Positions 1-64,000 of a stretch of DNA of 64,000 nt are shown here, in pieces. The translations under genes were made by a program, and so were the position numbers. Numbering within the stretch: the stretch's first letter is position 1; every line of letters starts with the position of its first letter. This stretch comes from Corynebacterium liangguodongii (GTDB taxonomy: Bacteria; Actinomycetota; Actinomycetes; Mycobacteriales; Mycobacteriaceae). Below the pieces are notes generated by a model. The model was not told the DNA's origin. It saw nothing but the letters and a program-made list of their open reading frames with translations, and ran no database searches. Where the stretch lies: positions 1,674,001 to 1,738,000 of the forward strand of contig NZ_CP026948.1 of the NCBI RefSeq assembly GCF_003070865.1, given 5' to 3'.

Positions 1-206
1 CCGCCCAGGCAGATCCTCCCCCCGGTCGGGGCGAGCTGGCGCCCCAGCGCCTTGAGCAGGGTCGACTTCCCGCACCCGTTGGGGCCGATCAAGGCGGTGA
101 TCCGCCCCTCGGCGAGGGTGAGGTCGATGCCGTCGATGACGGGTTCTGCGGCGTAGCCCACCTGGAGGTTCGTCGCGGTATAGAGGGCTGGGTTATGGGG
201 GGTCAT
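1..206 (-). CDS. Iron-siderophore ABC transporter ATPase (FecE-like), partial
   Basis: N-terminal part of an ABC ATPase; the gene continues beyond the left edge. The protein starts MTPHNPALYTATNLQVGYAA and contains the Walker A motif GPNGCGKST about residues 42-50. It would power import of a ferric siderophore or haem through the two permeases just upstream. Its ATG at 206 overlaps the stop of the preceding permease (ATGA arrangement), so it is translationally coupled as the last visible gene of the operon. Signature and Walker B motifs are outside the window, so substrate class rests on the neighbours. Confidence 0.9.
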   Translation of the reverse strand, partial: MTPHNPALYTATNLQVGYAAEPVIDGIDLTLAEGRITALIGPNGCGKSTLLKALGRQLAPTGGRICLG

Positions 207-1180
207 GGCTTCCTTTGCATCCGCATGACAAGGGAGACGAAGTAGGGCGCGCCGACAATCGCGATGAGAGCGCCGACGGGGATCTCCGTGGGGGCAAACA
301 TCCACCGTCCCACCGCGTCGCAGGCGGTGACGAGGATGGCCCCGCCGAGGGCGGCGACCGGGACGCAGCGCAGCGCCTGGGGCCCGACGAGCAGCCGGGC
401 GGCGTGCGGCACGATAAGGCCGGCGAACCCGAGCACGCCGGCGGCGGCGACGGCGGCGGCTCCCAGCGCGATCGCGCAGAGCACCGCGACCGCCCGCCAC
501 CGCGCCTCGGCCACGCCCACCCCGGTCATCGTCGCGGAATCGAGGCCGAGCATGTCGATGTGGTGGGAGAGGACCAGCACGAGCAGGGTGACGGCGATGA
601 CGACGGGGCCGGTGACTGAGGCGTCGACAAGCGTGCGCGCGTAGAGCGAACCCTTAAGCCACGTCATCGCCGCCCCGGCCTCGGGCGCGGCGCGCACGAG
701 GAGGAGCTGGGTGAGCGCCGCGAGGCCGACGGAGACGGCCACGCCGGTGAGCGTGAGCCTGATCGGGTCGCGCGCCCCGCGCCCGGCCAGGGCGAAGACG
801 GCAAGGGCGCCGAGGAGGGCGCCGACAAAGGCGATCGGGGTCAGCGCCTGGGCAGGAAGCGCCCCGAAGCCAAGCAGCGCCGCCACGGCCGCGAGCCCGC
901 CGCCCGCGGTGACACCCACCGTGTCGGGGGCGGCGAGCGGGTTGCGCAGCGCGACCTGGAGTAGCGCGCCGCTGACCGCCATCGCAGCGCCGGCGAGCAT
1001 GCCAACGACCACGCGCGGCACGCGGTAGCGCCACAGCAGCGAGCCGCCGCCGACGAATTGGTCGTAGACCTCGCCCAAGGGCATGGTGACCGCGCCAATG
1101 GCGAGGCCGAGGAAGCCGCTGAGCCCAAGCAACACCACGAGCAGGGCGATGACGAGGCCGAAGCGAGTGCGCGAGTACAT
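203..1180 (-). CDS. FecCD-family iron-siderophore ABC permease
   Basis: A 325-residue hydrophobic protein of the FecCD/BtuC permease family, with about nine to ten predicted membrane spans. Family features visible are the early PRVVVGMLAGAAMAVSGALL stretch and the late GFAGLIVPHAARLL segment that contacts the ATPase. It forms the channel for a ferric siderophore in the plasma membrane, probably as a heterodimer with the product of the gene immediately upstream, which ends at the adjacent base. Length is typical. The stop overlaps the ATPase start. Confidence 0.92.
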   Translation of the reverse strand: MYSRTRFGLVIALLVVLLGLSGFLGLAIGAVTMPLGEVYDQFVGGGSLLWRYRVPRVVVGMLAGAAMAVSGALLQVALRNPLAAPDTVGVTAGGGLAAVAALLGFGALPAQALTPIAFVGALLGALAVFALAGRGARDPIRLTLTGVAVSVGLAALTQLLLVRAAPEAGAAMTWLKGSLYARTLVDASVTGPVVIAVTLLVLVLSHHIDMLGLDSATMTGVGVAEARWRAVAVLCAIALGAAAVAAAGVLGFAGLIVPHAARLLVGPQALRCVPVAALGGAILVTACDAVGRWMFAPTEIPVGALIAIVGAPYFVSLVMRMQRKP

Positions 1181-2212
1181 CTATCGCCCTCCCTTGCGCA
1201 GGGTGGATATCCCCCACAGAAGCAGCGGCACGCCGGCGAGCGAGGTCACAATCCCCACCGGGGTCTCCGCCGGCGCCCACAGCGCCTGCGCGAGAGCGTC
1301 TGCAACGAGCAGGACGACGGCGCCGACGAGCGGGGCGGCAACGAGGCTGAGGCGGTGGCGGGTGCCACACACCCGCTGCGCGAAGGTCGCGGCCATAAGC
1401 CCGAGGAACCCGATGGGGCCCACGGCCGCGACGGCCGGGGCGACGAGGAAGACAGCCATCGCGATGGCGACGATGCGCAGCCGCTGCGGGTGGGCGCCGA
1501 CGGAGGCCGCCGTCTCATCACCCGCGGCGAGCAGGTCGAAGCCGCGCCCCATCGCCAGCGCCAGCGGGAGCATGAGCGCGGCGGCGATGGCGCAGGCAGT
1601 GACCTCGGGCAGCCGCACTCCCCCGATCCTGCCGGAGAGCCAGGAGAGCACTGTAGCCAACTGGGCCTCGTCGAGCACCAGGAATATCGAGGTCAGTGCG
1701 CTAAAGAGCGCGGAGACGGCGATGCCGAGCAACACCATGCGCTGGATGGATGCCGCCCCGGCGAGCCTCGCGGTCTTCGAGCCAAGGCCCAGGCCGACGG
1801 TGATCGCCGCGGCGAGCGCGCCGCCGAGGAAGGCCCCCGGCAGCACGCCGAGGCTCGACTGGCCCATCCCGGCGGTTGTCACCGCCACCGCACCGAAGGC
1901 CGCCCCGGAGTTCACCCCGGTGATCTCCGGGTCTGCCAGGGGGTTGCGCGTGGCGGTGCGCAAGAGCACTCCGGCAGCGCCGAGGCTTAGCCCCACGACC
2001 GTGGCGGTGAGCAGCCGGTCGCGCATGACCGCAAGGACTTCATCAGCGAGCTGCGGGGCGCTGGCCGGCACCTCTACCGCGCTGAAGCGCCACGCCCAGA
2101 TAGCCACGATGGCCGCAACGCTGACAATCGCGCACAGAGCGGTGCGTGCCGCTGGGCTTGCGGTGCGTCGCTTTTCGATGGGTCGTGCGTGTGCGATCTG
2201 GGCGGGCGGCAT
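1181..2212 (-). CDS. FecCD-family iron-siderophore ABC permease
   Basis: Second FecCD-type permease, 343 residues, many transmembrane helices. It carries the same family landmarks as its neighbour: NPLADPEITGVNSGAAFGA near residue 110 and GPIGFLGLMAATFAQRV about residue 265. It likely pairs with the downstream permease to form the transmembrane pore. It lies 30 bp after the binding-protein gene, so binder, two permeases and ATPase form one operon under the DtxR-like site upstream. Substrate (siderophore or haem) cannot be read from the sequence. Confidence 0.92.
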   Translation of the reverse strand: MPPAQIAHARPIEKRRTASPAARTALCAIVSVAAIVAIWAWRFSAVEVPASAPQLADEVLAVMRDRLLTATVVGLSLGAAGVLLRTATRNPLADPEITGVNSGAAFGAVAVTTAGMGQSSLGVLPGAFLGGALAAAITVGLGLGSKTARLAGAASIQRMVLLGIAVSALFSALTSIFLVLDEAQLATVLSWLSGRIGGVRLPEVTACAIAAALMLPLALAMGRGFDLLAAGDETAASVGAHPQRLRIVAIAMAVFLVAPAVAAVGPIGFLGLMAATFAQRVCGTRHRLSLVAAPLVGAVVLLVADALAQALWAPAETPVGIVTSLAGVPLLLWGISTLRKGGR

Positions 2213-2242
2213 GTCGGGGCGGGTGCGGTTCCTTGTGTGGAC

Positions 2243-3148
2243 TTAGTGCTTTGCGGTCTCGATGATCTGGTCCAGCATGGCCTCAGCGGCAAGCGGGCCG
2301 CGCGAGCGAGACCAGGTGTCCTGCTCGACCTCGACGATGTTATCGACCACGCCGGCGTACGGGCTGGCCTTGAACCCTTCGATGTCGTTGTAGAGGTACA
2401 TCACGTCGAGGTTCATCTCGGGCAGCTTGTCTCCGGTGAGCTCTGCGACGTCGGTCTTGGACTCGATCGCGCTCTTGTCGCCAGTGTAGCCATAGTCGTA
2501 ACCAGCGGCGGTGAGCAGGGATCCAGCAAACGACTGCTCGATCCATGTGTAGAGCAGGTCGTCGGACCAACCGACCAGCGCGGCACGGGTGCCGGGGGCG
2601 ACGGCCTGCTTCGCCGTGTCGATCTTGTCTTCGATACGGGAGCGGACATCCTTGGCCTTGGCCGGGGCGTCGCCGCCGACGATCTCTGCGATGGAGTCCA
2701 TGGCGTCGAGAACGTCGGTGTAGGTCGCATCCGAGTAGGACTCGGTTCTCGCGATCTCGCCGAGCTGGCCCATGATCGCTTCGTGGCGGGTCGGGCTTGC
2801 GAGGATGAGGTCCGGCTCGAGGGACTGGATGACCTCGAGGTTGGGCTGCTTGGCCTGGCCGACGGAGGTGATGCCGTCGAGCTTGCCCTTCAGCGTGGCC
2901 GGGGCGGAGGATTTACCGATTTCCACGATACCGACGGGTTGGACGCCGATGGCTTCGAGGATCTCCTCGTAGCGCCAGTCGAGCGCGACGATGCGTGGGG
3001 CATCGTCCTTTCCTGCCGCGGCGTCGGGCGCGGGGGCGCCGTCGGTGGTGGAGCAGGCGGTGACAGTTGCGGCGCCGAGCAGTGCGGCGAGGAGCAGCGC
3101 GATCGCACGGAGGCGATTTAGCGCAGAGTTTTGTAACGAAAATGTCAT
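2243..3148 (-). CDS. Iron-siderophore ABC transporter substrate-binding lipoprotein
   Basis: A 301-residue FecB/BtuF-type periplasmic-binding-fold lipoprotein. The N-terminus has a signal peptide ending in the lipobox ATVTAC, with Cys about residue 32. Family features follow: RIVALDWRYEEILEAIGVQPVG at the start of the first lobe and EVIQSLEPDLILASPTRHEA in the middle. It captures the ferric chelate outside the membrane and delivers it to the permeases encoded downstream. It is the first gene of the operon, directly behind a DtxR-like operator, so iron repression is inferred. Confidence 0.93.
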   Translation of the reverse strand: MTFSLQNSALNRLRAIALLLAALLGAATVTACSTTDGAPAPDAAAGKDDAPRIVALDWRYEEILEAIGVQPVGIVEIGKSSAPATLKGKLDGITSVGQAKQPNLEVIQSLEPDLILASPTRHEAIMGQLGEIARTESYSDATYTDVLDAMDSIAEIVGGDAPAKAKDVRSRIEDKIDTAKQAVAPGTRAALVGWSDDLLYTWIEQSFAGSLLTAAGYDYGYTGDKSAIESKTDVAELTGDKLPEMNLDVMYLYNDIEGFKASPYAGVVDNIVEVEQDTWSRSRGPLAAEAMLDQIIETAKH

Positions 3149-3165
3149 GCAGTCATGTCTACTAC

Positions 3166-3184
3166 ACTAAGGGTAGCCTAAGCA
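3166..3184. promoter_or_regulatory. DtxR-type iron box upstream of siderophore operon
   Basis: The 19 bp ACTAAGGGTAGCCTAAGCA contain the near-palindrome CTAAGG-GTAG-CCTAAG at 3167-3182. This matches the general form of DtxR/IdeR boxes (TTAGGTTAGSCTAACCTAA) with a few mismatches. It lies 18 bp upstream of the binding-protein ATG, so a Fe2+-loaded DtxR would block transcription. The match was judged by eye. Confidence 0.75.
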
Positions 3185-3233
3185 AGGCTGTGCTTAGTTG
3201 GGGAGGTTTTCCCAGTTAGCTGACCGCCGTGCG

Positions 3234-4949
3234 CTACCTCGGCGCACGCACCGAGTCCCCGATGACGTCCGGCAGCACCGCCGGGGCGTCCCCGAGGAGC
3301 GCCTTGAGGTTGCCGTTTCGCTCCACGGTGCTCGTCACGGCACGCACCTTGCGCTTACGGCCGCCACCGCTTGTCGACGCCCCTCCCAGCCCCGGAGCAC
3401 CCATCACCGCCCCGCGTTGGCCCGCGTTCGCGCCCGACCCTGTCTGCCCCGCACCTCCCGCGACACCGCCGGCACCGGCGGCGGACGAGCCCGGCGCGGG
3501 CATAGCCCCGGCGCCAAACGGAGCCGCCGGCCCTGCCGCCCAGCCGGGGAGCGCGCCCGCGGCACCGGAGAGCGCCTTGCTCATCCCCGCCCCGGCGATC
3601 ACTCCCGAGGACGCCCCGAAGGACGAGCCCAATGCCGGTGACCTCCCGGAGCCGCCTCGCCCCGCCGCACCGCCGAAACCGGCAGGTCCCAACCCGGCAC
3701 CCAATCCTGACCCGGGACCCGAACCAGGCCGGGTGCCCGCAGCGCTCATTCCCCCGATTCCGTGCGGAACCGCGCCGCCGAAGAGCCCCGATCCACCCGC
3801 CGGAATCGCCGGGCCGGGTCCCGCAGCGCCGGCAGCTGCCGCCGGCGGGGGCAGAGTGGCCACGTGGGCCGCCGCCTCCGTGGGCAGGCTACCTGCCGAA
3901 ATAGCATCCATGACCTGCGGGGAGGCGTGCCCAAACTGGTCAACCACCTGCTGCGGGGTCTCCGCATAGGCGAGATCGCCGTAACCGTGTGCGGCAAGCG
4001 CATCGCGCACGACGGCCGGCAGCGGGTGGCTCTCAAACCCCGGCGCCTGCGGGGTGGTCAGCGCACCGGGATCAAAGGTGGTCCCCGGCATCGCATCGAG
4101 CGGCGGGAGCAGCTGGTTGAACCCCGGCACGGTCGGGATTAGCCCCGCGTTGAGGCGCGGAGGAAAGGCAACGAGGTAGGACTGCTCCAAGACCGGCTTG
4201 AGTTTGAGCGGCGCAGCCATCCACGTTGCGTGCGCCGCCGCGGCGGCAATCTTTTCCGCCGAGGCGACCGTGGCGAGGTTACCCGCATGCACCCCCATCG
4301 CCGTGGCGTGGGCGGCGTAATGGCCACCGGCCCACTGGATCCGGTTCACCCGTTCAATGGCCTGGCGCACCCAGTCGGTTTCCGCCGAGCTCGAAAGCGC
4401 AGCAATGACCCCACCGAGCTCGCTGACCACGCCCGTGATCTCGGCGGCGGTCGCCTGCCACTGCCCCGCCTCGGTCATCGCGCGAGTGGGATCCGTGGCC
4501 TGGAACTGGCCGTGGAGCACCGGCAGGCTCGAGACGAATCCCGCCACAGGCGTGGCAAACAGGAACGGATTCGTCGTCGGGTTTTCTACCTGCGCGGCCT
4601 TCATGCTGGCGTCCACCGAGGCCGCCGACTCAGCGAGCTGGTTCTCAAGCCCGATCCGGCTTACCAAACGAGAAAACGTGCTATCCGTCCCCGTCACGCT
4701 ATCGAGGTTGGCCTCAAGCAGCAGCGCAGTATCCAACAGGTGAGCGCTGAGCGCTTTCGTGGCCTCGGGCTGGCTTACCGACGACACCCTCCCATGCGAC
4801 AACCCCGACTGATCCAGGCCGGTGACGGTAGAGAAACCGGCGAGGCTCAGTCTTCCGGAATACGCCACATCCCACTGCTTTGATGCCGCGATTTTGCGTA
4901 ATAGGCTTATCGCACTTTCGACACTTTCAACCTCTAGATGGACAGACAT
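3234..4949 (-). CDS. PPE-like / putative type VII secretion substrate, Ala-Gly-Pro rich
   Basis: A 571-residue protein of no firm family. Residues 1-250 are alanine-rich and predicted helical. A hairpin around 160-245 (QWQATAAEITGVVSELGG followed by a second helix) resembles the helical core of ESX/PPE-type substrates. Residues 350-530 are a low-complexity Gly/Ala/Pro/Ser region. A charged tail RKRKVRAVTSTVERNG follows. No signal peptide or membrane span is visible. The gene sits beside a DUF3558 lipoprotein gene. I infer a cell-surface or secreted role; no ESX machinery is visible here to support it. Confidence 0.6.
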   Translation of the reverse strand: MSVHLEVESVESAISLLRKIAASKQWDVAYSGRLSLAGFSTVTGLDQSGLSHGRVSSVSQPEATKALSAHLLDTALLLEANLDSVTGTDSTFSRLVSRIGLENQLAESAASVDASMKAAQVENPTTNPFLFATPVAGFVSSLPVLHGQFQATDPTRAMTEAGQWQATAAEITGVVSELGGVIAALSSSAETDWVRQAIERVNRIQWAGGHYAAHATAMGVHAGNLATVASAEKIAAAAAHATWMAAPLKLKPVLEQSYLVAFPPRLNAGLIPTVPGFNQLLPPLDAMPGTTFDPGALTTPQAPGFESHPLPAVVRDALAAHGYGDLAYAETPQQVVDQFGHASPQVMDAISAGSLPTEAAAHVATLPPPAAAAGAAGPGPAIPAGGSGLFGGAVPHGIGGMSAAGTRPGSGPGSGLGAGLGPAGFGGAAGRGGSGRSPALGSSFGASSGVIAGAGMSKALSGAAGALPGWAAGPAAPFGAGAMPAPGSSAAGAGGVAGGAGQTGSGANAGQRGAVMGAPGLGGASTSGGGRKRKVRAVTSTVERNGNLKALLGDAPAVLPDVIGDSVRAPR

Positions 4950-5076
4950 GGTCGGCTCCCCCCTGTTAGAACCACGAAATCAGTCGGGGTTCGACGCCCC
5001 GAAGCTCCAAGTACAGTGAGATTTTAAGCGGACGGCGCACGGTCTGTCACGGATTGGGGTCACACTTCAGTGACAC

Positions 5077-5682
5077 TCAACCGGCCCTGTAAAGCCTGCC
5101 CAAAATCCGCCCCGCCTCCGCACACAAATAATCAGGAGAGTCATTTTTTCTTAGGGAGCTGACTGTAACCGACAGAGTGCCTCTATCTGTTTCCACTCCA
5201 ACGTCACAGATGTCTGTACGACCATTAGGCGGCAAGAATGCAAATGCACCTGGAACATCTGAGGTTGGCGTGCCCACAGGAAGCGATTCTGAGAGAATCA
5301 AATCCTTTGGCACAGCATTTGCCATAATCCCTTTGGTTAAGTAAAGGTTGTCGCTTTCGATTTCACAACCGGATACGAATTGCTGGTCCAGCAATACATT
5401 CGAACCGCGGTCCGCCTTCACCAACCCCGCCTCCGCAAACTCGGCATCGGAGATTTCGGTGCATGGGTCGAAAAGGTTGTGCTTGACGTGCTCAGGGTCG
5501 AATGGCCCGATCACGAGGTCGCCGCTGTCGAAGTGGAATGCGGGCGCCTTCCCGGCGGAGGGTTCGGCAGCCGGGGCCGCGGTCGCCAACCCCTCAGGCG
5601 CCGTCCCCTCGGGCGTCTCCCCGCACCCAGCCACCAGCCCCGCCGTGACACCAAGCACGGCCCACATCGCAACACGCTTCAC
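5077..5682 (-). CDS. DUF3558-like lipoprotein
   Basis: Secreted lipoprotein of about 201 residues with a hydrophobic signal and lipobox LVAGC. The mature part has a Pro/Ala linker, then a domain with FDPCTEISDAEFAEAGL and paired cysteines, which fits DUF3558, an actinobacterial lipoprotein family of unknown function. I chose the GTG at 5682 (VKRVAMWAVLGV); an upstream TTG at 5751 would add 23 residues that do not look like a signal peptide. An AAGGA motif lies about 13 nt before the GTG. The neighbouring PPE-like gene may be a functional partner. Confidence 0.7.
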   Translation of the reverse strand: MKRVAMWAVLGVTAGLVAGCGETPEGTAPEGLATAAPAAEPSAGKAPAFHFDSGDLVIGPFDPEHVKHNLFDPCTEISDAEFAEAGLVKADRGSNVLLDQQFVSGCEIESDNLYLTKGIMANAVPKDLILSESLPVGTPTSDVPGAFAFLPPNGRTDICDVGVETDRGTLSVTVSSLRKNDSPDYLCAEAGRILGRLYRAG

Positions 5683-5765
5683 CCCGAGCCCCCGTTCCTT
5701 ATCGCTCCCCCTGACGGAACCGATTGTGCCTGTGCACTGCGGAACCGGCAACCGCCGCGCCCCGC

Positions 5766-6584
5766 CTACAGCTCGTTAAACAGCGCCGCGTTCGTCTCTT
5801 GCCACAGCGGCTTCGCCCAGTCTCCGAAATCGCGGTCGGTGAGCACCACCATCGCGGTCCCCGCATGTGGGGAGTTCGACCACGCGGGCACAACCCACAG
5901 GTAGGTTCCCGACATGCCGAAATGCCCGACGGTGTCGGCAGGCATGTTGTCGCCGAGCCAGTGCGGGGTTTTCTCCCCTTTGATCTCAAACCCGAGGCCC
6001 CACGGGCAGGGCTTGTGCATGCCGTAGCCGGGCACGATGCCCATGATGTCGCCGAACTGGTTGGAAAAGGCGTCGTTTAGCGTCTCGCGGGCGAGCAGCG
6101 TGGGCGCGGCGAGCTCGGCGGCGAAGGAGCGCATGTCGCTAAGCGACGCCCTGCCGCCATGCCCCGCCGACCCATAAATTTCCACCGTGTCCATACCGAG
6201 GGGGTCAAAGACGCCGAGTTTGGCGTACTGCCCGAGCGTCATGCCGGTGCGCTCGGCGAGGAAGTCGGCGAGGATCTCGAAGCCTGCAGAGGAGTAGATG
6301 CGCCGCTGTCCGGCGGGTTTTCGCTGCTCGCGGGCGTCGAAGGCGACTCCGGAGGCGTGGGAGAGGAGGTGGCGGACGGTGGAGCCTGGGGGACCGCAGG
6401 CGTCGTCAAGCGAAAACGCCCCCTCTTCGACCGCCATGAGCACGCTGTAGGCGCTGAGCAGCTTGGTCACGCTCATGAGCTCGAAGACTCGACCCGGGTC
6501 GCCGAAAGAGGCCTCGACCGTGCCGACGAGCGCGGCGGAGACGTTTTCTGCAGGCCAGCCTGCAAAATATCGGGAGAGATGCAT
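5766..6584 (-). CDS. Serine hydrolase, beta-lactamase / class C family
   Basis: A 272-residue protein with the serine beta-lactamase/DD-peptidase fold. The nucleophile motif is SVTK (S38-x-x-K41 from this start), the Tyr motif is YSSAGF near residue 100, and a GHFGMSG segment near the C-terminus replaces KTG. No signal peptide is evident, so it is more likely an esterase or peptidase of this superfamily than a secreted resistance enzyme. A GTG at 6605 would add seven residues; the ATG at 6584 is preferred because TACCAT lies a few bases upstream. It is divergent from the AbgT gene. Confidence 0.8.
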   Translation of the reverse strand: MHLSRYFAGWPAENVSAALVGTVEASFGDPGRVFELMSVTKLLSAYSVLMAVEEGAFSLDDACGPPGSTVRHLLSHASGVAFDAREQRKPAGQRRIYSSAGFEILADFLAERTGMTLGQYAKLGVFDPLGMDTVEIYGSAGHGGRASLSDMRSFAAELAAPTLLARETLNDAFSNQFGDIMGIVPGYGMHKPCPWGLGFEIKGEKTPHWLGDNMPADTVGHFGMSGTYLWVVPAWSNSPHAGTAMVVLTDRDFGDWAKPLWQETNAALFNEL

Positions 6585-6656
6585 GCGGCCTATGGTACGT
6601 GTCACACGGTTTTAGTAGAGTTTTCTCGTACCAAACTCACTAAGGGAGGCCGTGTG

Positions 6657-8252
6657 GTGACGGAGTCAAGAAAGACGACGGAAACAAAGCAGGAGCCAGG
6701 GGGCTTCCTCGGCGCAATTGAGAAGATCGGCAATAAGCTGCCGGACCCGTTCTGGCTCTTCGTCATCCTCTCCGGTGTCGTCGCGGTTGTCTCGTGGATC
6801 GGCAACACGGCCGGGATGAGCGCCACCGACCCGTCTACGGGCGAGACGATCAAGGTCGAATCTCTCCTCACCGCGGAGAACCTCTCCCGCATGGTGACGG
6901 ACGCGGTGGAGAACTTTGTGAGCTTCCCGCCGCTCGGGGTCGTCCTCGCCGTCATGCTGGGCGTCGCCGTCGCGGAGTACTCCGGGCTGCTGGCCGCCAT
7001 GATCCGCGCCATGGTGAGCCGCGTGGGCCCGAAGATGCTCACCTTCATGATCGCGCTTGCCAGCGTCACGGGCTCCGTGGCCTCGGATGCGATCTACGTC
7101 ATCGTCATCCCGCTCGGCGCGATGGCCTTCAACGCGATAGGCCGCTCCCCGATCGTCGGCGCAATGGTTGCCTTCGCCGCCTCCAGCGCCGGGTTTAACG
7201 CCTCGCTCATCCTCAACGTCACCGACCTTCTGCTCGCGGGCATCTCCACCTCGGCAGCGCAGCTTGTCGACGCCTCATATGAGGTCTCCCCACTGGCAAA
7301 CATCTTCTTCGTCATCCCCTCGGCGATCGTGCTCTCCCTCATCATCACCGCAGTCACCGAGTTCTTCGTGGATAAGAAGGCCCAGGAGCTCATCGACCAC
7401 GATGAGGTCGAGTTCGTGAGCAACAATGACGAAGACTCCGAGCCCAACGACTCCGACCCCACCTCCAATGGCGACCTTTCCCTTTCCGCCACCGAGGCGA
7501 AGGGCCTAGGCTACGCCGGCGCAACACTAGCTGTGTTCTTCGTGCTCTACCTCGTGGCGCTGCTCGCGCCCTTCTCCCCCTTCGCCCGCCCGGAGGAAGG
7601 GTTCATGGAATCCCCGCTCATCCGCGCCATCGCCGTTCCGATCGCGCTGATGTTTTTCCTCTGCGGGCTTGTCTACGGCCGCGTGACCGGCACGATCTCC
7701 TCCCCTGCCGACATCCCCGACATGATGGCGAAGGGCCTAGGCACGATGCTGCCGATGGTGGTGCTCTTCTTCGTCGTCTCCCAATTCCTCGCCTGGTTCC
7801 AATGGTCCAACCTGGGGCCGTGGACCGCGATCCACGGCGCTCAGCTCCTCGAGAGCTTGAGCTTGCCCAAGATCGCCCTGTTCGCCGGCGTCGTACTCAT
7901 GGTTGCTGTCGTGAACCTCTTCATCACCTCCGGCTCGGCCCAATGGGCGCTCATGGCGCCGGTGCTTGTTCCCATGATGATGTACGTCGGCGTGGCCCCC
8001 GAGGCCACACAGATGCTCTTCCGCATGGGTGATTCCCCCAGCAACATCATCACCCCGATGTCGCCCTACTTCGCCCTGGCACTGACGTTCCTGCAGCGCT
8101 ACTACAAGAAGGCGGGCGTGGGCACGCTCATGTCGCTGTCCCTGCCGTATGCGCTCTCCATGCTGCTGGGCTGGTTCATCTTCTTCATGATCTGGTACTG
8201 GATCGGCATCCCGCTCGGACCCGGCGCGCCCATGGAGTACCAGGCGGGGTAG
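6657..8252 (+). CDS. AbgT-family transporter
   Basis: A 531-residue polytopic protein of the AbgT family, whose members import p-aminobenzoyl-glutamate or export sulfonamide-like antimetabolites. The opening FLGAIEKIGNKLPDPFWLF and the late MGDSPSNIITPMSPYFAL are family hallmarks. An acidic loop (residues about 250-275, rich in Asp/Glu/Asn) splits the protein. The start is the second of two tandem GTG codons, 7 nt after the GGGAGG ribosome site at 6644-6649. Length agrees with the family. Direction of transport cannot be decided from sequence. Confidence 0.9.
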   Translation: MTESRKTTETKQEPGGFLGAIEKIGNKLPDPFWLFVILSGVVAVVSWIGNTAGMSATDPSTGETIKVESLLTAENLSRMVTDAVENFVSFPPLGVVLAVMLGVAVAEYSGLLAAMIRAMVSRVGPKMLTFMIALASVTGSVASDAIYVIVIPLGAMAFNAIGRSPIVGAMVAFAASSAGFNASLILNVTDLLLAGISTSAAQLVDASYEVSPLANIFFVIPSAIVLSLIITAVTEFFVDKKAQELIDHDEVEFVSNNDEDSEPNDSDPTSNGDLSLSATEAKGLGYAGATLAVFFVLYLVALLAPFSPFARPEEGFMESPLIRAIAVPIALMFFLCGLVYGRVTGTISSPADIPDMMAKGLGTMLPMVVLFFVVSQFLAWFQWSNLGPWTAIHGAQLLESLSLPKIALFAGVVLMVAVVNLFITSGSAQWALMAPVLVPMMMYVGVAPEATQMLFRMGDSPSNIITPMSPYFALALTFLQRYYKKAGVGTLMSLSLPYALSMLLGWFIFFMIWYWIGIPLGPGAPMEYQAG

Positions 8253-8443
8253 GCGTTTGGCCTGGGAGGCAAGGCGTCGTACATGGCTCGCGTATCTGGG
8301 TCCATCAGCCCGAGATCGGCCCACGTCTCAAACTCATCGATCGCCCCGGCCGGCATACCCGTGAGCGCGCGGAGCTTGTCAACGGCCCCGCGCTTTCGCT
8401 CGCTCAACTCAGCGTTGTTGGTGGAGTTGAACTCCAGCCTCAT
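8102..8443 (-). CDS. Small hypothetical protein overlapping the AbgT 3' end
   Basis: An open frame beginning MRLEFNSTNNAELSERKRG. The first 65-70 residues look like a real soluble helical protein (charged, low in Ala/Pro artefacts). The remainder overlaps the end of the AbgT gene on the opposite strand and looks like antisense reading, so the true gene may have lost its original stop or be a remnant. No family recognised. It lies downstream of another small gene on the same strand, about 100 bp away. Confidence 0.35.
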   Translation of the reverse strand: MRLEFNSTNNAELSERKRGAVDKLRALTGMPAGAIDEFETWADLGLMDPDTRAMYDALPPRPNAYPAWYSMGAPGPSGMPIQYQIMKKMNQPSSMESAYGRDSDMSVPTPAFL

Positions 8444-8544
8444 TGTCGCCTCCCGGGCATCTCCACTCCCCGCTGATCGGGATGACCAATACCCATGGCC
8501 GCATGGACAATGGCAATCACCCCGCTTGGGTGCCGACCCGAGAG

Positions 8545-9045
8545 CTACATCGGCGAAATGATCCCGCTGAGGATGCACAGCCCGACCGCCACGACCGCGA
8601 TGAGCGCCCACCTGCGGTCCATCGGCGTTGGCTTCGGGTCGCTGCCCATCCCCCACGCCACGACGTCGTACCCGCCGCGCAGCATTTCCTTGAGCTCGGC
8701 GTTCGTCTCCGCGCGCTTTTCCCACTGCTCGAGGGCCTTGCGGTCCTTGCTCTCGCAGGAGCGCCACCAGGCCCCGGGGAGAAGGATGCCCGCCCCGGCA
8801 AGGACGCCACTGACGGCGTAGGCGAAGCTCTGCGGCGCTACGAGCGTGCCAAAGATCACAAGCCCTCCGAGCGCGATGCTCGCCCAGGACCACGCGGAGC
8901 GGCGCTGGACCTGGGCGTGGGTCCGTCCCCTGGGGTCCTCAACGTTCGCGCCGGGGCGAGATTCCGGCACCGCGGGTGCGGGTGCATAGTAGTTGTTCAC
9001 CGTGACGGCGATGGGAACGCTGCCTCGATCGTCCACTGGGTTCAT
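8545..9045 (-). CDS. Hypothetical membrane protein, two to three spans
   Basis: A 166-residue protein with a polar N-terminus (VTVNNYYAPAPAVPESRPG), hydrophobic segments about residues 52-90, a charged cytoplasmic-type helix (ESKDRKALEQWEKRAETNAE), and a C-terminal span ending ILSGIISPM. No catalytic motif or named family is recognised. The start ATG is at 9045. Protein-like composition and frame continuity support a real gene, but function is unknown. Confidence 0.6.
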   Translation of the reverse strand: MNPVDDRGSVPIAVTVNNYYAPAPAVPESRPGANVEDPRGRTHAQVQRRSAWSWASIALGGLVIFGTLVAPQSFAYAVSGVLAGAGILLPGAWWRSCESKDRKALEQWEKRAETNAELKEMLRGGYDVVAWGMGSDPKPTPMDRRWALIAVVAVGLCILSGIISPM

Positions 9046-9117
9046 TCTTCCGCCTCCACTGCTGACTCTACTGACACTACTGACGCTGCTGAAGGGCCTG
9101 TGCGGTCACGTGTCATT

Positions 9118-9375
9118 CTACGCCCCTCCGACGCCGGCGCTACGGGCGATGAGATCGACAATCGATGGAACGGCAGCGTCGATCGTGCGGGCCATCGCCT
9201 CAAACTCTGCGCGGGGCCTGCCCATCGGATCCGGTATGTCGAGCGAGCTCGAGCGCTTGACGGGGTCGCGCAGGGGCTCGAAGCGCACTGGCAACCTCGA
9301 CCCTGATCTCGGGCCGCGGGGCCACTACCTTATGCTCAGCCCGATGACACCCTCGATGGCACGATGAAGGTCTTA
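9118..9375 (-). pseudogene. Remnant of low-molecular-weight protein-tyrosine phosphatase / arsenate reductase-like gene
   Basis: Three pieces of one protein lie in order but in different frames on the minus strand. The first reads IEGVIGLS, then a frame change gives EHKVVAPRPEIRVEV. A second change gives RFEPLRDPVKRSSSLDIPDP followed by MGRPRAEFEAMARTIDAAVP and SIVDLIARSAGVGGA, ending at TAG (9118-9120). The DIPDP loop and the following helix are typical of the C-terminus of LMW-PTPs. The P-loop CxxxxxR end is missing. I read it as a truncated, at least doubly frameshifted pseudogene. Confidence 0.6.
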
Positions 9376-9856
9376 GCTGGGTATACGACACTCCCATGTC
9401 CGGCACCTCCTCGTACTCGCCCGCGCAGTCGGTCTACGCGGACGCTGCCGGGCTTTACGCTCTGCAACTGGTTAATATCCTGGGCCGCAGGCTGATTGCT
9501 CTTGCTTACGGATCAGTGAAAGCATATGGCGTTCCAAGCCCTTTGTCAGGACCCAAAAGTAGATAAACGCGGCGTTAACCTGCGGCACCCGTTACCAGGT
9601 GACCAGGCTTCGTTTCGGGGGAGGTATCTTCTACGCCTGTATATAAGGTATCCCCGAACGTTAGGGGTTGTTTTTTACACGGAGAGCAAGCATGAGCGGG
9701 CGCGCGATCGTGTACCCGATACGTACGACGACAACGGAACGCAACCCATTATTCACCTATAGTTCATTTAGTAAGGTGCACTCCACATCCCGGCATCAAT
9801 GAGACCAATCACGAAGACCGCACCTCGCCCCCTAGACTTTCACCCTAACCCCAAAG
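9376..9856. other. Gene-poor stretch; two weak short ORFs only
   Basis: No convincing gene. On the plus strand a 56-codon frame at 9396-9566 (MSGTSSYSPAQSVYADAAGL...) and a 35-codon frame at 9692-9799 (MSGRAIVYPIRTTTERNPLF..., preceded by GGAGAG) are open but match nothing recognised. At 9654-9677 a CCCC/GGGG stem with an 8-nt loop is followed by TTGTTTTTT, a weak terminator-like signal. The stretch may contain decayed mobile DNA next to the phosphatase remnant and tRNA genes. Confidence 0.3.
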
Positions 9857-9886
9857 CCAAAAGCCCGCGCCTCCTTCGGCGCGGGC
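9857..9886 (-). terminator. Rho-independent terminator after tRNA (CAU)
   Basis: On the minus strand a 9-bp perfect stem GCCCGCGCC / GGCGCGGGC (9878-9886 with 9863-9871) with a 6-nt loop is followed by TTTT. It lies 5 bp beyond the tRNA 3' end and would terminate its transcript. Confidence 0.8.
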
Positions 9887-9890
9887 ATTG

Positions 9891-9964
9891 TGGGGCCAGC
9901 GGGGCTCGAACCCGCGACCGACGGATTATGAGTCCGCAGCTCTAACCGACTGAGCTATAGCCCC
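9891..9964 (-). tRNA. tRNA with CAU anticodon (elongator Met or Ile2)
   Basis: A 74-nt cloverleaf. The acceptor is GGGGCTA paired with TGGCCCC (one G-T pair), the D arm starts AGCTCAG, the anticodon loop is CTCATAA with CAT, the T arm is GCGGGTTCGAGCCCCGC, and the discriminator is A. CCA is not encoded. A CAU anticodon outside an initiator context is either elongator methionine or lysidine-modified isoleucine; sequence alone does not settle it. The initiator is excluded because the three G-C pairs of an initiator anticodon stem are absent. Confidence 0.9.
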
Positions 9965-10111
9965 AAGCTGTACATCGCTGCGTTGATTATAGCGGCTCCC
10001 CCATTCGTCCCTTAATCTCCTTCACGGGGCGTCAATTGCGGACCTGAACACGCGATTTGTTACCTAGTGGCACAGGCGCTAAAGTAACTATCCGTCGCAC
10101 AGCGAACACTT

Positions 10112-10184
10112 TCCTCCATAGCTCAGTTGGCAGAGCATTCGACTGTTAATCGAAGGGTCACTGGTTCGAGCCCAGTTGGAGGAG
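10112..10184 (+). tRNA. tRNA-Asn (GUU)
   Basis: A 73-nt cloverleaf. The acceptor TCCTCCA pairs with TGGAGGA, the D arm is AGCTCAGTTGGCAGAGC, the anticodon loop is CTGTTAA with GTT, the T arm is CTGGTTCGAGCCCAG, and the discriminator is G. It is divergent from the CAU tRNA and followed at once by a strong terminator. Confidence 0.95.
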
Positions 10185-10191
10185 CACTTAT

Positions 10192-10220
10192 CCCGGCAGG
10201 TAGTTCTCTGCCGGGTTTTT
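10192..10220 (+). terminator. Rho-independent terminator after tRNA-Asn
   Basis: Perfect 8-bp stem CCCGGCAG / CTGCCGGG with an 8-nt loop, followed by TTTTT. It starts 7 bp after the tRNA. Confidence 0.9.
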
Positions 10221-10240
10221 CGTTATGTACGATGGTGCGC

Positions 10241-10522
10241 ATGATTCAATTCGTCGTCGGAGCAGCCGCCGGGTACGTGTTCGGCACGAAGGCAGGCAGG
10301 AAGCGCTACCACCAGATTGTTGATGCCTCACGGGCCGTCGCCAATTCGCCCGTGACCAGGCAAGTGGTCACCTCGACCCGCAAGGCGCTAGCGAACACGC
10401 TCGACCCCGAGCCGCGGATGCGCGAGGTAGAAGACCTCAGGTCCAAGCGCCGGATGCGCGGGAGGAAGAACTCCGAGACGGCGCAGCCCCAGGACAAGAT
10501 CTACGAGCCCGACGAGGATTAG
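10241..10522 (+). CDS. Small YtxH-like protein
   Basis: A 93-residue protein with N-terminal glycine-zipper segment MIQFVVGAAAGYVFGTKAGR followed by a basic helical region and an acidic tail. This matches the small actinobacterial YtxH-like proteins, membrane-associated and of unknown function. The ATG at 10241 is chosen because the family begins with M[IV][KQ]F; an ATG at 10232 in the same frame would add three residues. No strong ribosome site is seen. It stands alone between the tRNA terminator and the convergent ppx. Confidence 0.75.
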   Translation: MIQFVVGAAAGYVFGTKAGRKRYHQIVDASRAVANSPVTRQVVTSTRKALANTLDPEPRMREVEDLRSKRRMRGRKNSETAQPQDKIYEPDED

Positions 10523-10549
10523 GCGCTAGAGACCGCTCGAGACTGGGCA

Positions 10550-11482
10550 CTAGAGCAGTGCGGTGACGATGCCGTCGAGAAGATCTTTTTCGCTGATGAC
10601 GAAACTGCTGCACCCGCCCAGCCGCTCGGTGGCCTCCATAATCTCCTCGACAACAAGCGCGCCCGAGGCGATGACGTCCTCGCGGCCCGCGCTGATCGCG
10701 GGGATGGCGGCGCGCTGCTCCGACGTCAGCTCCCGCAGGCGCGCGGTGGTTTCTCGAACCTGCGCGAAGGAAAGCTCCGAGCAGTGGATCTTCATCGGGT
10801 CATACTCCTCGAGCCCCTGCACCAGCGCCGAGAGCGTGGTAAACGTCCCCGCGCACCCCACGAGGGTGCGGGGGCGCGCGAAGTCAATAGCCTCGTGGGC
10901 GCTGCCAAGCAAGCCGCGTACGTAGGCGCGCGCGGCGGCGTCTTCCTCGCGCGCGGGAGGATCCGAGCGGAGGAATCGCTCCGTGAGCCGCACGCACCCC
11001 ATCTGGGTGGAGATCGCGGCGGCATCGGTGACAAACTCCGTGGATCCCCCGCCGAGGTCGATCACGCAAAACGGCCCGCGGGCAGGGTCGATATCCGCCG
11101 TCGCGCCGGCGTACGAGAGCGCCGCCTCCTCCTCGCCGGAGATCACCTCGGCTCTCGCCCCCGGCTCAATCTGGCCCAAGAGCTGCGCCGTCATGGAGAA
11201 GAAATCCTCCCGGTTTGCCGCATCGCGGGTCGCCGAGGTGGCAACCATGCGCACGCGCTCGACACCGCTCGCGCGCATCTCCTCGACGTAGGCCGCGAGC
11301 GCGGCGCGGGTGCGCTCAATCGCTTCGGGGCTGAGCATCCCATTCTTATCGACGCCCTGCCCAAGCCTCACGATCTCATTACGCCGAGCGATCTCGGCGC
11401 GCGTGCCATCGTTGCCCTCCCGGACGATGAGCAGGCGAATCGAATTAGTACCGCAATCCACGGCGGCGACGGTTCGCGTCAC
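10550..11482 (-). CDS. ppx: Ppx/GppA phosphatase family protein (exopolyphosphatase)
   Basis: A 310-residue member of the ASKHA-fold Ppx/GppA family, which hydrolyses inorganic polyphosphate or pppGpp. The phosphate-1 motif AAVDCGTNSIRLLIV is at the N-terminus and the second motif VIDLGGGSTEF near residue 140. The short length (no C-terminal HD-type domain) is typical of actinobacterial Ppx2-type enzymes. The start is GTG at 11482, overlapping the DUF501 stop (GTGA), as usual in the ftsB-DUF501-ppx operon. Confidence 0.9.
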   Translation of the reverse strand: MTRTVAAVDCGTNSIRLLIVREGNDGTRAEIARRNEIVRLGQGVDKNGMLSPEAIERTRAALAAYVEEMRASGVERVRMVATSATRDAANREDFFSMTAQLLGQIEPGARAEVISGEEEAALSYAGATADIDPARGPFCVIDLGGGSTEFVTDAAAISTQMGCVRLTERFLRSDPPAREEDAAARAYVRGLLGSAHEAIDFARPRTLVGCAGTFTTLSALVQGLEEYDPMKIHCSELSFAQVRETTARLRELTSEQRAAIPAISAGREDVIASGALVVEEIMEATERLGGCSSFVISEKDLLDGIVTALL

Positions 11483-12024
11483 ACCAACCCCTCCCCCGCC
11501 TGCTCCAGCGTGATCCCGAGGTCCGCCAGCGTGGGCCACTGCGCCGGAACCGCCGAGCCGCGCAGGCCCGCGTGCTCGGCGGCCAACGCCACCGCCTCGG
11601 TGCCGAAGCGGACCCGGCCGGGCCCCTCCGCCAGCGCGTAGGCGATGAGCACGTGCAGGCACTTCACCCGGTCCGGCATCCCGCCACCCGAGAACTGGGT
11701 GCCGAGGTCTTCGATGGCGTTGCGCTGCGCCAGGTAGTGCTCGTGGGCAGCCTTGTAGTCCGCCGCCAGCTCCTCGTCGGCGGCGAGGCGCTGCTCCATC
11801 CACTTCATCACCTGGGCGACCTCGAGCCTGCTCGCCTCCGCGGTGAGTCTCGGGTCTGTGAGGTAATAGAGGGTGGGGAAGGGTGTGCCGTCGTCAAGCT
11901 TGGGCGCCGTCTTCACCACCGCAGGCTGGCCGTCGGGCGTGCGGTAGGAGATCTCGAGCACGCCGCGAGGCGCGCGGCCGAGCTGCTGGGCGACCGTTTC
12001 GAGGTCTTTCTCGGTGGGGGTCAT
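11479..12024 (-). CDS. DUF501 domain protein
   Basis: A 181-residue soluble protein. The central GVLEISYRTPDGQPAVVKTAP and FPTLYYLTDPRLTAEASRLE segments are characteristic of DUF501, a conserved actinobacterial family of unknown function always found between ftsB and ppx. Here the link to ftsB is broken by the formamidase gene on the other strand, so this gene must have its own promoter in 12025-12131. The 3' end overlaps ppx by 4 bp. Confidence 0.9.
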   Translation of the reverse strand: MTPTEKDLETVAQQLGRAPRGVLEISYRTPDGQPAVVKTAPKLDDGTPFPTLYYLTDPRLTAEASRLEVAQVMKWMEQRLAADEELAADYKAAHEHYLAQRNAIEDLGTQFSGGGMPDRVKCLHVLIAYALAEGPGRVRFGTEAVALAAEHAGLRGSAVPAQWPTLADLGITLEQAGEGLV

Positions 12025-12131
12025 GGTTGGAGATGTTACCCGGGCCGCGGTGTGTGGAAAATGGCACGCCAGCGCACCCTTTTTCTAATATTTAATAGGT
12101 ATGTGAATGTGAGCTCCGCTACGGTATAGAC

Positions 12132-13520
12132 ATGGCAGACCACACCTATACCCTCGATTCCTCCCGCCCCTTCGATCAGCAAGACGTCGTCGGGCACAAC
12201 CGGTGGCACCCGGAGATCCCCCCGATCATCAACGTCAAACCCGGAGAAACCGTCTACGCCGAATCACGCGAATGGTTCGACGGCTACATCAAGAACGACG
12301 ACAACGCTCACGACATCCTCACAGTCCCCTTTGAAAAGCCACACCAACTCTCCGGCCCATTCCGCATCGAAGGCGCGAAGCCCGGTGACCTGCTCGTTGT
12401 CGATCTTATCGACGTCGGCCCCCTCAGCGAATCCGACTCCCCCGGCGAACTTGCTGGCGAAGGCTGGGGCTACACAGGCATCTTCGCAGCGAAGCACGGC
12501 GGCGGATTCCTCTCCGAATACTTTCCCGACGCCTACAAGGCGATCTGGGACTTCTCAGGGGGCAAGGCCACCTCTCGGCACCTCCCGGGAGTGTCGTTTT
12601 CCTCCATGTGCCACCCCGGTGTGATGGGCACGGCCCCGAGCCCGGCGATGCTCGCTCGCTGGAACAAGCGCGAATCCCAGCTCGTGGCCAGCGACCCCCA
12701 CAGGTTTCCTCCCCTCGCCGTCCCCCCGCAGCCGAAGGGAGCCACGCTCGGGTCGGTACCCGAAGCCGACTACCCGCGCATCTCGCGAGAGGCCGCGGTG
12801 ACCGTCCCGCCCCGCGAAAACGGCGGGAACATGGACATCAAAAATCTCACCGCAGGCAGCCGCATCTTCTTCCCGGTATTCGTCGAAGGAGCCAACTTCA
12901 GCTTCGGAGACCTCCACTTCGCACAGGGGGACGGTGAGATCACACTGTGCGGCGCCATCGAGATGGGCGGGTACGTGGAGTTTTCCGTCGACATCATCCC
13001 CGACGGGATGAACACCTATAAGTCCAGCGGAGCTCCGATCTTCGTCCCCGGCAATCCCGGGCCGCAGTACTCCGACTGGCTCACCTTCACCGGGCTCTCC
13101 ATCACCAACGAGGGCGAGCAGCGCCACCTCGATGCCACACTGGCCTACCAGAACGCGGTGAAGCACTGCATCGATTACCTCACCGTCTTCGGCTACACGA
13201 AGGAGCAGGCGTTCCTCATCCTCGGCGCAGCACCCATCGAGGCGCACTTCTCGGCCGTCGTCGACTACCCCAACGCCTGCGCTACCCTCTACCTGCCCAC
13301 GGAGATCTTTGACTTCGACATCCGCCCATCCGCCACAGGGCCGCACCACATCGGCGACCCGGTGCCCACCCCGTTCGCCTCCGCAACCTCACTGGGCGAA
13401 AGCGACATCGTCAGCGGCGTCGCCGCGGGAGACTCCGAGCGATTGGCGCTGGTCAAGCAGCTCGCCGGGGCCGACGCGGTGCTGGCAGGAACGGCCTTTA
13501 GCGCCTGGCACCGCCACTAA
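12132..13520 (+). CDS. fmdA: Formamidase / acetamidase
   Basis: A 462-residue FmdA/AmdA-family enzyme, hydrolysing formamide or a short amide to the carboxylate and ammonia in the cytoplasm. Family stretches include GHNRWHPEIPPIINVKPGET, the NDDNAHDILTVPF segment, the FSSMCHPGVMGTAPSP loop, and the GDLHFAQGDGEITLCGAIEM region. Length is slightly above the ~410 of shorter members, as in long formamidases. It is inserted opposite-strand into a conserved cell-division gene block, suggesting later acquisition. The substrate choice between formamide and acetamide is by resemblance. Confidence 0.88.
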   Translation: MADHTYTLDSSRPFDQQDVVGHNRWHPEIPPIINVKPGETVYAESREWFDGYIKNDDNAHDILTVPFEKPHQLSGPFRIEGAKPGDLLVVDLIDVGPLSESDSPGELAGEGWGYTGIFAAKHGGGFLSEYFPDAYKAIWDFSGGKATSRHLPGVSFSSMCHPGVMGTAPSPAMLARWNKRESQLVASDPHRFPPLAVPPQPKGATLGSVPEADYPRISREAAVTVPPRENGGNMDIKNLTAGSRIFFPVFVEGANFSFGDLHFAQGDGEITLCGAIEMGGYVEFSVDIIPDGMNTYKSSGAPIFVPGNPGPQYSDWLTFTGLSITNEGEQRHLDATLAYQNAVKHCIDYLTVFGYTKEQAFLILGAAPIEAHFSAVVDYPNACATLYLPTEIFDFDIRPSATGPHHIGDPVPTPFASATSLGESDIVSGVAAGDSERLALVKQLAGADAVLAGTAFSAWHRH

Positions 13521-13644
13521 AAACCAAGCCCGAGGATGCCTGCTCTGCCGAGGGGATACCGGCCAGCCGCCCGCGCGCTGCCTCGTGCCAGCAGACGGCC
13601 CCACCATGAGACCCCTCCCCTGGCTCTCTCCTCGCCGAGCGGCC

Positions 13645-14169
13645 CTATTCCGGGGCTCGCTCCTCGCCCGGCACCTCGCGCAGGCTATCCCACATCACCT
13701 GCACCCACGAGCGCTCATCCGGCGCCGCCTGGGTGGTGATGCCCTCGCCCTGAGTCATCCGCGGATCAATGATGCGCCACGCCGTCTCCCCCGGTTCGAG
13801 CACTCCGAGGCGCCTACGTGCCTCCTGCTTGATGTATTCGGGGTCCTGATACTTGGCAATGTCCCCCTCGAGGTCAGACTTGCGCTGCTCGAGGGCCGCG
13901 ATCGAGTCGTTGAGCCGCGCGATCTCGCTACGCCCTTCGTAGTAGTTGCGTAGCGGCACGGCAATGGCAAGGAGCACCGCGAGGATCACCAGGATGAGTA
14001 TCACCGTGCTCGTGAGCTCCTGCGGCGAGGCTTGCCGCTTCGCCGCTTTCTGCTGCGAGCGGTTGCGCTCAGCCTTCTCGCGCTCGCGCGAGGCCACGGG
14101 AACAGTCGTCGCCCTCGGGCGGCGCGGCGTGCTCTCCGGTTTGCCCGGCGGTGTGGCGGGTGTGCTCAT
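13645..14169 (-). CDS. ftsB: FtsB/DivIC-type septum formation initiator
   Basis: A 174-residue bitopic membrane protein. A basic Pro-rich cytoplasmic tail (1-50) is followed by one transmembrane helix (about 54-74), a coiled coil (ARLNDSIAALEQRKSDLEGD) and the conserved IKQEARRRLGVLEPGE segment of FtsB/DivIC. It takes part in the FtsQLB divisome complex. The usual downstream partners DUF501 and ppx are separated from it by the formamidase gene. Upstream lies the inverted-repeat region and eno. Confidence 0.9.
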   Translation of the reverse strand: MSTPATPPGKPESTPRRPRATTVPVASREREKAERNRSQQKAAKRQASPQELTSTVILILVILAVLLAIAVPLRNYYEGRSEIARLNDSIAALEQRKSDLEGDIAKYQDPEYIKQEARRRLGVLEPGETAWRIIDPRMTQGEGITTQAAPDERSWVQVMWDSLREVPGEERAPE

Positions 14170-14240
14170 AGTGATTGCTTAGTGTAGCCGCTGCCGCGTG
14201 CGGGTGGCTTAGCCGCGGCCCATTCTGCCCGCCCTCGACC

Positions 14241-14320
14241 GATGACATCGGTGACATACAGCGCGCCCCCGATGTCACGTTTCCCAGGTCGCAACCGGAC
14301 GCGGTGTCACTGATGTCACT
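14241..14320. repeat. Inverted pair of doubled TGTCA motifs between eno and ftsB
   Basis: GATGACATCGGTGACAT at 14241-14257 is the approximate reverse complement of GTGTCACTGATGTCACT at 14304-14320. Each half is itself a doubled TGTCA-type motif, and a single GATGTCAC lies between them at 14271-14278. The layout is that of a multi-site operator or a long imperfect hairpin in the eno-ftsB gap. No regulator is recognised for it. Confidence 0.5.
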
Positions 14321-14370
14321 GGGCCCCGGGCGACGACCGTGCCGGCGGGCACCGCCCGGGGCTCTAGCGC

Positions 14371-15714
<1,344 letters not shown>

Positions 15715-16539
15715 CTAGCGGTGGGCGGGTTGATTCAGGGCGTAGTTGGCGGCGGCGTCGCGGACCTTGACCACGTAGTCGTTGGAGTTGTTGTAGCTAA
15801 AGACCGCGTCGCGCCACCCCTCCGGGGTTGCCAGGTCCCGCCCGTGGGAGCACAGGAGGTTCGCCGCGGCCAGCGCGGCATCATCAATCTGCTGCGGGTT
15901 AGCCTCCCCGTCGCCGTTGGCGTCCCGCCCGAGCTGGGCCCACGTCCCGGGGATGAACTGCATCGGCCCGACGGCCCGGTCAAAGGTGGTATCGCCATCG
16001 AGCGCGCCGCCGTCGGTATCGCGGATTTCAGCAAAGCTACCGCTCCCGTCGAGGGGAGGGCCGATGATCGGCGGCTTCGCAAACCCGTCCGGATCGAGGC
16101 GGGTCCCGTCGAAGACGTGCCCGGTGTAGGTGCCGTGGCGGGTTTCCACCCAGCCGATGCCGGCGAGCGTGTTCCACTGGAGGTGGCATCCCGGCCAGGC
16201 GTCCCGGGCAATGAGGGCGGCGTTGGCGTAAGCACGAACGGCTTGCGGGTCCACAGCGGTGCGCTCGGCGATCAGGGAAGACCACTCGATGAGCCCGTCA
16301 GCAGTGCGACCCGGCCCGTGGACGTCGATAAGCGGCGGGCCCTGGGCCGCTGCAGGCGGGACGTCCGCAGGCACGGGCTGACGGGTCGTCGGCGGCCCGG
16401 CGGAGGTCGCGAGAGAGAAGATCCACCCGGTCAGCGCGATGATGAGCACGATAGCGGTGACGACCATGACCACGCCGGCGCACCCGCAGCCGGCGGCGAT
16501 GGTGCCGGGGCGGCCGGGGTCGTACCGGTGATTAGTCAT
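15715..16539 (-). CDS. Lytic transglycosylase-like membrane-anchored protein
   Basis: A 274-residue protein with one N-terminal membrane anchor (about residues 15-40) and an extracytoplasmic lytic-transglycosylase domain of the MltB-like type. GIGWVETRHGTYTG holds the catalytic Glu, and AVGPMQFIPGTWAQLGRDANGDGE is the typical substrate-binding segment. It would cleave peptidoglycan glycan strands. The ATG at 16539 is chosen: TACCAT lies 8 nt upstream, as for a leaderless transcript. It lies upstream of eno, the usual corynebacterial position. Confidence 0.88.
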   Translation of the reverse strand: MTNHRYDPGRPGTIAAGCGCAGVVMVVTAIVLIIALTGWIFSLATSAGPPTTRQPVPADVPPAAAQGPPLIDVHGPGRTADGLIEWSSLIAERTAVDPQAVRAYANAALIARDAWPGCHLQWNTLAGIGWVETRHGTYTGHVFDGTRLDPDGFAKPPIIGPPLDGSGSFAEIRDTDGGALDGDTTFDRAVGPMQFIPGTWAQLGRDANGDGEANPQQIDDAALAAANLLCSHGRDLATPEGWRDAVFSYNNSNDYVVKVRDAAANYALNQPAHR

Positions 16540-16614
16540 GGGCGCACATGGTAGCAAGCCTCGCCCCGGCTTGAGCACCCGAGGCGTCGGCAGATGGTTA
16601 AGTACTTTCGCGCA

Positions 16615-16699
16615 AAAATCCTATCGATTTTATCATGAATCCAACCCGTGGCCCGAAAGTATGAGACTTGGCTCACAAGCCGCGCTATGGTTCCCATAG
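16615..16699. promoter_or_regulatory. Two palindromes upstream of the esterase-BVMO operon
   Basis: AAAATC-CTATC-GATTTT (16615-16631) and CTATGG-TTC-CCATAG (16685-16699) are perfect 6-bp inverted repeats 53 bp apart in the 230-bp gap before the esterase gene. The second overlaps a TATGGT that could be a -10 box. They are candidate operators for a dimeric regulator; none is encoded next to them on this strand. Confidence 0.4.
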
Positions 16700-16769
16700 G
16701 CTCTCACCAAACGCCCCGCACCCTCCCCCACCGCGGGCTGGGCGCGGGCGTCGAGAAGAAAGGTAATTA

Positions 16770-18266
16770 GTGACTACGATCCACGTTGCGGGCGCGACGA
16801 TCCACGGCACCGAGGTCGAAGCCTTCGGCACCACGGTCAACGCCTTCTACGGCATCCCGTATGCCCAGGCCCCGGTCGGCACACGCCGCTTTTTGGCACC
16901 CACCCCCGCCACACTCCCCGCCGAGTTCCACGCCACCGCCTACGGGCCTACCGCGGCGCAAAAACAGTACCCCGATGCCGCCCTCGCGCTGATGGACAAC
17001 CCCATCATCGAAGGCGAAAATAGCCTCAACCTCAATATCTGGACCCCCGACACCGCGGGGTGCGCGCCGGTTTACGTCTACATCCACGGCGGCGCCTACC
17101 GCAACGGCTCCGGCGCAGGCGAGACGATTAGCGGAACCTCCTTTGCCGCCAACGGCATCGTTACCGTTACTTTGAACTACCGCCTCGGCGCCGAAGGCGG
17201 CATCCAGCTCGCCGACGGCACCTCGAACAACATGCTGCGCGACCAGATCGCCGCACTTACCTGGGTGCGCGACAATATCGCCGCGTTCGGCGGCAACCCC
17301 GACCACGTCGTTGTCGGCGGCGAGTCAGCCGGCGCCATGAGCATCGGCGCACTCCTGTCCTCTCCGCAGGCGAAGGGGCTCTTCCACGCTGCGATCATGG
17401 AATCAGGCGCCACCCACAACGTCGTGAGCCAGAAAGCTGCGCTCGCTGCAGGCGAGCGCTTCGCCGAAGTTGTCGGCAAAGAGCCCACGGCCGCGGCGCT
17501 TGGCGAACTCTCGGAAGAAGAGGTACTCGCAGCCTCCGCCTCCGTCGAAGCCGAGCTCGGCGCGTCGGCGGACACCGCGCGCTACGCTGACCTCGCTGCC
17601 AACAGCATGACGTGGCAACCCAGCGTGGACGGTGATGTCTTGCCGCGTCACCCACTCGATGCGCTCGCCGCCGGAGAAGCCCTCGATGTGCCCGTCCTCA
17701 TTGGCACAAACCAGGACGAAGGAACGCTCTTCGTCGCCGGGCTGGGCCGCTACACCTCGGCAACGGAGGAAATATTGCACGCTGCTGTTGTTGCCAGCGG
17801 AGCGGCCAACCCGGACAAAGTTGTCGAGCTCTCCACCAGCCCGGATAATCCACACGCGGGGGAGAGCCTGACAACCTTTGTTGACATGTGGAAGTTCCAG
17901 CTCCCGCTGCACGCTTTCCTCGAAGGGCGCGCAGGGTACGACTCCCCGACTTACCGGTATAAGTTCACCTGGCGCTCCGAGAAGTTCGGCGGTGCACTCG
18001 GTTCTTTCCACACCGTCGAACTACCCTTCGTATTCAACACAGTTGCGACCGAGTCAGGCAAGCGCATCCTCGGCGAGGGACTTCCCGCCGCAGTCTCAAA
18101 GGCGGCTCACGGGGCATGGGTATCTTTCATCAAGACCTTCGATCCCGGTTGGAGCCCCTATAACTCCGGCGACACGACAACGACCGGCGTGTTCGACGCC
18201 AACGGCCTGCATATTGAAGCAGACCTGGACAAAGACACGTTCACGGCCTGGCAAGGCCAGCGCTAA
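16770..18266 (+). CDS. Type B carboxylesterase
   Basis: A 498-residue alpha/beta hydrolase of the carboxylesterase type B (p-nitrobenzyl esterase) family. The oxyanion-hole motif YIHGGAY is at 104-110, and GESAG at 184-188 holds the nucleophile Ser186. No signal peptide, so intracellular. GTG start at 16770 with AGAAAGG upstream. It lies 45 bp before a Baeyer-Villiger monooxygenase gene and is probably co-transcribed. That pairing suggests it hydrolyses the ester made by the monooxygenase, as in the known acetone (acmAB) arrangement of Gordonia. Confidence 0.9.
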   Translation: MTTIHVAGATIHGTEVEAFGTTVNAFYGIPYAQAPVGTRRFLAPTPATLPAEFHATAYGPTAAQKQYPDAALALMDNPIIEGENSLNLNIWTPDTAGCAPVYVYIHGGAYRNGSGAGETISGTSFAANGIVTVTLNYRLGAEGGIQLADGTSNNMLRDQIAALTWVRDNIAAFGGNPDHVVVGGESAGAMSIGALLSSPQAKGLFHAAIMESGATHNVVSQKAALAAGERFAEVVGKEPTAAALGELSEEEVLAASASVEAELGASADTARYADLAANSMTWQPSVDGDVLPRHPLDALAAGEALDVPVLIGTNQDEGTLFVAGLGRYTSATEEILHAAVVASGAANPDKVVELSTSPDNPHAGESLTTFVDMWKFQLPLHAFLEGRAGYDSPTYRYKFTWRSEKFGGALGSFHTVELPFVFNTVATESGKRILGEGLPAAVSKAAHGAWVSFIKTFDPGWSPYNSGDTTTTGVFDANGLHIEADLDKDTFTAWQGQR

Positions 18267-18311
18267 AAAGTACTACCCTTTTATCTATCCCTACACAAGG
18301 AGAATTCACCC

Positions 18312-20123
18312 ATGTCTGAGACCGTTCGCTCTGAAGAACTACAGCGCAAGTACGCTGCGGAACGCGACAAGCGCAAAGCCGCGCGCGGCTCGAAGGAAGA
18401 GGATTACGTCCGCCTCGAAAAGGTTATCGACCCTGACGCGCAGGACCCCTACAAGGCCGTCGAGCCGCGCGAGCCGCTGAACGACGACGTCGAGGTTACT
18501 ATCATCGGCGCTGGTTGGGCGGGGCTGATGTCCGCCGCGGAGCTGCGCAAATCTCACCGCAAGATCCGTATTCTCGACCAGGCCGGTGACTTCGGCGGCG
18601 TATGGTACTGGAACCGCTACCCCGGCGTCATGTGCGACACCGCCTCGGTGGTCTACATGCCGCTTCTCGACGAAACGGGCTACAAGCCGACCGAGAAATA
18701 CGCCCACGGCCCGGAGATCTTCGCTCACGCACAGCGCATCGGCCGCCACTTCGACCTGTACAAAGACGCCTACTTCCACACCCGCGTCACTGACCTGCGG
18801 TGGGACGAAGCCGCCAAGCGCTGGCGCATCACCACCAACCGCGGCGACGAATTTACCTCCCAGTTCGTGAGCCTCGGCCTCGGTGCACTCAACGTCCCCC
18901 GCCTCCCCTCCTTCGAAGGTATGAAAGACTTCAAGGGCGACTGGTTCCACACCGCACGCTGGGACTATTCAGTCACCGGCGGAAACCCGGAAGGTGCTCC
19001 GCTAGACAAGCTTCACGATAAGACGGTGGCCATCATTGGCACGGGCGCCACCGCCATCCAGATCGTCCCCGAGCTGGCTAAGACCGCGAAGAAACTACTG
19101 GTCATTCAGCGCACCCCGACCGCTGTCGACGTACGAGACAACGGGCCTATCACGTACGACTGGTGGGATGAACTCACCCAGCAGGAGGGCTGGCAGCAGA
19201 TCATCTACGACAACTTCCTCGACCTCGTCGAAGAGTACAAGGTGGGCAACTTTCCGCCGGAAGGCACCGTGGACCTGCTCGATGACGGCTGGACCAACAT
19301 CGGCATCTCCTTTATGGAAAAGATCCGTTCCATCGAAGGCGAGCTCACCCCAGAGAAAATCAAGGCCGCAACCATCGAATGGGACGATGAGATGCAACAG
19401 CGCATCCGCGATAGGACTGACGAGGAGATCGCCGACAAGAAGACAGCTGACGGGCTCAAGGCGTGGTACCGCCGCTGGTGCAAGCGCCCCGGCTTCCACG
19501 ACGAATACCTCGAGACGTTCAACCGAGATAACGTCGAGCTTGTCGATACAGACGGACAAGGTGTGGGTCGTATCACCGAAAACGGCGTGGAGGTTCTGGG
19601 CGAAGAATACCCGGTAGACGTCATCATTTACTCCACCGGCTTCCACTACAACCGTAACGCTTCAAAAGACGCGTTCTTCGACATCGTGGGCCGCAACGGG
19701 GTGGTGCTGCGCGACAAGTGGAAAGACGGAATGCTCTCCTACATGGGTTACTTCTCCCGCGATTTCCCGAACCTGTTTTTCCAACAATCGGTGCAGGCGG
19801 CGTTCCTCACCTCGAACGTCTCCCAAAACTACGCCGAGGGATCGCGCGCGCTGCGCGCCGTGGTCGATCACACCCTCGACGCAGGGAAGACCACCTTCGA
19901 GGCTTCTCAGAAGGCTGAAGAGGAATGGGTACACATGATCGAGACTGAAGGTGAGGTTGCCGACGACCCGGAGTGCACACCGGGCTACTACAACAACGAA
20001 GGCAAAGAGATCGGCCTCGAGCAGAAGCGATCGATCGGCTACCCGAAGGGTAAGAAAGCGTTCTTCGACTTGGTGAAGGACTGGCGCTCCCAGGACGAGC
20101 TAGCCGGCATCGAGATCGCCTAG
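18312..20123 (+). CDS. Baeyer-Villiger flavin monooxygenase
   Basis: A 603-residue type I BVMO, an FAD- and NADPH-dependent cytoplasmic enzyme inserting oxygen next to a ketone to give an ester or lactone. The FAD motif GAGWAG is near residue 66. The BVMO fingerprint FKGDWFHTARW (about 209-219) fits FxGxxxHxxxW. The NADP motif GTGATAIQ follows. An N-terminal extension of about 60 charged residues is of the kind seen in larger BVMOs. AAGGAG sits 9 nt before the ATG. It probably works with the esterase encoded just upstream. Ketone substrate unknown. Confidence 0.93.
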   Translation: MSETVRSEELQRKYAAERDKRKAARGSKEEDYVRLEKVIDPDAQDPYKAVEPREPLNDDVEVTIIGAGWAGLMSAAELRKSHRKIRILDQAGDFGGVWYWNRYPGVMCDTASVVYMPLLDETGYKPTEKYAHGPEIFAHAQRIGRHFDLYKDAYFHTRVTDLRWDEAAKRWRITTNRGDEFTSQFVSLGLGALNVPRLPSFEGMKDFKGDWFHTARWDYSVTGGNPEGAPLDKLHDKTVAIIGTGATAIQIVPELAKTAKKLLVIQRTPTAVDVRDNGPITYDWWDELTQQEGWQQIIYDNFLDLVEEYKVGNFPPEGTVDLLDDGWTNIGISFMEKIRSIEGELTPEKIKAATIEWDDEMQQRIRDRTDEEIADKKTADGLKAWYRRWCKRPGFHDEYLETFNRDNVELVDTDGQGVGRITENGVEVLGEEYPVDVIIYSTGFHYNRNASKDAFFDIVGRNGVVLRDKWKDGMLSYMGYFSRDFPNLFFQQSVQAAFLTSNVSQNYAEGSRALRAVVDHTLDAGKTTFEASQKAEEEWVHMIETEGEVADDPECTPGYYNNEGKEIGLEQKRSIGYPKGKKAFFDLVKDWRSQDELAGIEIA

Positions 20124-20137
20124 GCCACACCGAGTAA

Positions 20138-20179
20138 GAAGGCCCCTACCACAGGCACATGCCCTGTGGTGGGGGCCTT
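20138..20179. terminator. Bidirectional terminator between BVMO and hydroxyacyl-CoA dehydrogenase genes
   Basis: A long stem pairs AAGGCCCCTACCACAGG (20139-20155) with CCTGTGGTGGGGGCCTT (20163-20179), with one mismatch and a loop of about 7 nt. U-tracts are short. Its place between convergent genes supports termination in both directions. Confidence 0.7.
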
Positions 20180-20234
20180 GACTCATGGAAGGGCTTGCCA
20201 GCAACGCAATTCGGCGCGCTGACAGGGCCGATCC

Positions 20235-21128
20235 CTAGACGTCGCTCGGGCGAACCTTGTTGCCTTGCTCGTCGTAGACGTACCAGCCCTGACCGGTCTT
20301 CTTGCCGTAGTTGCCGGAGTTGTACATCTTCTCCAATACCGGCGACGGCAGGGAGTCTTCCTCACCGGTCTGGTCATACTCGGCCTTGCGGATGAGGTAG
20401 GCCACGTCGATACCGACCAAATCCATCAGCTCGAAGGGCCCCATCGGGTGGCGCAGCGCAGAACGCGCGGCGGTGTCGATGTCTTCGAAGGATGCGTAGC
20501 CGTCTTGATAGAGCTTTAGCGCCTCGGTGCGGATCGCTGCGAGGAGGCGGTTGGCTACGAAGCCCGGGATCTCCTTGCGCACGCGGATGACGTCCTTGCC
20601 CATGGCGACGGCGAGGTTTTCTACGGCCTCGAGTGTTTCCTGGCTAGTCTGGTCGCTTCCGACCACCTCGCACGCCTTCATAACGAGTACCGGGTTGAAG
20701 AAATGCATGTTACAGACCTTCTCCGGCCGCGAGGTGGCATCGGCGAGGCGGGAGGAGACGATGTTGGAGGAGTTCGTCGCCAAGATGGCGTGCTTCGGGG
20801 ACTGCTCGTCGAGCTGCGCGAAGACCTTGCGCTTGATGTCGATGTCCTCGACGGCAGCCTCAATGACGATGTCGGTATCGGCCACCGCCTCGGCCTGGTT
20901 CGTGGTCAAGGACAGGCGCGCGAACGCGGCATCGACGTCCTCACGGGTGCGGCGACCCTTTTCGACGTCACGATCCATGCGCCGGTGCAGCTCGTCCTTC
21001 GCGGCGCTCAGGGCGTCTTCCGAGATGTCAACAATAGACGTCGTAAAGCCTGCGAGCGCGGCGACGATGCCGATCTGGCGGCCCATGGTGCCGGAGCCGA
21101 TAACTGTGACCTTCTCAATATCCTTCAT
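20235..21128 (-). CDS. 3-hydroxyacyl-CoA dehydrogenase (3-hydroxybutyryl-CoA type)
   Basis: A 297-residue NAD(P)-dependent enzyme oxidising or reducing the 3-position of a short hydroxyacyl-CoA. The Rossmann motif VIGSGTMGRQIG is at the N-terminus, the catalytic HFFNPVLVMKACEVV near residue 140, and the C-terminal domain includes GPFELMDLVGIDV. Length matches monofunctional Hbd/FadB2 proteins. It has AGGAGG 5 nt before the ATG and lies 42 bp behind the enoyl-CoA hydratase gene, with which it should act in sequence. Confidence 0.93.
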   Translation of the reverse strand: MKDIEKVTVIGSGTMGRQIGIVAALAGFTTSIVDISEDALSAAKDELHRRMDRDVEKGRRTREDVDAAFARLSLTTNQAEAVADTDIVIEAAVEDIDIKRKVFAQLDEQSPKHAILATNSSNIVSSRLADATSRPEKVCNMHFFNPVLVMKACEVVGSDQTSQETLEAVENLAVAMGKDVIRVRKEIPGFVANRLLAAIRTEALKLYQDGYASFEDIDTAARSALRHPMGPFELMDLVGIDVAYLIRKAEYDQTGEEDSLPSPVLEKMYNSGNYGKKTGQGWYVYDEQGNKVRPSDV

Positions 21129-21170
21129 AATTCCTCCTGAATCGGGTGTCGTGTTTTTTGGGGATAGAAG

Positions 21171-21959
21171 CTAGTGCTGGCCGCGCACGGAGCCGAAGTC
21201 GGGGTGGCGCTTGTCCAAAAACGCGCTGGTGCCCTCCTTCTTCTCCGCGGTGGCGTAGAGCACGGACTGGGCGAGGCGCTCAATAAACAGCCCCGTCTCC
21301 TCGTCGACCTTGGCGCCGGCGGCGACGACCTTGCGGGCGAGGTTGACCGCGGTCGGCCCCTTGCGGCGGATACGCTCCGCAACCTTCTCGGCCTGCGCGA
21401 TCAAGGTTTCTTGATCCGTCAGGTACGTCACCAGGCCGGCCTGCTTGGCCTCCTCGGCGCTGATGCGGCGGCCGGTGATGATCATGTCCAGCGCCAGCCC
21501 GCGCCCCGCCAAGGTGACAAGGCGCTGGGTGCCGCCGGCGGCGGGCATGATGCCCAGGCCGGTCTCCGGCAGGCCGAAGACCGCGTTGTCGGAGGCGACG
21601 CGGATATCGCAGGCGAGCGCGAGCTCGCAGCCGCCGCCGAGGGCGTAGCCGTTGATGGCGGCGATGGTCGGCTTCGCAAAGGCGGCGAGCCTGCTGTAGG
21701 TGCGCTGCATGTAGGCCTCGAGCCCGTCGAGCGCCTGGCGGGCGGCAAGTTCGTTGATGTCCGCACCGGCGACGAAAGCCTTCTCCCCTGCCCCGGTAAT
21801 AATAATGACATCGACGCTCTCATCATCCTCGATGTCGTCGAGGTGCGAGTTGAGCGCGGCCAAAACCTCGCGGTTCGCCGCGTTCATCTTGTCTGGGCGG
21901 TTGACCGTAAGCGTCGCCACACCGTCCTGGTCGTTTCGTATCACAGTCGCTTCTACCAT
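21171..21959 (-). CDS. Enoyl-CoA hydratase (crotonase family)
   Basis: About 262 residues of the crotonase fold, hydrating a 2-enoyl-CoA to the 3-hydroxyacyl-CoA. Landmarks are TVNRPDKMNAANREV, the AGADINELA oxyanion segment, and INGYALGGGCELALACDIR followed by GLPETGLGIMPAAGGTQRL, with Glu residues at the two catalytic places. I prefer the ATG at 21959 with GGGAG upstream; ATG 21971 (MGEYM) with AAGGAG 12 nt upstream is the alternative. It is in an operon with the dehydrogenase downstream. Confidence 0.93.
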   Translation of the reverse strand: MVEATVIRNDQDGVATLTVNRPDKMNAANREVLAALNSHLDDIEDDESVDVIIITGAGEKAFVAGADINELAARQALDGLEAYMQRTYSRLAAFAKPTIAAINGYALGGGCELALACDIRVASDNAVFGLPETGLGIMPAAGGTQRLVTLAGRGLALDMIITGRRISAEEAKQAGLVTYLTDQETLIAQAEKVAERIRRKGPTAVNLARKVVAAGAKVDEETGLFIERLAQSVLYATAEKKEGTSAFLDKRHPDFGSVRGQH

Positions 21960-22084
21960 GTACTCTCCCATCGTTTCGTCGTTCTCCTTGGCCTTTGCAA
22001 GGAAGGACCCGGGTGTGTGTTTCCTCACCCCCGGTGACCTTTCAGCCTAGGTTTACCTGCCCCCGGTGCGTCCATAATCGCACG

Positions 22085-22094
22085 ATTGTTACCC
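22085..22094. promoter_or_regulatory. ATTGTTACCC motif ahead of the hydratase-dehydrogenase operon
   Basis: ATTGTTACCC lies in the first bases before the LysR stop-to-hydratase gap and closely matches ATTATTACCC at 23045-23054 in the LysR promoter region. Flanks also agree partly (CGxAC before it, then a TTGG/CCGG step). It is a candidate binding site for the LysR regulator encoded between the two sites. Confidence 0.35.
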
Positions 22095-22102
22095 ATTGGG
22101 CA

Positions 22103-23008
22103 TTAATTCTCCCCGGGCGGGAACAGCTCTTCGGCGCAGGCGAGCAGGTTCGCAAATGCGGGGTTGTTGTTATCCTTCTTCCATGCCAGCTGGACGTCGA
22201 TAAAGCGGTCATCGTCAAGCAGCCGCATGTAATGGAGTTGAGACCTGTTGGTGTTATCGCGCACGCTATCAAGGGTGAGCGCGACACCGAGCCCAGACGC
22301 GACGAGAACAAGCTGCGTCCAGGAATCCGGTGCGCTAGAGCGCACTGTGGGGCTAAAACCCGCCCGGCGTGCCAGCACGGAGACCCTGGATTGCAACGCG
22401 GCACCAGGCCCGCCGCGCAGCACCACCCACTCCTCCCCAGCGAGGTCGGCAACCCGGATCGCCTCGCGGTGCTCCCGCGCCAGGGGGTGGGACTCCGGCA
22501 CGACGGCTACGATCTCCTCGCGGAAGAGATTGGTTGCGGAGATCTCCACTGGAAGTGAGGTCCACCGCCCGATCATGCAGTCGATCTCCCCGGTTCGCAC
22601 TTTCTCGAGCCCTTGGGCGGAGAGCAACGCGGAGTGGAGATCGAGCGAGACTCCGGGGTATTTCGCGCTCACGGCGCGGACCAACCCGGAGACCGCTCCC
22701 CGCACCGAGGCACTGGCGAAGCCGAGCCGCACCACCCCGGTGGCCCCGGAGGCGACGTCCCGGGCTGTGCGCACCGCCGAGTCGGAGGCCTCAACAAGCC
22801 GTTTCGCCGGTTCGATCAGCGCCGCGCCCGCGGCAGTGAGCTCGACCCGGCGGGTGCTGCGGTCAAACAGCTGCACCTTGAGCCGGCGCTCGAGTTGCCG
22901 GATCGTCCTGCTCAGGGGCGGTTGAGCCATGTTGAGGCGGTCTGCGGCCCGCCCGAAGTGTAGCTCCTCCGCCAGGACCAAAAACGCCCGTGCTTCTGCC
23001 ACTTCCAT
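22103..23008 (-). CDS. LysR-type transcriptional regulator
   Basis: A complete 301-residue LysR regulator. The N-terminal helix-turn-helix reads LHFGRAADRLNMAQPPLSRTIRQLERRL-type sequence (residues about 17-44), and a periplasmic-binding-like effector domain follows from about 90. It is divergent from the CoA-transferase operon and upstream, on the same strand, of the hydratase-dehydrogenase pair, so it probably controls both arms in response to a pathway acid or CoA-ester. GAGGGGAG precedes the ATG. Confidence 0.93.
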   Translation of the reverse strand: MEVAEARAFLVLAEELHFGRAADRLNMAQPPLSRTIRQLERRLKVQLFDRSTRRVELTAAGAALIEPAKRLVEASDSAVRTARDVASGATGVVRLGFASASVRGAVSGLVRAVSAKYPGVSLDLHSALLSAQGLEKVRTGEIDCMIGRWTSLPVEISATNLFREEIVAVVPESHPLAREHREAIRVADLAGEEWVVLRGGPGAALQSRVSVLARRAGFSPTVRSSAPDSWTQLVLVASGLGVALTLDSVRDNTNRSQLHYMRLLDDDRFIDVQLAWKKDNNNPAFANLLACAEELFPPGEN

Positions 23009-23044
23009 CGTTGTCTCCCCTCCTCACACGTCAATCATACGGAC

Positions 23045-23054
23045 ATTATTACCC
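23045..23054. promoter_or_regulatory. ATTATTACCC motif in divergent LysR/CoA-transferase promoter
   Basis: ATTATTACCC sits 37 bp before the LysR start and is part of an AT-rich imperfect palindrome (ATTATTACCCGCCGGAAATA). A near copy lies at 22085-22094. A TATGAT -10 for the CoA-transferase is at 23112-23117. LysR proteins typically bind such divergent gaps; the site is inferred. Confidence 0.4.
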
Positions 23055-23147
23055 GCCGGAAATAAATCTTCCCCTCATTAAGTATTGGACTGCACAAATA
23101 CCATGTGTTTGTATGATATATGCCACTATTTTTCTAAGGAAGGTGTC

Positions 23148-24338
23148 ATGTCCCATCCCCCAATCACCACCGATACCGACGGCACCAGGGGGCCGTTGAG
23201 CGGCATCGTCGTCGTCGACCTCTCTCGGGTCCTCGCTGGCCCGTACTGCACGATGTTCTTAGCTGACCTTGGCGCAACAGTAATTAAGATCGAATCCCCC
23301 AAGGGTGACGACACCCGCCAGTGGAAGCCGCCGGCCGTCGATGGCAAAAGCACCTATTTCCTCTCCATCAACCGTAACAAGCACTCGATCGCCCTGGACC
23401 TGTCCAAGGAAGAAGATCTCGAGACCGCCTACGCACTGATCGACCGCGCCGACGTCCTTGTGGAGAACTTCAAGCCCGGCGGATTGAAAAAATTCGGTCT
23501 CGATGCCTCGCAAACAGCCAAGCGTTGGCCCGATCTCATCCATGCTTCAATCACGGGCTTTGGCAAGAAGGGGGGCGAGAAGTTGCCAGGATACGACCTT
23601 CTCGCCCAGGCTCTCAGCGGGTTCATGCACGTCACCGGCGAAGCCGAGGGTCACCCGCAGCGAGCAGGCTTCGCGCTTTTCGACGTCTTTACAGGCCTCC
23701 ACGCCGCCGTGGGCGTCCTCGCCGCACTCTACGAGCGCGGGATCTCAGGCACCGGCCAGAGCGTGGAGGTCAACCTGCTCTCCTCTGCGCTCTCCGCTAT
23801 GGCGAACCAGTCTGCAGCCTATACCGCCGGCGGACACGAGCCGATGCGCATGGGCAACGACCACCCCAGCCTCTTCCCCTACGGGCCGTTCAAAGCTGCG
23901 GACGGCAACATCGTCGTCTGCTGCGGCAACGACAACCAGTTCCGCGTGTTCATGGACGCGATTGGGGCAACGGAGGTCGCGGAGGAAGATCGCTATGCAA
24001 CGATGGAGCGTCGCAACGCAAACCGCGATCCCCTCCGCACCACGATCGAACAGCAGCTCGCCGCCCATACCGTCTCCGAATGGTTCGACACCCTCGGTGC
24101 TGCCGGTGTGTGCTGCGCCCCGATCCTCACCGTCGGAGGCGGGGTGGACTATGCCACAAAGCTCGGCTTGGACCCGGTGTGGGACTCCGGCCAGCCGGGT
24201 GACTATCCCACTGTTGCCAACCCCATCACGCTCAGCGCCACCCCCGCACTGATGCGGAAACCCGCACCGGAGCTCGATGCCGACGCACACGCTGTAAAGC
24301 AGTGGATCCGCGAAACCAACCCCCGAAAGGACTCCTAA
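23148..24338 (+). CDS. Class III (CaiB/BaiF) CoA-transferase
   Basis: A 396-residue family III CoA-transferase, moving CoA from a donor thioester to a carboxylic acid. Features are LSGIVVVDLSRVLAGPYCTM, KIESPKGDDTR, NRNKHSIALDL, and the catalytic Asp150 in LPGYDLLAQALSG. Start ATG at 23148 with AAGGAAGG upstream; the longer open frame to 23085 lacks a ribosome site and overlaps the promoter. The gene is first in an operon; the next gene starts one base after its stop. It should activate the acid degraded by this cluster. Confidence 0.92.
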   Translation: MSHPPITTDTDGTRGPLSGIVVVDLSRVLAGPYCTMFLADLGATVIKIESPKGDDTRQWKPPAVDGKSTYFLSINRNKHSIALDLSKEEDLETAYALIDRADVLVENFKPGGLKKFGLDASQTAKRWPDLIHASITGFGKKGGEKLPGYDLLAQALSGFMHVTGEAEGHPQRAGFALFDVFTGLHAAVGVLAALYERGISGTGQSVEVNLLSSALSAMANQSAAYTAGGHEPMRMGNDHPSLFPYGPFKAADGNIVVCCGNDNQFRVFMDAIGATEVAEEDRYATMERRNANRDPLRTTIEQQLAAHTVSEWFDTLGAAGVCCAPILTVGGGVDYATKLGLDPVWDSGQPGDYPTVANPITLSATPALMRKPAPELDADAHAVKQWIRETNPRKDS

Positions 24339-24339
24339 A

Positions 24340-25572
24340 ATGAGCACGTACACCACCACCGGGCTAGAGCGCACCGACTTCCTCCTACTCGACGAACAGT
24401 TCACAGAAGAAGACATCGCCCTGCGAGATAAGGTCCGCGCCTTCGGCGAAGAGGTCGTGCTTCCCGTCATTAACGACTATTGGGAGCGCGCAGAGTTTCC
24501 CTACGAGATCCTGCCCAAGCTCGCGGAACTGGGCATCATTGGCACCTTCATCGAGGGCTATGGCTGCCCGGGGTTGACCCGCCGGCAGGCCGGAATCGTC
24601 GCCCGTGAAATGGGGCGCATCGACGGCTCCATCAACACGTTCCTCGGAGTCCACTCAAACCTGTGCATGGGCTCGATCTACATCCTCGGCGACGACGATC
24701 AGCGCAATCGCTGGCTCCCCGCCCTGGCGAAGCTGGAAAAGACCGGTGCGTTCGGGCTCACCGAGCCAAACCACGGTTCCGACTCCGTCTCGCTGGAGAC
24801 CTCGGCGCGCCGCGAGGGCGAAGAGTGGGTGCTCAACGGCCACAAGCGCTGGATCGGCAACGGCCACGCCGGCGACGTCATCGTCATCTACGCGCGCGAC
24901 GAGGCCGACGGCCAGGTCAAAGCGTTCGTCGTGGAGAAGACCGACGGGTCCTACCCGGCGGGCTACAACCCCGAGGTAATCACCGGAAAGATCGGCAAGC
25001 GCGCCATTTTGCAGGGCGATATCACCATCACCGACATGCGCATCCCAGAGTCAAACCGGCTGCAGAACTGCAACTCCTTCAAAGACGTCAACAAAGTCCT
25101 CGCCGCAACCCGCGGTGGCGCATCTTGGGAGGCCGTCGGCCACGCGATGGCCGGCTACGAAATCGCCCGCGCCTACGCGCTGCAGCGCGAGCAGTTCGGC
25201 TCCCCCATCGCCGGCTTCCAGCTCGTGCAAGAGAAGTTGGCCACAATGCTCTCCGACGTCGTCCAGCTCCAGCTGCTTGCGCTGCGCATGTCCGAGCTGC
25301 AGGAAGCAGGCACATTCACCGGGCCGATGTCCTCGCTGATCAAGATGACGACCGCACGAAAGGCGCTTGCAATCTGCCGCGAGGCGCGCGACATGATGGG
25401 TGGCAATGGCCTGCTGCTGGAAAACCACGTCGCCCGCCACGTCACGGATATGGAGGTCGTCTCCACCTACGAGGGCACCGACTCCGTCCAGGCGCTCATC
25501 GTGGGCCGCGAGATCACCGGCATCTCCGCGTTTACCAATCCGAAGGCGCGCCGCGACAAGGCCGCTAAGTAA
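24340..25572 (+). CDS. Acyl-CoA dehydrogenase, glutaryl-CoA dehydrogenase/ACX4-like subfamily
   Basis: A 410-residue FAD-dependent acyl-CoA dehydrogenase. IEGYGCPGLTR, GAFGLTEPNHGSDSVS, GHKRWIGNGH, and the catalytic Glu near residue 378 in STYEGTDS place it in the subfamily shared by glutaryl-CoA dehydrogenases and plant peroxisomal ACX4-type enzymes. By eye the glutaryl-carboxylate-binding Arg of glutaryl-CoA dehydrogenases aligns with Asn99 (RIDGSINT), so true glutaryl-CoA decarboxylation is doubtful. It is tightly coupled to the CoA-transferase gene and introduces the 2,3 double bond. Confidence 0.9.
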   Translation: MSTYTTTGLERTDFLLLDEQFTEEDIALRDKVRAFGEEVVLPVINDYWERAEFPYEILPKLAELGIIGTFIEGYGCPGLTRRQAGIVAREMGRIDGSINTFLGVHSNLCMGSIYILGDDDQRNRWLPALAKLEKTGAFGLTEPNHGSDSVSLETSARREGEEWVLNGHKRWIGNGHAGDVIVIYARDEADGQVKAFVVEKTDGSYPAGYNPEVITGKIGKRAILQGDITITDMRIPESNRLQNCNSFKDVNKVLAATRGGASWEAVGHAMAGYEIARAYALQREQFGSPIAGFQLVQEKLATMLSDVVQLQLLALRMSELQEAGTFTGPMSSLIKMTTARKALAICREARDMMGGNGLLLENHVARHVTDMEVVSTYEGTDSVQALIVGREITGISAFTNPKARRDKAAK

Positions 25573-25593
25573 GCACCGAGAAAGGACTCAGCA

Positions 25594-26796
25594 ATGACGA
25601 ACGAAGCATTCCTCGTCTCCGGGCTGCGCACCCCGGTGGGCAAGTACGGCGGCGCGCTCTCGAGCATCCGCCCCGATGACCTCGCGGCCACCGCAATCAA
25701 GTCCGTCGTCGAGCAGGCCGGCGTGCCGCCCGAGGCCGTCGACGAGGTCGTTTTCGGCAACGCTAACGGCGCGGGTGAGGAAAACCGCAATGTCGCGCGC
25801 ATGGCGTGGTTGCTGGCCGGCTACCCGGATTGCATTCCCGGTTTCACCGTCAACCGCCTGTGCGCCTCCGGGATGACCGCAATCTCCCAAGCGACCGCTC
25901 TGGTCAAGGCTGGCGAAGCCGACATCGTCGTCGCCGGCGGCGTCGAGTCGATGTCGCGCGCTCCCTGGGTGATGGAGAAGCCGAAGAAGGCCTTTGCCGG
26001 CCCCGGCGAGATCTTCGACACCTCGATTGGCTGGCGCTTTGTCAACCCGACGTTTGCCGCGCAGGACAAGATGACCTACTCCATGCCGGAGACCGCAGAG
26101 GAGGTCGCCCGCGTGAAGAACATCTCGCGCGAGGACGCCGATGCGTTTGCCGTGCAGTCCCAGACCCGCGCGGCGCGCGCGACGGAGGAGGGCCGGTTCG
26201 ACGCCGAGATCATCCCGATAACCGTGCCGCAGCGCAAGGGCGACGACATCGTGGTCACCCGCGACGAGGGCATCAGGCCCGGCACCACGCCCGAGGTACT
26301 GGCAAAGCTGCGCCCCGTGGTCAAGGGCGGCACCGTAGTCACCGCCGGGAACTCCTCATCGCTCAACGACGGCGCCTCCGCGATCATCGTCTGTTCCGAA
26401 GCAGCAGTGGAAAAGTACGGGTTGAAAGCCCGCGCCCGCGTCGTGGGATCAGCTGCTGCGGGCGTGCCCCCGCACGTGATGGGGCTTGGCCCGGTGCCAG
26501 CGACCCGCAAACTTATGGACCGGATTGGTTGGGGGATCGAGGACTTCGAGGCCATCGAGCTCAACGAGGCCTTCGCCTCCCAGTCCCTCGGCGTCATCGG
26601 CGACCTCGGGCTCGACCAGGAGCGCGTCAACGCGTGGGGCGGGGCCATCGCGCTCGGCCACCCGCTGGGTTCCTCCGGTTGCCGCATCACGGTGACGCTC
26701 CTGAGCAGGATGGAGGCGGAGGGGGCCTCGCGCGGCTTGGCAACGCTTTGCGTTGGCGTGGGCCAGGGCCAGTCGCTGGCACTCGAGCGAGTATAA
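25594..26796 (+). CDS. Acetyl-CoA acyltransferase (thiolase)
   Basis: A 400-residue thiolase, cleaving a 3-oxoacyl-CoA with CoA to acetyl-CoA and a shortened acyl-CoA. The acyl-accepting Cys90 is in VNRLCASGM, the His motif is ALGHPLGSSG near 350, and the second Cys is in LCVGVGQG near 387. Some stretches (GPVPATRKL, IELNEAFASQSLGVI, CVGVGQG) resemble beta-ketoadipyl-CoA thiolases (PcaF), which hints at a dicarboxylyl substrate but is not proof. It is third in the operon, 21 bp after the dehydrogenase. Confidence 0.93.
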   Translation: MTNEAFLVSGLRTPVGKYGGALSSIRPDDLAATAIKSVVEQAGVPPEAVDEVVFGNANGAGEENRNVARMAWLLAGYPDCIPGFTVNRLCASGMTAISQATALVKAGEADIVVAGGVESMSRAPWVMEKPKKAFAGPGEIFDTSIGWRFVNPTFAAQDKMTYSMPETAEEVARVKNISREDADAFAVQSQTRAARATEEGRFDAEIIPITVPQRKGDDIVVTRDEGIRPGTTPEVLAKLRPVVKGGTVVTAGNSSSLNDGASAIIVCSEAAVEKYGLKARARVVGSAAAGVPPHVMGLGPVPATRKLMDRIGWGIEDFEAIELNEAFASQSLGVIGDLGLDQERVNAWGGAIALGHPLGSSGCRITVTLLSRMEAEGASRGLATLCVGVGQGQSLALERV

Positions 26797-26881
26797 TTTT
26801 TACCCCATAAGTCACACTGGCAACACGTGTAACGGCTACGCTGAGGCAGGACCCTATCCACTCACCGAAGGAACCTGCCCC

Positions 26882-27295
26882 ATGCACCGTATCTACTCGA
26901 CCCTCGCGGCCGGCGCCATCGCTGCCGCCGCGCTGCTATCCCCCGGCCTCGCTCACGCTCAGACCAACGTGCTGGAGCTCGCCCGCGTGCTCAATGGCGG
27001 CATCGCCACCGCCGACTGCGGCGCCGTGTTCACAGGGCTCACCGCCACCGGCCTCGTTGGCCCGGAGACCACCCGCGGCGAGCTCGTGGCCAGCCTGAAC
27101 AAGGCCGTGGGCGATGAGGCCTCCCTGCGCCTCGTCGCCGCGCCGACCATCAACACCATCGGCGACCGCGCGCTCGAGTGCAACGTGGTCAAGCCCGACC
27201 CCGTCACGCCTCTCGGCCAGGCAATCGACTTTGCCTCCCAGCTCTCCTCCCAGGCGGGCCTGCCGGAGCTGCGCAACCTCCTGCCCGCGCTCTAG
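26882..27295 (+). CDS. PorB/PorC-like mycomembrane porin
   Basis: A 137-residue secreted protein with signal peptide ending LAHAQT. The mature part is helical, with two cysteines (TADCGAVF and LECNVVKPD). From memory the pattern ACG-x-GL-x(2)-G-x-V with ELA and a later DRA-x(2)-C-x-VK-x-D matches C. glutamicum PorB/PorC anion-channel proteins, whose genes also lie near mazG and eno. GAAGGAA precedes the ATG at 26882. The last codon shares a CTAG with the stop of mazG on the other strand. Function is by resemblance. Confidence 0.55.
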   Translation: MHRIYSTLAAGAIAAAALLSPGLAHAQTNVLELARVLNGGIATADCGAVFTGLTATGLVGPETTRGELVASLNKAVGDEASLRLVAAPTINTIGDRALECNVVKPDPVTPLGQAIDFASQLSSQAGLPELRNLLPAL

Positions 27296-27879
27296 CCCTC
27301 CCGCGCCTTCCCCTCGGCCCACAACCGGTCTTGCTCGTCTTTGGCGACAAGGCCGGTTGTGCCGTCGAAAAGGTAGGGAGCGCGGGAGCGCATCTTGTCC
27401 ACAAAGGCGGCGGCGACGTCCGCGAGGTCGAAATCAGTGGCGATTTCGGCGTGGAAGAGCACCTGCAAGAAGACGTCGCTAAGCTCGCGCTTAAGCTCCC
27501 TCGAGCCCGCCCCCGACCGCACTGCCTCAGCAAACTCGCCTGCCTCCTCCGTAAGGTACGGCAGCAGCGACTCGTGCGTCATCGCGCGCTCCCACTCGCC
27601 GCGCGCTCGCGCCCGCCGCATCGTCTCGGCCGCCTGGAACATCGGGTCGGCGAGGCTGGAGGCAACAATCACGTCCTCGCCAGCGCGCACTCGCTTCACG
27701 ACGTCCCCATCACCCTCATCCGTCGTCACCAGCCACTCCCCCTCCCCGGGGCCGGCCTCGAGCGCCCAGCGCACCCGCACCGGCACCTCGCTGGTGTATT
27801 CGACCTTCCCCCGGATCTTGCCCACCACATCGAGCGGGATCATGTCGGGCCAGCGGGGATCGAGAACGAGGACAGTCAT
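27292..27879 (-). CDS. mazG: MazG nucleotide pyrophosphohydrolase
   Basis: A 195-residue protein with a C-terminal MazG domain. The metal-binding EEAGEFAEAV helix and the RELSDVFLQVLFHAEIA helix (EExxE and ExxD) are intact. MazG hydrolyses NTPs, including aberrant nucleotides, to NMP and pyrophosphate. The first ~85 residues are an actinobacterial N-terminal extension with no recognised motif. It is divergent from the OGG-fold gene, with 27 bp between starts, and convergent with the porin gene. Confidence 0.9.
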   Translation of the reverse strand: MTVLVLDPRWPDMIPLDVVGKIRGKVEYTSEVPVRVRWALEAGPGEGEWLVTTDEGDGDVVKRVRAGEDVIVASSLADPMFQAAETMRRARARGEWERAMTHESLLPYLTEEAGEFAEAVRSGAGSRELKRELSDVFLQVLFHAEIATDFDLADVAAAFVDKMRSRAPYLFDGTTGLVAKDEQDRLWAEGKAREG

Positions 27880-27906
27880 GCTTGCCTATCTTAAGTGTCT
27901 GCAACA

Positions 27907-28530
27907 ATGGAGCGCATGAGCGATACCACCTCCATACTCACCCAGGTCAACCCCACGCCCGAGGGCGTCCTGGCGGATTCCTCCACCTTCTCCCCGCGCC
28001 GCTGGAAATCCGGCTGGCCCCACCACCTAAGCCACGTTCCCCCGTTTCGCGACGACCCCACCGCCACCATCACCCGCGGCGAGGTCTTCGCCTTCGCCGC
28101 CGACGCCGTCGAATCCGGCCTCGAGCGCAACGCCCTGATCGACTTCATCGGCGCCGCCTTCGCCTACGCCGCGGGCCAGTCCCCACAGACCCAGCTCTCC
28201 CTCCAACAGTTCTTGCGCAACAAGGCCCGCGCCTCCGAGCTCTTCCGCGCACTGCGCACCCTCGAGGGCAAAGACCCGGCCGCCCAGTACGACACCGTGC
28301 ACGCCACCGGCCTGCCCGCCCGATTCGCCTCCGCGCTCGTCTACTTCCTCGCCGGGCCGCAGACCGGCGAGGATACCAAGCCGCAGCTGCTGAGCGATAC
28401 CGCCGCGCGCTCTCTCGGCGTCTCCGCCGAGGACTACCCCGGCTACCTCGACGCGCTCACCGCCGCCCGGGACGCCTGGGATCCCGCCGCCCCGGTCGAC
28501 TGCGTCGAGCTCGCGCTCACCCGCGGCTAG
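27907..28530 (+). CDS. OGG-fold (8-oxoguanine glycosylase-like) hypothetical protein
   Basis: A 207-residue protein. The C-terminal FASALVYFLAG and QLLSDTAARSLGV segments resemble the helical core of bacterial proteins annotated as OGG-fold/HhH-GPD-like, but a classic helix-hairpin-helix with catalytic Lys is not evident, so glycosylase activity is uncertain. The N-terminus (RRWKSGWPHHLSHVPPFRDD) is unlike a signal peptide. Start ATG at 27907; ATG 27916 is possible. Its stop shares a CTAG with the dnaG stop. Confidence 0.55.
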   Translation: MERMSDTTSILTQVNPTPEGVLADSSTFSPRRWKSGWPHHLSHVPPFRDDPTATITRGEVFAFAADAVESGLERNALIDFIGAAFAYAAGQSPQTQLSLQQFLRNKARASELFRALRTLEGKDPAAQYDTVHATGLPARFASALVYFLAGPQTGEDTKPQLLSDTAARSLGVSAEDYPGYLDALTAARDAWDPAAPVDCVELALTRG

Positions 28531-30416
28531 CGGCCACGGAACGCGCGGTCGTTGAGCTCCCGGCGCGCCGTCTCAAGCGCCACCAAATCGTAGAACATCG
28601 CGTTGTACGTCTCCTCGTCATCGGAGGGGCGCATGCGCCGCAGCTGTGCCTTGAGCTGGGCGATCTGGTCGCCCACCCGCGCCTCCTGCAGACGAGAGAG
28701 CACCGAATCTGCGTATTGTTCGAGATCCTCGGGGCGGATGTTGATGTTTTCCACCGCGAGCTGAGAGACCGCGTTGCGCCCGGCCACATCGAGCATCTCC
28801 CCGGCCACCGCGGCGATCCAGCGCGGCCCCTCGCTCGCTGCGGCCGCGCCGCCCGCCTTCGTCATCGCGTCGCGCACCTGCCGGTACGCAGGGTTCGTAA
28901 ACGCATCCGGGTTGATACCGTCGAAGTAATCCCCCGCCAGGCCCGGGTACTGCAGCGCGATCTTCAACGCCTCGCGCTGCGGCCACAGCACAGGGTCGTC
29001 CGAGCTCGGCAGGACGTTCGCGGCGGGGGCCTCCGGCTCCTCCACGCGCTGCGACCGCCGCTGCTGCTTCGGGCGCCTCGCCTCCTCCCTGACCTGCGCG
29101 ATGACCTCGTCCGGGTACTTCCAATCCGCTAAATCGGCGAGCTTGCGGGCGTACTCCGTTTGCAGGACAGGGTCGGAGATATCGGCGACGACGGGGACTG
29201 TGCGTCGCAAAGCTTGCAGCCTGCCCTCCGCCGTATCCAACGAATAGTGCGCGAGCAGCGACTCGAGGACGAACTCGTACATGGGCACCCGGCTGGCCAC
29301 CAGATCGCGCACCGCCGCATCACCCTTAGCCAGGCGCAGATCGCACGGGTCCATCCCCTCAGGCGCGACCGCGACAAAGCTCTGGCCCGTAAAAGCCTGA
29401 TCCCCCTCGAACGCCCGCATCGCCGCCTTCTGGCCGGCCTCGTCGCCGTCGAAGGTATAAATCAGCTCGCCGCGGAAAAAATTATCGTCCAACATGAGCC
29501 GGCGAATGATCGCCATGTGCTCCTTGCCAAAGGCGGTGCCGCACGCCGCCACCGCCGTTTTCACCCCGGCCGCGTGCATGGCCATGACGTCGGTATAGCC
29601 CTCCACCACCACCGCCTGGTGGCCCTGCGCGATGTGCTTTTTCGCCAGATCCAGCCCGAAGAGCACCTTCGACTTGTGGTAGAGCATCGTGTCTTGGGTG
29701 TTCATGTACTTGCCCATCGGGTCGTCGTCGAAAAGCTTGCGCGCGCCGAAGCCAATGACGTTGCCCGCGACGTCCTTGATCGGCCAGATCAGCCGGCGCC
29801 GGAACTTATCAATCGGCCCCCGCTTGCCCATGCTCGAGATACCCGCGTCCTGCAGCTCCTGGACGTCAAACCCCTTGCGCAAAAGGTGCTTGGTCAACGT
29901 ATCCCAGCCGTCGGGGGCGAAGCCGCACTCGAAGGTGTAAATCGTGTCCTGATCGAAACCGCGGTTTAAGAGAAACTCGCGGGCAACCTGGGCCTGCGGG
30001 GTCTCCAGCTGCTCGCGGTAGAACTCGTGCGCCGCCTTGTTCGCCGCGATGAGCCGCGCACGGGTGCCGGGCTTGACGTCGCGCGCCCCCGTCGTGCCGC
30101 CCTGGTAGTTGATGTGGTAGCCGATCTGCTCGGCGACGGCCTCCACCGCTTCCGGGAAGGTCAGCTGCTCCATTTCCATGAGGAAGGAGAAGACATCGCC
30201 GCCCTTGCCGGTGGAGAAGCAGTGGTAATACCCCCGCGCCGGGCGGACGTGGAAGGACGGGGTCTTTTCGTCCTTAAACGGGCTTAGACCCTTGAGAGAA
30301 TCGTGGCCTGCGGGCTTGAGCTGGACGTATTCGCCGACGATGTCCTCGATGTGCGCGCGCTCGCGGATCGCCTCGATATCGCTCTCCGGAATCCTGCCCT
30401 TCGCCATGAAGGCCAT
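28527..30416 (-). CDS. dnaG: DNA primase
   Basis: A 629-residue replicative primase making RNA primers. Order: N-terminal zinc-finger-like region (40-75), RNA polymerase core, Toprim domain (VVVEGYTDVMAMHAAG near 255, then FDGDEAGQKAA) and C-terminal helicase-binding region. Three of the four usual zinc ligands are replaced: SPFK (45-48) stands for CPFH, and CFST (66-69) stands for CxxC, leaving only C66. Start at 30416 or ATG 30407; no ribosome site distinguishes them. dgt, normally adjacent, is about 1.2 kb upstream. Confidence 0.97.
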   Translation of the reverse strand: MAFMAKGRIPESDIEAIRERAHIEDIVGEYVQLKPAGHDSLKGLSPFKDEKTPSFHVRPARGYYHCFSTGKGGDVFSFLMEMEQLTFPEAVEAVAEQIGYHINYQGGTTGARDVKPGTRARLIAANKAAHEFYREQLETPQAQVAREFLLNRGFDQDTIYTFECGFAPDGWDTLTKHLLRKGFDVQELQDAGISSMGKRGPIDKFRRRLIWPIKDVAGNVIGFGARKLFDDDPMGKYMNTQDTMLYHKSKVLFGLDLAKKHIAQGHQAVVVEGYTDVMAMHAAGVKTAVAACGTAFGKEHMAIIRRLMLDDNFFRGELIYTFDGDEAGQKAAMRAFEGDQAFTGQSFVAVAPEGMDPCDLRLAKGDAAVRDLVASRVPMYEFVLESLLAHYSLDTAEGRLQALRRTVPVVADISDPVLQTEYARKLADLADWKYPDEVIAQVREEARRPKQQRRSQRVEEPEAPAANVLPSSDDPVLWPQREALKIALQYPGLAGDYFDGINPDAFTNPAYRQVRDAMTKAGGAAAASEGPRWIAAVAGEMLDVAGRNAVSQLAVENINIRPEDLEQYADSVLSRLQEARVGDQIAQLKAQLRRMRPSDDEETYNAMFYDLVALETARRELNDRAFRGR

Positions 30417-30482
30417 CGTAGCGGGTCGGCGCGCGCTCTAGAACCCGCCGAGGAGGAGCGCGATGGGCTCTGATGCGAAATA

Positions 30483-30905
30483 ATGAAGCACATGGGTGAC
30501 AACGGAGGGCTCAACAACCGATACCTCGGAGTACTGCTCATCGGGCTCGTTGGGGTATCGCTAGGAATGTTTGGCGTACGCAGCGTCGCCGAAGGCGGGC
30601 CGACAGGGGTGCCCCTCTGCGCGCCCGGCGACCTCCCCCCGCAGGCCTACGACACCATCGACTTGGTTGAGAAAGGCGGCCCGTTCCCCGAGCCGGGCGA
30701 AGACGACACGCACTTCGGCAACTACGAAGGCCTCCTGCCCGAAGAACCCTCCGATTACTACCGCGAATACACTGTGCCCACTCCGGGCCTCGGCCACCGC
30801 GGCGAGCGGCGCATCGTCACCGGCGGCGGCGCCGACGGGGAGGTCGACGAATGGTACTTCACGGCAGACCACTACGAGAGCTTCTGCGAGATCCCCGAAC
30901 ACTAA
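30483..30905 (+). CDS. Secreted RNase Sa/N1-T1-family ribonuclease
   Basis: A 140-residue exported protein with an N-terminal hydrophobic signal (about 14-35) and a microbial ribonuclease domain. It follows RNase Sa closely: LCAPGDLPPQAYDTIDL, GGPFP, then the catalytic Glu95 in YYREYTVPTPG, Arg110 in GERRIVTG, and His130 in DHYESF. Cys46 and Cys135 match the disulfide. It would cut extracellular RNA after G. No barstar-like inhibitor gene is visible nearby. It is inserted opposite-strand between dnaG and dgt. Confidence 0.88.
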   Translation: MKHMGDNGGLNNRYLGVLLIGLVGVSLGMFGVRSVAEGGPTGVPLCAPGDLPPQAYDTIDLVEKGGPFPEPGEDDTHFGNYEGLLPEEPSDYYREYTVPTPGLGHRGERRIVTGGGADGEVDEWYFTADHYESFCEIPEH

Positions 30906-30989
30906 AGTTATCCACAGAAATCGGCCCTCAGGCCGGTTTCGGGCGGGTTATCCGCACACTCGCCGCCGCTTTTCGACGCCTGGAACCAA

Positions 30990-31440
30990 AGTGTGCAGCA
31001 GTGCGCCCATGGGGGGGAATTCACATACGCAGCGGCACTGGTCAGACGGGATGCCATTCGCAACGGCAGCGACTAAGGGGTTCTGGCAGCGGGGCTCAGC
31101 GCGCGCAAAGCTGTCCTCATCGGCACATCCGCCGCCAGGCTACTCGGCGGATGGACCATGAATTGCCACGTTCCACAAACCCATCGAATTCGCGCTGCCC
31201 TCCCGGGCGGCGCCACCACCATCTGCAGGAATAACATTCAGGCGCACCACCCTGCGCCACGACGAAATCACCTCCGCCTTCGGGGCACGATGCACCACCC
31301 CACTCCGCACCAGCTTTAATATCGCAGCCCGCCACGGCCTGCGCGAAGGGCTAGTCTTGGCCGACTGGGCACTCTCCCAAGCCGGGGTCCTACGCTCCGA
31401 CATGGAACACGCATTCTCCCTCACCGGGAGGTTTGTGGGG
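30990..31440 (+). pseudogene. Frameshifted AbiEi/DUF559-like gene remnant
   Basis: Pieces of one protein in changing frames. First CAHGGEFTYAAALVRRDAIR, then after a stop GLSARKAVLIGTSAARLLGG. Further on, in another frame, RTTLRHDEITSAFGARCTTP and NIAARHGLREGLVLADWALS follow. The order (SAAR motif, allele-like middle, then a 'GLREGLVLADWAL' helix) matches the actinobacterial AbiEi-antitoxin/DUF559-type hypothetical proteins. Several frameshifts and a TAA near 31075 make it non-coding. The rest up to 31608 shows nothing supported. Confidence 0.5.
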
Positions 31441-31608
31441 AAAACACCGACAAGACGCCCTGACCAACATGGGGTTTGTCTTTGCCAGGTTCTCCCCACT
31501 GGAGATCGTGCGGGAGGAGGACCGGGTCATCCACACGATCCTCCGGCTCGTTGAAAACCGGGCACCGCCCACGGCCTTCCCCTCTAGGGAGCCCATAGGC
31601 ATAAAAAC

Positions 31609-32904
31609 TCACACCATGAACTTCGCAGCCTCTTTGGCCACGTGTTCGAGGCGTGACTCGGTAAGGGATGCGATCTGGTCGATGATCACGCGGGAGCGCT
31701 CGCACTCGGACGACGCCTCCACCCACCACTGCCGAAACATCTGGTCTAGGCTGCCCGGTGCGCCGGCGGTGAGGTAGTCGTGGACTCGGTAGATGCGGTC
31801 GCGCTGGCGGTCCTGACGCTTGAGATGGGTGGGCATGTCCATGACGTAGAGCACGGCAACGGTTTTGAGCAGGCGCACCTCCGCCTCGGCATCTGGGGGG
31901 ATCACGAGGGTGCCGAACTGGCGGCCGAGCGCGCCGGCGGGGTTGGCCTCGCAACGCAGCGCCTCAGGTGAGTTGCCCTCGAACGACCGGGTGGCCGCTG
32001 TCACCGCGCCGACGTAGCGGCCGACGAGCTCCGAGGTGAGCTGCTTCAAACGCACCAGAGACGACAGCGAGTGGTCGAAATCGGCGGCGGCGGCGATGGC
32101 GGGCAGAGCGCGGAGGCGGTCGGCGGCGTCGATAAGCTCGTCGGCGGTGCCGCCGAACGCGCGGGCGCCCTTGTCCGCGAGCGCGGCGAGCTCGACGAAG
32201 TCCCACAGCACGCGCAGGGTGATACGGCCGGAGACGATGCCGTCTTCGACGTCGTGGACCGAGTAGGCGATGTCGTCGGATGTGTCCATGACCTGGGCCT
32301 CGATCGGCGGGCGCTCGTCGGCGTGGCCCTGGCGCAACCACTCCAAAATGTGCCGATCGCAGTCGTAGGCGGAGTACTTGCGGTTGATGGAGGCGTCGTC
32401 ACGCAGGCGCGTACGCGGGTACTTGCAGGCGGCGTCGAGCGCGGCGCGGGTGAGGTTGAGGCCGAAGGATTCACCGCCGACGAGCACCTTCGGCTCGAGG
32501 CGGGTGAGAATGCGCAGGGTCTGAGCATTGCCCTCGAAGCCGCCCGCGGAGGCGGCGAGCTCGTTGAGCGCGACTTCGCCGTTGTGCCCGTAGGGCGGGT
32601 GCCCGATGTCGTGGGTGAGCCCCGCCATGTCGCACAAATCCGGGTTGAGCCCCAGGCCCGCGCCCAGGCTGCGGGCGATCTGGGCGACCTCGAGGGAGTG
32701 GGTGAGCCTGGTGCGCGGGGTATCGCCATCGCGGGGGCCGACGACCTGGGTTTTATCGGCGAGGCGCCGCAAAGCAGCCGAGTGGAGCACGCGGGCGCGG
32801 TCGCGGGCAAAGCTGTCTCGGGTCTCCGCCGCGCTGACCAGCTGGGACCCCTTCGGCCCCTCGGGTGCGCGTCGCTCAAGATCGAGGTCGGTATATGCGT
32901 ACAC
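31609..32904 (-). CDS. dgt: Deoxyguanosinetriphosphate triphosphohydrolase-like HD protein
   Basis: About 431 residues of the dGTPase family, hydrolysing dNTPs to deoxynucleoside and tripolyphosphate. The HD metal centre is LTHSLEVAQIA with later GLTHDIGHPPYGHNGE (His-Asp pair). The GTG at 32904 (VYAYTDLDLE) is chosen over the GTG at 32922 because TACACT (32911-32916) lies 6 nt upstream, as in leaderless genes. It is divergent from the TPM-domain gene, 44 bp between starts. Confidence 0.92.
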   Translation of the reverse strand: MYAYTDLDLERRAPEGPKGSQLVSAAETRDSFARDRARVLHSAALRRLADKTQVVGPRDGDTPRTRLTHSLEVAQIARSLGAGLGLNPDLCDMAGLTHDIGHPPYGHNGEVALNELAASAGGFEGNAQTLRILTRLEPKVLVGGESFGLNLTRAALDAACKYPRTRLRDDASINRKYSAYDCDRHILEWLRQGHADERPPIEAQVMDTSDDIAYSVHDVEDGIVSGRITLRVLWDFVELAALADKGARAFGGTADELIDAADRLRALPAIAAAADFDHSLSSLVRLKQLTSELVGRYVGAVTAATRSFEGNSPEALRCEANPAGALGRQFGTLVIPPDAEAEVRLLKTVAVLYVMDMPTHLKRQDRQRDRIYRVHDYLTAGAPGSLDQMFRQWWVEASSECERSRVIIDQIASLTESRLEHVAKEAAKFMV

Positions 32905-32948
32905 GGCAACAGTGTAGGGCACCGCGCGAAACGGCTAGTCTAGGACGC

Positions 32949-34922
32949 ATGAAACCGCGCCACCTCCGTATCCTCCTCGCCGCCCCCATTCTGGCCGCCG
33001 GCGTGGGCGCCGCCGCCGCGCCCGCGGCCGAAGCGCTGACCGAAACCGTGCACGCGCAGATGACACCGGGGCGCCTCACCGAGCCCGTTACGGACGAGGC
33101 CGGGGTGCTCTCGCCCGGCGAGAAGTCCGACATCGAGGCGGCCACGCGGAAGGTCTCCGAGCAGAAATCGCGTTCTGTGCGCATCGTGTTCTTAAGTTCC
33201 TTTGGGCAGCAGACCCCTCAGCAGTGGGCCGAGGCGGCAGTGCGCGCGAACGGCTCGAACACCGCGGTGCTCGCGATCTCCCCCGCCGAGCGCTCCTATG
33301 CTCTCGTCGGCGGCGAGGCGTGGCCCTCTAGCGAGATCGACGCCATGGACAAGGCCGCTTACCAGCAACTCACGCAGAGCAATTACGCTGGGGCGGCGCT
33401 CGCGGCGCTTGACGCCGCCACGGGTGGCACTGGGGGCGCCGCCTGGGTCGCCGGGGGCCTGGGCGTCGCGGCCGTGGCCGGCGGCGGGATCTGGGCGGCG
33501 TCGCGACGCAGCACGAAGAAGACCACCCAACAGCAGCTCGAATCCGCCCGCGCGCTCGAACCGACGGACACCGACTCGCTGGGCAGGCTGCCCACGCCGA
33601 CCCTCGAGGAGCTCGCCCGCGAGGCCCTCGTCAACTCCGACGAGTCCATCCGCCGTGGCAAGGAAGAACTCGAGCTCGCCACCGCGGAGTTCGGCGCGGA
33701 GCGCGTGCGCCCGTTCACCTCGGCGATGAACACCGCGTCCACGACGCTGCAGCGCGCGTTTGCGACGCACCAGAGGCTATACGACGCCATCCCCGAGACC
33801 GAGCCGGAAAAGCGCGCCATGCTCGTCGACATCATCTCCTCGGCGGGTCAGGCCAACGCCGCGCTCGCCGCGCGCTCGAAGGAGTTCAACGAGATGCGCG
33901 GGACCCTGATGCGCGCCGACGAGGAGATCACGAAGATCGTCCAGCGCACCGTCGATGCGCGCGCCCGCATCGAGCCGGCCGCCGGTACCCTCGCAGACCT
34001 GCGCTCTCGCTACTCCTCCGAGATGCTCTCGTCGATCTCACAGAACATCGAGGTGGCCGCCGACGCCCTTGACGAGGCCGAGCGCATCCTCGACCAGGCG
34101 CGCGAGGTTGCGGCGCAGCCCGCGGGGCGCCAGGGCGCGTTGGTCGACCTCATCGCCGCGGCCTCCCACGCCGTCGAGGTTTCCGATACGAACCTCTCCT
34201 CCATCGAGCACGCCGAGGCGAACCTCCGCGACGCGCAGGCGAACCTTCCGTCCCTCATCGAGGAGATCGAAGGTGAGCTGCGCGAGATCGACTCTCTCAA
34301 GACCGCGCGGGAGAAGGGCGCGCAGGTCGACATCGCCGCCCTCGACGCCATCTCCGCCGAGGCGCGGAGCACGCTCAACGCGGTCGCGGACCGCGCGGAG
34401 CGCGACCCGCTGGCGGTGTATACAGATCTCGCAGACCTCGATTCGCGTATCGACGCCGAAATCGACCGCGCCCGCGGCGCCGCCGCCACCCAGGAGAGGG
34501 CGTTGACCGTGCTCAACCAGCAACTCCAGGTCGCCGCGACACAGATCCAGTCAGCCGAGGACCTCATCAATTCGCGCGGGCGGATCATCAGCTCGCAGCC
34601 GCGCACCCTGCTCGCGGAGGCGAAGAGGCAGTTCAACGAGGCGCGCAGCCGCGCGACCTCGGACACCCGCGGTGCGATCGATTTCGCCCGCACCGCCACC
34701 GAGACCGCACGGCGCGCGGCAGCGGCGGCCGATAGCGACGTCCGCGAGTACAACCAGCGCCGCAACCAGTCGGTGGCCGGTGACATCGCCACCGCGGTCA
34801 TCTGGGGCTCCCTTCTCTCCGGCGGGGGCGGCGGCTTTGGAGGAGGCGGTTTCGGCGGGGGCGGAGGAGGCTTCTCCGGAGGCGGCGGGGGCGACATGAC
34901 CAGCCGCGGAGGAACCTTCTAG
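32949..34922 (+). CDS. TPM-domain membrane/secreted protein with coiled coil and Gly-rich tail
   Basis: A 657-residue protein. Signal peptide (1-28), TPM domain about residues 40-150 (TDEAGVLSPGEKSDIEAATRK, then ALVGGEAWPSS), one transmembrane helix about 165-185, a long cytoplasmic or periplasmic coiled coil (220-600, Ala/Glu/Arg-rich), and a Gly-rich C-terminal tail ending FSGGGGGDMTSRGGTF. TPM proteins function in photosystem repair in plants and are poorly known in bacteria. ATG at 32949 with TAGTCT 7 nt upstream suggests a leaderless message. Confidence 0.85.
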   Translation: MKPRHLRILLAAPILAAGVGAAAAPAAEALTETVHAQMTPGRLTEPVTDEAGVLSPGEKSDIEAATRKVSEQKSRSVRIVFLSSFGQQTPQQWAEAAVRANGSNTAVLAISPAERSYALVGGEAWPSSEIDAMDKAAYQQLTQSNYAGAALAALDAATGGTGGAAWVAGGLGVAAVAGGGIWAASRRSTKKTTQQQLESARALEPTDTDSLGRLPTPTLEELAREALVNSDESIRRGKEELELATAEFGAERVRPFTSAMNTASTTLQRAFATHQRLYDAIPETEPEKRAMLVDIISSAGQANAALAARSKEFNEMRGTLMRADEEITKIVQRTVDARARIEPAAGTLADLRSRYSSEMLSSISQNIEVAADALDEAERILDQAREVAAQPAGRQGALVDLIAAASHAVEVSDTNLSSIEHAEANLRDAQANLPSLIEEIEGELREIDSLKTAREKGAQVDIAALDAISAEARSTLNAVADRAERDPLAVYTDLADLDSRIDAEIDRARGAAATQERALTVLNQQLQVAATQIQSAEDLINSRGRIISSQPRTLLAEAKRQFNEARSRATSDTRGAIDFARTATETARRAAAAADSDVREYNQRRNQSVAGDIATAVIWGSLLSGGGGGFGGGGFGGGGGGFSGGGGGDMTSRGGTF

Positions 34923-34931
34923 CGCGCCGTC

Positions 34932-35336
34932 CTAGATCATCGTCCGGCGCGACGGGCTATCAATAAACGTCAACCCCCAGGACATAAACACCAGGTCCAC
35001 GTCGAGCTCCCCGGTGGGGTCGAGCTCCAAGTCGCCGTCGTGGCGCCCCCGGGTGCGCGCCACGATCTCCCCCGCGGCGTCGATTACCTCGCGCCGCGAG
35101 CCGCCTCCCGCCCGGCGCAGCGAGTAGGTGCGCCCGTCACAGTCGGCTCGGTAGCGGGCCACGGTAAGCCCGGCTTTGGAGAGGCGGTAGCGCTCACCGC
35201 CGCCGCCCACCGCGCGGATGTCGGCGGGGTCAGAGGCATCGACACGCAGGCGCTGGGTGCCGTATACGAGCATTTCGTCGCCCGATTCGGCGAGGGTGGT
35301 GTGCCCGGCGCGAAGCGAGCTGCCCTGCCAGATCAT
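34932..35336 (-). CDS. Hypothetical protein, paralogue of upstream neighbour
   Basis: A 134-residue soluble protein, no family named with certainty. The core GRTYSLRRAGGGSRREVIDA followed by LDPTGELDVDLVFMSWGLTF aligns by eye with GRRYALVNEASKQWVVDDA followed by FEGETDLPAIDVVALAWL in the gene just upstream, so the two look like paralogues. The ATG overlaps the stop of that gene (ATGA), indicating coupling. A tubby/LURP-one-like beta fold is a possibility. Confidence 0.7.
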   Translation of the reverse strand: MIWQGSSLRAGHTTLAESGDEMLVYGTQRLRVDASDPADIRAVGGGGERYRLSKAGLTVARYRADCDGRTYSLRRAGGGSRREVIDAAGEIVARTRGRHDGDLELDPTGELDVDLVFMSWGLTFIDSPSRRTMI

Positions 35337-35842
35337 TGCAGGTAGAACACCACGACGATGAAGATGGAGATGAAGACGAGGAAAGCGATCAGCGCGTTGG
35401 AGTTGATCATCTTCTTCGACTCCAGCACCTCGCGCGAGAGCCAGGCGAGCGCAACGACGTCGATGGCCGGGAGGTCCGTCTCGCCCTCGAACTCGAGGAT
35501 CGCGCGGCGCACGCCGTTGTGGTCCTGGGTGAACTGGCCGACCTTCTCCCCCGCGGCGTCATCAACAACCCACTGCTTGGAGGCCTCGTTGACGAGCGCG
35601 TAGCGCCGCCCCTCGACCTCAACCCCGATGGTCTTGTCCCGCTTCAGGCTGCCCCGGGCGCGCACAATCTCGCGGCCCCCGCTGGTGGCCACGGCTCCGG
35701 ATTCCGGCGAGGTGACCAGCTGCCAGGTCTCCCCGCCGACCAAGGCGGAATCGTCGCTAAACTCCCCGAGCACCTCAGGCCCAGATTCCGCAAGCAGCTT
35801 GACGACGTCTTTCTCGCTGCGATCCCAGCTCACGTAATGCAC
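35333..35842 (-). CDS. Hypothetical membrane-anchored protein (paralogue pair)
   Basis: A 169-residue protein: a soluble beta-rich-looking N-terminal part with internal similarity to its downstream neighbour, and one C-terminal membrane helix (IAFLVFISIFIVVVFYLQ). It starts at GTG 35842 (VHYVSWDRSEK), 8 nt after AAGGAG; an earlier frame to 36061 overlaps glyS and is not used. Gene order glyS, this gene and the paralogue, all on the minus strand, suggests one operon. Function unknown. Confidence 0.75.
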   Translation of the reverse strand: MHYVSWDRSEKDVVKLLAESGPEVLGEFSDDSALVGGETWQLVTSPESGAVATSGGREIVRARGSLKRDKTIGVEVEGRRYALVNEASKQWVVDDAAGEKVGQFTQDHNGVRRAILEFEGETDLPAIDVVALAWLSREVLESKKMINSNALIAFLVFISIFIVVVFYLQ

Positions 35843-35853
35843 CGGCAGTCTCC

Positions 35854-37236
35854 TTAGGCGCCGACGAGGCGGGCAGCGAGGTAGGCTTCGAGCTCGTCCA
35901 GCGCAACGCGCTCCTGCTCCATCGTGTCGCGCTCGCGCACGGTCACCGCACCGTCCTCGAGCGAGTCGAAGTCGAAGGTGACGCAGAACGGTGTGCCGAT
36001 CTCGTCCTGGCGCCGGTAGCGCCGACCGATCGCCCCGGAGGTGTCGAAGTCGACGTTCCAATTCCGGCGCAGGCTCTGCGCGAGCTCCTCCGCGGGGCCG
36101 GAGAGCTCCGGCTTCTTCGACAGCGGCAGCACGGCGACCTTGACGGGCGCGAGGCGGCGGTCGAGCTTGAGCACGACGCGCGTATCCACCCCGCCCTTGG
36201 CGTTGGGGGCTTGGTCCTCGTGGTAGGCGTCGATAAGAAACGCCATCATCGCGCGGCCCAGGCCAGCGGCGGGCTCGATGCAGTACGGGATCCAGCGCTC
36301 GCCCGACTCCTGGTCGAAGAAGGACAAATCTTCGCCCGACGCCTCGGCGTGCGTCTTCAAGTCGTAGTCCGTGCGGTTAGCCACGCCCTCGAGCTCGCCC
36401 CACTTCGAGCCGGCGAAGTTGAACGCGTACTCCACGTCGACGGTGCGCTTGGAGTAGTGGGAGAGCTTTTCCTTCGGGTGCTCGTAGAGGCGCAGGTTCT
36501 CCGGGTCGATGCCCAGGTCGATGTACCACTGCAGCCGGTTGTCAATCCAGTACTGGTGCCAGTCTTCGTCCTCACCGGGTTTGACGAAGAACTCCATTTC
36601 CATCTGCTCGAACTCGCGGGTGCGGAAGATGAAGTTGCCCGGGGTGATCTCGTTGCGGAAGGACTTGCCGATGTTCGCGATGCCGAACGGCGGCTTCATG
36701 CGCGCCGAGGTCATGACGTTTTTGAAGTTGACGAAGATGCCCTGCGCCGTCTCCGGGCGCAGGTAGTGCAGGCCCTCTTTATCGTCGACGGGGCCGAGGT
36801 AGGTCTTCATCAGCCCGGAGAACTCGCGCGGCTCGGTCCACTTGCCCGGCTGGCCCGTCTCGGGATCATTAATATCGGCAAGACCGTTGGCCGGCGGGTG
36901 GCCATGCTTTTCCTCGTAGGCCTCGAGCAGGTGGTCGGCGCGGTAGCGCTTGTGGGTGTAGAGGGATTCCACGAGAGGGTCGGTGAACACCTCGACGTGG
37001 CCGGAGGCCTCCCACACCTGGCGCGGCAGGATGATGGAGGTATCCACCCCGACGGTGTCCTTGCGCGACTGCACCATGTGGCGCCACCACTGGCGCTTGA
37101 GGTTTTCTTTTAGCTCAACACCGAGGGGGCCGTAATCCCAGGCCGAGCGCGTGCCGCCGTAGATCTCGCCCGCGGGGTAGACAAGGCCGCGGCGCTTGCA
37201 CAGGTTAACGACAGTATCGACGTTGGTCGAAGCCAT
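35854..37236 (-). CDS. glyS: Glycyl-tRNA synthetase (dimeric, alpha2)
   Basis: A 460-residue class II aminoacyl-tRNA synthetase charging tRNA-Gly. Motif 1 lies in the region starting [20 protein letters not shown], motif 2 near [20 protein letters not shown], and motif 3 near [14 protein letters not shown]. The C-terminal anticodon-binding domain starts about residue 360. ATG at 37236 with AGGAG 6 nt before it. Two small genes follow on the same strand. Confidence 0.97.
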
Positions 37237-37349
37237 GAACAACTCCTGACAGGTTGGTAGACGGCGTGAGAGTTTCGCGAAAGCTAGGTGCCCAGTCTAC
37301 CCGGTGGCGATCCGCACCGGAGGCACCGGCTATGGGGCCGGTTACCAAC

Positions 37350-37365
37350 CTAGACACGCGTCTAG
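37350..37365. promoter_or_regulatory. Palindromic operator ahead of the ArsR-family gene
   Basis: CTAGAC-ACGC-GTCTAG is a perfect inverted repeat (6-bp arms, 4-bp centre) about 55 bp upstream of the ArsR-type start, followed within 5 bp by TATATT, a possible -10. This is the usual position for autoregulation by an ArsR/SmtB repressor; zinc responsiveness is inferred from the operon. Confidence 0.6.
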
Positions 37366-37419
37366 TATATTTGGTATTGAAAGCTTTGTGCAGCAGCGAC
37401 AAGAAGGGGCTGACGATCC

Positions 37420-37875
37420 GTGGACGATGCGCAACCGATAGATCTCGAACTCGCGGCCGGGCTCGTCAGCGCCCTCGACTCCCCCCTCCGGTTGAGAATC
37501 CTCCTACTACTCTCCTCGCAGCCACACGTGGTCCACCAGCTTGTGCGCAAGCTGGAGAAGTCCCAGCCGCTGATTAGCCAGCACCTGCGCGTGCTCAAGC
37601 AATCCCACCTCGTGGAGTACACCCGCACAGGCCGCGAGGTAGTCTACGAACTCGCTCACCCTGAAATCATTGAGGTCATCCGTGAACTCGGCGACCTCGC
37701 CGCACACCTGAAAGAGGGCGCGCGCACGCTTGTCGACGACCTCGCCGCGCGCCGTGCGAACTCCGAGGGCCGCTCCCCCCAGGCCAGCGCCGCGATCATC
37801 GGCCCACCCGCTGACGTGCGGGCCGAGCGAGATCCGGGGCTACGCCCCGCGACAGCCAGACCGTCGCACGAATAG
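37420..37875 (+). CDS. znr: ArsR/SmtB-family metal-responsive repressor (Znr-like)
   Basis: A 151-residue winged-helix regulator. The HTH reads HQLVRKLEKSQPLISQHLRVLKQSHLVEYTRTGREVVY. Between glyS and zur it occupies the place of the C. glutamicum zinc-responsive ArsR regulator Znr (cg2500), so zinc-dependent repression is inferred. GTG start at 37420 after AAGAAGGGG. A palindrome at 37350-37365 is probably its operator. zur starts 9 bp after its stop but has its own promoter-like box. Confidence 0.82.
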   Translation: MDDAQPIDLELAAGLVSALDSPLRLRILLLLSSQPHVVHQLVRKLEKSQPLISQHLRVLKQSHLVEYTRTGREVVYELAHPEIIEVIRELGDLAAHLKEGARTLVDDLAARRANSEGRSPQASAAIIGPPADVRAERDPGLRPATARPSHE

Positions 37876-37884
37876 TGTAGAAGC

Positions 37885-38358
37885 ATGCCTACTTCCTCAG
37901 CACCAACCCCCTCGACCCCGAAGGGCCACGCCCCCGCCCCGAAGTTGGGTGTGCGCAACACCTGGCAACGCGCCGCCATCGTCTCCGTGCTACGGGACAT
38001 TGACAAGTTCGTCTCCGCCCGCGAGATCCACGAGACGCTGCACGAGCGCGGGGAGAAGGTCGGCCTGACCACGGTCTACCGCACCCTGCAGTCGCTCTCC
38101 GAGGTCGAGGCGGTCGACGTGTTGCAAAACAAAGACGGCGAGTCCCTCTACCGCCACTGCCTCACCGAGCACCACCACCACCACCTCGTGTGCACCATCT
38201 GCGGGCGCAGCGAGGAGATCGAGGGCGGCCCGGTGGAGAAGTGGGCCCAGCTCGTCGCGCAGCGCTACGGCTACGAGCTCGTCGGGCACGACGCAGAGGT
38301 CTTCGGCGTGTGCCGCGCCTGCCAGGAGGCCCAGCGGACCCAAGCGGGCGAGCGTTGA
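37885..38358 (+). CDS. zur: Fur-family zinc uptake regulator Zur
   Basis: A 157-residue Fur-superfamily repressor. The winged helix is at 25-95 (WQRAAIVSVLRDIDKFVSA, then VGLTTVYRTLQSL). The HHHHHLVCTICG run provides the regulatory metal site, with a second CRAC pair (C-x2-C) near residue 145. With zinc bound it would shut off zinc-uptake genes. TAGTGT lies 6 nt before the ATG, so it may also be transcribed alone. The position next to the ArsR gene supports Zur rather than Fur or PerR. Confidence 0.9.
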   Translation: MPTSSAPTPSTPKGHAPAPKLGVRNTWQRAAIVSVLRDIDKFVSAREIHETLHERGEKVGLTTVYRTLQSLSEVEAVDVLQNKDGESLYRHCLTEHHHHHLVCTICGRSEEIEGGPVEKWAQLVAQRYGYELVGHDAEVFGVCRACQEAQRTQAGER

Positions 38359-38386
38359 GCCGCTGGGCCGCTGGTCTGCTGGACGG

Positions 38387-39112
38387 CTAGGCGCTGCCGA
38401 AGCGGCGGTCGCGCCGCGCGTATTCCAGCACCGCGTCGAAGAGGTCCTGCTTCGTAAAGTCGGGCCAGAGCTTGTCCTGGTAGACCATCTCCGCGTAGGC
38501 GGATTGCCAGAGCAGGAAGTTCGAGGTGCGCTGTTCTCCTGAGGGGCGCAAAAACAGGTCGACGTCGGGCATGTCGGGCCTGTAGAGCCAGTCCGAAAAC
38601 GTCGACTCCGTGATGTCGCTGGGGCGGATGAGGCCTCGCGCTGCGGCGTCGACAAGCGAGCGCGCGCCGTCGACGATTTCGGCCCTGCCGCCGTAGTTGA
38701 CGCACATCACCAGCGTCACCCCGGTGTTATCCTGCGTGAGCTCCTCAGCGGCCTCGAGCTCGCGGATCACGGTCCGCCAGAGGCGGGGGCGGCGGCCCGC
38801 CCACACGATGCGCACGTTTTTGTCATTGAGCTCGTCACGGCGGTTGCGCAGCACCTCGCGTGAGAAGCCCATGAGGAAGCGCACCTCCTCGTGGCTGCGG
38901 CGCCAGTTCTCCGTGGAAAACGCGTACGCGGAGAGCCATTCCACCCCGCCGAGCTCGATGCACGCATCGACGCAGTCCATGAGCACGGCCTCGCCCCGCT
39001 TGTGCCCCTCCGTGCGCTTGAGTCCGCGGGCCTGGGCCCACCTGCCGTTGCCGTCCATGACGACGGCGATGTGGCGGGGGATGAACTCGGGGGCGATATC
39101 GGGTGCGGCCAT
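38387..39112 (-). CDS. uppS: Isoprenyl (decaprenyl/undecaprenyl) diphosphate synthase
   Basis: A 241-residue cis-prenyltransferase making the lipid carrier for cell-wall polymers. [15 protein letters not shown] (Asp-based diphosphate site) is near the N-terminus, [10 protein letters not shown] in the middle, and [20 protein letters not shown] near 195-215. Length is standard. It follows recO on the minus strand by 22 bp, in the conserved era-recO-uppS order. Confidence 0.96.
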
Positions 39113-39134
39113 TGCTCTATTATGCCCCGGCCCG

Positions 39135-39854
39135 CTACGCCTGCTCCATTATGCGCAGGCTTTTCAGCGCCGCCTCGAGGTGCCACTGCAGGTGAGCGGT
39201 GGTAAGCCGGTGTACCTCGGCGACGGCCTCCGTCTCTGCCGGGTGGCCGTGCTGCAGAAGCCACATCACGTGCAGGGTCTCCGGGTCGACGTCCGCCGAA
39301 CCGAGCGGGCGGCAGGCACTGCACACGGCCCCGCCCAGCGCGGCGTTAAACGCCCGGTGTGGGCCGGGTGCCTGGCAGTTTGCGCAGTCAAACAGGCTCA
39401 CGCCCCAGCCGGCCTGCTCCGTCGCGCGGAGGATGAAGGCGTCGAGCACGAGGGTGGGGTGGGAATCCGCGCGCTGGAGGTCTGCGAGGGCGGCGCTGGT
39501 GGCGTCGAAAAGCGCGCTGCCCTGCTCGGCGTAGGCGAGGCGTTCCGCCGTTTCCAACACCGCACAGCCGGCGGCGTAGCGCTCGAAATCCTCGATGATG
39601 CGGCTGGCGAAGTAGCCAACCGTGTCCGCCGCGGTGATGGTGGCGAGGTTGCGGCCCGGGTAGAGCTGTACGTCTAGGTCGACGAACGGCTGGATCCTCG
39701 ACCCGAAGCGCGAGCGGGTCTTTCGCACCCCCTTGGCCACGGCGCGCACGAGGCCGTGGCAGCGGGTGAGCAGGACCACGATGCGGTCTGCCTCGCCAAA
39801 GTCGTACGTGCGGATCACCAGCGCACGGTCGCGGTAGCTTGCCCTAGAAGCCAA
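39135..39854 (-). CDS. recO: DNA repair protein RecO
   Basis: A 239-residue recombination mediator that loads RecA on SSB-coated DNA. The OB-fold start [20 protein letters not shown] and a zinc ribbon (CANC near 160, CSAC near 180) are present. The start is taken as TTG at 39854, overlapping the era stop by 11 bp; no in-frame ATG or GTG lies close by. The overlap implies coupling with era. Confidence 0.93.
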
Positions 39855-40758
39855 GCCTGCCCAGCGCCTTCGGGTCGGATTGCCAGTTCTTGAGCACCTT
39901 GATGCGCAGGTCGAGGAAGACGTTTTGGCCGAGCAGCTCGATGATCTGCTTGCGCGCGCGGTGCACGATGCCGGAGAGCCTGCGCCCGCCCGGGCCCTCG
40001 ATAATGCTCTTCTGGCCGGGCCGCTCGAGGTACATCACCGCGTAGATGTTGAGGCGCTGCGGGTTGTCCGGATCCGGGTGCATCTCATCGACCTGCACGG
40101 CCACCGAGTGCGGCAGCTCCTCGCGCAGGCCCTGGAGCGCTTCTTCGCGGATGAGCTCGGAGATGCGCGTCTCGGTGTCTTCGTCGGTGACGTGGCCCTC
40201 CGGGTAGAACATCGGGCCTTCAGGCAGTGCCTGGATCAGGATGTCGAGCAGCACGTCGAGCTGGATCTTTTCGGTTGCGGAGACGGGCACGACCTCCGAG
40301 TCTGGGCCGAGCAGCTCGTGGAGCTCAAGAAGGCGCTCGCCGACGGTGTCCTTGCCGGCCTTATCCAGCTTGGTAACGATACCGATGATCGGCGTGTTCG
40401 GCTTGACCGAGCGGATCTGCTCCAGGATGTAGCGGTCCCCGGGGCCGATCTTCTCATCGGCGGGGATGGTCAGCCCGATGACGTCGACGTCGGCAAAGGT
40501 ATCCTTTACCACGTCGTTGAGCCGCTCGCCGAGCAGCGTGCGCGGGCGGTGCACGCCCGGCGTATCAACGACAATGACCTGCGCATCCTCGCGGTTGATA
40601 ATGCCGCGGATCGGGTGCCGCGTCGTCTCCGGCTGGTCCGCCATAATCGCGATCTTCTCCCCCACCAGCGCGTTCGTCAACGTCGACTTACCCGTGTTGG
40701 GGCGGCCGACGAAGCTGACAAAGCCGGAGCGGAAACCCTCGGGCGCGTTGAAGTCCAT
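39844..40758 (-). CDS. era: GTPase Era
   Basis: A 304-residue GTPase for 16S rRNA and 30S maturation. G1 GRPNTGKS, G3 DTPGVHRP, G4 TKLD, and a C-terminal KH domain about residues 225-300. The ATG at 40758 is favoured: TAGAAT (40767-40772) lies 8 nt upstream, while the longer frame to 40797 would start before that promoter. The usual partner corC is 3.4 kb upstream here because of the accessory pocket and pdxY. Confidence 0.96.
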   Translation of the reverse strand: MDFNAPEGFRSGFVSFVGRPNTGKSTLTNALVGEKIAIMADQPETTRHPIRGIINREDAQVIVVDTPGVHRPRTLLGERLNDVVKDTFADVDVIGLTIPADEKIGPGDRYILEQIRSVKPNTPIIGIVTKLDKAGKDTVGERLLELHELLGPDSEVVPVSATEKIQLDVLLDILIQALPEGPMFYPEGHVTDEDTETRISELIREEALQGLREELPHSVAVQVDEMHPDPDNPQRLNIYAVMYLERPGQKSIIEGPGGRRLSGIVHRARKQIIELLGQNVFLDLRIKVLKNWQSDPKALGRLGF

Positions 40759-40885
40759 GCTGGCCCATTCTAGCCCCGATTGAACACCAGAACTCATACG
40801 ACGCCGGGCGGTGCGTTCGAGGCGCCAAGGGTCGAGCGTTGCTCGCTTATCGACGCCCCATCCCCACCGCCGACATCCATGCCGA

Positions 40886-40921
40886 CCTCGAACGCCTCGA
40901 ACGCCTCGAACGCCTCGAACG
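40886..40921 (+). repeat. Four tandem copies of CCTCGAACG
   Basis: Exact 9-bp unit repeated four times without interruption; an inverted copy (CGTTCGAGG) is at 40814-40822. In one frame it encodes repeated LER triplets, but no gene around it is convincing. The rest of 40759-41084 shows no gene. Confidence 0.8.
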
Positions 40922-41084
40922 AGGCCCTATACCGACGCGGCGTTCGCACGCGAATGCACCTGAGAGGAGAGGCAGGCCGCCGTCAAAGGTGAACCGGGCT
41001 ACCGAGCTGCGTGATGGCTCTCTCACCCGTTTCGGAGAGGTGCACGAGCGCCAATGAAACTGACTGCACGATCGGCACCGCCCA

Positions 41085-42529
41085 GGAGGGTGTCAGGAAG
41101 TTTGTGTGTGAGGCTCTGATCCAGAAGGAGTTTCACCGATAATGACTACGGTGTCACCGAAGAAAAACCATGACCAGGACAAGGTCAACGAGATCAGCGA
41201 GAAGCTGATGGAAAATCCTGAGCTCGCCAAGCTGATTGGCGAGTTGTCCACCTCCACTGACAATGCAAGCGATCTGGTCAAAGGCCTGTTGCAGGCATCG
41301 ATTAACGCTGGTCTGCAGGCGGAGATGGATGCACATTTGGGCTACGGCCATGCCGATCGTAAGGCGAAAGCCCGGGTGGAAACCGCACAGGAGAGCAATC
41401 ACCGCAACGGGTCGTACACCAAGACCGTTAATTCTGGGTACGGCGCGTTGGAAGTGACCATGCCGAGGGATCGTGCCGGCACGTTTGCTCCAAAGATGGT
41501 GCCCAAAGGCTCCCGTCGGCTCACAGAGCTCGACGACATGATTATCTCGCTGTACGCCGGTGGGATGACCGTGCGCGATATTCAGCACCATCTCGCCACC
41601 ACCCTCGGGGTGGATATGAGCCCAGATACGATCAGCACCATTACCGACGCGGTGTTAGAAGAGGTCATGATCTGGCAAAACCGCCAGCTCGACGAGTTCT
41701 ACCCAGTGATCTTCCTCGACGCGCTGCGAGTGAAGATCCGCGATGGCCACCGCGTGGTCAACAAGTCTTGCTACATGGCGGTAGGCGTCGACATGGACGG
41801 CATCAAACACATCCTGGGATTGTGGATCGCAGACAATGAAGGCGCCAGTTTTTGGGCATCCGTGTGCGCTGACCTTGCCAACCGTGGGGTCCAAGACGTG
41901 TTCATCGTCTGCTGCGACGGGCTCAAAGGCCTGCCGGAAGCCGTGGAGGCAACCTGGCCGAATTCCATGGTGCGAGATGAGTATCGTGCACCTGATCCGG
42001 GCGGCCAACAGGTGGGTGTCCTACCAAGACCGCAAACCCGTATCAAGTGCGCTACGGGAGGTCTACACCGCACCGAACGAGGACACCGCCCGCGCCGCCC
42101 TGGACGCGTTCGAGGCGTCCGAGCTGGGACGGAAGTATCCGCAATCGGTCAAGGTGTGGCGTGATGCGTGGGATCGGTTCGTGCCGTTTCTGCAGTTCCC
42201 GCCTGCGGCACGGCGGGTACTCTACACCACGAATTCGATCGAGTCACTCAATGCTGAACTGCGGAAAGCCACCCGCAACCGCGGCCAGTTCCCGAACGAT
42301 ACCGCGGCGCTGAAAACGCTGTGGCTGATGATCTGCAACATCGAGGACAAGCGCGCTGCCCAGCGAGCGAAGAAAGCCAAGCGCGCCATCGAATGCAACG
42401 GCTATATTGAAGGAGCGAAAGCCACCGGGTGGAAACAAGCCATCAACCAACTAGCCGTGGCTTACCCCGACCGATTCGCGGACTACTTGTAAACCAAGCC
42501 CCCCGCACACAAAGAATCGGACACCCTCC
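41085..42529 (+). mobile_element. IS256-family insertion sequence with terminal inverted repeats
   Basis: About 1445 bp. The left end GGAGGGTGTCAGGAAGTTTG and the reverse complement of the right end, GGAGGGTGTCCGATTCTTTG, match for the outer 10 bp and again in TTTGTGTG. The direct repeat CGCCCA is immediately outside both ends (41079-41084 and 42530-42535); IS256 members usually duplicate 8-9 bp, so this is a short or partly changed duplication. It holds one transposase gene that is frameshifted. Confidence 0.85.
41142..42492 (+). pseudogene. IS256/mutator-type transposase, interrupted by a +1 frameshift
   Basis: DDE transposase of the IS256 (mutator) family in two frames. The first frame runs from ATG 41142 through MPRDRAGTFAPKMVPKGSRR, the DALRVKIRDG segment and VFIVCCDGLKGLPEAVEATW. 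About 41975 the frame changes; the continuation reads SIVHLIRAANRWVSYQDRKP to a normal C-terminus at 42492. One extra base in gtgcgagatgag (expected gtgcagacgag) explains it. Without correction or slippage the element should be unable to move. Confidence 0.85.
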
Positions 42530-42670
42530 CGCCCATCGTTCCAGCGCAGAACACCAGAACGCGAGACTCGACTGGGCACGGGGTTCAGGTCTGGTTCCCT
42601 CGGACAATGGTCCAGCCCCGTTCAGTGCTTTTTGGAAAGTGTCCCACCCGGAAGTGTCTGGGTTGCGGAT

Positions 42671-42979
42671 TCTGCAACGGCGGAGTCCACTCCGAGACCG
42701 AAACCCTGCCCATTCTGCAACGGCAGAGTCAAAGTGCGGGTCGAAAATGTCCCCACTGCAGAGTCAAAGTGCGGGCGACTCTGCAACGGCAGAGTCCACG
42801 CGAAGACCGAAACCCTGCCCACTCTGCAACGGCAGAGTCAAAGTGCGGGTCGAAAAAGTCCGCAATGCAGAGTCAAAGTGCGGGCGACTCTGCAACGGCA
42901 GAGTCCACGCCGAGACCGAAACCCTGCCCACTCTGCAACGGCGGAGTCGAAGTACGGGCGACTCTGCAACGGCAGAGTC
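42671..42979. repeat. Array of seven hairpin 17-mers in a 109-bp tandem unit
   Basis: The 17-mer TCTGCAACGGC(A/G)GAGTC starts at 42671, 42714, 42780, 42823, 42889, 42932 and 42963. Spacings alternate 43, 66, 43, 66, 43, then 31. Full copies preceded by GAC form the perfect hairpin GACTCTGC-AACG-GCAGAGTC. Half copies TGCAGAGTC lie at 42757 and 42866, also 109 bp apart. The 26-bp and 49-bp linkers are conserved, so it is a tandem repeat, not a CRISPR. 109 is not a multiple of three, arguing against coding. Confidence 0.9.
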
Positions 42980-43266
42980 GAGGTGCAGCCACACGGGGCT
43001 ACATTTCGGGGAGTGACCAGAGCCCGTCAGCTGGGCGAGTACCAACTACCCACGTCTGACACGAGCCCTCTCGCTTGTCTGAACCCCACGTTGGGGGTGC
43101 GAGATCGCGCACTCGATTGAGGCGGGGCGGAGGCGGCAACCGTCAATGCGTGAAACCACACAGCGACGCGGCGAACTGCTCGAGCGCGGAAAGATCCTGG
43201 ATCGCGGAGTACACGCTCGCCCAACAGCCCCTCCAATGATTCGCTGCCCGCGCCAGGGCCCTGTCG
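42980..43266. other. No supported gene between hairpin array and pdxY
   Basis: Short open frames exist (for example one starting ATG 43146, RETTQRRGELLERGKILDRG), but none has a recognised family, ribosome site or sensible length. The stretch before the array (42530-42670) is equally without a supported gene; a 12-bp copy of GAACACCAGAAC at 42549 repeats one at 40782 on the other side of the IS. Confidence 0.4.
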
Positions 43267-44118
43267 TTAGAGGGCCTCGACCTCAAACTGCATCCGCGGG
43301 TCCGCGAAGGCGTCCTGCGTCTCCACGAGCTTAAGCTCGGGCGCTCCCGCCTGGTACGTCACCTCCAGCAGATCGAACACAGACGACGCCGTGCGCGCCA
43401 GCGCATCGGCGGCATCCCGGGTGCGCAGGTAGTGCCCCGTGAATAAGGCGGCGGTGACGTCGCCCGAACCATTGCGCTTGAAAGGCAGGCGCGGGGTTTT
43501 CACGATCCACTTGCCGGCATCGTCCACCACGATCATCTCCAGGACATTGACAGGGTCGGCCTCCGGGCGTTCCACCGAGGTCACCAGTACGGTGCGCGGG
43601 CCGATCTCGCGGGCCGCCTCAACCGCGTCGAGCGTAGAGGCGAGGTCCGTCGCCTCGCGGCCGGTGAGGTATCCCAACTCGAACTGGTTCGGGGTGATGA
43701 TGTCGGCCACGGGGACGACGCGGTCGCGCAGCAGCGGCGGGATGGTATCGGCCACGAAGCAGCCCGACTTCGCGTTGCCCATCACCGGGTCGCAGGCGTA
43801 GAGGGCCGACGGGTTGGCGGCCTTGACGCGGGCCACCGCGTCGATGATGACGTCGGCGATGTCGTCGCCGCCCTGGTAGCCGGACAAGATGGCGTCGACA
43901 CGCGAGAGCGCCCCGCGCTCATCGATGCCATCGATCACTGCCGCGACGTCAGCGGCGGGGATAATCGGGCCCCGCCAGGCACCGTAACCGGTGTGGTTGG
44001 AGTAGTTCACGGTGTAGACCGGCCACACCTCGTGGCCGATGCGCTGGAGCGGGAAGACCGCCGCCGAGTTGCCGACGTGCCCGTAGGCCACCGCCGACTG
44101 GATCGAGAGGATGTTCAT
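43267..44118 (-). CDS. pdxY: Pyridoxal kinase
   Basis: A 283-residue ribokinase-fold kinase phosphorylating pyridoxal for PLP salvage. The N-terminus MNILSIQSAVAYGHVGNSAA, the ACDPVMGN segment near 110, the ITPNQFELGYLTG segment and the anion-hole motif KRNGSGDVTAAL with catalytic Asp near 222 are classical. It lies in the pocket between corC and era, next to the IS, but has normal GC-rich codon use. Its ATG is 33 bp from the corC stop on the same strand. Confidence 0.93.
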   Translation of the reverse strand: MNILSIQSAVAYGHVGNSAAVFPLQRIGHEVWPVYTVNYSNHTGYGAWRGPIIPAADVAAVIDGIDERGALSRVDAILSGYQGGDDIADVIIDAVARVKAANPSALYACDPVMGNAKSGCFVADTIPPLLRDRVVPVADIITPNQFELGYLTGREATDLASTLDAVEAAREIGPRTVLVTSVERPEADPVNVLEMIVVDDAGKWIVKTPRLPFKRNGSGDVTAALFTGHYLRTRDAADALARTASSVFDLLEVTYQAGAPELKLVETQDAFADPRMQFEVEAL

Positions 44119-44151
44119 GGCACACCATTGTGCACCACCGCCCCCGGGGAG

Positions 44152-45471
44152 CTAATCCTGGGCCTGGTAGGTGTCGATGACGTCGGGAAGCTCGATGAGC
44201 ACGCTGCGGACCTTGATCCGGCCGCGGCGGTCCCGGCCGCCCTCGGCGGTGAAACGCAGGTCGGAGACCTCCACCGCCGAGCCCGGCAGCGGGACGCGGC
44301 CCAGCTCGTAGGACAGCAAACCCGCGACGGTGTCCACCGCCTCGCGCACCTCGTCATCGAACTCCAGCTCGTAGCCGATGTCGTCTTGGAGGTGATCGAT
44401 GAGGTCATCGAGCGGCAACCTCGCCTGGGCGCGGTAAGCGCGCTCCCCCACCGCCTCGATGGGCGCCATCTCGGCCTCATCGTATTCGTCAGTAATCTCC
44501 CCAACGATCTCCTCTAGCAGGTCCTCCATGGTGAGCAGGCCCGCGACCCCGCCGTACTCGTCGATTAACATGGCGATATGGGTGCCGCACTGCTGCATCT
44601 CTTGGAGCAGGGCGTCGAGCGGCTTCGACTCGGGGATAAACAGAGGCTCACGCATCACCTGGTCGATCGGGGTCTCCTGATCGAGGGGCCGCCCGTCGTC
44701 CGTGAACATGTCCTTGAGGTAGACCACGCCGAGGATCTCGTCGGCGTTCTCACCGATCGCCGGCACCCGGGAGTGCCCGGAGCGCACCATGAGGCGGGTG
44801 GCCTGACCCACGTTCTTTTCCGCCTCGATCCAGATCATCTCGGGCCGCGGCACCATCACCTGCTTGGCATAGGTGGAGGCGAGGTCGAAGATGTTTTGGA
44901 TCATCCGGTGCTCGGTGGACTCCACCACGCCGCGCTCCTGGGCTATATCGACCATCTCCCGCAGCTCGATCTCGGTGGCGTACGGCCCCTGCCGGAAATC
45001 GCGGCCCGGGTGGAAGAGGTTGCCCACCCAGATCAGCAGCCGCGCAATCGGCCCCAGCACCGTGTGGAAGGCGACGAGCCACTGCGCCGCCCTCAGCGAG
45101 ATGCTATACGGGTTACGGCGCCCCGCGGTGCGTGCGAAGACGCCGATAATGCTGAACTGCAGCAGCGTCACGCACGCGATGGCCGCCGCGATCGCCCACG
45201 CCTCCGAGCCGAAGAGCTCCGTGGCGAGCATCGCGGCGAACACCGCGGCGGTCACGTCGAGGACGGTGTGCACCATGACGAGCATGTTGATCTGGTTCGC
45301 GCGCGTGGCAATGACCCGCATAAGGGCCTTCGAGCCGGGCACACCGTCTTTGACCATGCTCTCGACCCGCGCCCGCGAGATCGGGGCGAGCGCCGCCTCA
45401 ACCGACCCAAGCAGGCCCGAGAGCAACAGCGCCGCCACGGCGACGAGGGCATATGTGAGGGTAAATTCCAA
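44152..45471 (-). CDS. HlyC/CorC-family CBS-domain membrane protein
   Basis: A 439-residue protein with DUF21 membrane domain (four hydrophobic segments, residues about 5-150), a CBS pair (about 200-325, including MVPRPEMIWIEAEKNV) and a C-terminal CorC_HlyC domain (345-430). The family is linked to Mg2+/Co2+ efflux. The start is TTG at 45471, just behind the ybeY stop; no better in-frame start precedes the first membrane helix. It belongs to the conserved phoH-ybeY-corC-era block. Confidence 0.88.
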   Translation of the reverse strand: MEFTLTYALVAVAALLLSGLLGSVEAALAPISRARVESMVKDGVPGSKALMRVIATRANQINMLVMVHTVLDVTAAVFAAMLATELFGSEAWAIAAAIACVTLLQFSIIGVFARTAGRRNPYSISLRAAQWLVAFHTVLGPIARLLIWVGNLFHPGRDFRQGPYATEIELREMVDIAQERGVVESTEHRMIQNIFDLASTYAKQVMVPRPEMIWIEAEKNVGQATRLMVRSGHSRVPAIGENADEILGVVYLKDMFTDDGRPLDQETPIDQVMREPLFIPESKPLDALLQEMQQCGTHIAMLIDEYGGVAGLLTMEDLLEEIVGEITDEYDEAEMAPIEAVGERAYRAQARLPLDDLIDHLQDDIGYELEFDDEVREAVDTVAGLLSYELGRVPLPGSAVEVSDLRFTAEGGRDRRGRIKVRSVLIELPDVIDTYQAQD

Positions 45472-45476
45472 GGGTT

Positions 45477-46040
45477 CTAGGTCTCTTTCATGCGACGATC
45501 AAGCTCGTCGCGGTCTGCGGCGGAGGGAAACGCCTGGGCGCCGGTCGGTTTGGGCTGGTAGGCGACGCCGCGCGCGGCGAGCGAGTCGTACCAATCGGCG
45601 AGGATCTCGTTTTGCAGGGAGAACATCTCGCGCTCGTCTTCGGGGGCGACGTGGTCGTAGCCCAGCAGGTGCAGCACCCCGTGGACGGTGAGCAGGGCCA
45701 GCTCGTGGCCTAGATCGTGGCCCGCGACGGCGGCCTGGCGGCGGTCGAACGCGGGGCACAAGATGATATCGCCCAACATCGCCGGCCCCGGCTCCGCGGC
45801 GTCGGGGCGCCCGCCGCCGGGGGTGAGCTCGTCCATCGGGAAGCTCATGACGTCGGTGGGGCCCTCGAGGTCCATCCAGCGCACGTGCAGGTCGGCCATC
45901 GTGGGCTCGTCGACAAGCGTGATCGTCGCCTCGGTCTCCGGGTGGACGTCCATGGCCGCGAGGGCGAACGAGCAGACGTCGACAAGCATCTCCTCGTTGA
46001 TCTCGCCCTCGCCCGACTCGTTGAGAACCTCGATGCTCAT
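45477..46040 (-). CDS. ybeY: Endoribonuclease YbeY, rRNA maturation
   Basis: A 187-residue zinc-dependent RNase for 16S rRNA 3'-end processing and ribosome quality control. The zinc motif [17 protein letters not shown] (HxxxHxxGxxH pattern) is near residue 120. The N-terminal MSFPMDE strand is also typical. The C-terminal ~30 residues are an actinobacterial extension. ATG overlaps the phoH stop (ATGA). Confidence 0.95.
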
Positions 46041-47044
46041 GAAATGCCTTTCTCCCGCTCAGCCTGCTTCTTCTCGTAACGCGCCGCGTTGGTGGCGTCG
46101 TGCCGGTCGTAGGCCGCAACGATCCGCGAGATGAGGTGGTGGCGCACCACGTCTTCCGCACCAAGCTCCTGGATAGAAATGTCCTCGATGCCGGGCAAGA
46201 TGCGCCGCGCAACGCGCAGCCCGGAGACCGTGCCGCTGGGCAGGTCCACCTGCGACACGTCGCCCGTCACCACCATCTTCGTGCCAAAGCCGAGGCGGGT
46301 GAGGAACATCTTCATCTGGCTGCCGGTGGTGTTTTGCGCCTCGTCGAGGATCACGAACGCATCGTTGAGCGTGCGCCCGCGCATGTACGCCAATGGGGCG
46401 ACCTCGATGATGCCGGCATCCATGAGTTTCGGGATCATCTCCGGGTCGAGCATGTCACGCAACGCGTCGTAGAGCGGCCGGAGGTAGGGGTCGATCTTGT
46501 CGTTGAGCGTGCCGGGCAAAAACCCCAGCTTCTCCCCTGCCTCGACGGCCGGGCGGGTGAGGATGATGCGCTTGACCTCCTTGGCCTGCAGCGCTTGGAC
46601 CCCCTTCGCCACCGCGAGGTAGGTCTTGCCCGAGCCGGCCGGGCCGATGCCGAAGGTGATGGTGTGGTCGTCGATGGCGTCGACGTAGCGGCGCTGCCCG
46701 ACGGTTTTCGGGCGGATCACCTTCCCCCGCCTGGCCACGATCTCGGTGCCCAGCAGCTCGGCGACCGACTCCGGTGCCTCGTCCTCCATGATCCTGGTGG
46801 CGTGGAGCACGGTGTCGGGGCCGACGGGCACCCCGCGGCGGACCATGGACTCGAGCTCATCGAGCACCCGGGCGGCGTGGGCGACCGCCGCGATGTGCCC
46901 GCGCAGCGTCACGGTCGTGCCCCGGGCGTGCAGGTCCGCCTCGAGCTGCCGGTTGAGCACGCGCAAGTTCGCGTCGTTGACACCCAGGACCTCTTGGGCG
47001 TGCTCGGCGTCGAGCTCGACCCTACGCGAGACCAGTTCTTCCAT
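46037..47044 (-). CDS. PhoH-like ATPase
   Basis: A 335-residue PhoH-family P-loop ATPase, related to the C-terminal domain of PhoH2 helicases and often paired with YbeY in RNA metabolism. Walker [14 protein letters not shown] is near residue 125, Walker [11 protein letters not shown] near 235. ATG at 47044 ([11 protein letters not shown]) with AAGGTGGGG before it; the longer open frame has no ribosome site and would overlap rsmE. Coupled to ybeY by a 4-bp overlap. Confidence 0.93.
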
Positions 47045-47055
47045 GCCGCCCCACC

Positions 47056-47760
47056 TTACCAGCGCACCGTTAGCGCACCGATGGCGCACAGCGCGGCGAA
47101 ACCCGCCGAAGCGGTGCGCAAGACCTCGGGGCCGAGCTTGACCGGCTGCGCGCCCAAAGCGTCGAGCTCCTCGGGGGCGATGCCCCCCTCCGGGCCGACG
47201 AGGACGACGACGTCTTCAGCGAAGGAGACCTGGCGAATCGGCACCGTCGCCTCCTCGTGCAGGGCGAGGGCCTGCCTGCCAGAGATGAGGGCCCGCAGCT
47301 GGTTCGTGGTCACCGGCTCGGCAACCTGTGGCACCCACGCCCGGCGCGACTGCTTCGCCGCCTCTCTCGCCGTGGCCTGCCACTTCTCCACCTGCTTGGC
47401 CTGCTTGTTCGCGGGCCAGCGGGCGATGGTGCGCGCGGAGATCCACGGGATGATCTCGTCCGCGCCTCCCTGGACGGCGAGGTCGACGGCGAGCTCGGCG
47501 CGCTCCGACTTCGGAATCGCCTGCACGAGCGTCACCCGCGGGTGGGCAGGCGGAATCGTATCCACCCCGACCACCGCGCCGGAGAGGTAATCCTTGCCGC
47601 GCACCTCGCCGACCACGACGGTGGCTACCGTGCCCGCGCCGTTCGTCAGCGCGATGGTCTCGCCAGGCGCGATGCGCTTGACGGTAACGGCGTGGCGGCC
47701 CTCCGCGCCGTCGAGCACCCCGGAGGCGGGATCCGGTGAGAGGAAGTACGGCAGGCTCAT
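47056..47760 (-). CDS. rsmE: 16S rRNA m3U1498 methyltransferase RsmE
   Basis: A 234-residue SPOUT-class SAM methyltransferase modifying U1498 of 16S rRNA. The trefoil-knot region VVVLVGPEGGIAPEELDAL and the C-terminal LGPEVLRTASAGFAALCAIG are characteristic. The N-terminal PUA-like domain includes GRHAVTVKRIAPGE. The ATG at 47760 overlaps the dnaJ stop (ATGA). Part of the hrcA-dnaJ-rsmE-phoH-ybeY run. Confidence 0.95.
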   Translation of the reverse strand: MSLPYFLSPDPASGVLDGAEGRHAVTVKRIAPGETIALTNGAGTVATVVVGEVRGKDYLSGAVVGVDTIPPAHPRVTLVQAIPKSERAELAVDLAVQGGADEIIPWISARTIARWPANKQAKQVEKWQATAREAAKQSRRAWVPQVAEPVTTNQLRALISGRQALALHEEATVPIRQVSFAEDVVVLVGPEGGIAPEELDALGAQPVKLGPEVLRTASAGFAALCAIGALTVRW

Positions 47761-48893
47761 CAGCGGCGGAAGCGCTCTCGCATCCGGCCGAAGAAGGACT
47801 CGTCCCGGCCTTCGCCATCGGCCGCCACCGAGGCGGTCGCGGGGTGGCCGTCGCGCAGCCCCTCCAAGGCCTCGCGCTCCTCCGGCCGCAGCTCCGTGGG
47901 CACGACGACGTCGATGTGTGCGATCATGTCGCCGGCCTCCTGGCTGCGCAGCCGCGGCATCCCCGCCCCTGTGAGCACGACCCGCTCGCCCGGCTGGGTG
48001 CCTGCGGGGACCTCGATGTCGGTGGTGCCGCCGCCGAGGGTCTCCACCTCCACCGCCGTACCGAGCGCCGCCTCGTACATCGGCACCTTGACGTGGAGGT
48101 GCAGGTTATCGCCCTCGCGGGCGAAGATCGGGTGCGGGCTCGTATGCACCTCGACGTACAGGTCGCCGGCCGGGCCGCCGCCGTGCCCCACCTCGCCCTG
48201 GCCCGCCATGCGGATGCGCATGCCGTCGGCGATGCCGGCCGGGATGTTGACGGTCAGGTCCCGGCGGGCGCGGACTCGGCCGTCTCCGGCGCACTGGCGG
48301 CAGGGGTCCTTGATCACCTCGCCGAAGCCGCGGCACGTGGGGCATTCTCGGGTGGTCATGATGTTACCGAGGAACGACTGCTGAACTTCCTCGATCGAGC
48401 CGGTGCCGTGGCAGCGCTCGCAGGCCACCGGCTTGGCCTGCGACTGTGAACCTGTGCCGTGGCATGTCTCGCACAGCACGGCGGTATCCACGGTGACGTC
48501 CTTTTTAACGCCCAAGAAGGCGTCGTCAAGCGAGATCGTCGTGCGCAGCAGCGCGTCGTTGCCGGGCTGGACACGCGAACGCGGCTGGCGGCCCGAGCCT
48601 GCACCTGCACCGCCGAAGAATGCCTCAAAGATGTCGCCGAAACCGCCGAAGCCCCCGCCCGGGGCGGCCTGCCCCTGCTCCATCGGGTCGCCACCGCGGT
48701 CGACGATGCGGCGCTTCGAGGGGTCGAGCAGCACCTCTTGGGCCAGCGCGATCTCTTGGAACTTCTCCGCCGCCTCCGCGCTCGGGTTGACGTCGGGGTG
48801 GTACTTGCGCGCCAACTTGCGGTATGCCCGCTTGATCTCTTGCTCGGTCGCCTCACGGTCGACACCGAGGATCCCGTAATAGTCACGAGCCAC
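47760..48893 (-). CDS. dnaJ: Chaperone protein DnaJ
   Basis: A 377-residue type I J-protein stimulating DnaK. J domain 1-70 with HPD ([10 protein letters not shown]), short Gly/Phe region about 80-105, four zinc repeats [24 protein letters not shown] and CRQCAGDG, then the substrate-binding beta domains. GTG start at 48893. It lies 26 bp after hrcA, the typical hrcA-dnaJ2 pair of actinobacteria that is separate from dnaK-grpE-dnaJ1. Confidence 0.96.
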
Positions 48894-48919
48894 TTTTGTC
48901 CATGAGCCTTTCTACAGTC

Positions 48920-49942
48920 TTATTCGCCACGCAAAATGCGGCTGATGTAGCGAGCCACCGTGGCAACCTTTTGAATCGTACCCGGGTAGTCCATGTGGGT
49001 CGGACCGACCACCCCGAGGCCGCCGAGCGCCTCGGCCGTGCCATATGCGGTAGAAACAACCGCAGCGCGGGAAAATTCCTCATCCTCCATCTCGCGGCCG
49101 ATGCGCACGTTGATGCGCTCGAGCTCCTGGGCGCCGGCGAGCAGCTTGAGCACCACGACCTGCTCTTCGAGCGCGGCGATGACGCTGCGCAGGTCCGAGC
49201 CGTGGGCGCCGTTGCTCATGCTCAGGTTCGCCGCGCCGGCGATGAGGATGCGATCGCTCGACCGCTCAACCAAGGTATCAATAAGCACCGCGGTGGCGCG
49301 CTCCACCGCGTCCCGGATCGCCACCGGGGCACCTGCGGAGAGACGGGCGAGGGAGGCCGAAGCTTCCGCCATCGTCGCCCCGACAAGCACTCCGTTGAGC
49401 GTGTCGCGCAGCAGCCGGACCTCGCTGTCGCACAGCTCGGCTGCGAGCTCGACGTTGCGCTGATCCACCCTGCCCGAGTCCGTGATGAGCACCAGCAGAA
49501 GGCGGGTCGGGCTAAGCGCGACGACCTCGCAGTGCTTGACCCGGGAGACCTCGAGCGTGGGAAGCTGCACCACCGCGGCCTGGTTCGTGAGCTGGGCGAG
49601 CAACTGCACGGAGCGCCGCAGGACGTCTTCAAGGTCGGTCCCGCTCTCGAGGAAGCCTAAGATGGCGCGGCGCTCGGGCGCAGAGAGCGGCTTGACCTCG
49701 TGCAGCGCGTCGACGAAGGCGCGGTAGCCCTTCTCCGTGGGCACGCGGCCCGAGGAGGAGTGCTGCTGCTCGATGAAGCCCTCGCGCTCAAGCGCGGCCA
49801 TGTCGTTGCGGATAGTTGCCGAGGAGACGGCGAGGTTGTGGCGCTGAACGAGAGTCTTCGACGCCACCGGTTCCTGCAGCGCGATGTAGTCGGCCACGAT
49901 GGCGCGGAGCACCGCCTGCTTGCGATCTCCTGCCCCACTCAT
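48920..49942 (-). CDS. hrcA: Heat-inducible transcription repressor HrcA
   Basis: A 340-residue repressor of CIRCE-controlled chaperone genes. N-terminal winged helix with [21 protein letters not shown] and [18 protein letters not shown], followed by GAF-like and inserted domains. ATG at 49942, with TAGAAT (49950-49955) 7 nt upstream, a leaderless arrangement; the longer frame to 49966 would start in the promoter. No CIRCE palindrome was seen near it. dnaJ follows. Confidence 0.95.
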
Positions 49943-49974
49943 GGCGACCATTCTACCGCGTACCACTCGGCGTC

Positions 49975-51078
49975 CTACTCGGCGGCCAGGATGTCGGTGA
50001 CAATGCCGTCGACAAGCAGGCGCCCCGCGTCAGTGACTGTAACCCGCTCGCCCACCGTGAGCAGCCCCCCTTTCGCATGCTTATCGACGACCCCCTCCGC
50101 CGCCGCCGGGATCCATTCGCGCGGCACCCCTTCCCGCAGGCGCAGGCCGAGCATGATGCGCTCGAACTCGAGGTCCGCCGCGGTAAGAGTCTCTTCCCCG
50201 CCAATCGGCAGCTCACCGCGCTCAAGCGCCGCGGCGTAGCGCTCCGGGCGCTTGACGTTGAAAAACCTGCGCGTGCCCAGCGTCGAATGCGCCCCCGGTC
50301 CCGCGCCCCACCAGCTGCCCCCGCGCCAGTAGATGAGGTTGTGCTCGCACTCACCGCCCGGGCGCGCCCAGTTGGAGACCTCGTACCAGCCGAACCCTGC
50401 GTCGGCGAGTGTGGAGGCGATGAGCTCGTAGCGCGAGGCATATGCCTCCTCGCGCGGGGCGGGAAGCTCACCGCGACGGATCTTGCGCGCCATCGCAGTG
50501 CCATCTTCGACGATGAGCGAATACGCGCTCACGTGGTCGACCCCGGTGGCGAGGATCGCATCCAGGGTGGCGCGTACGTCGTCGTCCGTCTCCGTCGGGG
50601 TTCCGTAGATCATGTCGAGGTTGACGTGGCCAAAGCCTGCCGCGAGCGCCTCCCCCGCGGCGGCGGCCGCACGCCCAGGGGTGTGTGCGCGTTCCAGCAC
50701 GCGGAGAACCGGCGCTGAGGCCGACTGCATCCCCAGTGAGATGCGGGTAAAACCGGCCTCGAGCAGCCCCTCGAAGTAGGCGGGGCTGGTCGATTCGGGG
50801 TTGGATTCGGTGGTGACCTCGGCGCCGGGGCGCAGGCCGACGTGCTCGCGCACCATGTCCATAATCCGCCCCAGGCCGTCCGCGCCGAGCAAAGAGGGGG
50901 TGCCACCGCCGATAAAGACGGTATCCGCCGGGCCGATTTCGGCGAGCTCAAGCTCGCGGCCGAGGGCGCGCAGGTACTGCTCGTGGGAGGTCTCTGCCTC
51001 CGTCGGCGTGTAGGTGTTGAAGTCGCAGTACCCGCACCTCGTGGCGCAGAAGGGAACGTGGATGTAGAGGCCGAACAT
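49975..51078 (-). CDS. hemW: HemW, radical-SAM haem chaperone-like protein
   Basis: A 367-residue radical-SAM protein. [18 protein letters not shown] provides the [4Fe-4S] cysteines. The extra Cys found in true coproporphyrinogen dehydrogenase HemN (CxxxCxxCxC) is Phe here, which supports Hem[11 protein letters not shown] follows. C-terminal HemN_C-type domain about 290-365. It precedes hrcA on the same strand by 32 bp. Confidence 0.93.
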
Positions 51079-51089
51079 GGGCCCCTAAC

Positions 51090-51758
51090 TTACGCGCCCC
51101 GGCGCGAGCGCTTCGCGGCGACCTTGGCCACCACGGCGTCGATACGCGCGCGCTCGGCAAGGAAGGCCGGCGGATTCGTACCGCGCATCGTGCGCACGAA
51201 GGCAGGGTGGTCGATGCAGACCGTCTCCATCCAGCCGTCGACCGCCGCCTCGACGAGGTCGCCGACACGGGAATAGAGGTGGGGCAGGCTCACCGCGCCG
51301 AGCTCCCGGGCCACCATGTCCGTCTGCTCGAGGGTAAAGCTGACGATTTCCGTGAGGTGCTGGACCACAAGGTCGGTGCGGCCCGTGAGTGCATCGCCCA
51401 GCGTGCGCACGGAAAACGGCGCAGCGAGCGGGAAGAGGTCCTCGAGCCCCGCGGCATCGAGCAGCTCGGGCTCCGGGATGCGCTCGTCGGCGAGCGCGGC
51501 GGCGGAGAGCACCCCTGCGCGCATCCCAGAGGTGAGCGCCTGGCGCAGCCCGATGAGCTCGCCGACGACGCGGCGGGCGTCTTGCCGGGCGTCATCAACA
51601 ATCTCGGAGAACTCCGCGAGGCAGTCGTCGGTGAGCTCGCCGTCGTAGTCGGCGATCGCCTCGGCGATGTGCTCTATGTATTCGGCAACCTCATCGCCGA
51701 TGTTGTAGACCTCCTGGGTCAGCTCGCGGTGGCGCAGCACCGCGGCAGTCTTGCGCAC
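51090..51758 (-). CDS. Hypothetical protein, conserved-looking, helical
   Basis: A 222-residue, mostly helical, acidic protein without signal peptide, membrane span or recognised motif. GTG start at 51758. The gene is 11 bp upstream of hemW on the same strand and probably in its operon. The basic C-terminus (KVAAKRSRRGA) may bind nucleic acid or be a disordered tail. No function can be given. Confidence 0.7.
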   Translation of the reverse strand: MRKTAAVLRHRELTQEVYNIGDEVAEYIEHIAEAIADYDGELTDDCLAEFSEIVDDARQDARRVVGELIGLRQALTSGMRAGVLSAAALADERIPEPELLDAAGLEDLFPLAAPFSVRTLGDALTGRTDLVVQHLTEIVSFTLEQTDMVARELGAVSLPHLYSRVGDLVEAAVDGWMETVCIDHPAFVRTMRGTNPPAFLAERARIDAVVAKVAAKRSRRGA

Positions 51759-51865
51759 TTGTGAGCCCCCTTATGCATGCCTACCCTATGTTGCCAACAA
51801 CGTCTCATTTCGCTGTGGGCAATGGTATCGCGCCGGGGGCGCAGCAAAGCGGCGGCGCGCCGACG

Positions 51866-53689
51866 CTAGCGCTGGTAGAGCTTTTCAATCTCCGCGGAGA
51901 AGTGATCAACCACCACGTTGCGCTTGATCTTCATCGTCGGGGTCACCTCGTCGTCCTCCTCGCTCAGGTCGCGCTCGAGGATGCGGAACTTCTTAATTTC
52001 CTCGGCCTTAGACACCGTCTGGTTGGCCTTATCCACGGCCTCCTGGACGGCGGCGCGCAGCTTGACGTCCTCGCGCAGGTCCGCAACCGTCTTCTCTGCG
52101 GCGATCCCGTTCTTCTGTTTCCAGCGCTTGAACTCGTCTTCGTCGATGGTGACAAGCAGCCCCACGAAGGGCCGACCGTCGCCGACGACGATGGCATTGG
52201 ACAGCAAGGCGTTGGAGGTTAAGACCTCCTCGAGCGGGCCCGGGGAGACGTTCTTGCCACCCGCGGTGACGATGAGGTCCTTCTTGCGCCCGGTGATGCG
52301 CACGAACCCGTCGTTGTCGATCTCACCGAAGTCGCCGGTGGAGAACCAGCCGTCCTTCATCGAGGAGGCAGTGGCCTCCGGGTTGTTCCAATACTCCTTG
52401 GCCACGCCGTCGCCGGCGATTTCGAGCTCGCCTTCCTCGCTCACGCGCACCGTATAGCCCCGGACGGGGCGGCCCACGGTGCCGATCCGGCAGTTGCCGA
52501 CATCGTTGACACACGCAGCGGCGGTAGTCTCGGTCAAGCCGTAGCCCTCGTAGATGGACACACCCATGCCGCGGAAGAAGTGCAAGAGGTCCGGACTGAT
52601 CGCGGAGCCGCCGGAGATGGCGACCAGGACCTCCCCACCCATCGCGGCCTTGACTTTGGAGTAGACGAGCTTGTCAAAGAGCTTGTTCTTCAGCGTGAGC
52701 ACGAGCCCGGGGCCCTTGTCGGTGTCCTGGGCGCGCGAGTAGTCGATGGCGGCGCGCTCGGCTGCGAGGAAGACTTTCTTGGCCACCTCCGAGCTATCGG
52801 CCGCCTGGTTGTAAGCCGCGGACCTGACCTTTTCAAACACGCGGGGCACGCCCAAGAGCAGCGCCGGGTGGGCGCGCTGGAACTCGGTGGTGATGGTGGA
52901 GGTATCCGACCAGTGGGACTGGGTAGCGCCGGCGATCATGAGGGTGAAGGTGACAGCGCGCTGCAGCACGTGCGCGAGCGGCAGGAAGGTCACCGCGTGC
53001 TTGCCCACCGGATCACCGATCGATCCGACGATGGAGGTGGCCAAAAGCGCACGCGCCTCGTGGTACCAGTTCAGGTGGGTCAGGCTCACGCCCTTGGGGC
53101 GGCCCGTCGTTCCCGATGTGTAGACGATGGAAGCGAGCGAGTCGTGGGTGATTGCGGCGACGCGGTTGCCAATCTCCGATTTATCGACGCCCGAGCCATC
53201 CGCCTTGATCTCCTCGACGCCGCCCCCATCGAAGGTGACGACGCGCGCGACCGACGAGGCCTCGCCCGCGGCCTTCAACACGTTATCCACGGCGCGCGCA
53301 TGCTCAGCGGACTCCACGAAGACGAGCTTTGCGCCGGAGTCCTCGAGGATCCACTGAATCTGGTGCTCGGAGCTCGACGGGTAGATCGGCACCGTCACTG
53401 CCCCGGCGGCGAGGATGGCAAAATCAACCAGCGTCCACTCGTAGCGCGATTCCGAGAGGATGACTACGCGGTCACCAGGCTCAACCCCCTGGGCGGCAAT
53501 TCCCCTGGCCAGCTCGTATGCCTCGGCAACGAAGTCCGCCGCGGTGACGTCCACCCACCCTGACCCCTCCGGCTTATTGAAAAGGATGATGTCGGGGCGC
53601 GATTCGCTCAACCCGATAACGTCGCTGATCACATTCTCTTCAGGCTGGAGGGTGAAATCCGCCTCCGTGGTAAACGTGTTGATAGTCAT
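51866..53689 (-). CDS. Long-chain acyl-CoA synthetase (AMP-forming)
   Basis: A 607-residue ANL-superfamily enzyme activating fatty acids to acyl-CoA. The P-loop motif IVYTSGTTGRPKGV is near residue 190, the YGLTETTAA motif near 395, and TGDFGEIDNDGFVRITGRKKD with GGKNVSPGPLEE near 475-505. It resembles mycobacterial FadD15-type proteins in length and ending. It stands alone, divergent from malQ, with 70 bp between starts. Confidence 0.93.
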   Translation of the reverse strand: MTINTFTTEADFTLQPEENVISDVIGLSESRPDIILFNKPEGSGWVDVTAADFVAEAYELARGIAAQGVEPGDRVVILSESRYEWTLVDFAILAAGAVTVPIYPSSSEHQIQWILEDSGAKLVFVESAEHARAVDNVLKAAGEASSVARVVTFDGGGVEEIKADGSGVDKSEIGNRVAAITHDSLASIVYTSGTTGRPKGVSLTHLNWYHEARALLATSIVGSIGDPVGKHAVTFLPLAHVLQRAVTFTLMIAGATQSHWSDTSTITTEFQRAHPALLLGVPRVFEKVRSAAYNQAADSSEVAKKVFLAAERAAIDYSRAQDTDKGPGLVLTLKNKLFDKLVYSKVKAAMGGEVLVAISGGSAISPDLLHFFRGMGVSIYEGYGLTETTAAACVNDVGNCRIGTVGRPVRGYTVRVSEEGELEIAGDGVAKEYWNNPEATASSMKDGWFSTGDFGEIDNDGFVRITGRKKDLIVTAGGKNVSPGPLEEVLTSNALLSNAIVVGDGRPFVGLLVTIDEDEFKRWKQKNGIAAEKTVADLREDVKLRAAVQEAVDKANQTVSKAEEIKKFRILERDLSEEDDEVTPTMKIKRNVVVDHFSAEIEKLYQR

Positions 53690-53759
53690 AGTTGCCTACA
53701 TTACCCTTTCGTGTCACTTCGACATCGGCATAGGGTGATTTTTGGCACAATGTGTTGAT

Positions 53760-55865
53760 GTGACGCACGCTACGCCCCTGAACGACCTTGCCTCCGCCTA
53801 CGGGTTCGGGCTCCACTACCGGGCCTCGAACGGTCAAGTCACCGAGCCCCCGGCCAGCTCGTTTGTGTCCCTCCTCCGCGCCCTCGGTGTGGGCCTGAGC
53901 GATGACCCAGGCGCCGAAGAACTCGGGTTTTTCCTGGCCGAGCGCCGCGCGGTCGAGGCCACGCGCCCCCTCCCGCCGTGCGTGGTCGCCACCGCAGGGG
54001 AGGAGAAGCACTTCAACGTCCACGTCCACGACGGCCACCGCGCGCACTGCTGGATCCGCTGCGAAGACGGCACGTCCAGGCAGGCCTACCAGGACGAGAA
54101 CTGGGCCGAGCCCTACACCGCCGCGGACGGCGTCGTGTGGGGCGAGGCAACCTTCCACGTGCCTGGTGACCTGCCGACGGGCTGGCACGAGCTCCACCTA
54201 GAGTCCGATACCTTCGCCTCCTCCTGCACGCTCATCGTGGTGCCGCGGGCGCTGGAGACTAACCAGCGCTTCGTCGAACACCCCACCTACGGGGTGATGG
54301 CGCAGCTCTATTCGGCGCGCTCGGCGCGCTCGTGGGGCATCGGGGACTTAGGCGACCTCGCCGCCCTCGCCGAGGTCGTCGCCGCCGAGGGTGCGGACTA
54401 CCTGCTTATCAACCCGGTCCACGCGGCCGAGCCCGAGCCGCCGGTCGAGGATTCCCCCTACCTTCCGACGTCCCGCCGCTTCGTCAACCCGATCTACATC
54501 GCTGTCGAGGAATTGCCCGAGTTCGCCGCCGCCGAGCCCGATGTCCGCGCCGCCATCACCGAGGCGGCCGCGCCCCTGAAGCGGACGAACACCTCCCCAG
54601 AGCCGATCGAGCGCAACCGCATCTTCGCCGTCAAGCTCGCCGCCTTGCGCGAGCTGTTCTACGGCACCACACCCTCGCAAGAGCGCCTAGACCAGTTCGA
54701 GCGCTTCATCGCCGCCGAGGGCGAGGGCCTGCACACGTTCGCCCAATGGTGCGCGCAGCGCGCAGAAAACGCCGCCACCGGCCGCCACGCCGATCACGCT
54801 GGCGGGGCCGCGGACGAGGAGGACGTGCGCTTCTTCATGTGGCTGCAGTTCCTTGCCGACGAGCAGCGCCGCCGCGCGCAGGAGCGTGCCACGGCAGCTG
54901 GGATGAGCATCGGGATCATGACCGACCTCGCCGTCGGCGTGCACCCCGGCGGGGCGGACGCCGCCACGCTGGCCGATGTCTTGGTCGCGGGCGCCTCCGT
55001 GGGCGCGCCGCCAGACCAGTATTCCCAACAGGGCCAGGACTGGTCGCAGCCGCCATGGAACCCGCTCGCGCTCGCTGAGCGCGGCTACGCGCCGTGGCGG
55101 GACCTCCTGCGCACGGTGCTGCGCCACTCCGGCGGGGTGCGCGTGGACCACATCCTCGGCCTGTTCCGACTGTTTTGGATCCCCCGGTTAGGCTCGCCCG
55201 CCGACGGGGCGTATATGAATTACGACTTCGAGGCGATGGTGGGCGTGCTCGCCCTCGAGGCGCAGCGCGCCGGCGCCATCGTCGTCGGCGAGGACCTCGG
55301 CACGTTCGAGCCCTGGGTGCAAGACGTGCTGCGCGACAAGGGGATCTTGGGCACCTCCGTGCTGTGGTTTGAATCCACCGAGCCCGACGGGCGCCCGAAG
55401 CGCGCCGAGCAGTACCGCAACCTCTGCCTCACTTCGGTGGGCACCCACGACCTGCCCCCCACGGCTGGCTACATCAAAGGCGCCCACAACACGCTGCGCG
55501 TCGAGCTAGGTCTCGTCGAACAGTCCCTCGACGAGCTCAACGCCGCCGATCGCGCCTGGATCGACGCGGTGGTCGATACCGTGCGCGAATCGGGCGCCCT
55601 GCGCGGGCTCGACGAGGGCGATACCGAGGACCTCGTCGTCGCCCTCAACCGGTTTGTCGCCTCCACCCCCTCGGCGCTGACCTGCACGAACCTGGTGGAC
55701 ATGGTGGGGGATGTGCGGATCCAAAACCAGCCGGGCACCAACGCAGAGCAGTACGCGAACTGGTGCATCCCGCTGTGCGACGCCCACGGCAAGGCGGTGT
55801 TAATCGAAGACCTCGCGGGAATGGACTTGTTCAGGCGCGTCGCGGGGGCGTCGATACGCAGCTAG
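53760..55865 (+). CDS. malQ: 4-alpha-glucanotransferase (amylomaltase)
   Basis: A 701-residue GH77 enzyme of maltodextrin/glycogen metabolism. Catalytic region: GVRVDHILGLFRLFWIP (nucleophile Asp), VVGEDLGT (acid/base Glu), and SVGTHDLPPTAGY (third Asp). The N-terminal ~170 residues are the beta-domain found in actinobacterial MalQ. The GTG at 53760 is favoured over the TTG at 53742. Its TAG shares a CTAG with the stop of a tiny gene on the opposite strand. Confidence 0.93.
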   Translation: MTHATPLNDLASAYGFGLHYRASNGQVTEPPASSFVSLLRALGVGLSDDPGAEELGFFLAERRAVEATRPLPPCVVATAGEEKHFNVHVHDGHRAHCWIRCEDGTSRQAYQDENWAEPYTAADGVVWGEATFHVPGDLPTGWHELHLESDTFASSCTLIVVPRALETNQRFVEHPTYGVMAQLYSARSARSWGIGDLGDLAALAEVVAAEGADYLLINPVHAAEPEPPVEDSPYLPTSRRFVNPIYIAVEELPEFAAAEPDVRAAITEAAAPLKRTNTSPEPIERNRIFAVKLAALRELFYGTTPSQERLDQFERFIAAEGEGLHTFAQWCAQRAENAATGRHADHAGGAADEEDVRFFMWLQFLADEQRRRAQERATAAGMSIGIMTDLAVGVHPGGADAATLADVLVAGASVGAPPDQYSQQGQDWSQPPWNPLALAERGYAPWRDLLRTVLRHSGGVRVDHILGLFRLFWIPRLGSPADGAYMNYDFEAMVGVLALEAQRAGAIVVGEDLGTFEPWVQDVLRDKGILGTSVLWFESTEPDGRPKRAEQYRNLCLTSVGTHDLPPTAGYIKGAHNTLRVELGLVEQSLDELNAADRAWIDAVVDTVRESGALRGLDEGDTEDLVVALNRFVASTPSALTCTNLVDMVGDVRIQNQPGTNAEQYANWCIPLCDAHGKAVLIEDLAGMDLFRRVAGASIRS

Positions 55866-56002
55866 ATCAGCCCGCCGAGCGCGGCAACTACGACCAAGGC
55901 CACCATGACGTAGAGGATCTGGGTGACGCGCGACTGAGGATACTTGCGGCGCGCCTTGGGCAGCTTGGCGTCGCGCTTGCGCAGCTCTTCGGGGTTGGCC
56001 AT
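55862..56002 (-). CDS. Small membrane protein, 46 residues
   Basis: Open frame MANPEELRKRDAKLPKARRK followed by a span QILYVMVALVVVAALGGLI. It has a positively charged N-terminus and one C-terminal membrane helix, the shape of a real small membrane protein. ATG at 56002; ribosome site weak. Its TAG overlaps the malQ TAG in a shared CTAG. It follows another tiny gene and the M3 peptidase gene on the same strand. Confidence 0.65.
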   Translation of the reverse strand: MANPEELRKRDAKLPKARRKYPQSRVTQILYVMVALVVVAALGGLI

Positions 56003-56013
56003 GGGGCCCTAGC

Positions 56014-56133
56014 TTACTTTCCCCGCCCGAGCCAGTCCACGACGGCCAGCAGGGACGCGGCGGCGATCCCGGCGAGGGGCAGGGCGACGGCGAGCACGAT
56101 CGGCAGCTGCAGCCAGGGCGTAAGCGAAAACAC
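56014..56133 (-). CDS. Small membrane protein, 39 residues
   Basis: Frame (M)FSLTPWLQLPIVLAVALPL AGIAAASLL then a short polar end DWLGRGK. One or two hydrophobic segments make nearly the whole protein. GTG at 56133 begins 2 nt after the peptidase stop and is preceded by GGAGG with 7-nt spacing, a strong site inside the peptidase 3' end. That spacing makes a translated, coupled gene likely. Function unknown. Confidence 0.65.
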   Translation of the reverse strand: MFSLTPWLQLPIVLAVALPLAGIAAASLLAVVDWLGRGK

Positions 56134-56135
56134 TC

Positions 56136-58103
56136 TTAAGCCTCCGCCCCTTCCAGGCCGCGGCGCTCAAGCAGTGCGCGGGTGTCCTTGTCCCGGCCGC
56201 GGAACGCCCGGTATGCCTCGGCGTAGTCCCTGGTAGCGCCGCGGCTTAGCACCGCGTCGCGGAACTTCTCTCCGCTGTCCCGGTTGATGCCTTGCTCCTC
56301 GATCATCGCAAACCCGTCGGCATCGAGCGCCTCGGCCCACAGGTAGGAGTAGTAGCCCGCAGAGTAGCCGCCGGCGAAGATGTGGTTGAACCACGTCGAG
56401 CGGTAGCGCGGCTCAAGGCCCTCGACGGCAAGGCCGTATTCCTCGAGCACGCTGCGTTCAAACGCGCTGATGTCTTCCGGCACCGCTGAATCGAGCGAGT
56501 GCCAGCCGAGGTCGATCGCCGCGGCCGCGAGGTATTCGGAGGTCTCAAACCCCTGCCCGAAACGGCGGGAGGCGCGCACCGCCTCAAGCATCGCCTCGGG
56601 GATGACCTCGCCGGTGTCGACGTGGCGGGCGAAATTGCGCACGATCTCGGGGGCAAAGGCGTAGTTCTCGTTGATCTGGGAGGGAAACTCCACCCAATCC
56701 CGCGGCACGTTGGTGCCGGAGAGCGAGGGGTAGCGCACATCCGAGAGCAACCCATGCAGCGCGTGGCCGAACTCGTGGAAGACGGTGGTGACCTCGTCGA
56801 TGCTGAGCAGCGTAGAGGTCAGCGACATGACGTTGACCACCACCGCCTTCGTGCCCAGAAGCCGGGACTGGTCTACAAACGAGCTCATCCACGCCCCGCC
56901 TCGCTTCTCCGGCCGCGCGGCGTAGTCGGTGAGCAGCAGCCCGAGGCCCTCCCCGCCGCGCTCGGGGGCATCGATGACCTCCCAGACGCCGACGTCGTCG
57001 CGGTAGCCGCGCAGGTCCTCGCGCCTTTTCACGGTGATGCCGTAGAGCTTGTGCGCGGCGTAGAAAGCGCCGTCAACAAGCACCTGCTCGAGCGGGAAGT
57101 ACTTGCGCAACTCGGCCTCGTCCAGCGAGAGCTCCTCAGCGCGGCGTCGCGCCTGGTAGTAGGGCCAATCCGCCCCGTCGACGTCGAAGCCCGCGAGCTC
57201 GGAGGCGAGCTTGCGCTCGGCCTCGGCGTTCGCGGCGGCGGCCGGTGCGAGGTCGGCGATGAGCCGGCGCGCGGCCTCCGCTGTGCCGGCGGTCTCCTCC
57301 GCGATGACGAAGTCGGCGTGGGTGCGGTAGCCGAGCAGGCGCGCCCTCTCCAGCCGCAGCCGGGCGGATTCCGTGACAATCGGCGCGTTGGTGGCCTGGC
57401 CGCGGGCGCGGGCGGCGTCGAAAAGCTTGCGGCGCGCACCCGGGTCCTCGAGCTCGGAGAGCAGCGACTGGGTGGTCGGTAGCTCCAGCGGGACCCGGTA
57501 GCCCTCGCCTGTGGCGTAGGCGGCCTTGGCCTCCTCGCTCAGCCCCGCCATCTCCTCGTCGGTGAGTTCCACGGCCAGGGCGCGGGTATCGGAAAGCAGG
57601 TTGCGGCCGAACTCCTCAGAGAGCTGGCTTAGGCGCTGGTTGAGCTCGCGCAGGCGGGCCTTACCTGCGCTATCTAGCCGCGCGCCACGGCGCTCGAAGT
57701 TCCTGAGGAGCTGCTGGTATAAGCGCCTAGATCCTTCGTCCGCGGGCACCTCACCCTCGAGCGCGCTCAGGCGCCGGTAGAGCTCGTCGTTTTGATACAT
57801 CGCGTCCCAATGCGCGCTCAGGCGCGGGACGATGCGATCTGCCACCGCGTCGAACTCCTCGGTCGCGTCGGTACCTTGCAGGTTGAAAAACCAGGCAGTT
57901 GCCCTCTGCAGGTCCGCGCCGCTGCGCTCGAGAGCCTCGACGGTGTTTTCCCACGTGGGCACATCCTCGGCGAAGATGGCGGAGAGCTCCTCGCCGTGCC
58001 GGCGCATCGCCTCATCGATGGCCGGTTCGACGTGCTCCAGCCGGATCTTAGCAAAGTCCGGCAGGTTGTACGGCAGGGTCGAGGGCTCGAGCAATGGGTT
58101 CAT
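56136..58103 (-). CDS. dcp: M3-family metallopeptidase (peptidyl-dipeptidase Dcp-like)
   Basis: A 655-residue thimet-oligopeptidase-family enzyme degrading short peptides in the cytoplasm. The zinc motif HEFGHALHG is near residue 440 with the later Glu ligand in the ENYAFAPE region, and no signal peptide is seen. ATG at 58103; TAAGAT (58111-58116) lies 7 nt upstream, so leaderless start is likely. Divergent from a carboxylesterase gene, 41 bp between starts. Two tiny membrane-protein genes follow. Confidence 0.92.
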   Translation of the reverse strand: MNPLLEPSTLPYNLPDFAKIRLEHVEPAIDEAMRRHGEELSAIFAEDVPTWENTVEALERSGADLQRATAWFFNLQGTDATEEFDAVADRIVPRLSAHWDAMYQNDELYRRLSALEGEVPADEGSRRLYQQLLRNFERRGARLDSAGKARLRELNQRLSQLSEEFGRNLLSDTRALAVELTDEEMAGLSEEAKAAYATGEGYRVPLELPTTQSLLSELEDPGARRKLFDAARARGQATNAPIVTESARLRLERARLLGYRTHADFVIAEETAGTAEAARRLIADLAPAAAANAEAERKLASELAGFDVDGADWPYYQARRRAEELSLDEAELRKYFPLEQVLVDGAFYAAHKLYGITVKRREDLRGYRDDVGVWEVIDAPERGGEGLGLLLTDYAARPEKRGGAWMSSFVDQSRLLGTKAVVVNVMSLTSTLLSIDEVTTVFHEFGHALHGLLSDVRYPSLSGTNVPRDWVEFPSQINENYAFAPEIVRNFARHVDTGEVIPEAMLEAVRASRRFGQGFETSEYLAAAAIDLGWHSLDSAVPEDISAFERSVLEEYGLAVEGLEPRYRSTWFNHIFAGGYSAGYYSYLWAEALDADGFAMIEEQGINRDSGEKFRDAVLSRGATRDYAEAYRAFRGRDKDTRALLERRGLEGAEA

Positions 58104-58144
58104 GCCCGCCATCTTAACGCCCACCCGCACTATGCTCGGGCGGC

Positions 58145-59419
58145 ATGGCTACCGCAGAAGTCACCTGCCCGGCGGGTACCGTCGTCGGCACTGTTGAAGG
58201 AACCACCGACGGTGACGTGCGCCGCTTCCACTCGATCCCGTACTCCACCATCCCCTCGCCCTTTGCCGACGCCACCCCCGCGTCTCGGGGCATGCTTATC
58301 GACGCCTCCACGCCCCGCCCCGGCGCCTGCGCCCTAACTGTGACCACCCCCGGCGACGCCCGAGACGGCGATGACATGCCGGTGCTCGTGTGGATCCACG
58401 GCGGGCGCTTCGAGGAAGGCAGCCACACCGATGACGCCGGCGCCTACGCCTTTGCGGCCCAAGGGATCATCCATGTGAGCATCGACTACCGCATGAAGCT
58501 GCCCGGCCTCGTGCAGTTCAGCGACGACGGCGCCTCGCACTTTCGCGCCTCCCACGACTGCCAGCTGGCGCTCGAGTGGGTGCAGCACAACATCGAGGCC
58601 TTCGGCGGGGATCCCACCAACGTCACCCTCGTCGGCCAATCCGCCGGGGCGAACCTCGTGGTGTGGCTGGCCCGGCGCGACCACTACCGCGGTGGGTTCC
58701 GCAGGGCGGTGGCCCTCTCCCCCGCGTTTCCTCGGCGCACGGTGGCGGAGAGGAAGGCCTCGCTGCGGGCGTCGCTAAGCATGCCGCTGACCCGCTCCGC
58801 GCTCGACGCCGCTCCGGCGGAGCGGCTCGAGCGCGGCTACCGGCGCTTCCGCGCCTGGCACTTCTCCGACCTCGCCCTGGGCCCGGGCCCGCTCGAGCCC
58901 GCGGAGCTCGCCGCCGTCGACCTCGTTGTCACCTCCACGCGCGACGAGTTCTACCCACTGGGCGCGCGCGTTGATGCCGCAGGCACCTCGGCCGCCGCCA
59001 TCCGCGCCTCCGGCTGGACGATGGGGCTTGACCCCCGCGCCGCCGGGGATTACATCGCTGCGTGCCGAGGCATCGACCCGGACCACCTCATGGGGCGCTT
59101 TTTATCCGATAGCCTCATCCGCCGCTTCGTCGACCGCATCTGCGAAGGCGCGCCGGGCCGGGTGTGGCAGGCGGAGTTCGTCAGCGGGGACAACACAGCC
59201 GCGACCCACTGCTGCGAGCTGCCGGCCCTCTTCGCCCAGGGGCGGTACGGCGCGGGCGAGGGGCTGAACGGGTGGCTCGCCAGGTTCTGCGCTACCGGAG
59301 ATCCGGGATGGCCCGCCTACGACGAAGGCCGTGCTGCGCTGCGTGTGACCCTGCCCGGCGCAGGCTCCGAGGTCGTGGCCGACCCGCTCGGCTACCTGCG
59401 CGGCGCGTTTCGGTTCTAG
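58145..59419 (+). CDS. Carboxylesterase (type B, short)
   Basis: A 424-residue alpha/beta hydrolase of carboxylesterase type B. WIHGGRFEEGS forms the oxyanion hole, and GQSAG near residue 160 carries the nucleophile Ser. It is shorter than the ~500 usual for the family, and no signal peptide is seen. TATGCT (58131-58136) lies 8 nt before the ATG, pointing to a leaderless message. It is distinct from the esterase at 16770-18266 (which has GESAG). Substrate unknown. Confidence 0.88.
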   Translation: MATAEVTCPAGTVVGTVEGTTDGDVRRFHSIPYSTIPSPFADATPASRGMLIDASTPRPGACALTVTTPGDARDGDDMPVLVWIHGGRFEEGSHTDDAGAYAFAAQGIIHVSIDYRMKLPGLVQFSDDGASHFRASHDCQLALEWVQHNIEAFGGDPTNVTLVGQSAGANLVVWLARRDHYRGGFRRAVALSPAFPRRTVAERKASLRASLSMPLTRSALDAAPAERLERGYRRFRAWHFSDLALGPGPLEPAELAAVDLVVTSTRDEFYPLGARVDAAGTSAAAIRASGWTMGLDPRAAGDYIAACRGIDPDHLMGRFLSDSLIRRFVDRICEGAPGRVWQAEFVSGDNTAATHCCELPALFAQGRYGAGEGLNGWLARFCATGDPGWPAYDEGRAALRVTLPGAGSEVVADPLGYLRGAFRF

Positions 59420-59430
59420 AGGCTCGAGGG

Positions 59431-59973
59431 CTAGAGGCTGCCGCTGAACGTGACGTTTCCGATCGTGAACTCCGCGTTGCCGAGGTTGCCGGGGCGCACG
59501 TCGAAGGCGTACTTTGCGTTCACGGTGGCAAAGGGCGCCAGCGGCTCGTCGATGCCGATGATGTCCACCCCGGCCGCCTCGGCCGACTGCGGGCGGGCCT
59601 CCGTCTTGTTGGAGCCCGAGCCGTAGCGCAGCGTCGGCTGCTCGATCGCCTCGACGGGCACGGGCACGTCCGAGCGGTTGGTCACCGCCACGACGACGAC
59701 GGTTCCGCCGTTCGGGGCCGAGGAGGTGCCCTGCCACTTATACGTCAGCTCCATCGCCGGGTCCTCGACCGGCTCGCCGGTGAGCTCGTCGGTGGTGACC
59801 TTCTCCCCCCTGTGCTCGACCTTGAACTCCTCCTTCGGGGCCGCAGTCGGCGTGGTCACCTCGAGCGGCGCCTCGGTGCCCACGGGGGTATCGTCCGCCT
59901 GCCCGCACGCGGTCAGCGGCAGCACCACAACGAGCGCCGCGGTGGCGGCAAGGCGAGAGGGCCTGGGCAGCAT
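59431..59973 (-). CDS. Hypothetical lipoprotein
   Basis: A 180-residue lipoprotein with signal peptide and lipobox LTAC (Cys 23). After a Thr/Pro-rich linker comes a beta-rich domain (MELTYKWQGTSSAPNGGTVV, then VAVTNRSDVPVPVEAI) with the look of the DUF4352/immunoglobulin-like extracellular domains. It is convergent with the esterase and divergent from the ABC exporter. Function unknown. Confidence 0.75.
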   Translation of the reverse strand: MLPRPSRLAATAALVVVLPLTACGQADDTPVGTEAPLEVTTPTAAPKEEFKVEHRGEKVTTDELTGEPVEDPAMELTYKWQGTSSAPNGGTVVVVAVTNRSDVPVPVEAIEQPTLRYGSGSNKTEARPQSAEAAGVDIIGIDEPLAPFATVNAKYAFDVRPGNLGNAEFTIGNVTFSGSL

Positions 59974-60049
59974 AGAAGACTCCTTGAGTTGTAAGGCGGT
60001 ATCTCCCCTACTCTACAACCCGTGACCGCACGGGTAGAATGCCGATAAC

Positions 60050-61915
60050 GTGCAACCACTCTTCCGAGTCCTCCGCAGCTCCTCGGCCCTGTGGCCCTTC
60101 TACGCCCTCGTCGTGGTCGCCTCCACAATCGCCGCCGGGCTCAGCCTCGTCTCCCCTTTCCTGCTCAAGCGGGCCACAGACACCATCGTCGAGTCCGTCG
60201 GCGTCGCCCCAGGGGTCCCGCGCACTCTGCTGTGGCTCGCGCTCGGGCTCTTCGCCGCTGAGGCGCTGGCGTGGGTGATGCGCAACGTCGGCGGCTACGT
60301 CGGCGACGTGCTCGTTGCCAGGATCCGGCAGATCTTATCCACCCGTTACTTCGCAAAACTGCTCTCGCTGCCGCAGTCCTACTTCGACAGCCAAATCACC
60401 GGCACGATCATCGCCAGGCTGGATCGCTCGATTGCGAACATCACCATGTTTGTCCAGTCCTTTGCCAACACGTTTTTGCCGATGCTGCTCCAAGTCGCAG
60501 CCATTTTGGCCATCACCGCCATCTACTATTGGCCGCTCACCGTCCTCCTCGCCGCACTCTTCCCGCTCTACGTGTGGCTCACCGCGCTGACCTCGAAGCG
60601 GTGGCAGGGCTTCGAGAACCGGAAAAACGCCGAGGTGGACCAGGCCAACGGGCGATTCGCCGAGGTCGTCGGCCAGGTGAAGGTGACGAAGTCCTACCTG
60701 GCGGAGACCCGTGAGCTCAACTCCTTTGCCGCCCATTACGGCAAGACGGTGGAGCTAACGCGGCCGCAATCACGTTGGTGGCACTCGATGGACGCCGTGC
60801 GTGGAGCGGCGATGAACCTCATCTTCCTCGGCATCTACGCCATCTTGTTCGAGCGCACCCTCACCGGGCACTTCACCATCGGGGATATGGTCATGCTCGT
60901 GCAGATGGTCACCATGGCGCGCCAACCGGTGACCATGATGAGCTGGTTCGTCGACAACGCTCAGCGCGCCGTGGCCGGCTCGCGCGACTACTTCAAGGTG
61001 ATGGACGAAGCTGTCGAGCCCACCGCCAACCGCGAGATCGTCGCGGCGACGTCTACCTCGCACGTGCCCCACGTCAGCGAGCTCACCCACGCCCCTCTCG
61101 CCCCCACCGAGCCTGTCATCGCCTTCGACAACGTCTGCTTCGAATACACCCCCGGCGAGCGCGTTCTCGATGGCATCACCTTCAGCGCCCGCCAGGGCGA
61201 GAAGATCGCGCTGGTCGGCGAGTCCGGCGGCGGCAAGTCCACGCTGGTCAACCTCCTGCTCGGGCTCTACCCCGCCACCGGTGGGGCGATGACGCTGTGC
61301 GGGCGCGACATCGATGGGCTCGACGTGGAGACCCTGCGGGCCTCGACGGGCGTGGTGTTCCAGGAGCCGGCGCTGTTTTCCGGCACCATCCGCGACAACA
61401 TCGCCTACGGCAAGCCCGGTGCCACTCCAGAAGAGATCATCGAGGTGGCCAAGCGCGCGAACGCCCACGACTTCATTACCGCCTTCCCCGGCGGCTACGA
61501 CACCGTCATCGGCGAGCGCGGCCTGCGGCTCTCCGGCGGGCAGAAGCAGCGCGTCGCAGTGGCCCGCGCCATGCTGAAGGACGCCCCAGTGCTTATCCTC
61601 GACGAGGCGACCTCGGCGCTCGACACCAAGAGCGAGCGCGCCGTGCAAGCCGGGCTCGACGAGCTGATGAAGGACCGCACCACTATCATGATCGCCCACC
61701 GGCTTTCCACGATCGCGGACGTAGACACGATCATCACGCTTGACGACGGCCGCATCGACGAAATCGGTTCGCCCGCGCAGCTGGCCACCTCCGGCGGGAT
61801 TTACTCGGAGCTGCTGGCGCTGACGGCATCCTCGAGCGCGGCGGACCGCGCCAGGCTCAAGGAGTTTGGCTTCCGCGTCGACGGCGCGGCGGAGGAGGAA
61901 GAAGGCGACACTTAA
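60050..61915 (+). CDS. ABC exporter, fused membrane and ATPase domains
   Basis: A 621-residue half-transporter: six-helix type I exporter domain (1-310) followed by a nucleotide-binding domain (about 355-600) with Walker A GESGGGKST, signature LSGGQ, and Walker B VLILDEATSALD followed by HRLST. It would dimerise in the plasma membrane to export a lipid, drug or peptide. GTG at 60050 with TAGAAT 9 nt before it. No partner half-transporter is adjacent, so a homodimer is inferred. Confidence 0.92.
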   Translation: MQPLFRVLRSSSALWPFYALVVVASTIAAGLSLVSPFLLKRATDTIVESVGVAPGVPRTLLWLALGLFAAEALAWVMRNVGGYVGDVLVARIRQILSTRYFAKLLSLPQSYFDSQITGTIIARLDRSIANITMFVQSFANTFLPMLLQVAAILAITAIYYWPLTVLLAALFPLYVWLTALTSKRWQGFENRKNAEVDQANGRFAEVVGQVKVTKSYLAETRELNSFAAHYGKTVELTRPQSRWWHSMDAVRGAAMNLIFLGIYAILFERTLTGHFTIGDMVMLVQMVTMARQPVTMMSWFVDNAQRAVAGSRDYFKVMDEAVEPTANREIVAATSTSHVPHVSELTHAPLAPTEPVIAFDNVCFEYTPGERVLDGITFSARQGEKIALVGESGGGKSTLVNLLLGLYPATGGAMTLCGRDIDGLDVETLRASTGVVFQEPALFSGTIRDNIAYGKPGATPEEIIEVAKRANAHDFITAFPGGYDTVIGERGLRLSGGQKQRVAVARAMLKDAPVLILDEATSALDTKSERAVQAGLDELMKDRTTIMIAHRLSTIADVDTIITLDDGRIDEIGSPAQLATSGGIYSELLALTASSSAADRARLKEFGFRVDGAAEEEEGDT

Positions 61916-62071
61916 GCCCGCTTCGCCCAGCCTGCGCCACGCCACAAGACAAGATGCCACACTAGCGACCCAAGCAGCTAACGATAATTCCACATCGCGG
62001 TGGACAAGGGATTGGTCGAGTGAGCTGCGCTGCAGGGCGGCCTCCAAGTTCAAGCAGTAGACGAGACTGGC

Positions 62072-62190
62072 TCAGAACAGCCGGACTGGATTCTCGACAT
62101 CATCAAAGAACAAACTCATGAGGTCCTTATCGCCAGTCACGGGTGCGTCACGAAGACGGGCACAACCCTTTTTCGCTCGACGGGCTAATC
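62072..62190 (-). pseudogene. PIN-domain-like C-terminal remnant
   Basis: The minus-strand frame reads RLARRAKKGCARLRDAPVTG DKDLMSLFFDDVENPVRLF and stops at 62072. VTGDKDLMSL is typical of the end of PIN-domain toxins (TGDxDL strand-helix). No start and no N-terminal domain remain, and the frame runs into the lipoprotein gene in a different frame. I take it as a fragment left by a rearrangement. 61916-62071 shows nothing else. Confidence 0.3.
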
Positions 62191-62775
62191 TATTCGGCAA
62201 TTAGGTGGTCGACTACTCGCTGAACCATGTTTGAACTCCTCTAGCGACACTTCGTTCAGGGTTTCCGGCTCATGAGTGCCTGGAATGTAGTTCTGGACAA
62301 GTAGAGATCCGCGTGGATAACTTTTCAGACTGTCTAGCGTCAGGCCGTTCAGTGGTGGTACGAAGCGATGCTCGTCGGCGTTTCCCCTGTAGGTAATGGG
62401 GTGAATCCAGAACCTTTGCTGCGAATCTTCCACGATCGAGTTGAGTACCGGCGGTTCGTGGTCTGAATAATGGGGAAGCTTTACGACGATGTAGCCGCTT
62501 TGCGGACTGTCGAGGGATATTCGCTCGCTCAAGGGCGGCTCTCCAACCACGCCGGTAAGTATATGGATCTCCACGGATTCAACGGCGATGTCGCAGGCGA
62601 TCATATGTATGGAGACGTCACCAGACTCCGCAATTGAAATCGCAATGTTGCCAGAGGGCTGTGCCTCAGCCATCTGATCCCAGCCAGCGAAAATTCCGCA
62701 TCCTGACAGCCATAAAGTCGCCAAAATAGTAACGAATGTCGCCTTAATTCTGCGAAATCCTTGAAGTATATTCAT
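62185..62775 (-). CDS. Hypothetical lipoprotein behind the LGFP-PLA2 gene
   Basis: A 196-residue lipoprotein: signal peptide ending LWLSGC (Cys about 26) and a mature beta-rich domain with no recognised family. Base use is more AT-rich than the core genes. ATG at 62775; a GTG at 62796 overlaps the upstream stop codon and would couple the genes directly. It follows the LGFP-phospholipase gene and so could be its immunity or partner protein; that is inference only. Confidence 0.6.
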   Translation of the reverse strand: MNILQGFRRIKATFVTILATLWLSGCGIFAGWDQMAEAQPSGNIAISIAESGDVSIHMIACDIAVESVEIHILTGVVGEPPLSERISLDSPQSGYIVVKLPHYSDHEPPVLNSIVEDSQQRFWIHPITYRGNADEHRFVPPLNGLTLDSLKSYPRGSLLVQNYIPGTHEPETLNEVSLEEFKHGSASSRPPNCRID

Positions 62776-62795
62776 GCCTTCGTACCCTTCACACA

Positions 62796-64000
62796 CTAGT
62801 TCTTCACTCTCTGGTACGTATGCATGACCGTGTACGCGGAGTCGACGAATCCCCTACAGCGAGTAACCGATGCCCCATACGAAGCTCGGCAAACATATTG
62901 CCAATCTCGTCTCAAGGCGGGGTCGCATAGGTTAGATCTCGTGGTGAAGTCTTTGGGGTTCCGCTCATAACAAAGGTCATGATAACTGCATGGTCCACGA
63001 AGATCGGCCGCAACCATTGAGTTTCTATCGAACCAAAACTGAGGCGACGGGGAAGTGCAATAGTCGTGCAGCGCAGGATTGCTACCGCTCGGGTTATATT
63101 CGTAGTTGGGATAAATAGGGACGGGTGATTTGATCTGAAAAACAGAAATATTTCCATTGCCATCCGTGGTGGCAACTTTTCCATTCTCCGGCGGGTAGGC
63201 TTGATGTCCCGCCTGAATCATAGGTGAATCCAGCCGTATCTCCTCAAGAATGTTGACGCCATACATGCCTCGAATAAATACTATTAGCGTGTTGTCGACA
63301 AGTTTTCCATTGCTGAATGTTGAACCGTGATCTCCGGTGACGTAGTCTTGGATCCGCAGGGTTCCCCCAGTAAAGTCTTGCACGATGTAGGAATCTTTAT
63401 CGAAATGCTCATCGGACGTCGGATAGCCAAATTTGCTTCTCTCGTATCCCTGGTTTCCCCAGATTGATAGAGTTGCCCCCTGAATAACATGTGCTCCAGT
63501 TCGTGGTGTCCAGTAGATCATTCCGCCTTCGAAGACGTTGTAGCGCCCGATCCCGTCTGGGGTGGTCAACTCATCACTGATGGGAAAGCCAAGATCACTG
63601 TTGTGTCCGCCCATGGATTGCCACTTGTCGTAGATAGCTCCCTGGATGCTGGCCTGCGTAGCAGGTAGCGCATTATGCGTGTAGACGTGTCCGCCTTCAA
63701 AGTGTTGGACGTACCACTGGTTGCCCAGTGAGATGTCGCTGGTGGTGGGGTAGCCAAGGAACCCGTTTTCCCACCCGTGCCGCTGCCACACCGTGGACAC
63801 GGGGACGCTCACGCTGTGCGCACCCGTGCGGGGATGCCAGTAGATAAACCCGTTAACAAACTCGGAGCGCCTTCCCACCCCGTCCGGGTTGACCAGCTCA
63901 TTGGACTTCGGAAGGAGCAAGAAACTGGTTGGTCCACCGATGGAGTCGTAGAGATTTTTAATTGCGCCGCAGACCTCAAACGGTGCCGGCCAATACACGC
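62796..64000 (-). CDS. LGFP-repeat protein with C-terminal phospholipase A2 domain, partial
   Basis: At least 400 residues; the N-terminus lies beyond the right edge. The first ~240 residues are LGFP-type repeats (FGYPTSDE, IYWTPRTGAHVIQG, LGFPISDE and similar), which bind the mycolate cell wall. The last ~130 form a prokaryotic phospholipase A2: DYCTSP, then RGPCSYHDLCYE with the His-Asp pair, and further Cys residues for disulfides. The likely role is an exported wall-attached lipase or toxin. AT-richer than its neighbours. Confidence 0.8.
   Translation of the reverse strand, partial: VYWPAPFEVCGAIKNLYDSIGGPTSFLLLPKSNELVNPDGVGRRSEFVNGFIYWHPRTGAHSVSVPVSTVWQRHGWENGFLGYPTTSDISLGNQWYVQHFEGGHVYTHNALPATQASIQGAIYDKWQSMGGHNSDLGFPISDELTTPDGIGRYNVFEGGMIYWTPRTGAHVIQGATLSIWGNQGYERSKFGYPTSDEHFDKDSYIVQDFTGGTLRIQDYVTGDHGSTFSNGKLVDNTLIVFIRGMYGVNILEEIRLDSPMIQAGHQAYPPENGKVATTDGNGNISVFQIKSPVPIYPNYEYNPSGSNPALHDYCTSPSPQFWFDRNSMVAADLRGPCSYHDLCYERNPKDFTTRSNLCDPALRRDWQYVCRASYGASVTRCRGFVDSAYTVMHTYQRVKN

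Follow-up and report, generated by a model that had tools for sequence, protein, structure and literature searches.

Clustered palindromes with IS21-like ends in Corynebacterium liangguodongii: a candidate decayed miniature element

The window, a 64,000-nucleotide stretch of the Corynebacterium liangguodongii genome, includes a non-coding tandem array of palindromes (nucleotides 42668 to 42980, with no strand assigned) that was delimited by a repeat finder and motif mapping and consists of 109-bp units, the third of which is shortened. The palindromes belong to a family that is dispersed in the genome, the array is flanked by IS21-like ends in the expected orientation, and copy numbers differ between species at another cluster, which is orthologous. 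Sequence comparisons incline us, with modest confidence, to the view that the locus is probably a decayed, non-autonomous, IS21-derived miniature element (MITE), the palindromic interior of which would have been expanded by slippage or unequal recombination.

The array includes seven copies of a 17-mer, located at nucleotides 42671, 42714, 42780, 42823, 42889, 42932, and 42963, with spacings of 43/66/43/66/43/31. When up to 3 mismatches are allowed the window has 7 matches to the 17-mer, while 100 dinucleotide shuffles had a mean of 0.20 and a maximum of 2. Tandem Repeats Finder assigned to the array a period of 109, 2.6 copies, and 92% matches; together with the motif positions, this result bore out the seven 17-mers, their spacings, and the 109-bp unit of the original prediction. 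The array is composed of two full 109-bp units and a partial one. Units 1 and 2 are identical at 100 of 109 bases, and units 2 and 3 are identical at 59 of their first 62. Two type A palindromes (core ACTCYGCM-NN-KGCRGAGT) come first in each unit; one linker separates them, and another leads on to a type B palindrome (core ASTCCGCA-W-TGCGGAST) or to the right half of one. The claim that every copy with a leading GAC is a perfect 8-bp stem did not hold in general: with the three leading bases included, such a stem is formed by no more than 3 of the 7 type A copies; of the others, one matches at 7 positions and three at 6. The last spacing, 31, equals 66 minus 35, which would fit a 35-bp deletion between repeated AGAGTCAAAGTGCGGG stretches. 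Because there are differences between the units and the genome forms a single 2.36-Mb contig, the assembly collapse that the prediction had named as a possible artefact is unlikely. A coding repeat was rejected, since the 109-bp period and the 85-, 114-, and 119-bp repeat units of another cluster of the same genome (L029) do not keep a single reading frame (neither 85 nor 119 is a multiple of 3). A scan of the array for sigma-70-type promoters, using a model that may not suit Corynebacterium, found none.

The palindrome family is present at at least 13 places in the genome, in clusters at approximately 192, 269, 299.6, 336, 540, 631, 828, 899, 1066, 1278, 1316, 1716.7, and 1918.6 kb; isolated near-matches, such as those at 283.4, 334.7, and 1876.6 kb, are left out of this number. 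A 20-base degenerate pattern, searched with up to 3 mismatches, had 85 forward and 85 reverse matches versus 5 and 7 for the reversed control; the pattern is close to a palindrome, so most sites are counted once on each strand. Within a cluster the linkers are repeated, and from one cluster to another they differ; the periods include 38 (9 copies), 44, 103, and 114. As judged by the nearest reading frames, the flanking genes are convergent at the window array, L028, L036, and L037, divergent at L030, L154, and probably L035, and on the same strand at L031, L032, L034, and L155; L029 and L033 were left outside this grouping. The genes neighboring the clusters include rplL, rpsA, coaE, aspS, and dxs.

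The REP-like, intergenically scattered character that had been predicted was upheld by these places and extends to other members of the genus. Exact matches to an 18-base degenerate palindrome pattern were found in 6 of 201 sampled Corynebacterium genomes, while the reversed control had none in those six genomes and one in the other 195. The named genome collection, which may omit genomes very near that of the window, has 89 stretches matching the pattern, three of them from Corynebacterium (one with two sites); we take the other 86, each with a single site in an unrelated organism, to be chance matches. The genomes compared include C. lipophiloflavum (G021), C. qintianiae (G042), and Corynebacterium sp. 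Marseille-P4321 (G121). Many clusters in the relatives are longer and irregular; others, as in G059, are tandem. Cores are alike while the linkers bear no relation to one another, and this holds for orthologous loci too (L030, L141, L142, and L147; L037, L140, and L152). At the orthologous site between the LTD/collagen-like and DUF2334 genes, a 38-bp unit is present in 9 copies in the genome of the window and a 39-bp unit in 12 copies in G059, and C. lipophiloflavum has one palindrome. This difference in copy number fits the recombination hotspot that had been proposed, the comparison being one between species. Array length, which differs between species, may serve as a typing marker. The gene for the LTD, phosphatase-like and collagen-like protein itself includes a 165-bp tandem repeat (L037:3784-4279) that directly precedes the nine-copy array of the 38-bp palindrome unit.

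A 25-bp sequence, GGGCTACWTTTCRAAGAGCGC or a variant that ends in CCGTCGC, borders several of the clusters. Elsewhere this unit constitutes a doubled terminal repeat at both ends of elements of ~2.1 kb in other genomes, which show 5-bp duplications (GTGGG in L180 and GAGAA in L181) and encode proteins that exceed the NCBIfam cut-offs for the IS21 transposase and IstB. In the window, the left end (42619 to 42659, minus strand, aligned from 42627 with the outer tip extrapolated) has one 25-bp unit and resembles the istA side (score of 32 versus 27 for the istB side; empirical p 0.0033), and the right end (42989 to 43047, plus strand, aligned at 42989-43020 with a weak, extrapolated remainder) resembles the istB side (37 versus 28 for the istA side; empirical p 0.0003). 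The left end is the weaker match of the two. Both face outward; the interior is the array, with no transposase found between the ends, and no target duplication was recognizable at this site, where the tips are extrapolated. The earlier statement that no known element is recognized has to be amended, because the array is flanked by IS21-like ends.

Inward matches to IS21 ends were found at 10 of the 26 flanks of the 13 clusters (p ≤0.0033) and a match in the opposite orientation at 1, as evaluated against a null of 3000 random 130-mers from the fetched stretches of the same genome. At most 6 of the 13 clusters have IS21-like ends, four of them (the window included) on both sides and L032 and L033 on one side each, and the other 7 have none at p ≤0.0033. 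Where such ends are present they point outward and enclose the palindromes. Of the four two-ended clusters, three have one end best matched as the istA side and the other as the istB side, the right end of L028 being a near tie (47 versus 46). The two-ended element L155, about 115 bp long, has a single palindrome and, at its edges, a possible duplication, read by eye, that agrees at only 4 of 5 bases. A search of the genome of the window for IstA relatives found none at E 0.001; 17 of 25 genomes searched have one, some of the matches being weak. The 25-bp unit is present in 5 of the 6 palindrome genomes versus 22 of the 195 others (Fisher p 0.00017, with genomes treated as independent). In C. 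qintianiae a copy of an IS21 element is located inside a palindrome cluster, between two CCCTG copies that represent a 5-bp target duplication (L194), and L144, from the same place, shows the outer end of this copy. Since only 1 of 15 clusters of the relatives (L145) has an inward IS21 end, the palindromes do not depend on IS21-type elements, and the proposal that all clusters are IS21 miniature elements was dropped because in most of them such ends were not seen. Two 25-bp IS21 end units are also found at L128:4975-5030 (1490 kb), inside what by eye appears to be a relic of an IS3-type transposase gene; this end stretch had no plasmid match.

The array lies between a pdxY-like kinase gene on the right (43267 to 44118, minus strand) and, beyond an IS256-family element, an era-like GTPase gene on the left (39844 to 40797, minus strand). 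The pdxY-era interval of the nine relatives in which both genes could be placed has no palindrome cluster (a tenth, L219, had no era match and is outside this comparison); that of L221 has one isolated two-mismatch palindrome match. While the interval in the window holds the IS256 element and the array, those of the relatives carry other genes, so that the comparison shows absence of the cluster rather than an exact empty site. An HNH-type gene, identified by tblastn only, is found there in G020, G021, G042, and G059, and in G120 the pdxY and era alignments are only 63 bp apart. Because these intervals are without the cluster, the insertion appears to be particular to the lineage of the window among the genomes compared. 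A second pdxY-like gene or fragment adjoins pdxY in four relatives (L217, L218, L220, and L221). An origin from a plasmid or phage was rejected, as nucleotides 42600-43060 of the window have no match in plasmids or phages; we take the one exact core match in each of 17 viral contigs to be due to chance.

A possible history of a decayed IS21-derived element at this site can be outlined. Two ends derived from an IS21-family insertion sequence may have enclosed a cluster of a clade-specific REP-like palindrome in place of the transposase genes, and the element could at one time have been mobilized by IstA and IstB provided in trans. Once it had been inserted between pdxY and era, the 109-bp units would have arisen by slippage or unequal recombination, slippage being a presumed source, and a 35-bp deletion would have shortened the last one. 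The palindromes are found outside such elements too, and there other insertion sequences land in or near them. Any effect on transcription would be at most a side effect, and a dedicated role is not envisaged.

A different explanation, which we regard as a minor possibility and which recalls the protein-binding array of the prediction, is that a sequence-specific DNA protein (a regulator, a nucleoid protein, or a nuclease) binds to the palindromes and that the clusters are functional multi-site arrays under selection. Such selection could account for cores that stay constant while linkers are unrelated, at orthologous loci too, for the variable arm positions that do not compensate, as direct reading of half-sites predicts, and, in four species, for clusters located upstream of an HNH gene. 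However, no such protein is known, the sites used in the analysis of the arms were chosen by core match and their constancy is therefore partly built in, and species differ widely in the number of copies and in where they lie. The HNH gene, a possible partner of the palindromes, codes for a DUF222-HNH protein, which we take to be of the 13E12 type, and adjoins a cluster in L030 (genome of the window), L141 (G059), L142 (G042), and L147 (G020). Because the neighbor gene is the same, these are one syntenic locus in four species, with the palindromes just upstream of the gene; in the window's genome the stretch is L030:4572-6068. Promoter-like sequence, read by eye, lies between the palindromes and the gene. 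A paralogue is found beside another cluster of the same genome (L154), also with the palindromes upstream. Two of the four DUF222 matches in this genome adjoin a cluster, and the other two have only three-mismatch palindrome matches nearby; the chance value for this adjacency is 0.0009, assuming 2150 intergenic regions and computed after the pattern had been seen. The gene is present in 3 of the 15 cluster stretches of relatives (L139-L153), and among plasmids a single weak relative of the HNH protein was found. That the palindromes are the recognition sites of this nuclease, with the HNH protein in the role of RAYT, seems to us quite improbable; if true, it would be a REP-like system with an HNH protein where RAYT serves elsewhere.

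Explanations at the level of RNA or of local repeat growth were also weighed. The structured RNA array of the original prediction found no backing in the pairing of the arms, which was analyzed in 238 sites from the clusters of the window's genome and 16 stretches of relatives, selected by core match with up to 1 deviation per arm, a selection that partly builds in constancy at most arm positions. Type A comprised 158 sites with 130 distinct contexts. At position 5, the most variable, these are T/T in 36, C/C in 5, T/C mixed in 88, and T/A in 1, and the arms agree in 32% versus 53% expected if independent; at position 8 they agree in 55% versus 48%, slightly above independence. In type B, with 75 distinct contexts, the arms agree at position 2 in 39% versus 50%. 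The remaining positions hardly vary, and no clear sign of compensatory arm changes was found, so that an RNA hairpin selected for pairing is not supported. The Rfam scan of the window gave two matches at cut-off, both of them tRNAs, and none at the array. Folding of both strands, which the prediction had suggested, was indeed better than that of shuffled sequences (z -4.0 and -3.3), a result to be expected of any inverted repeat. It is also improbable that the clusters serve as multiple transcription terminators or insulators and are repeated only by coincidence. Type B is directional, as the centre base and the side of the A/T-run agree in 18 of 18 distinct sites with a run, and read toward the T-run it resembles an intrinsic terminator; a type B palindrome followed by a minus-strand T-run is found in the array (42855 to 42873, minus strand), and some clusters lie between convergent genes (L036 and L037). 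Yet no neighboring A- or T-run is found at 31 of the 49 distinct type B sites, type A generally lacks one, clusters are also located in divergent and same-strand gaps, and terminator-like sites in the region including the array (42500-43270) were 2 versus a shuffled mean of 1.1, not above chance. The tandem 109-bp structure would be compatible with a purely local minisatellite generated by slippage and unrelated to mobile elements, but this reading is contradicted by the dispersal of the copies, the same palindromes being found at 12 other places with other linkers, and by the IS21-like ends on both sides of the array, and we consider it highly improbable.

The palindromes resemble REP and BIME repeats, as these are described in the available text of two reports (PMC2817692, PMC3733652), in being short, imperfect, mostly intergenic, arranged in mosaic clusters with repeated linkers, and specific to a species or clade; they differ in that there are tens of sites and not hundreds. 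A Y1 (PF01797) RAYT transposase was found in none of 21 genomes searched, including that of the window and all six palindrome genomes (control detection, 5 of 14 including E. coli), and was rejected as the mover. GTAG was absent within 8 bases of the 69 distinct sites of the window's genome (shuffled mean 2.6); in the same sites CGTC was found 6 times versus 4.2, CCTC 10 versus 6.1, and TGTC 0 versus 2.9. Because neither Y1/RAYT nor GTAG was found, we do not file the palindromes as REPs, although they are alike in form. In the text available from the same reports, the GTAG and CGTC repeats on record come from other phyla, none from Actinobacteria, and the CGTC repeats are a palindromic family without a known mover (PMC3733652). 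A search of the literature by title or start of abstract identified no paper on a palindrome family of this kind, of which the print record may hold one. The likeness to MITEs resides in the lack of a transposase and in outward ends like those of an autonomous family (IS21) present in relatives; unlike MITEs, the ends are decayed and the interior consists of palindromes from a different repeat family, arranged as an array. The linkers repeat between units, in contrast to CRISPR spacers. With about a dozen clusters per genome in a small clade, the IS21-like carriers of some clusters and the syntenic HNH neighbor are concrete candidates for how palindromic repeats spread and grow.

REP and BIME repeats are landing sites of insertion sequences, according to the portions available of PMC2817692, PMC3733652, and PMC1525189. 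The insertion sequences that target REPs (PMC1525189) have a parallel here in the IS21 copy inside a cluster (L194) and in the IS256 copies that adjoin 2 of the 13 clusters (window and L028); IS21 is not mentioned in the text of that report, and the insertions in clusters seen here may be ordinary intergenic ones. The IS256-family element of the window (41088 to 42526, plus strand; 243.7 bits with the IS256 model, cut-off 150) is located beside the array, of which it is not a part, and has its gene in two overlapping frames. Its ends were taken by eye from terminal GGGTGTC and GACACCC, and it stops near 42526, ~90 bp short of the proposed edge of the miniature element. An origin of the array from IS256 was rejected since the open frame of the latter matches only the window and L028 among 13 cluster stretches of this genome and 15 of relatives. 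The two IS256 copies (window 41088-42526 and L028:2569-3591) are 98.5% identical in the first frame over 340 amino acids, with the same stop length. Upstream of the era-like gene, at nucleotides 40886-40921 of the window, there is a perfect tandem repeat of the 9-bp sequence CCTCGAACG in 4 copies.
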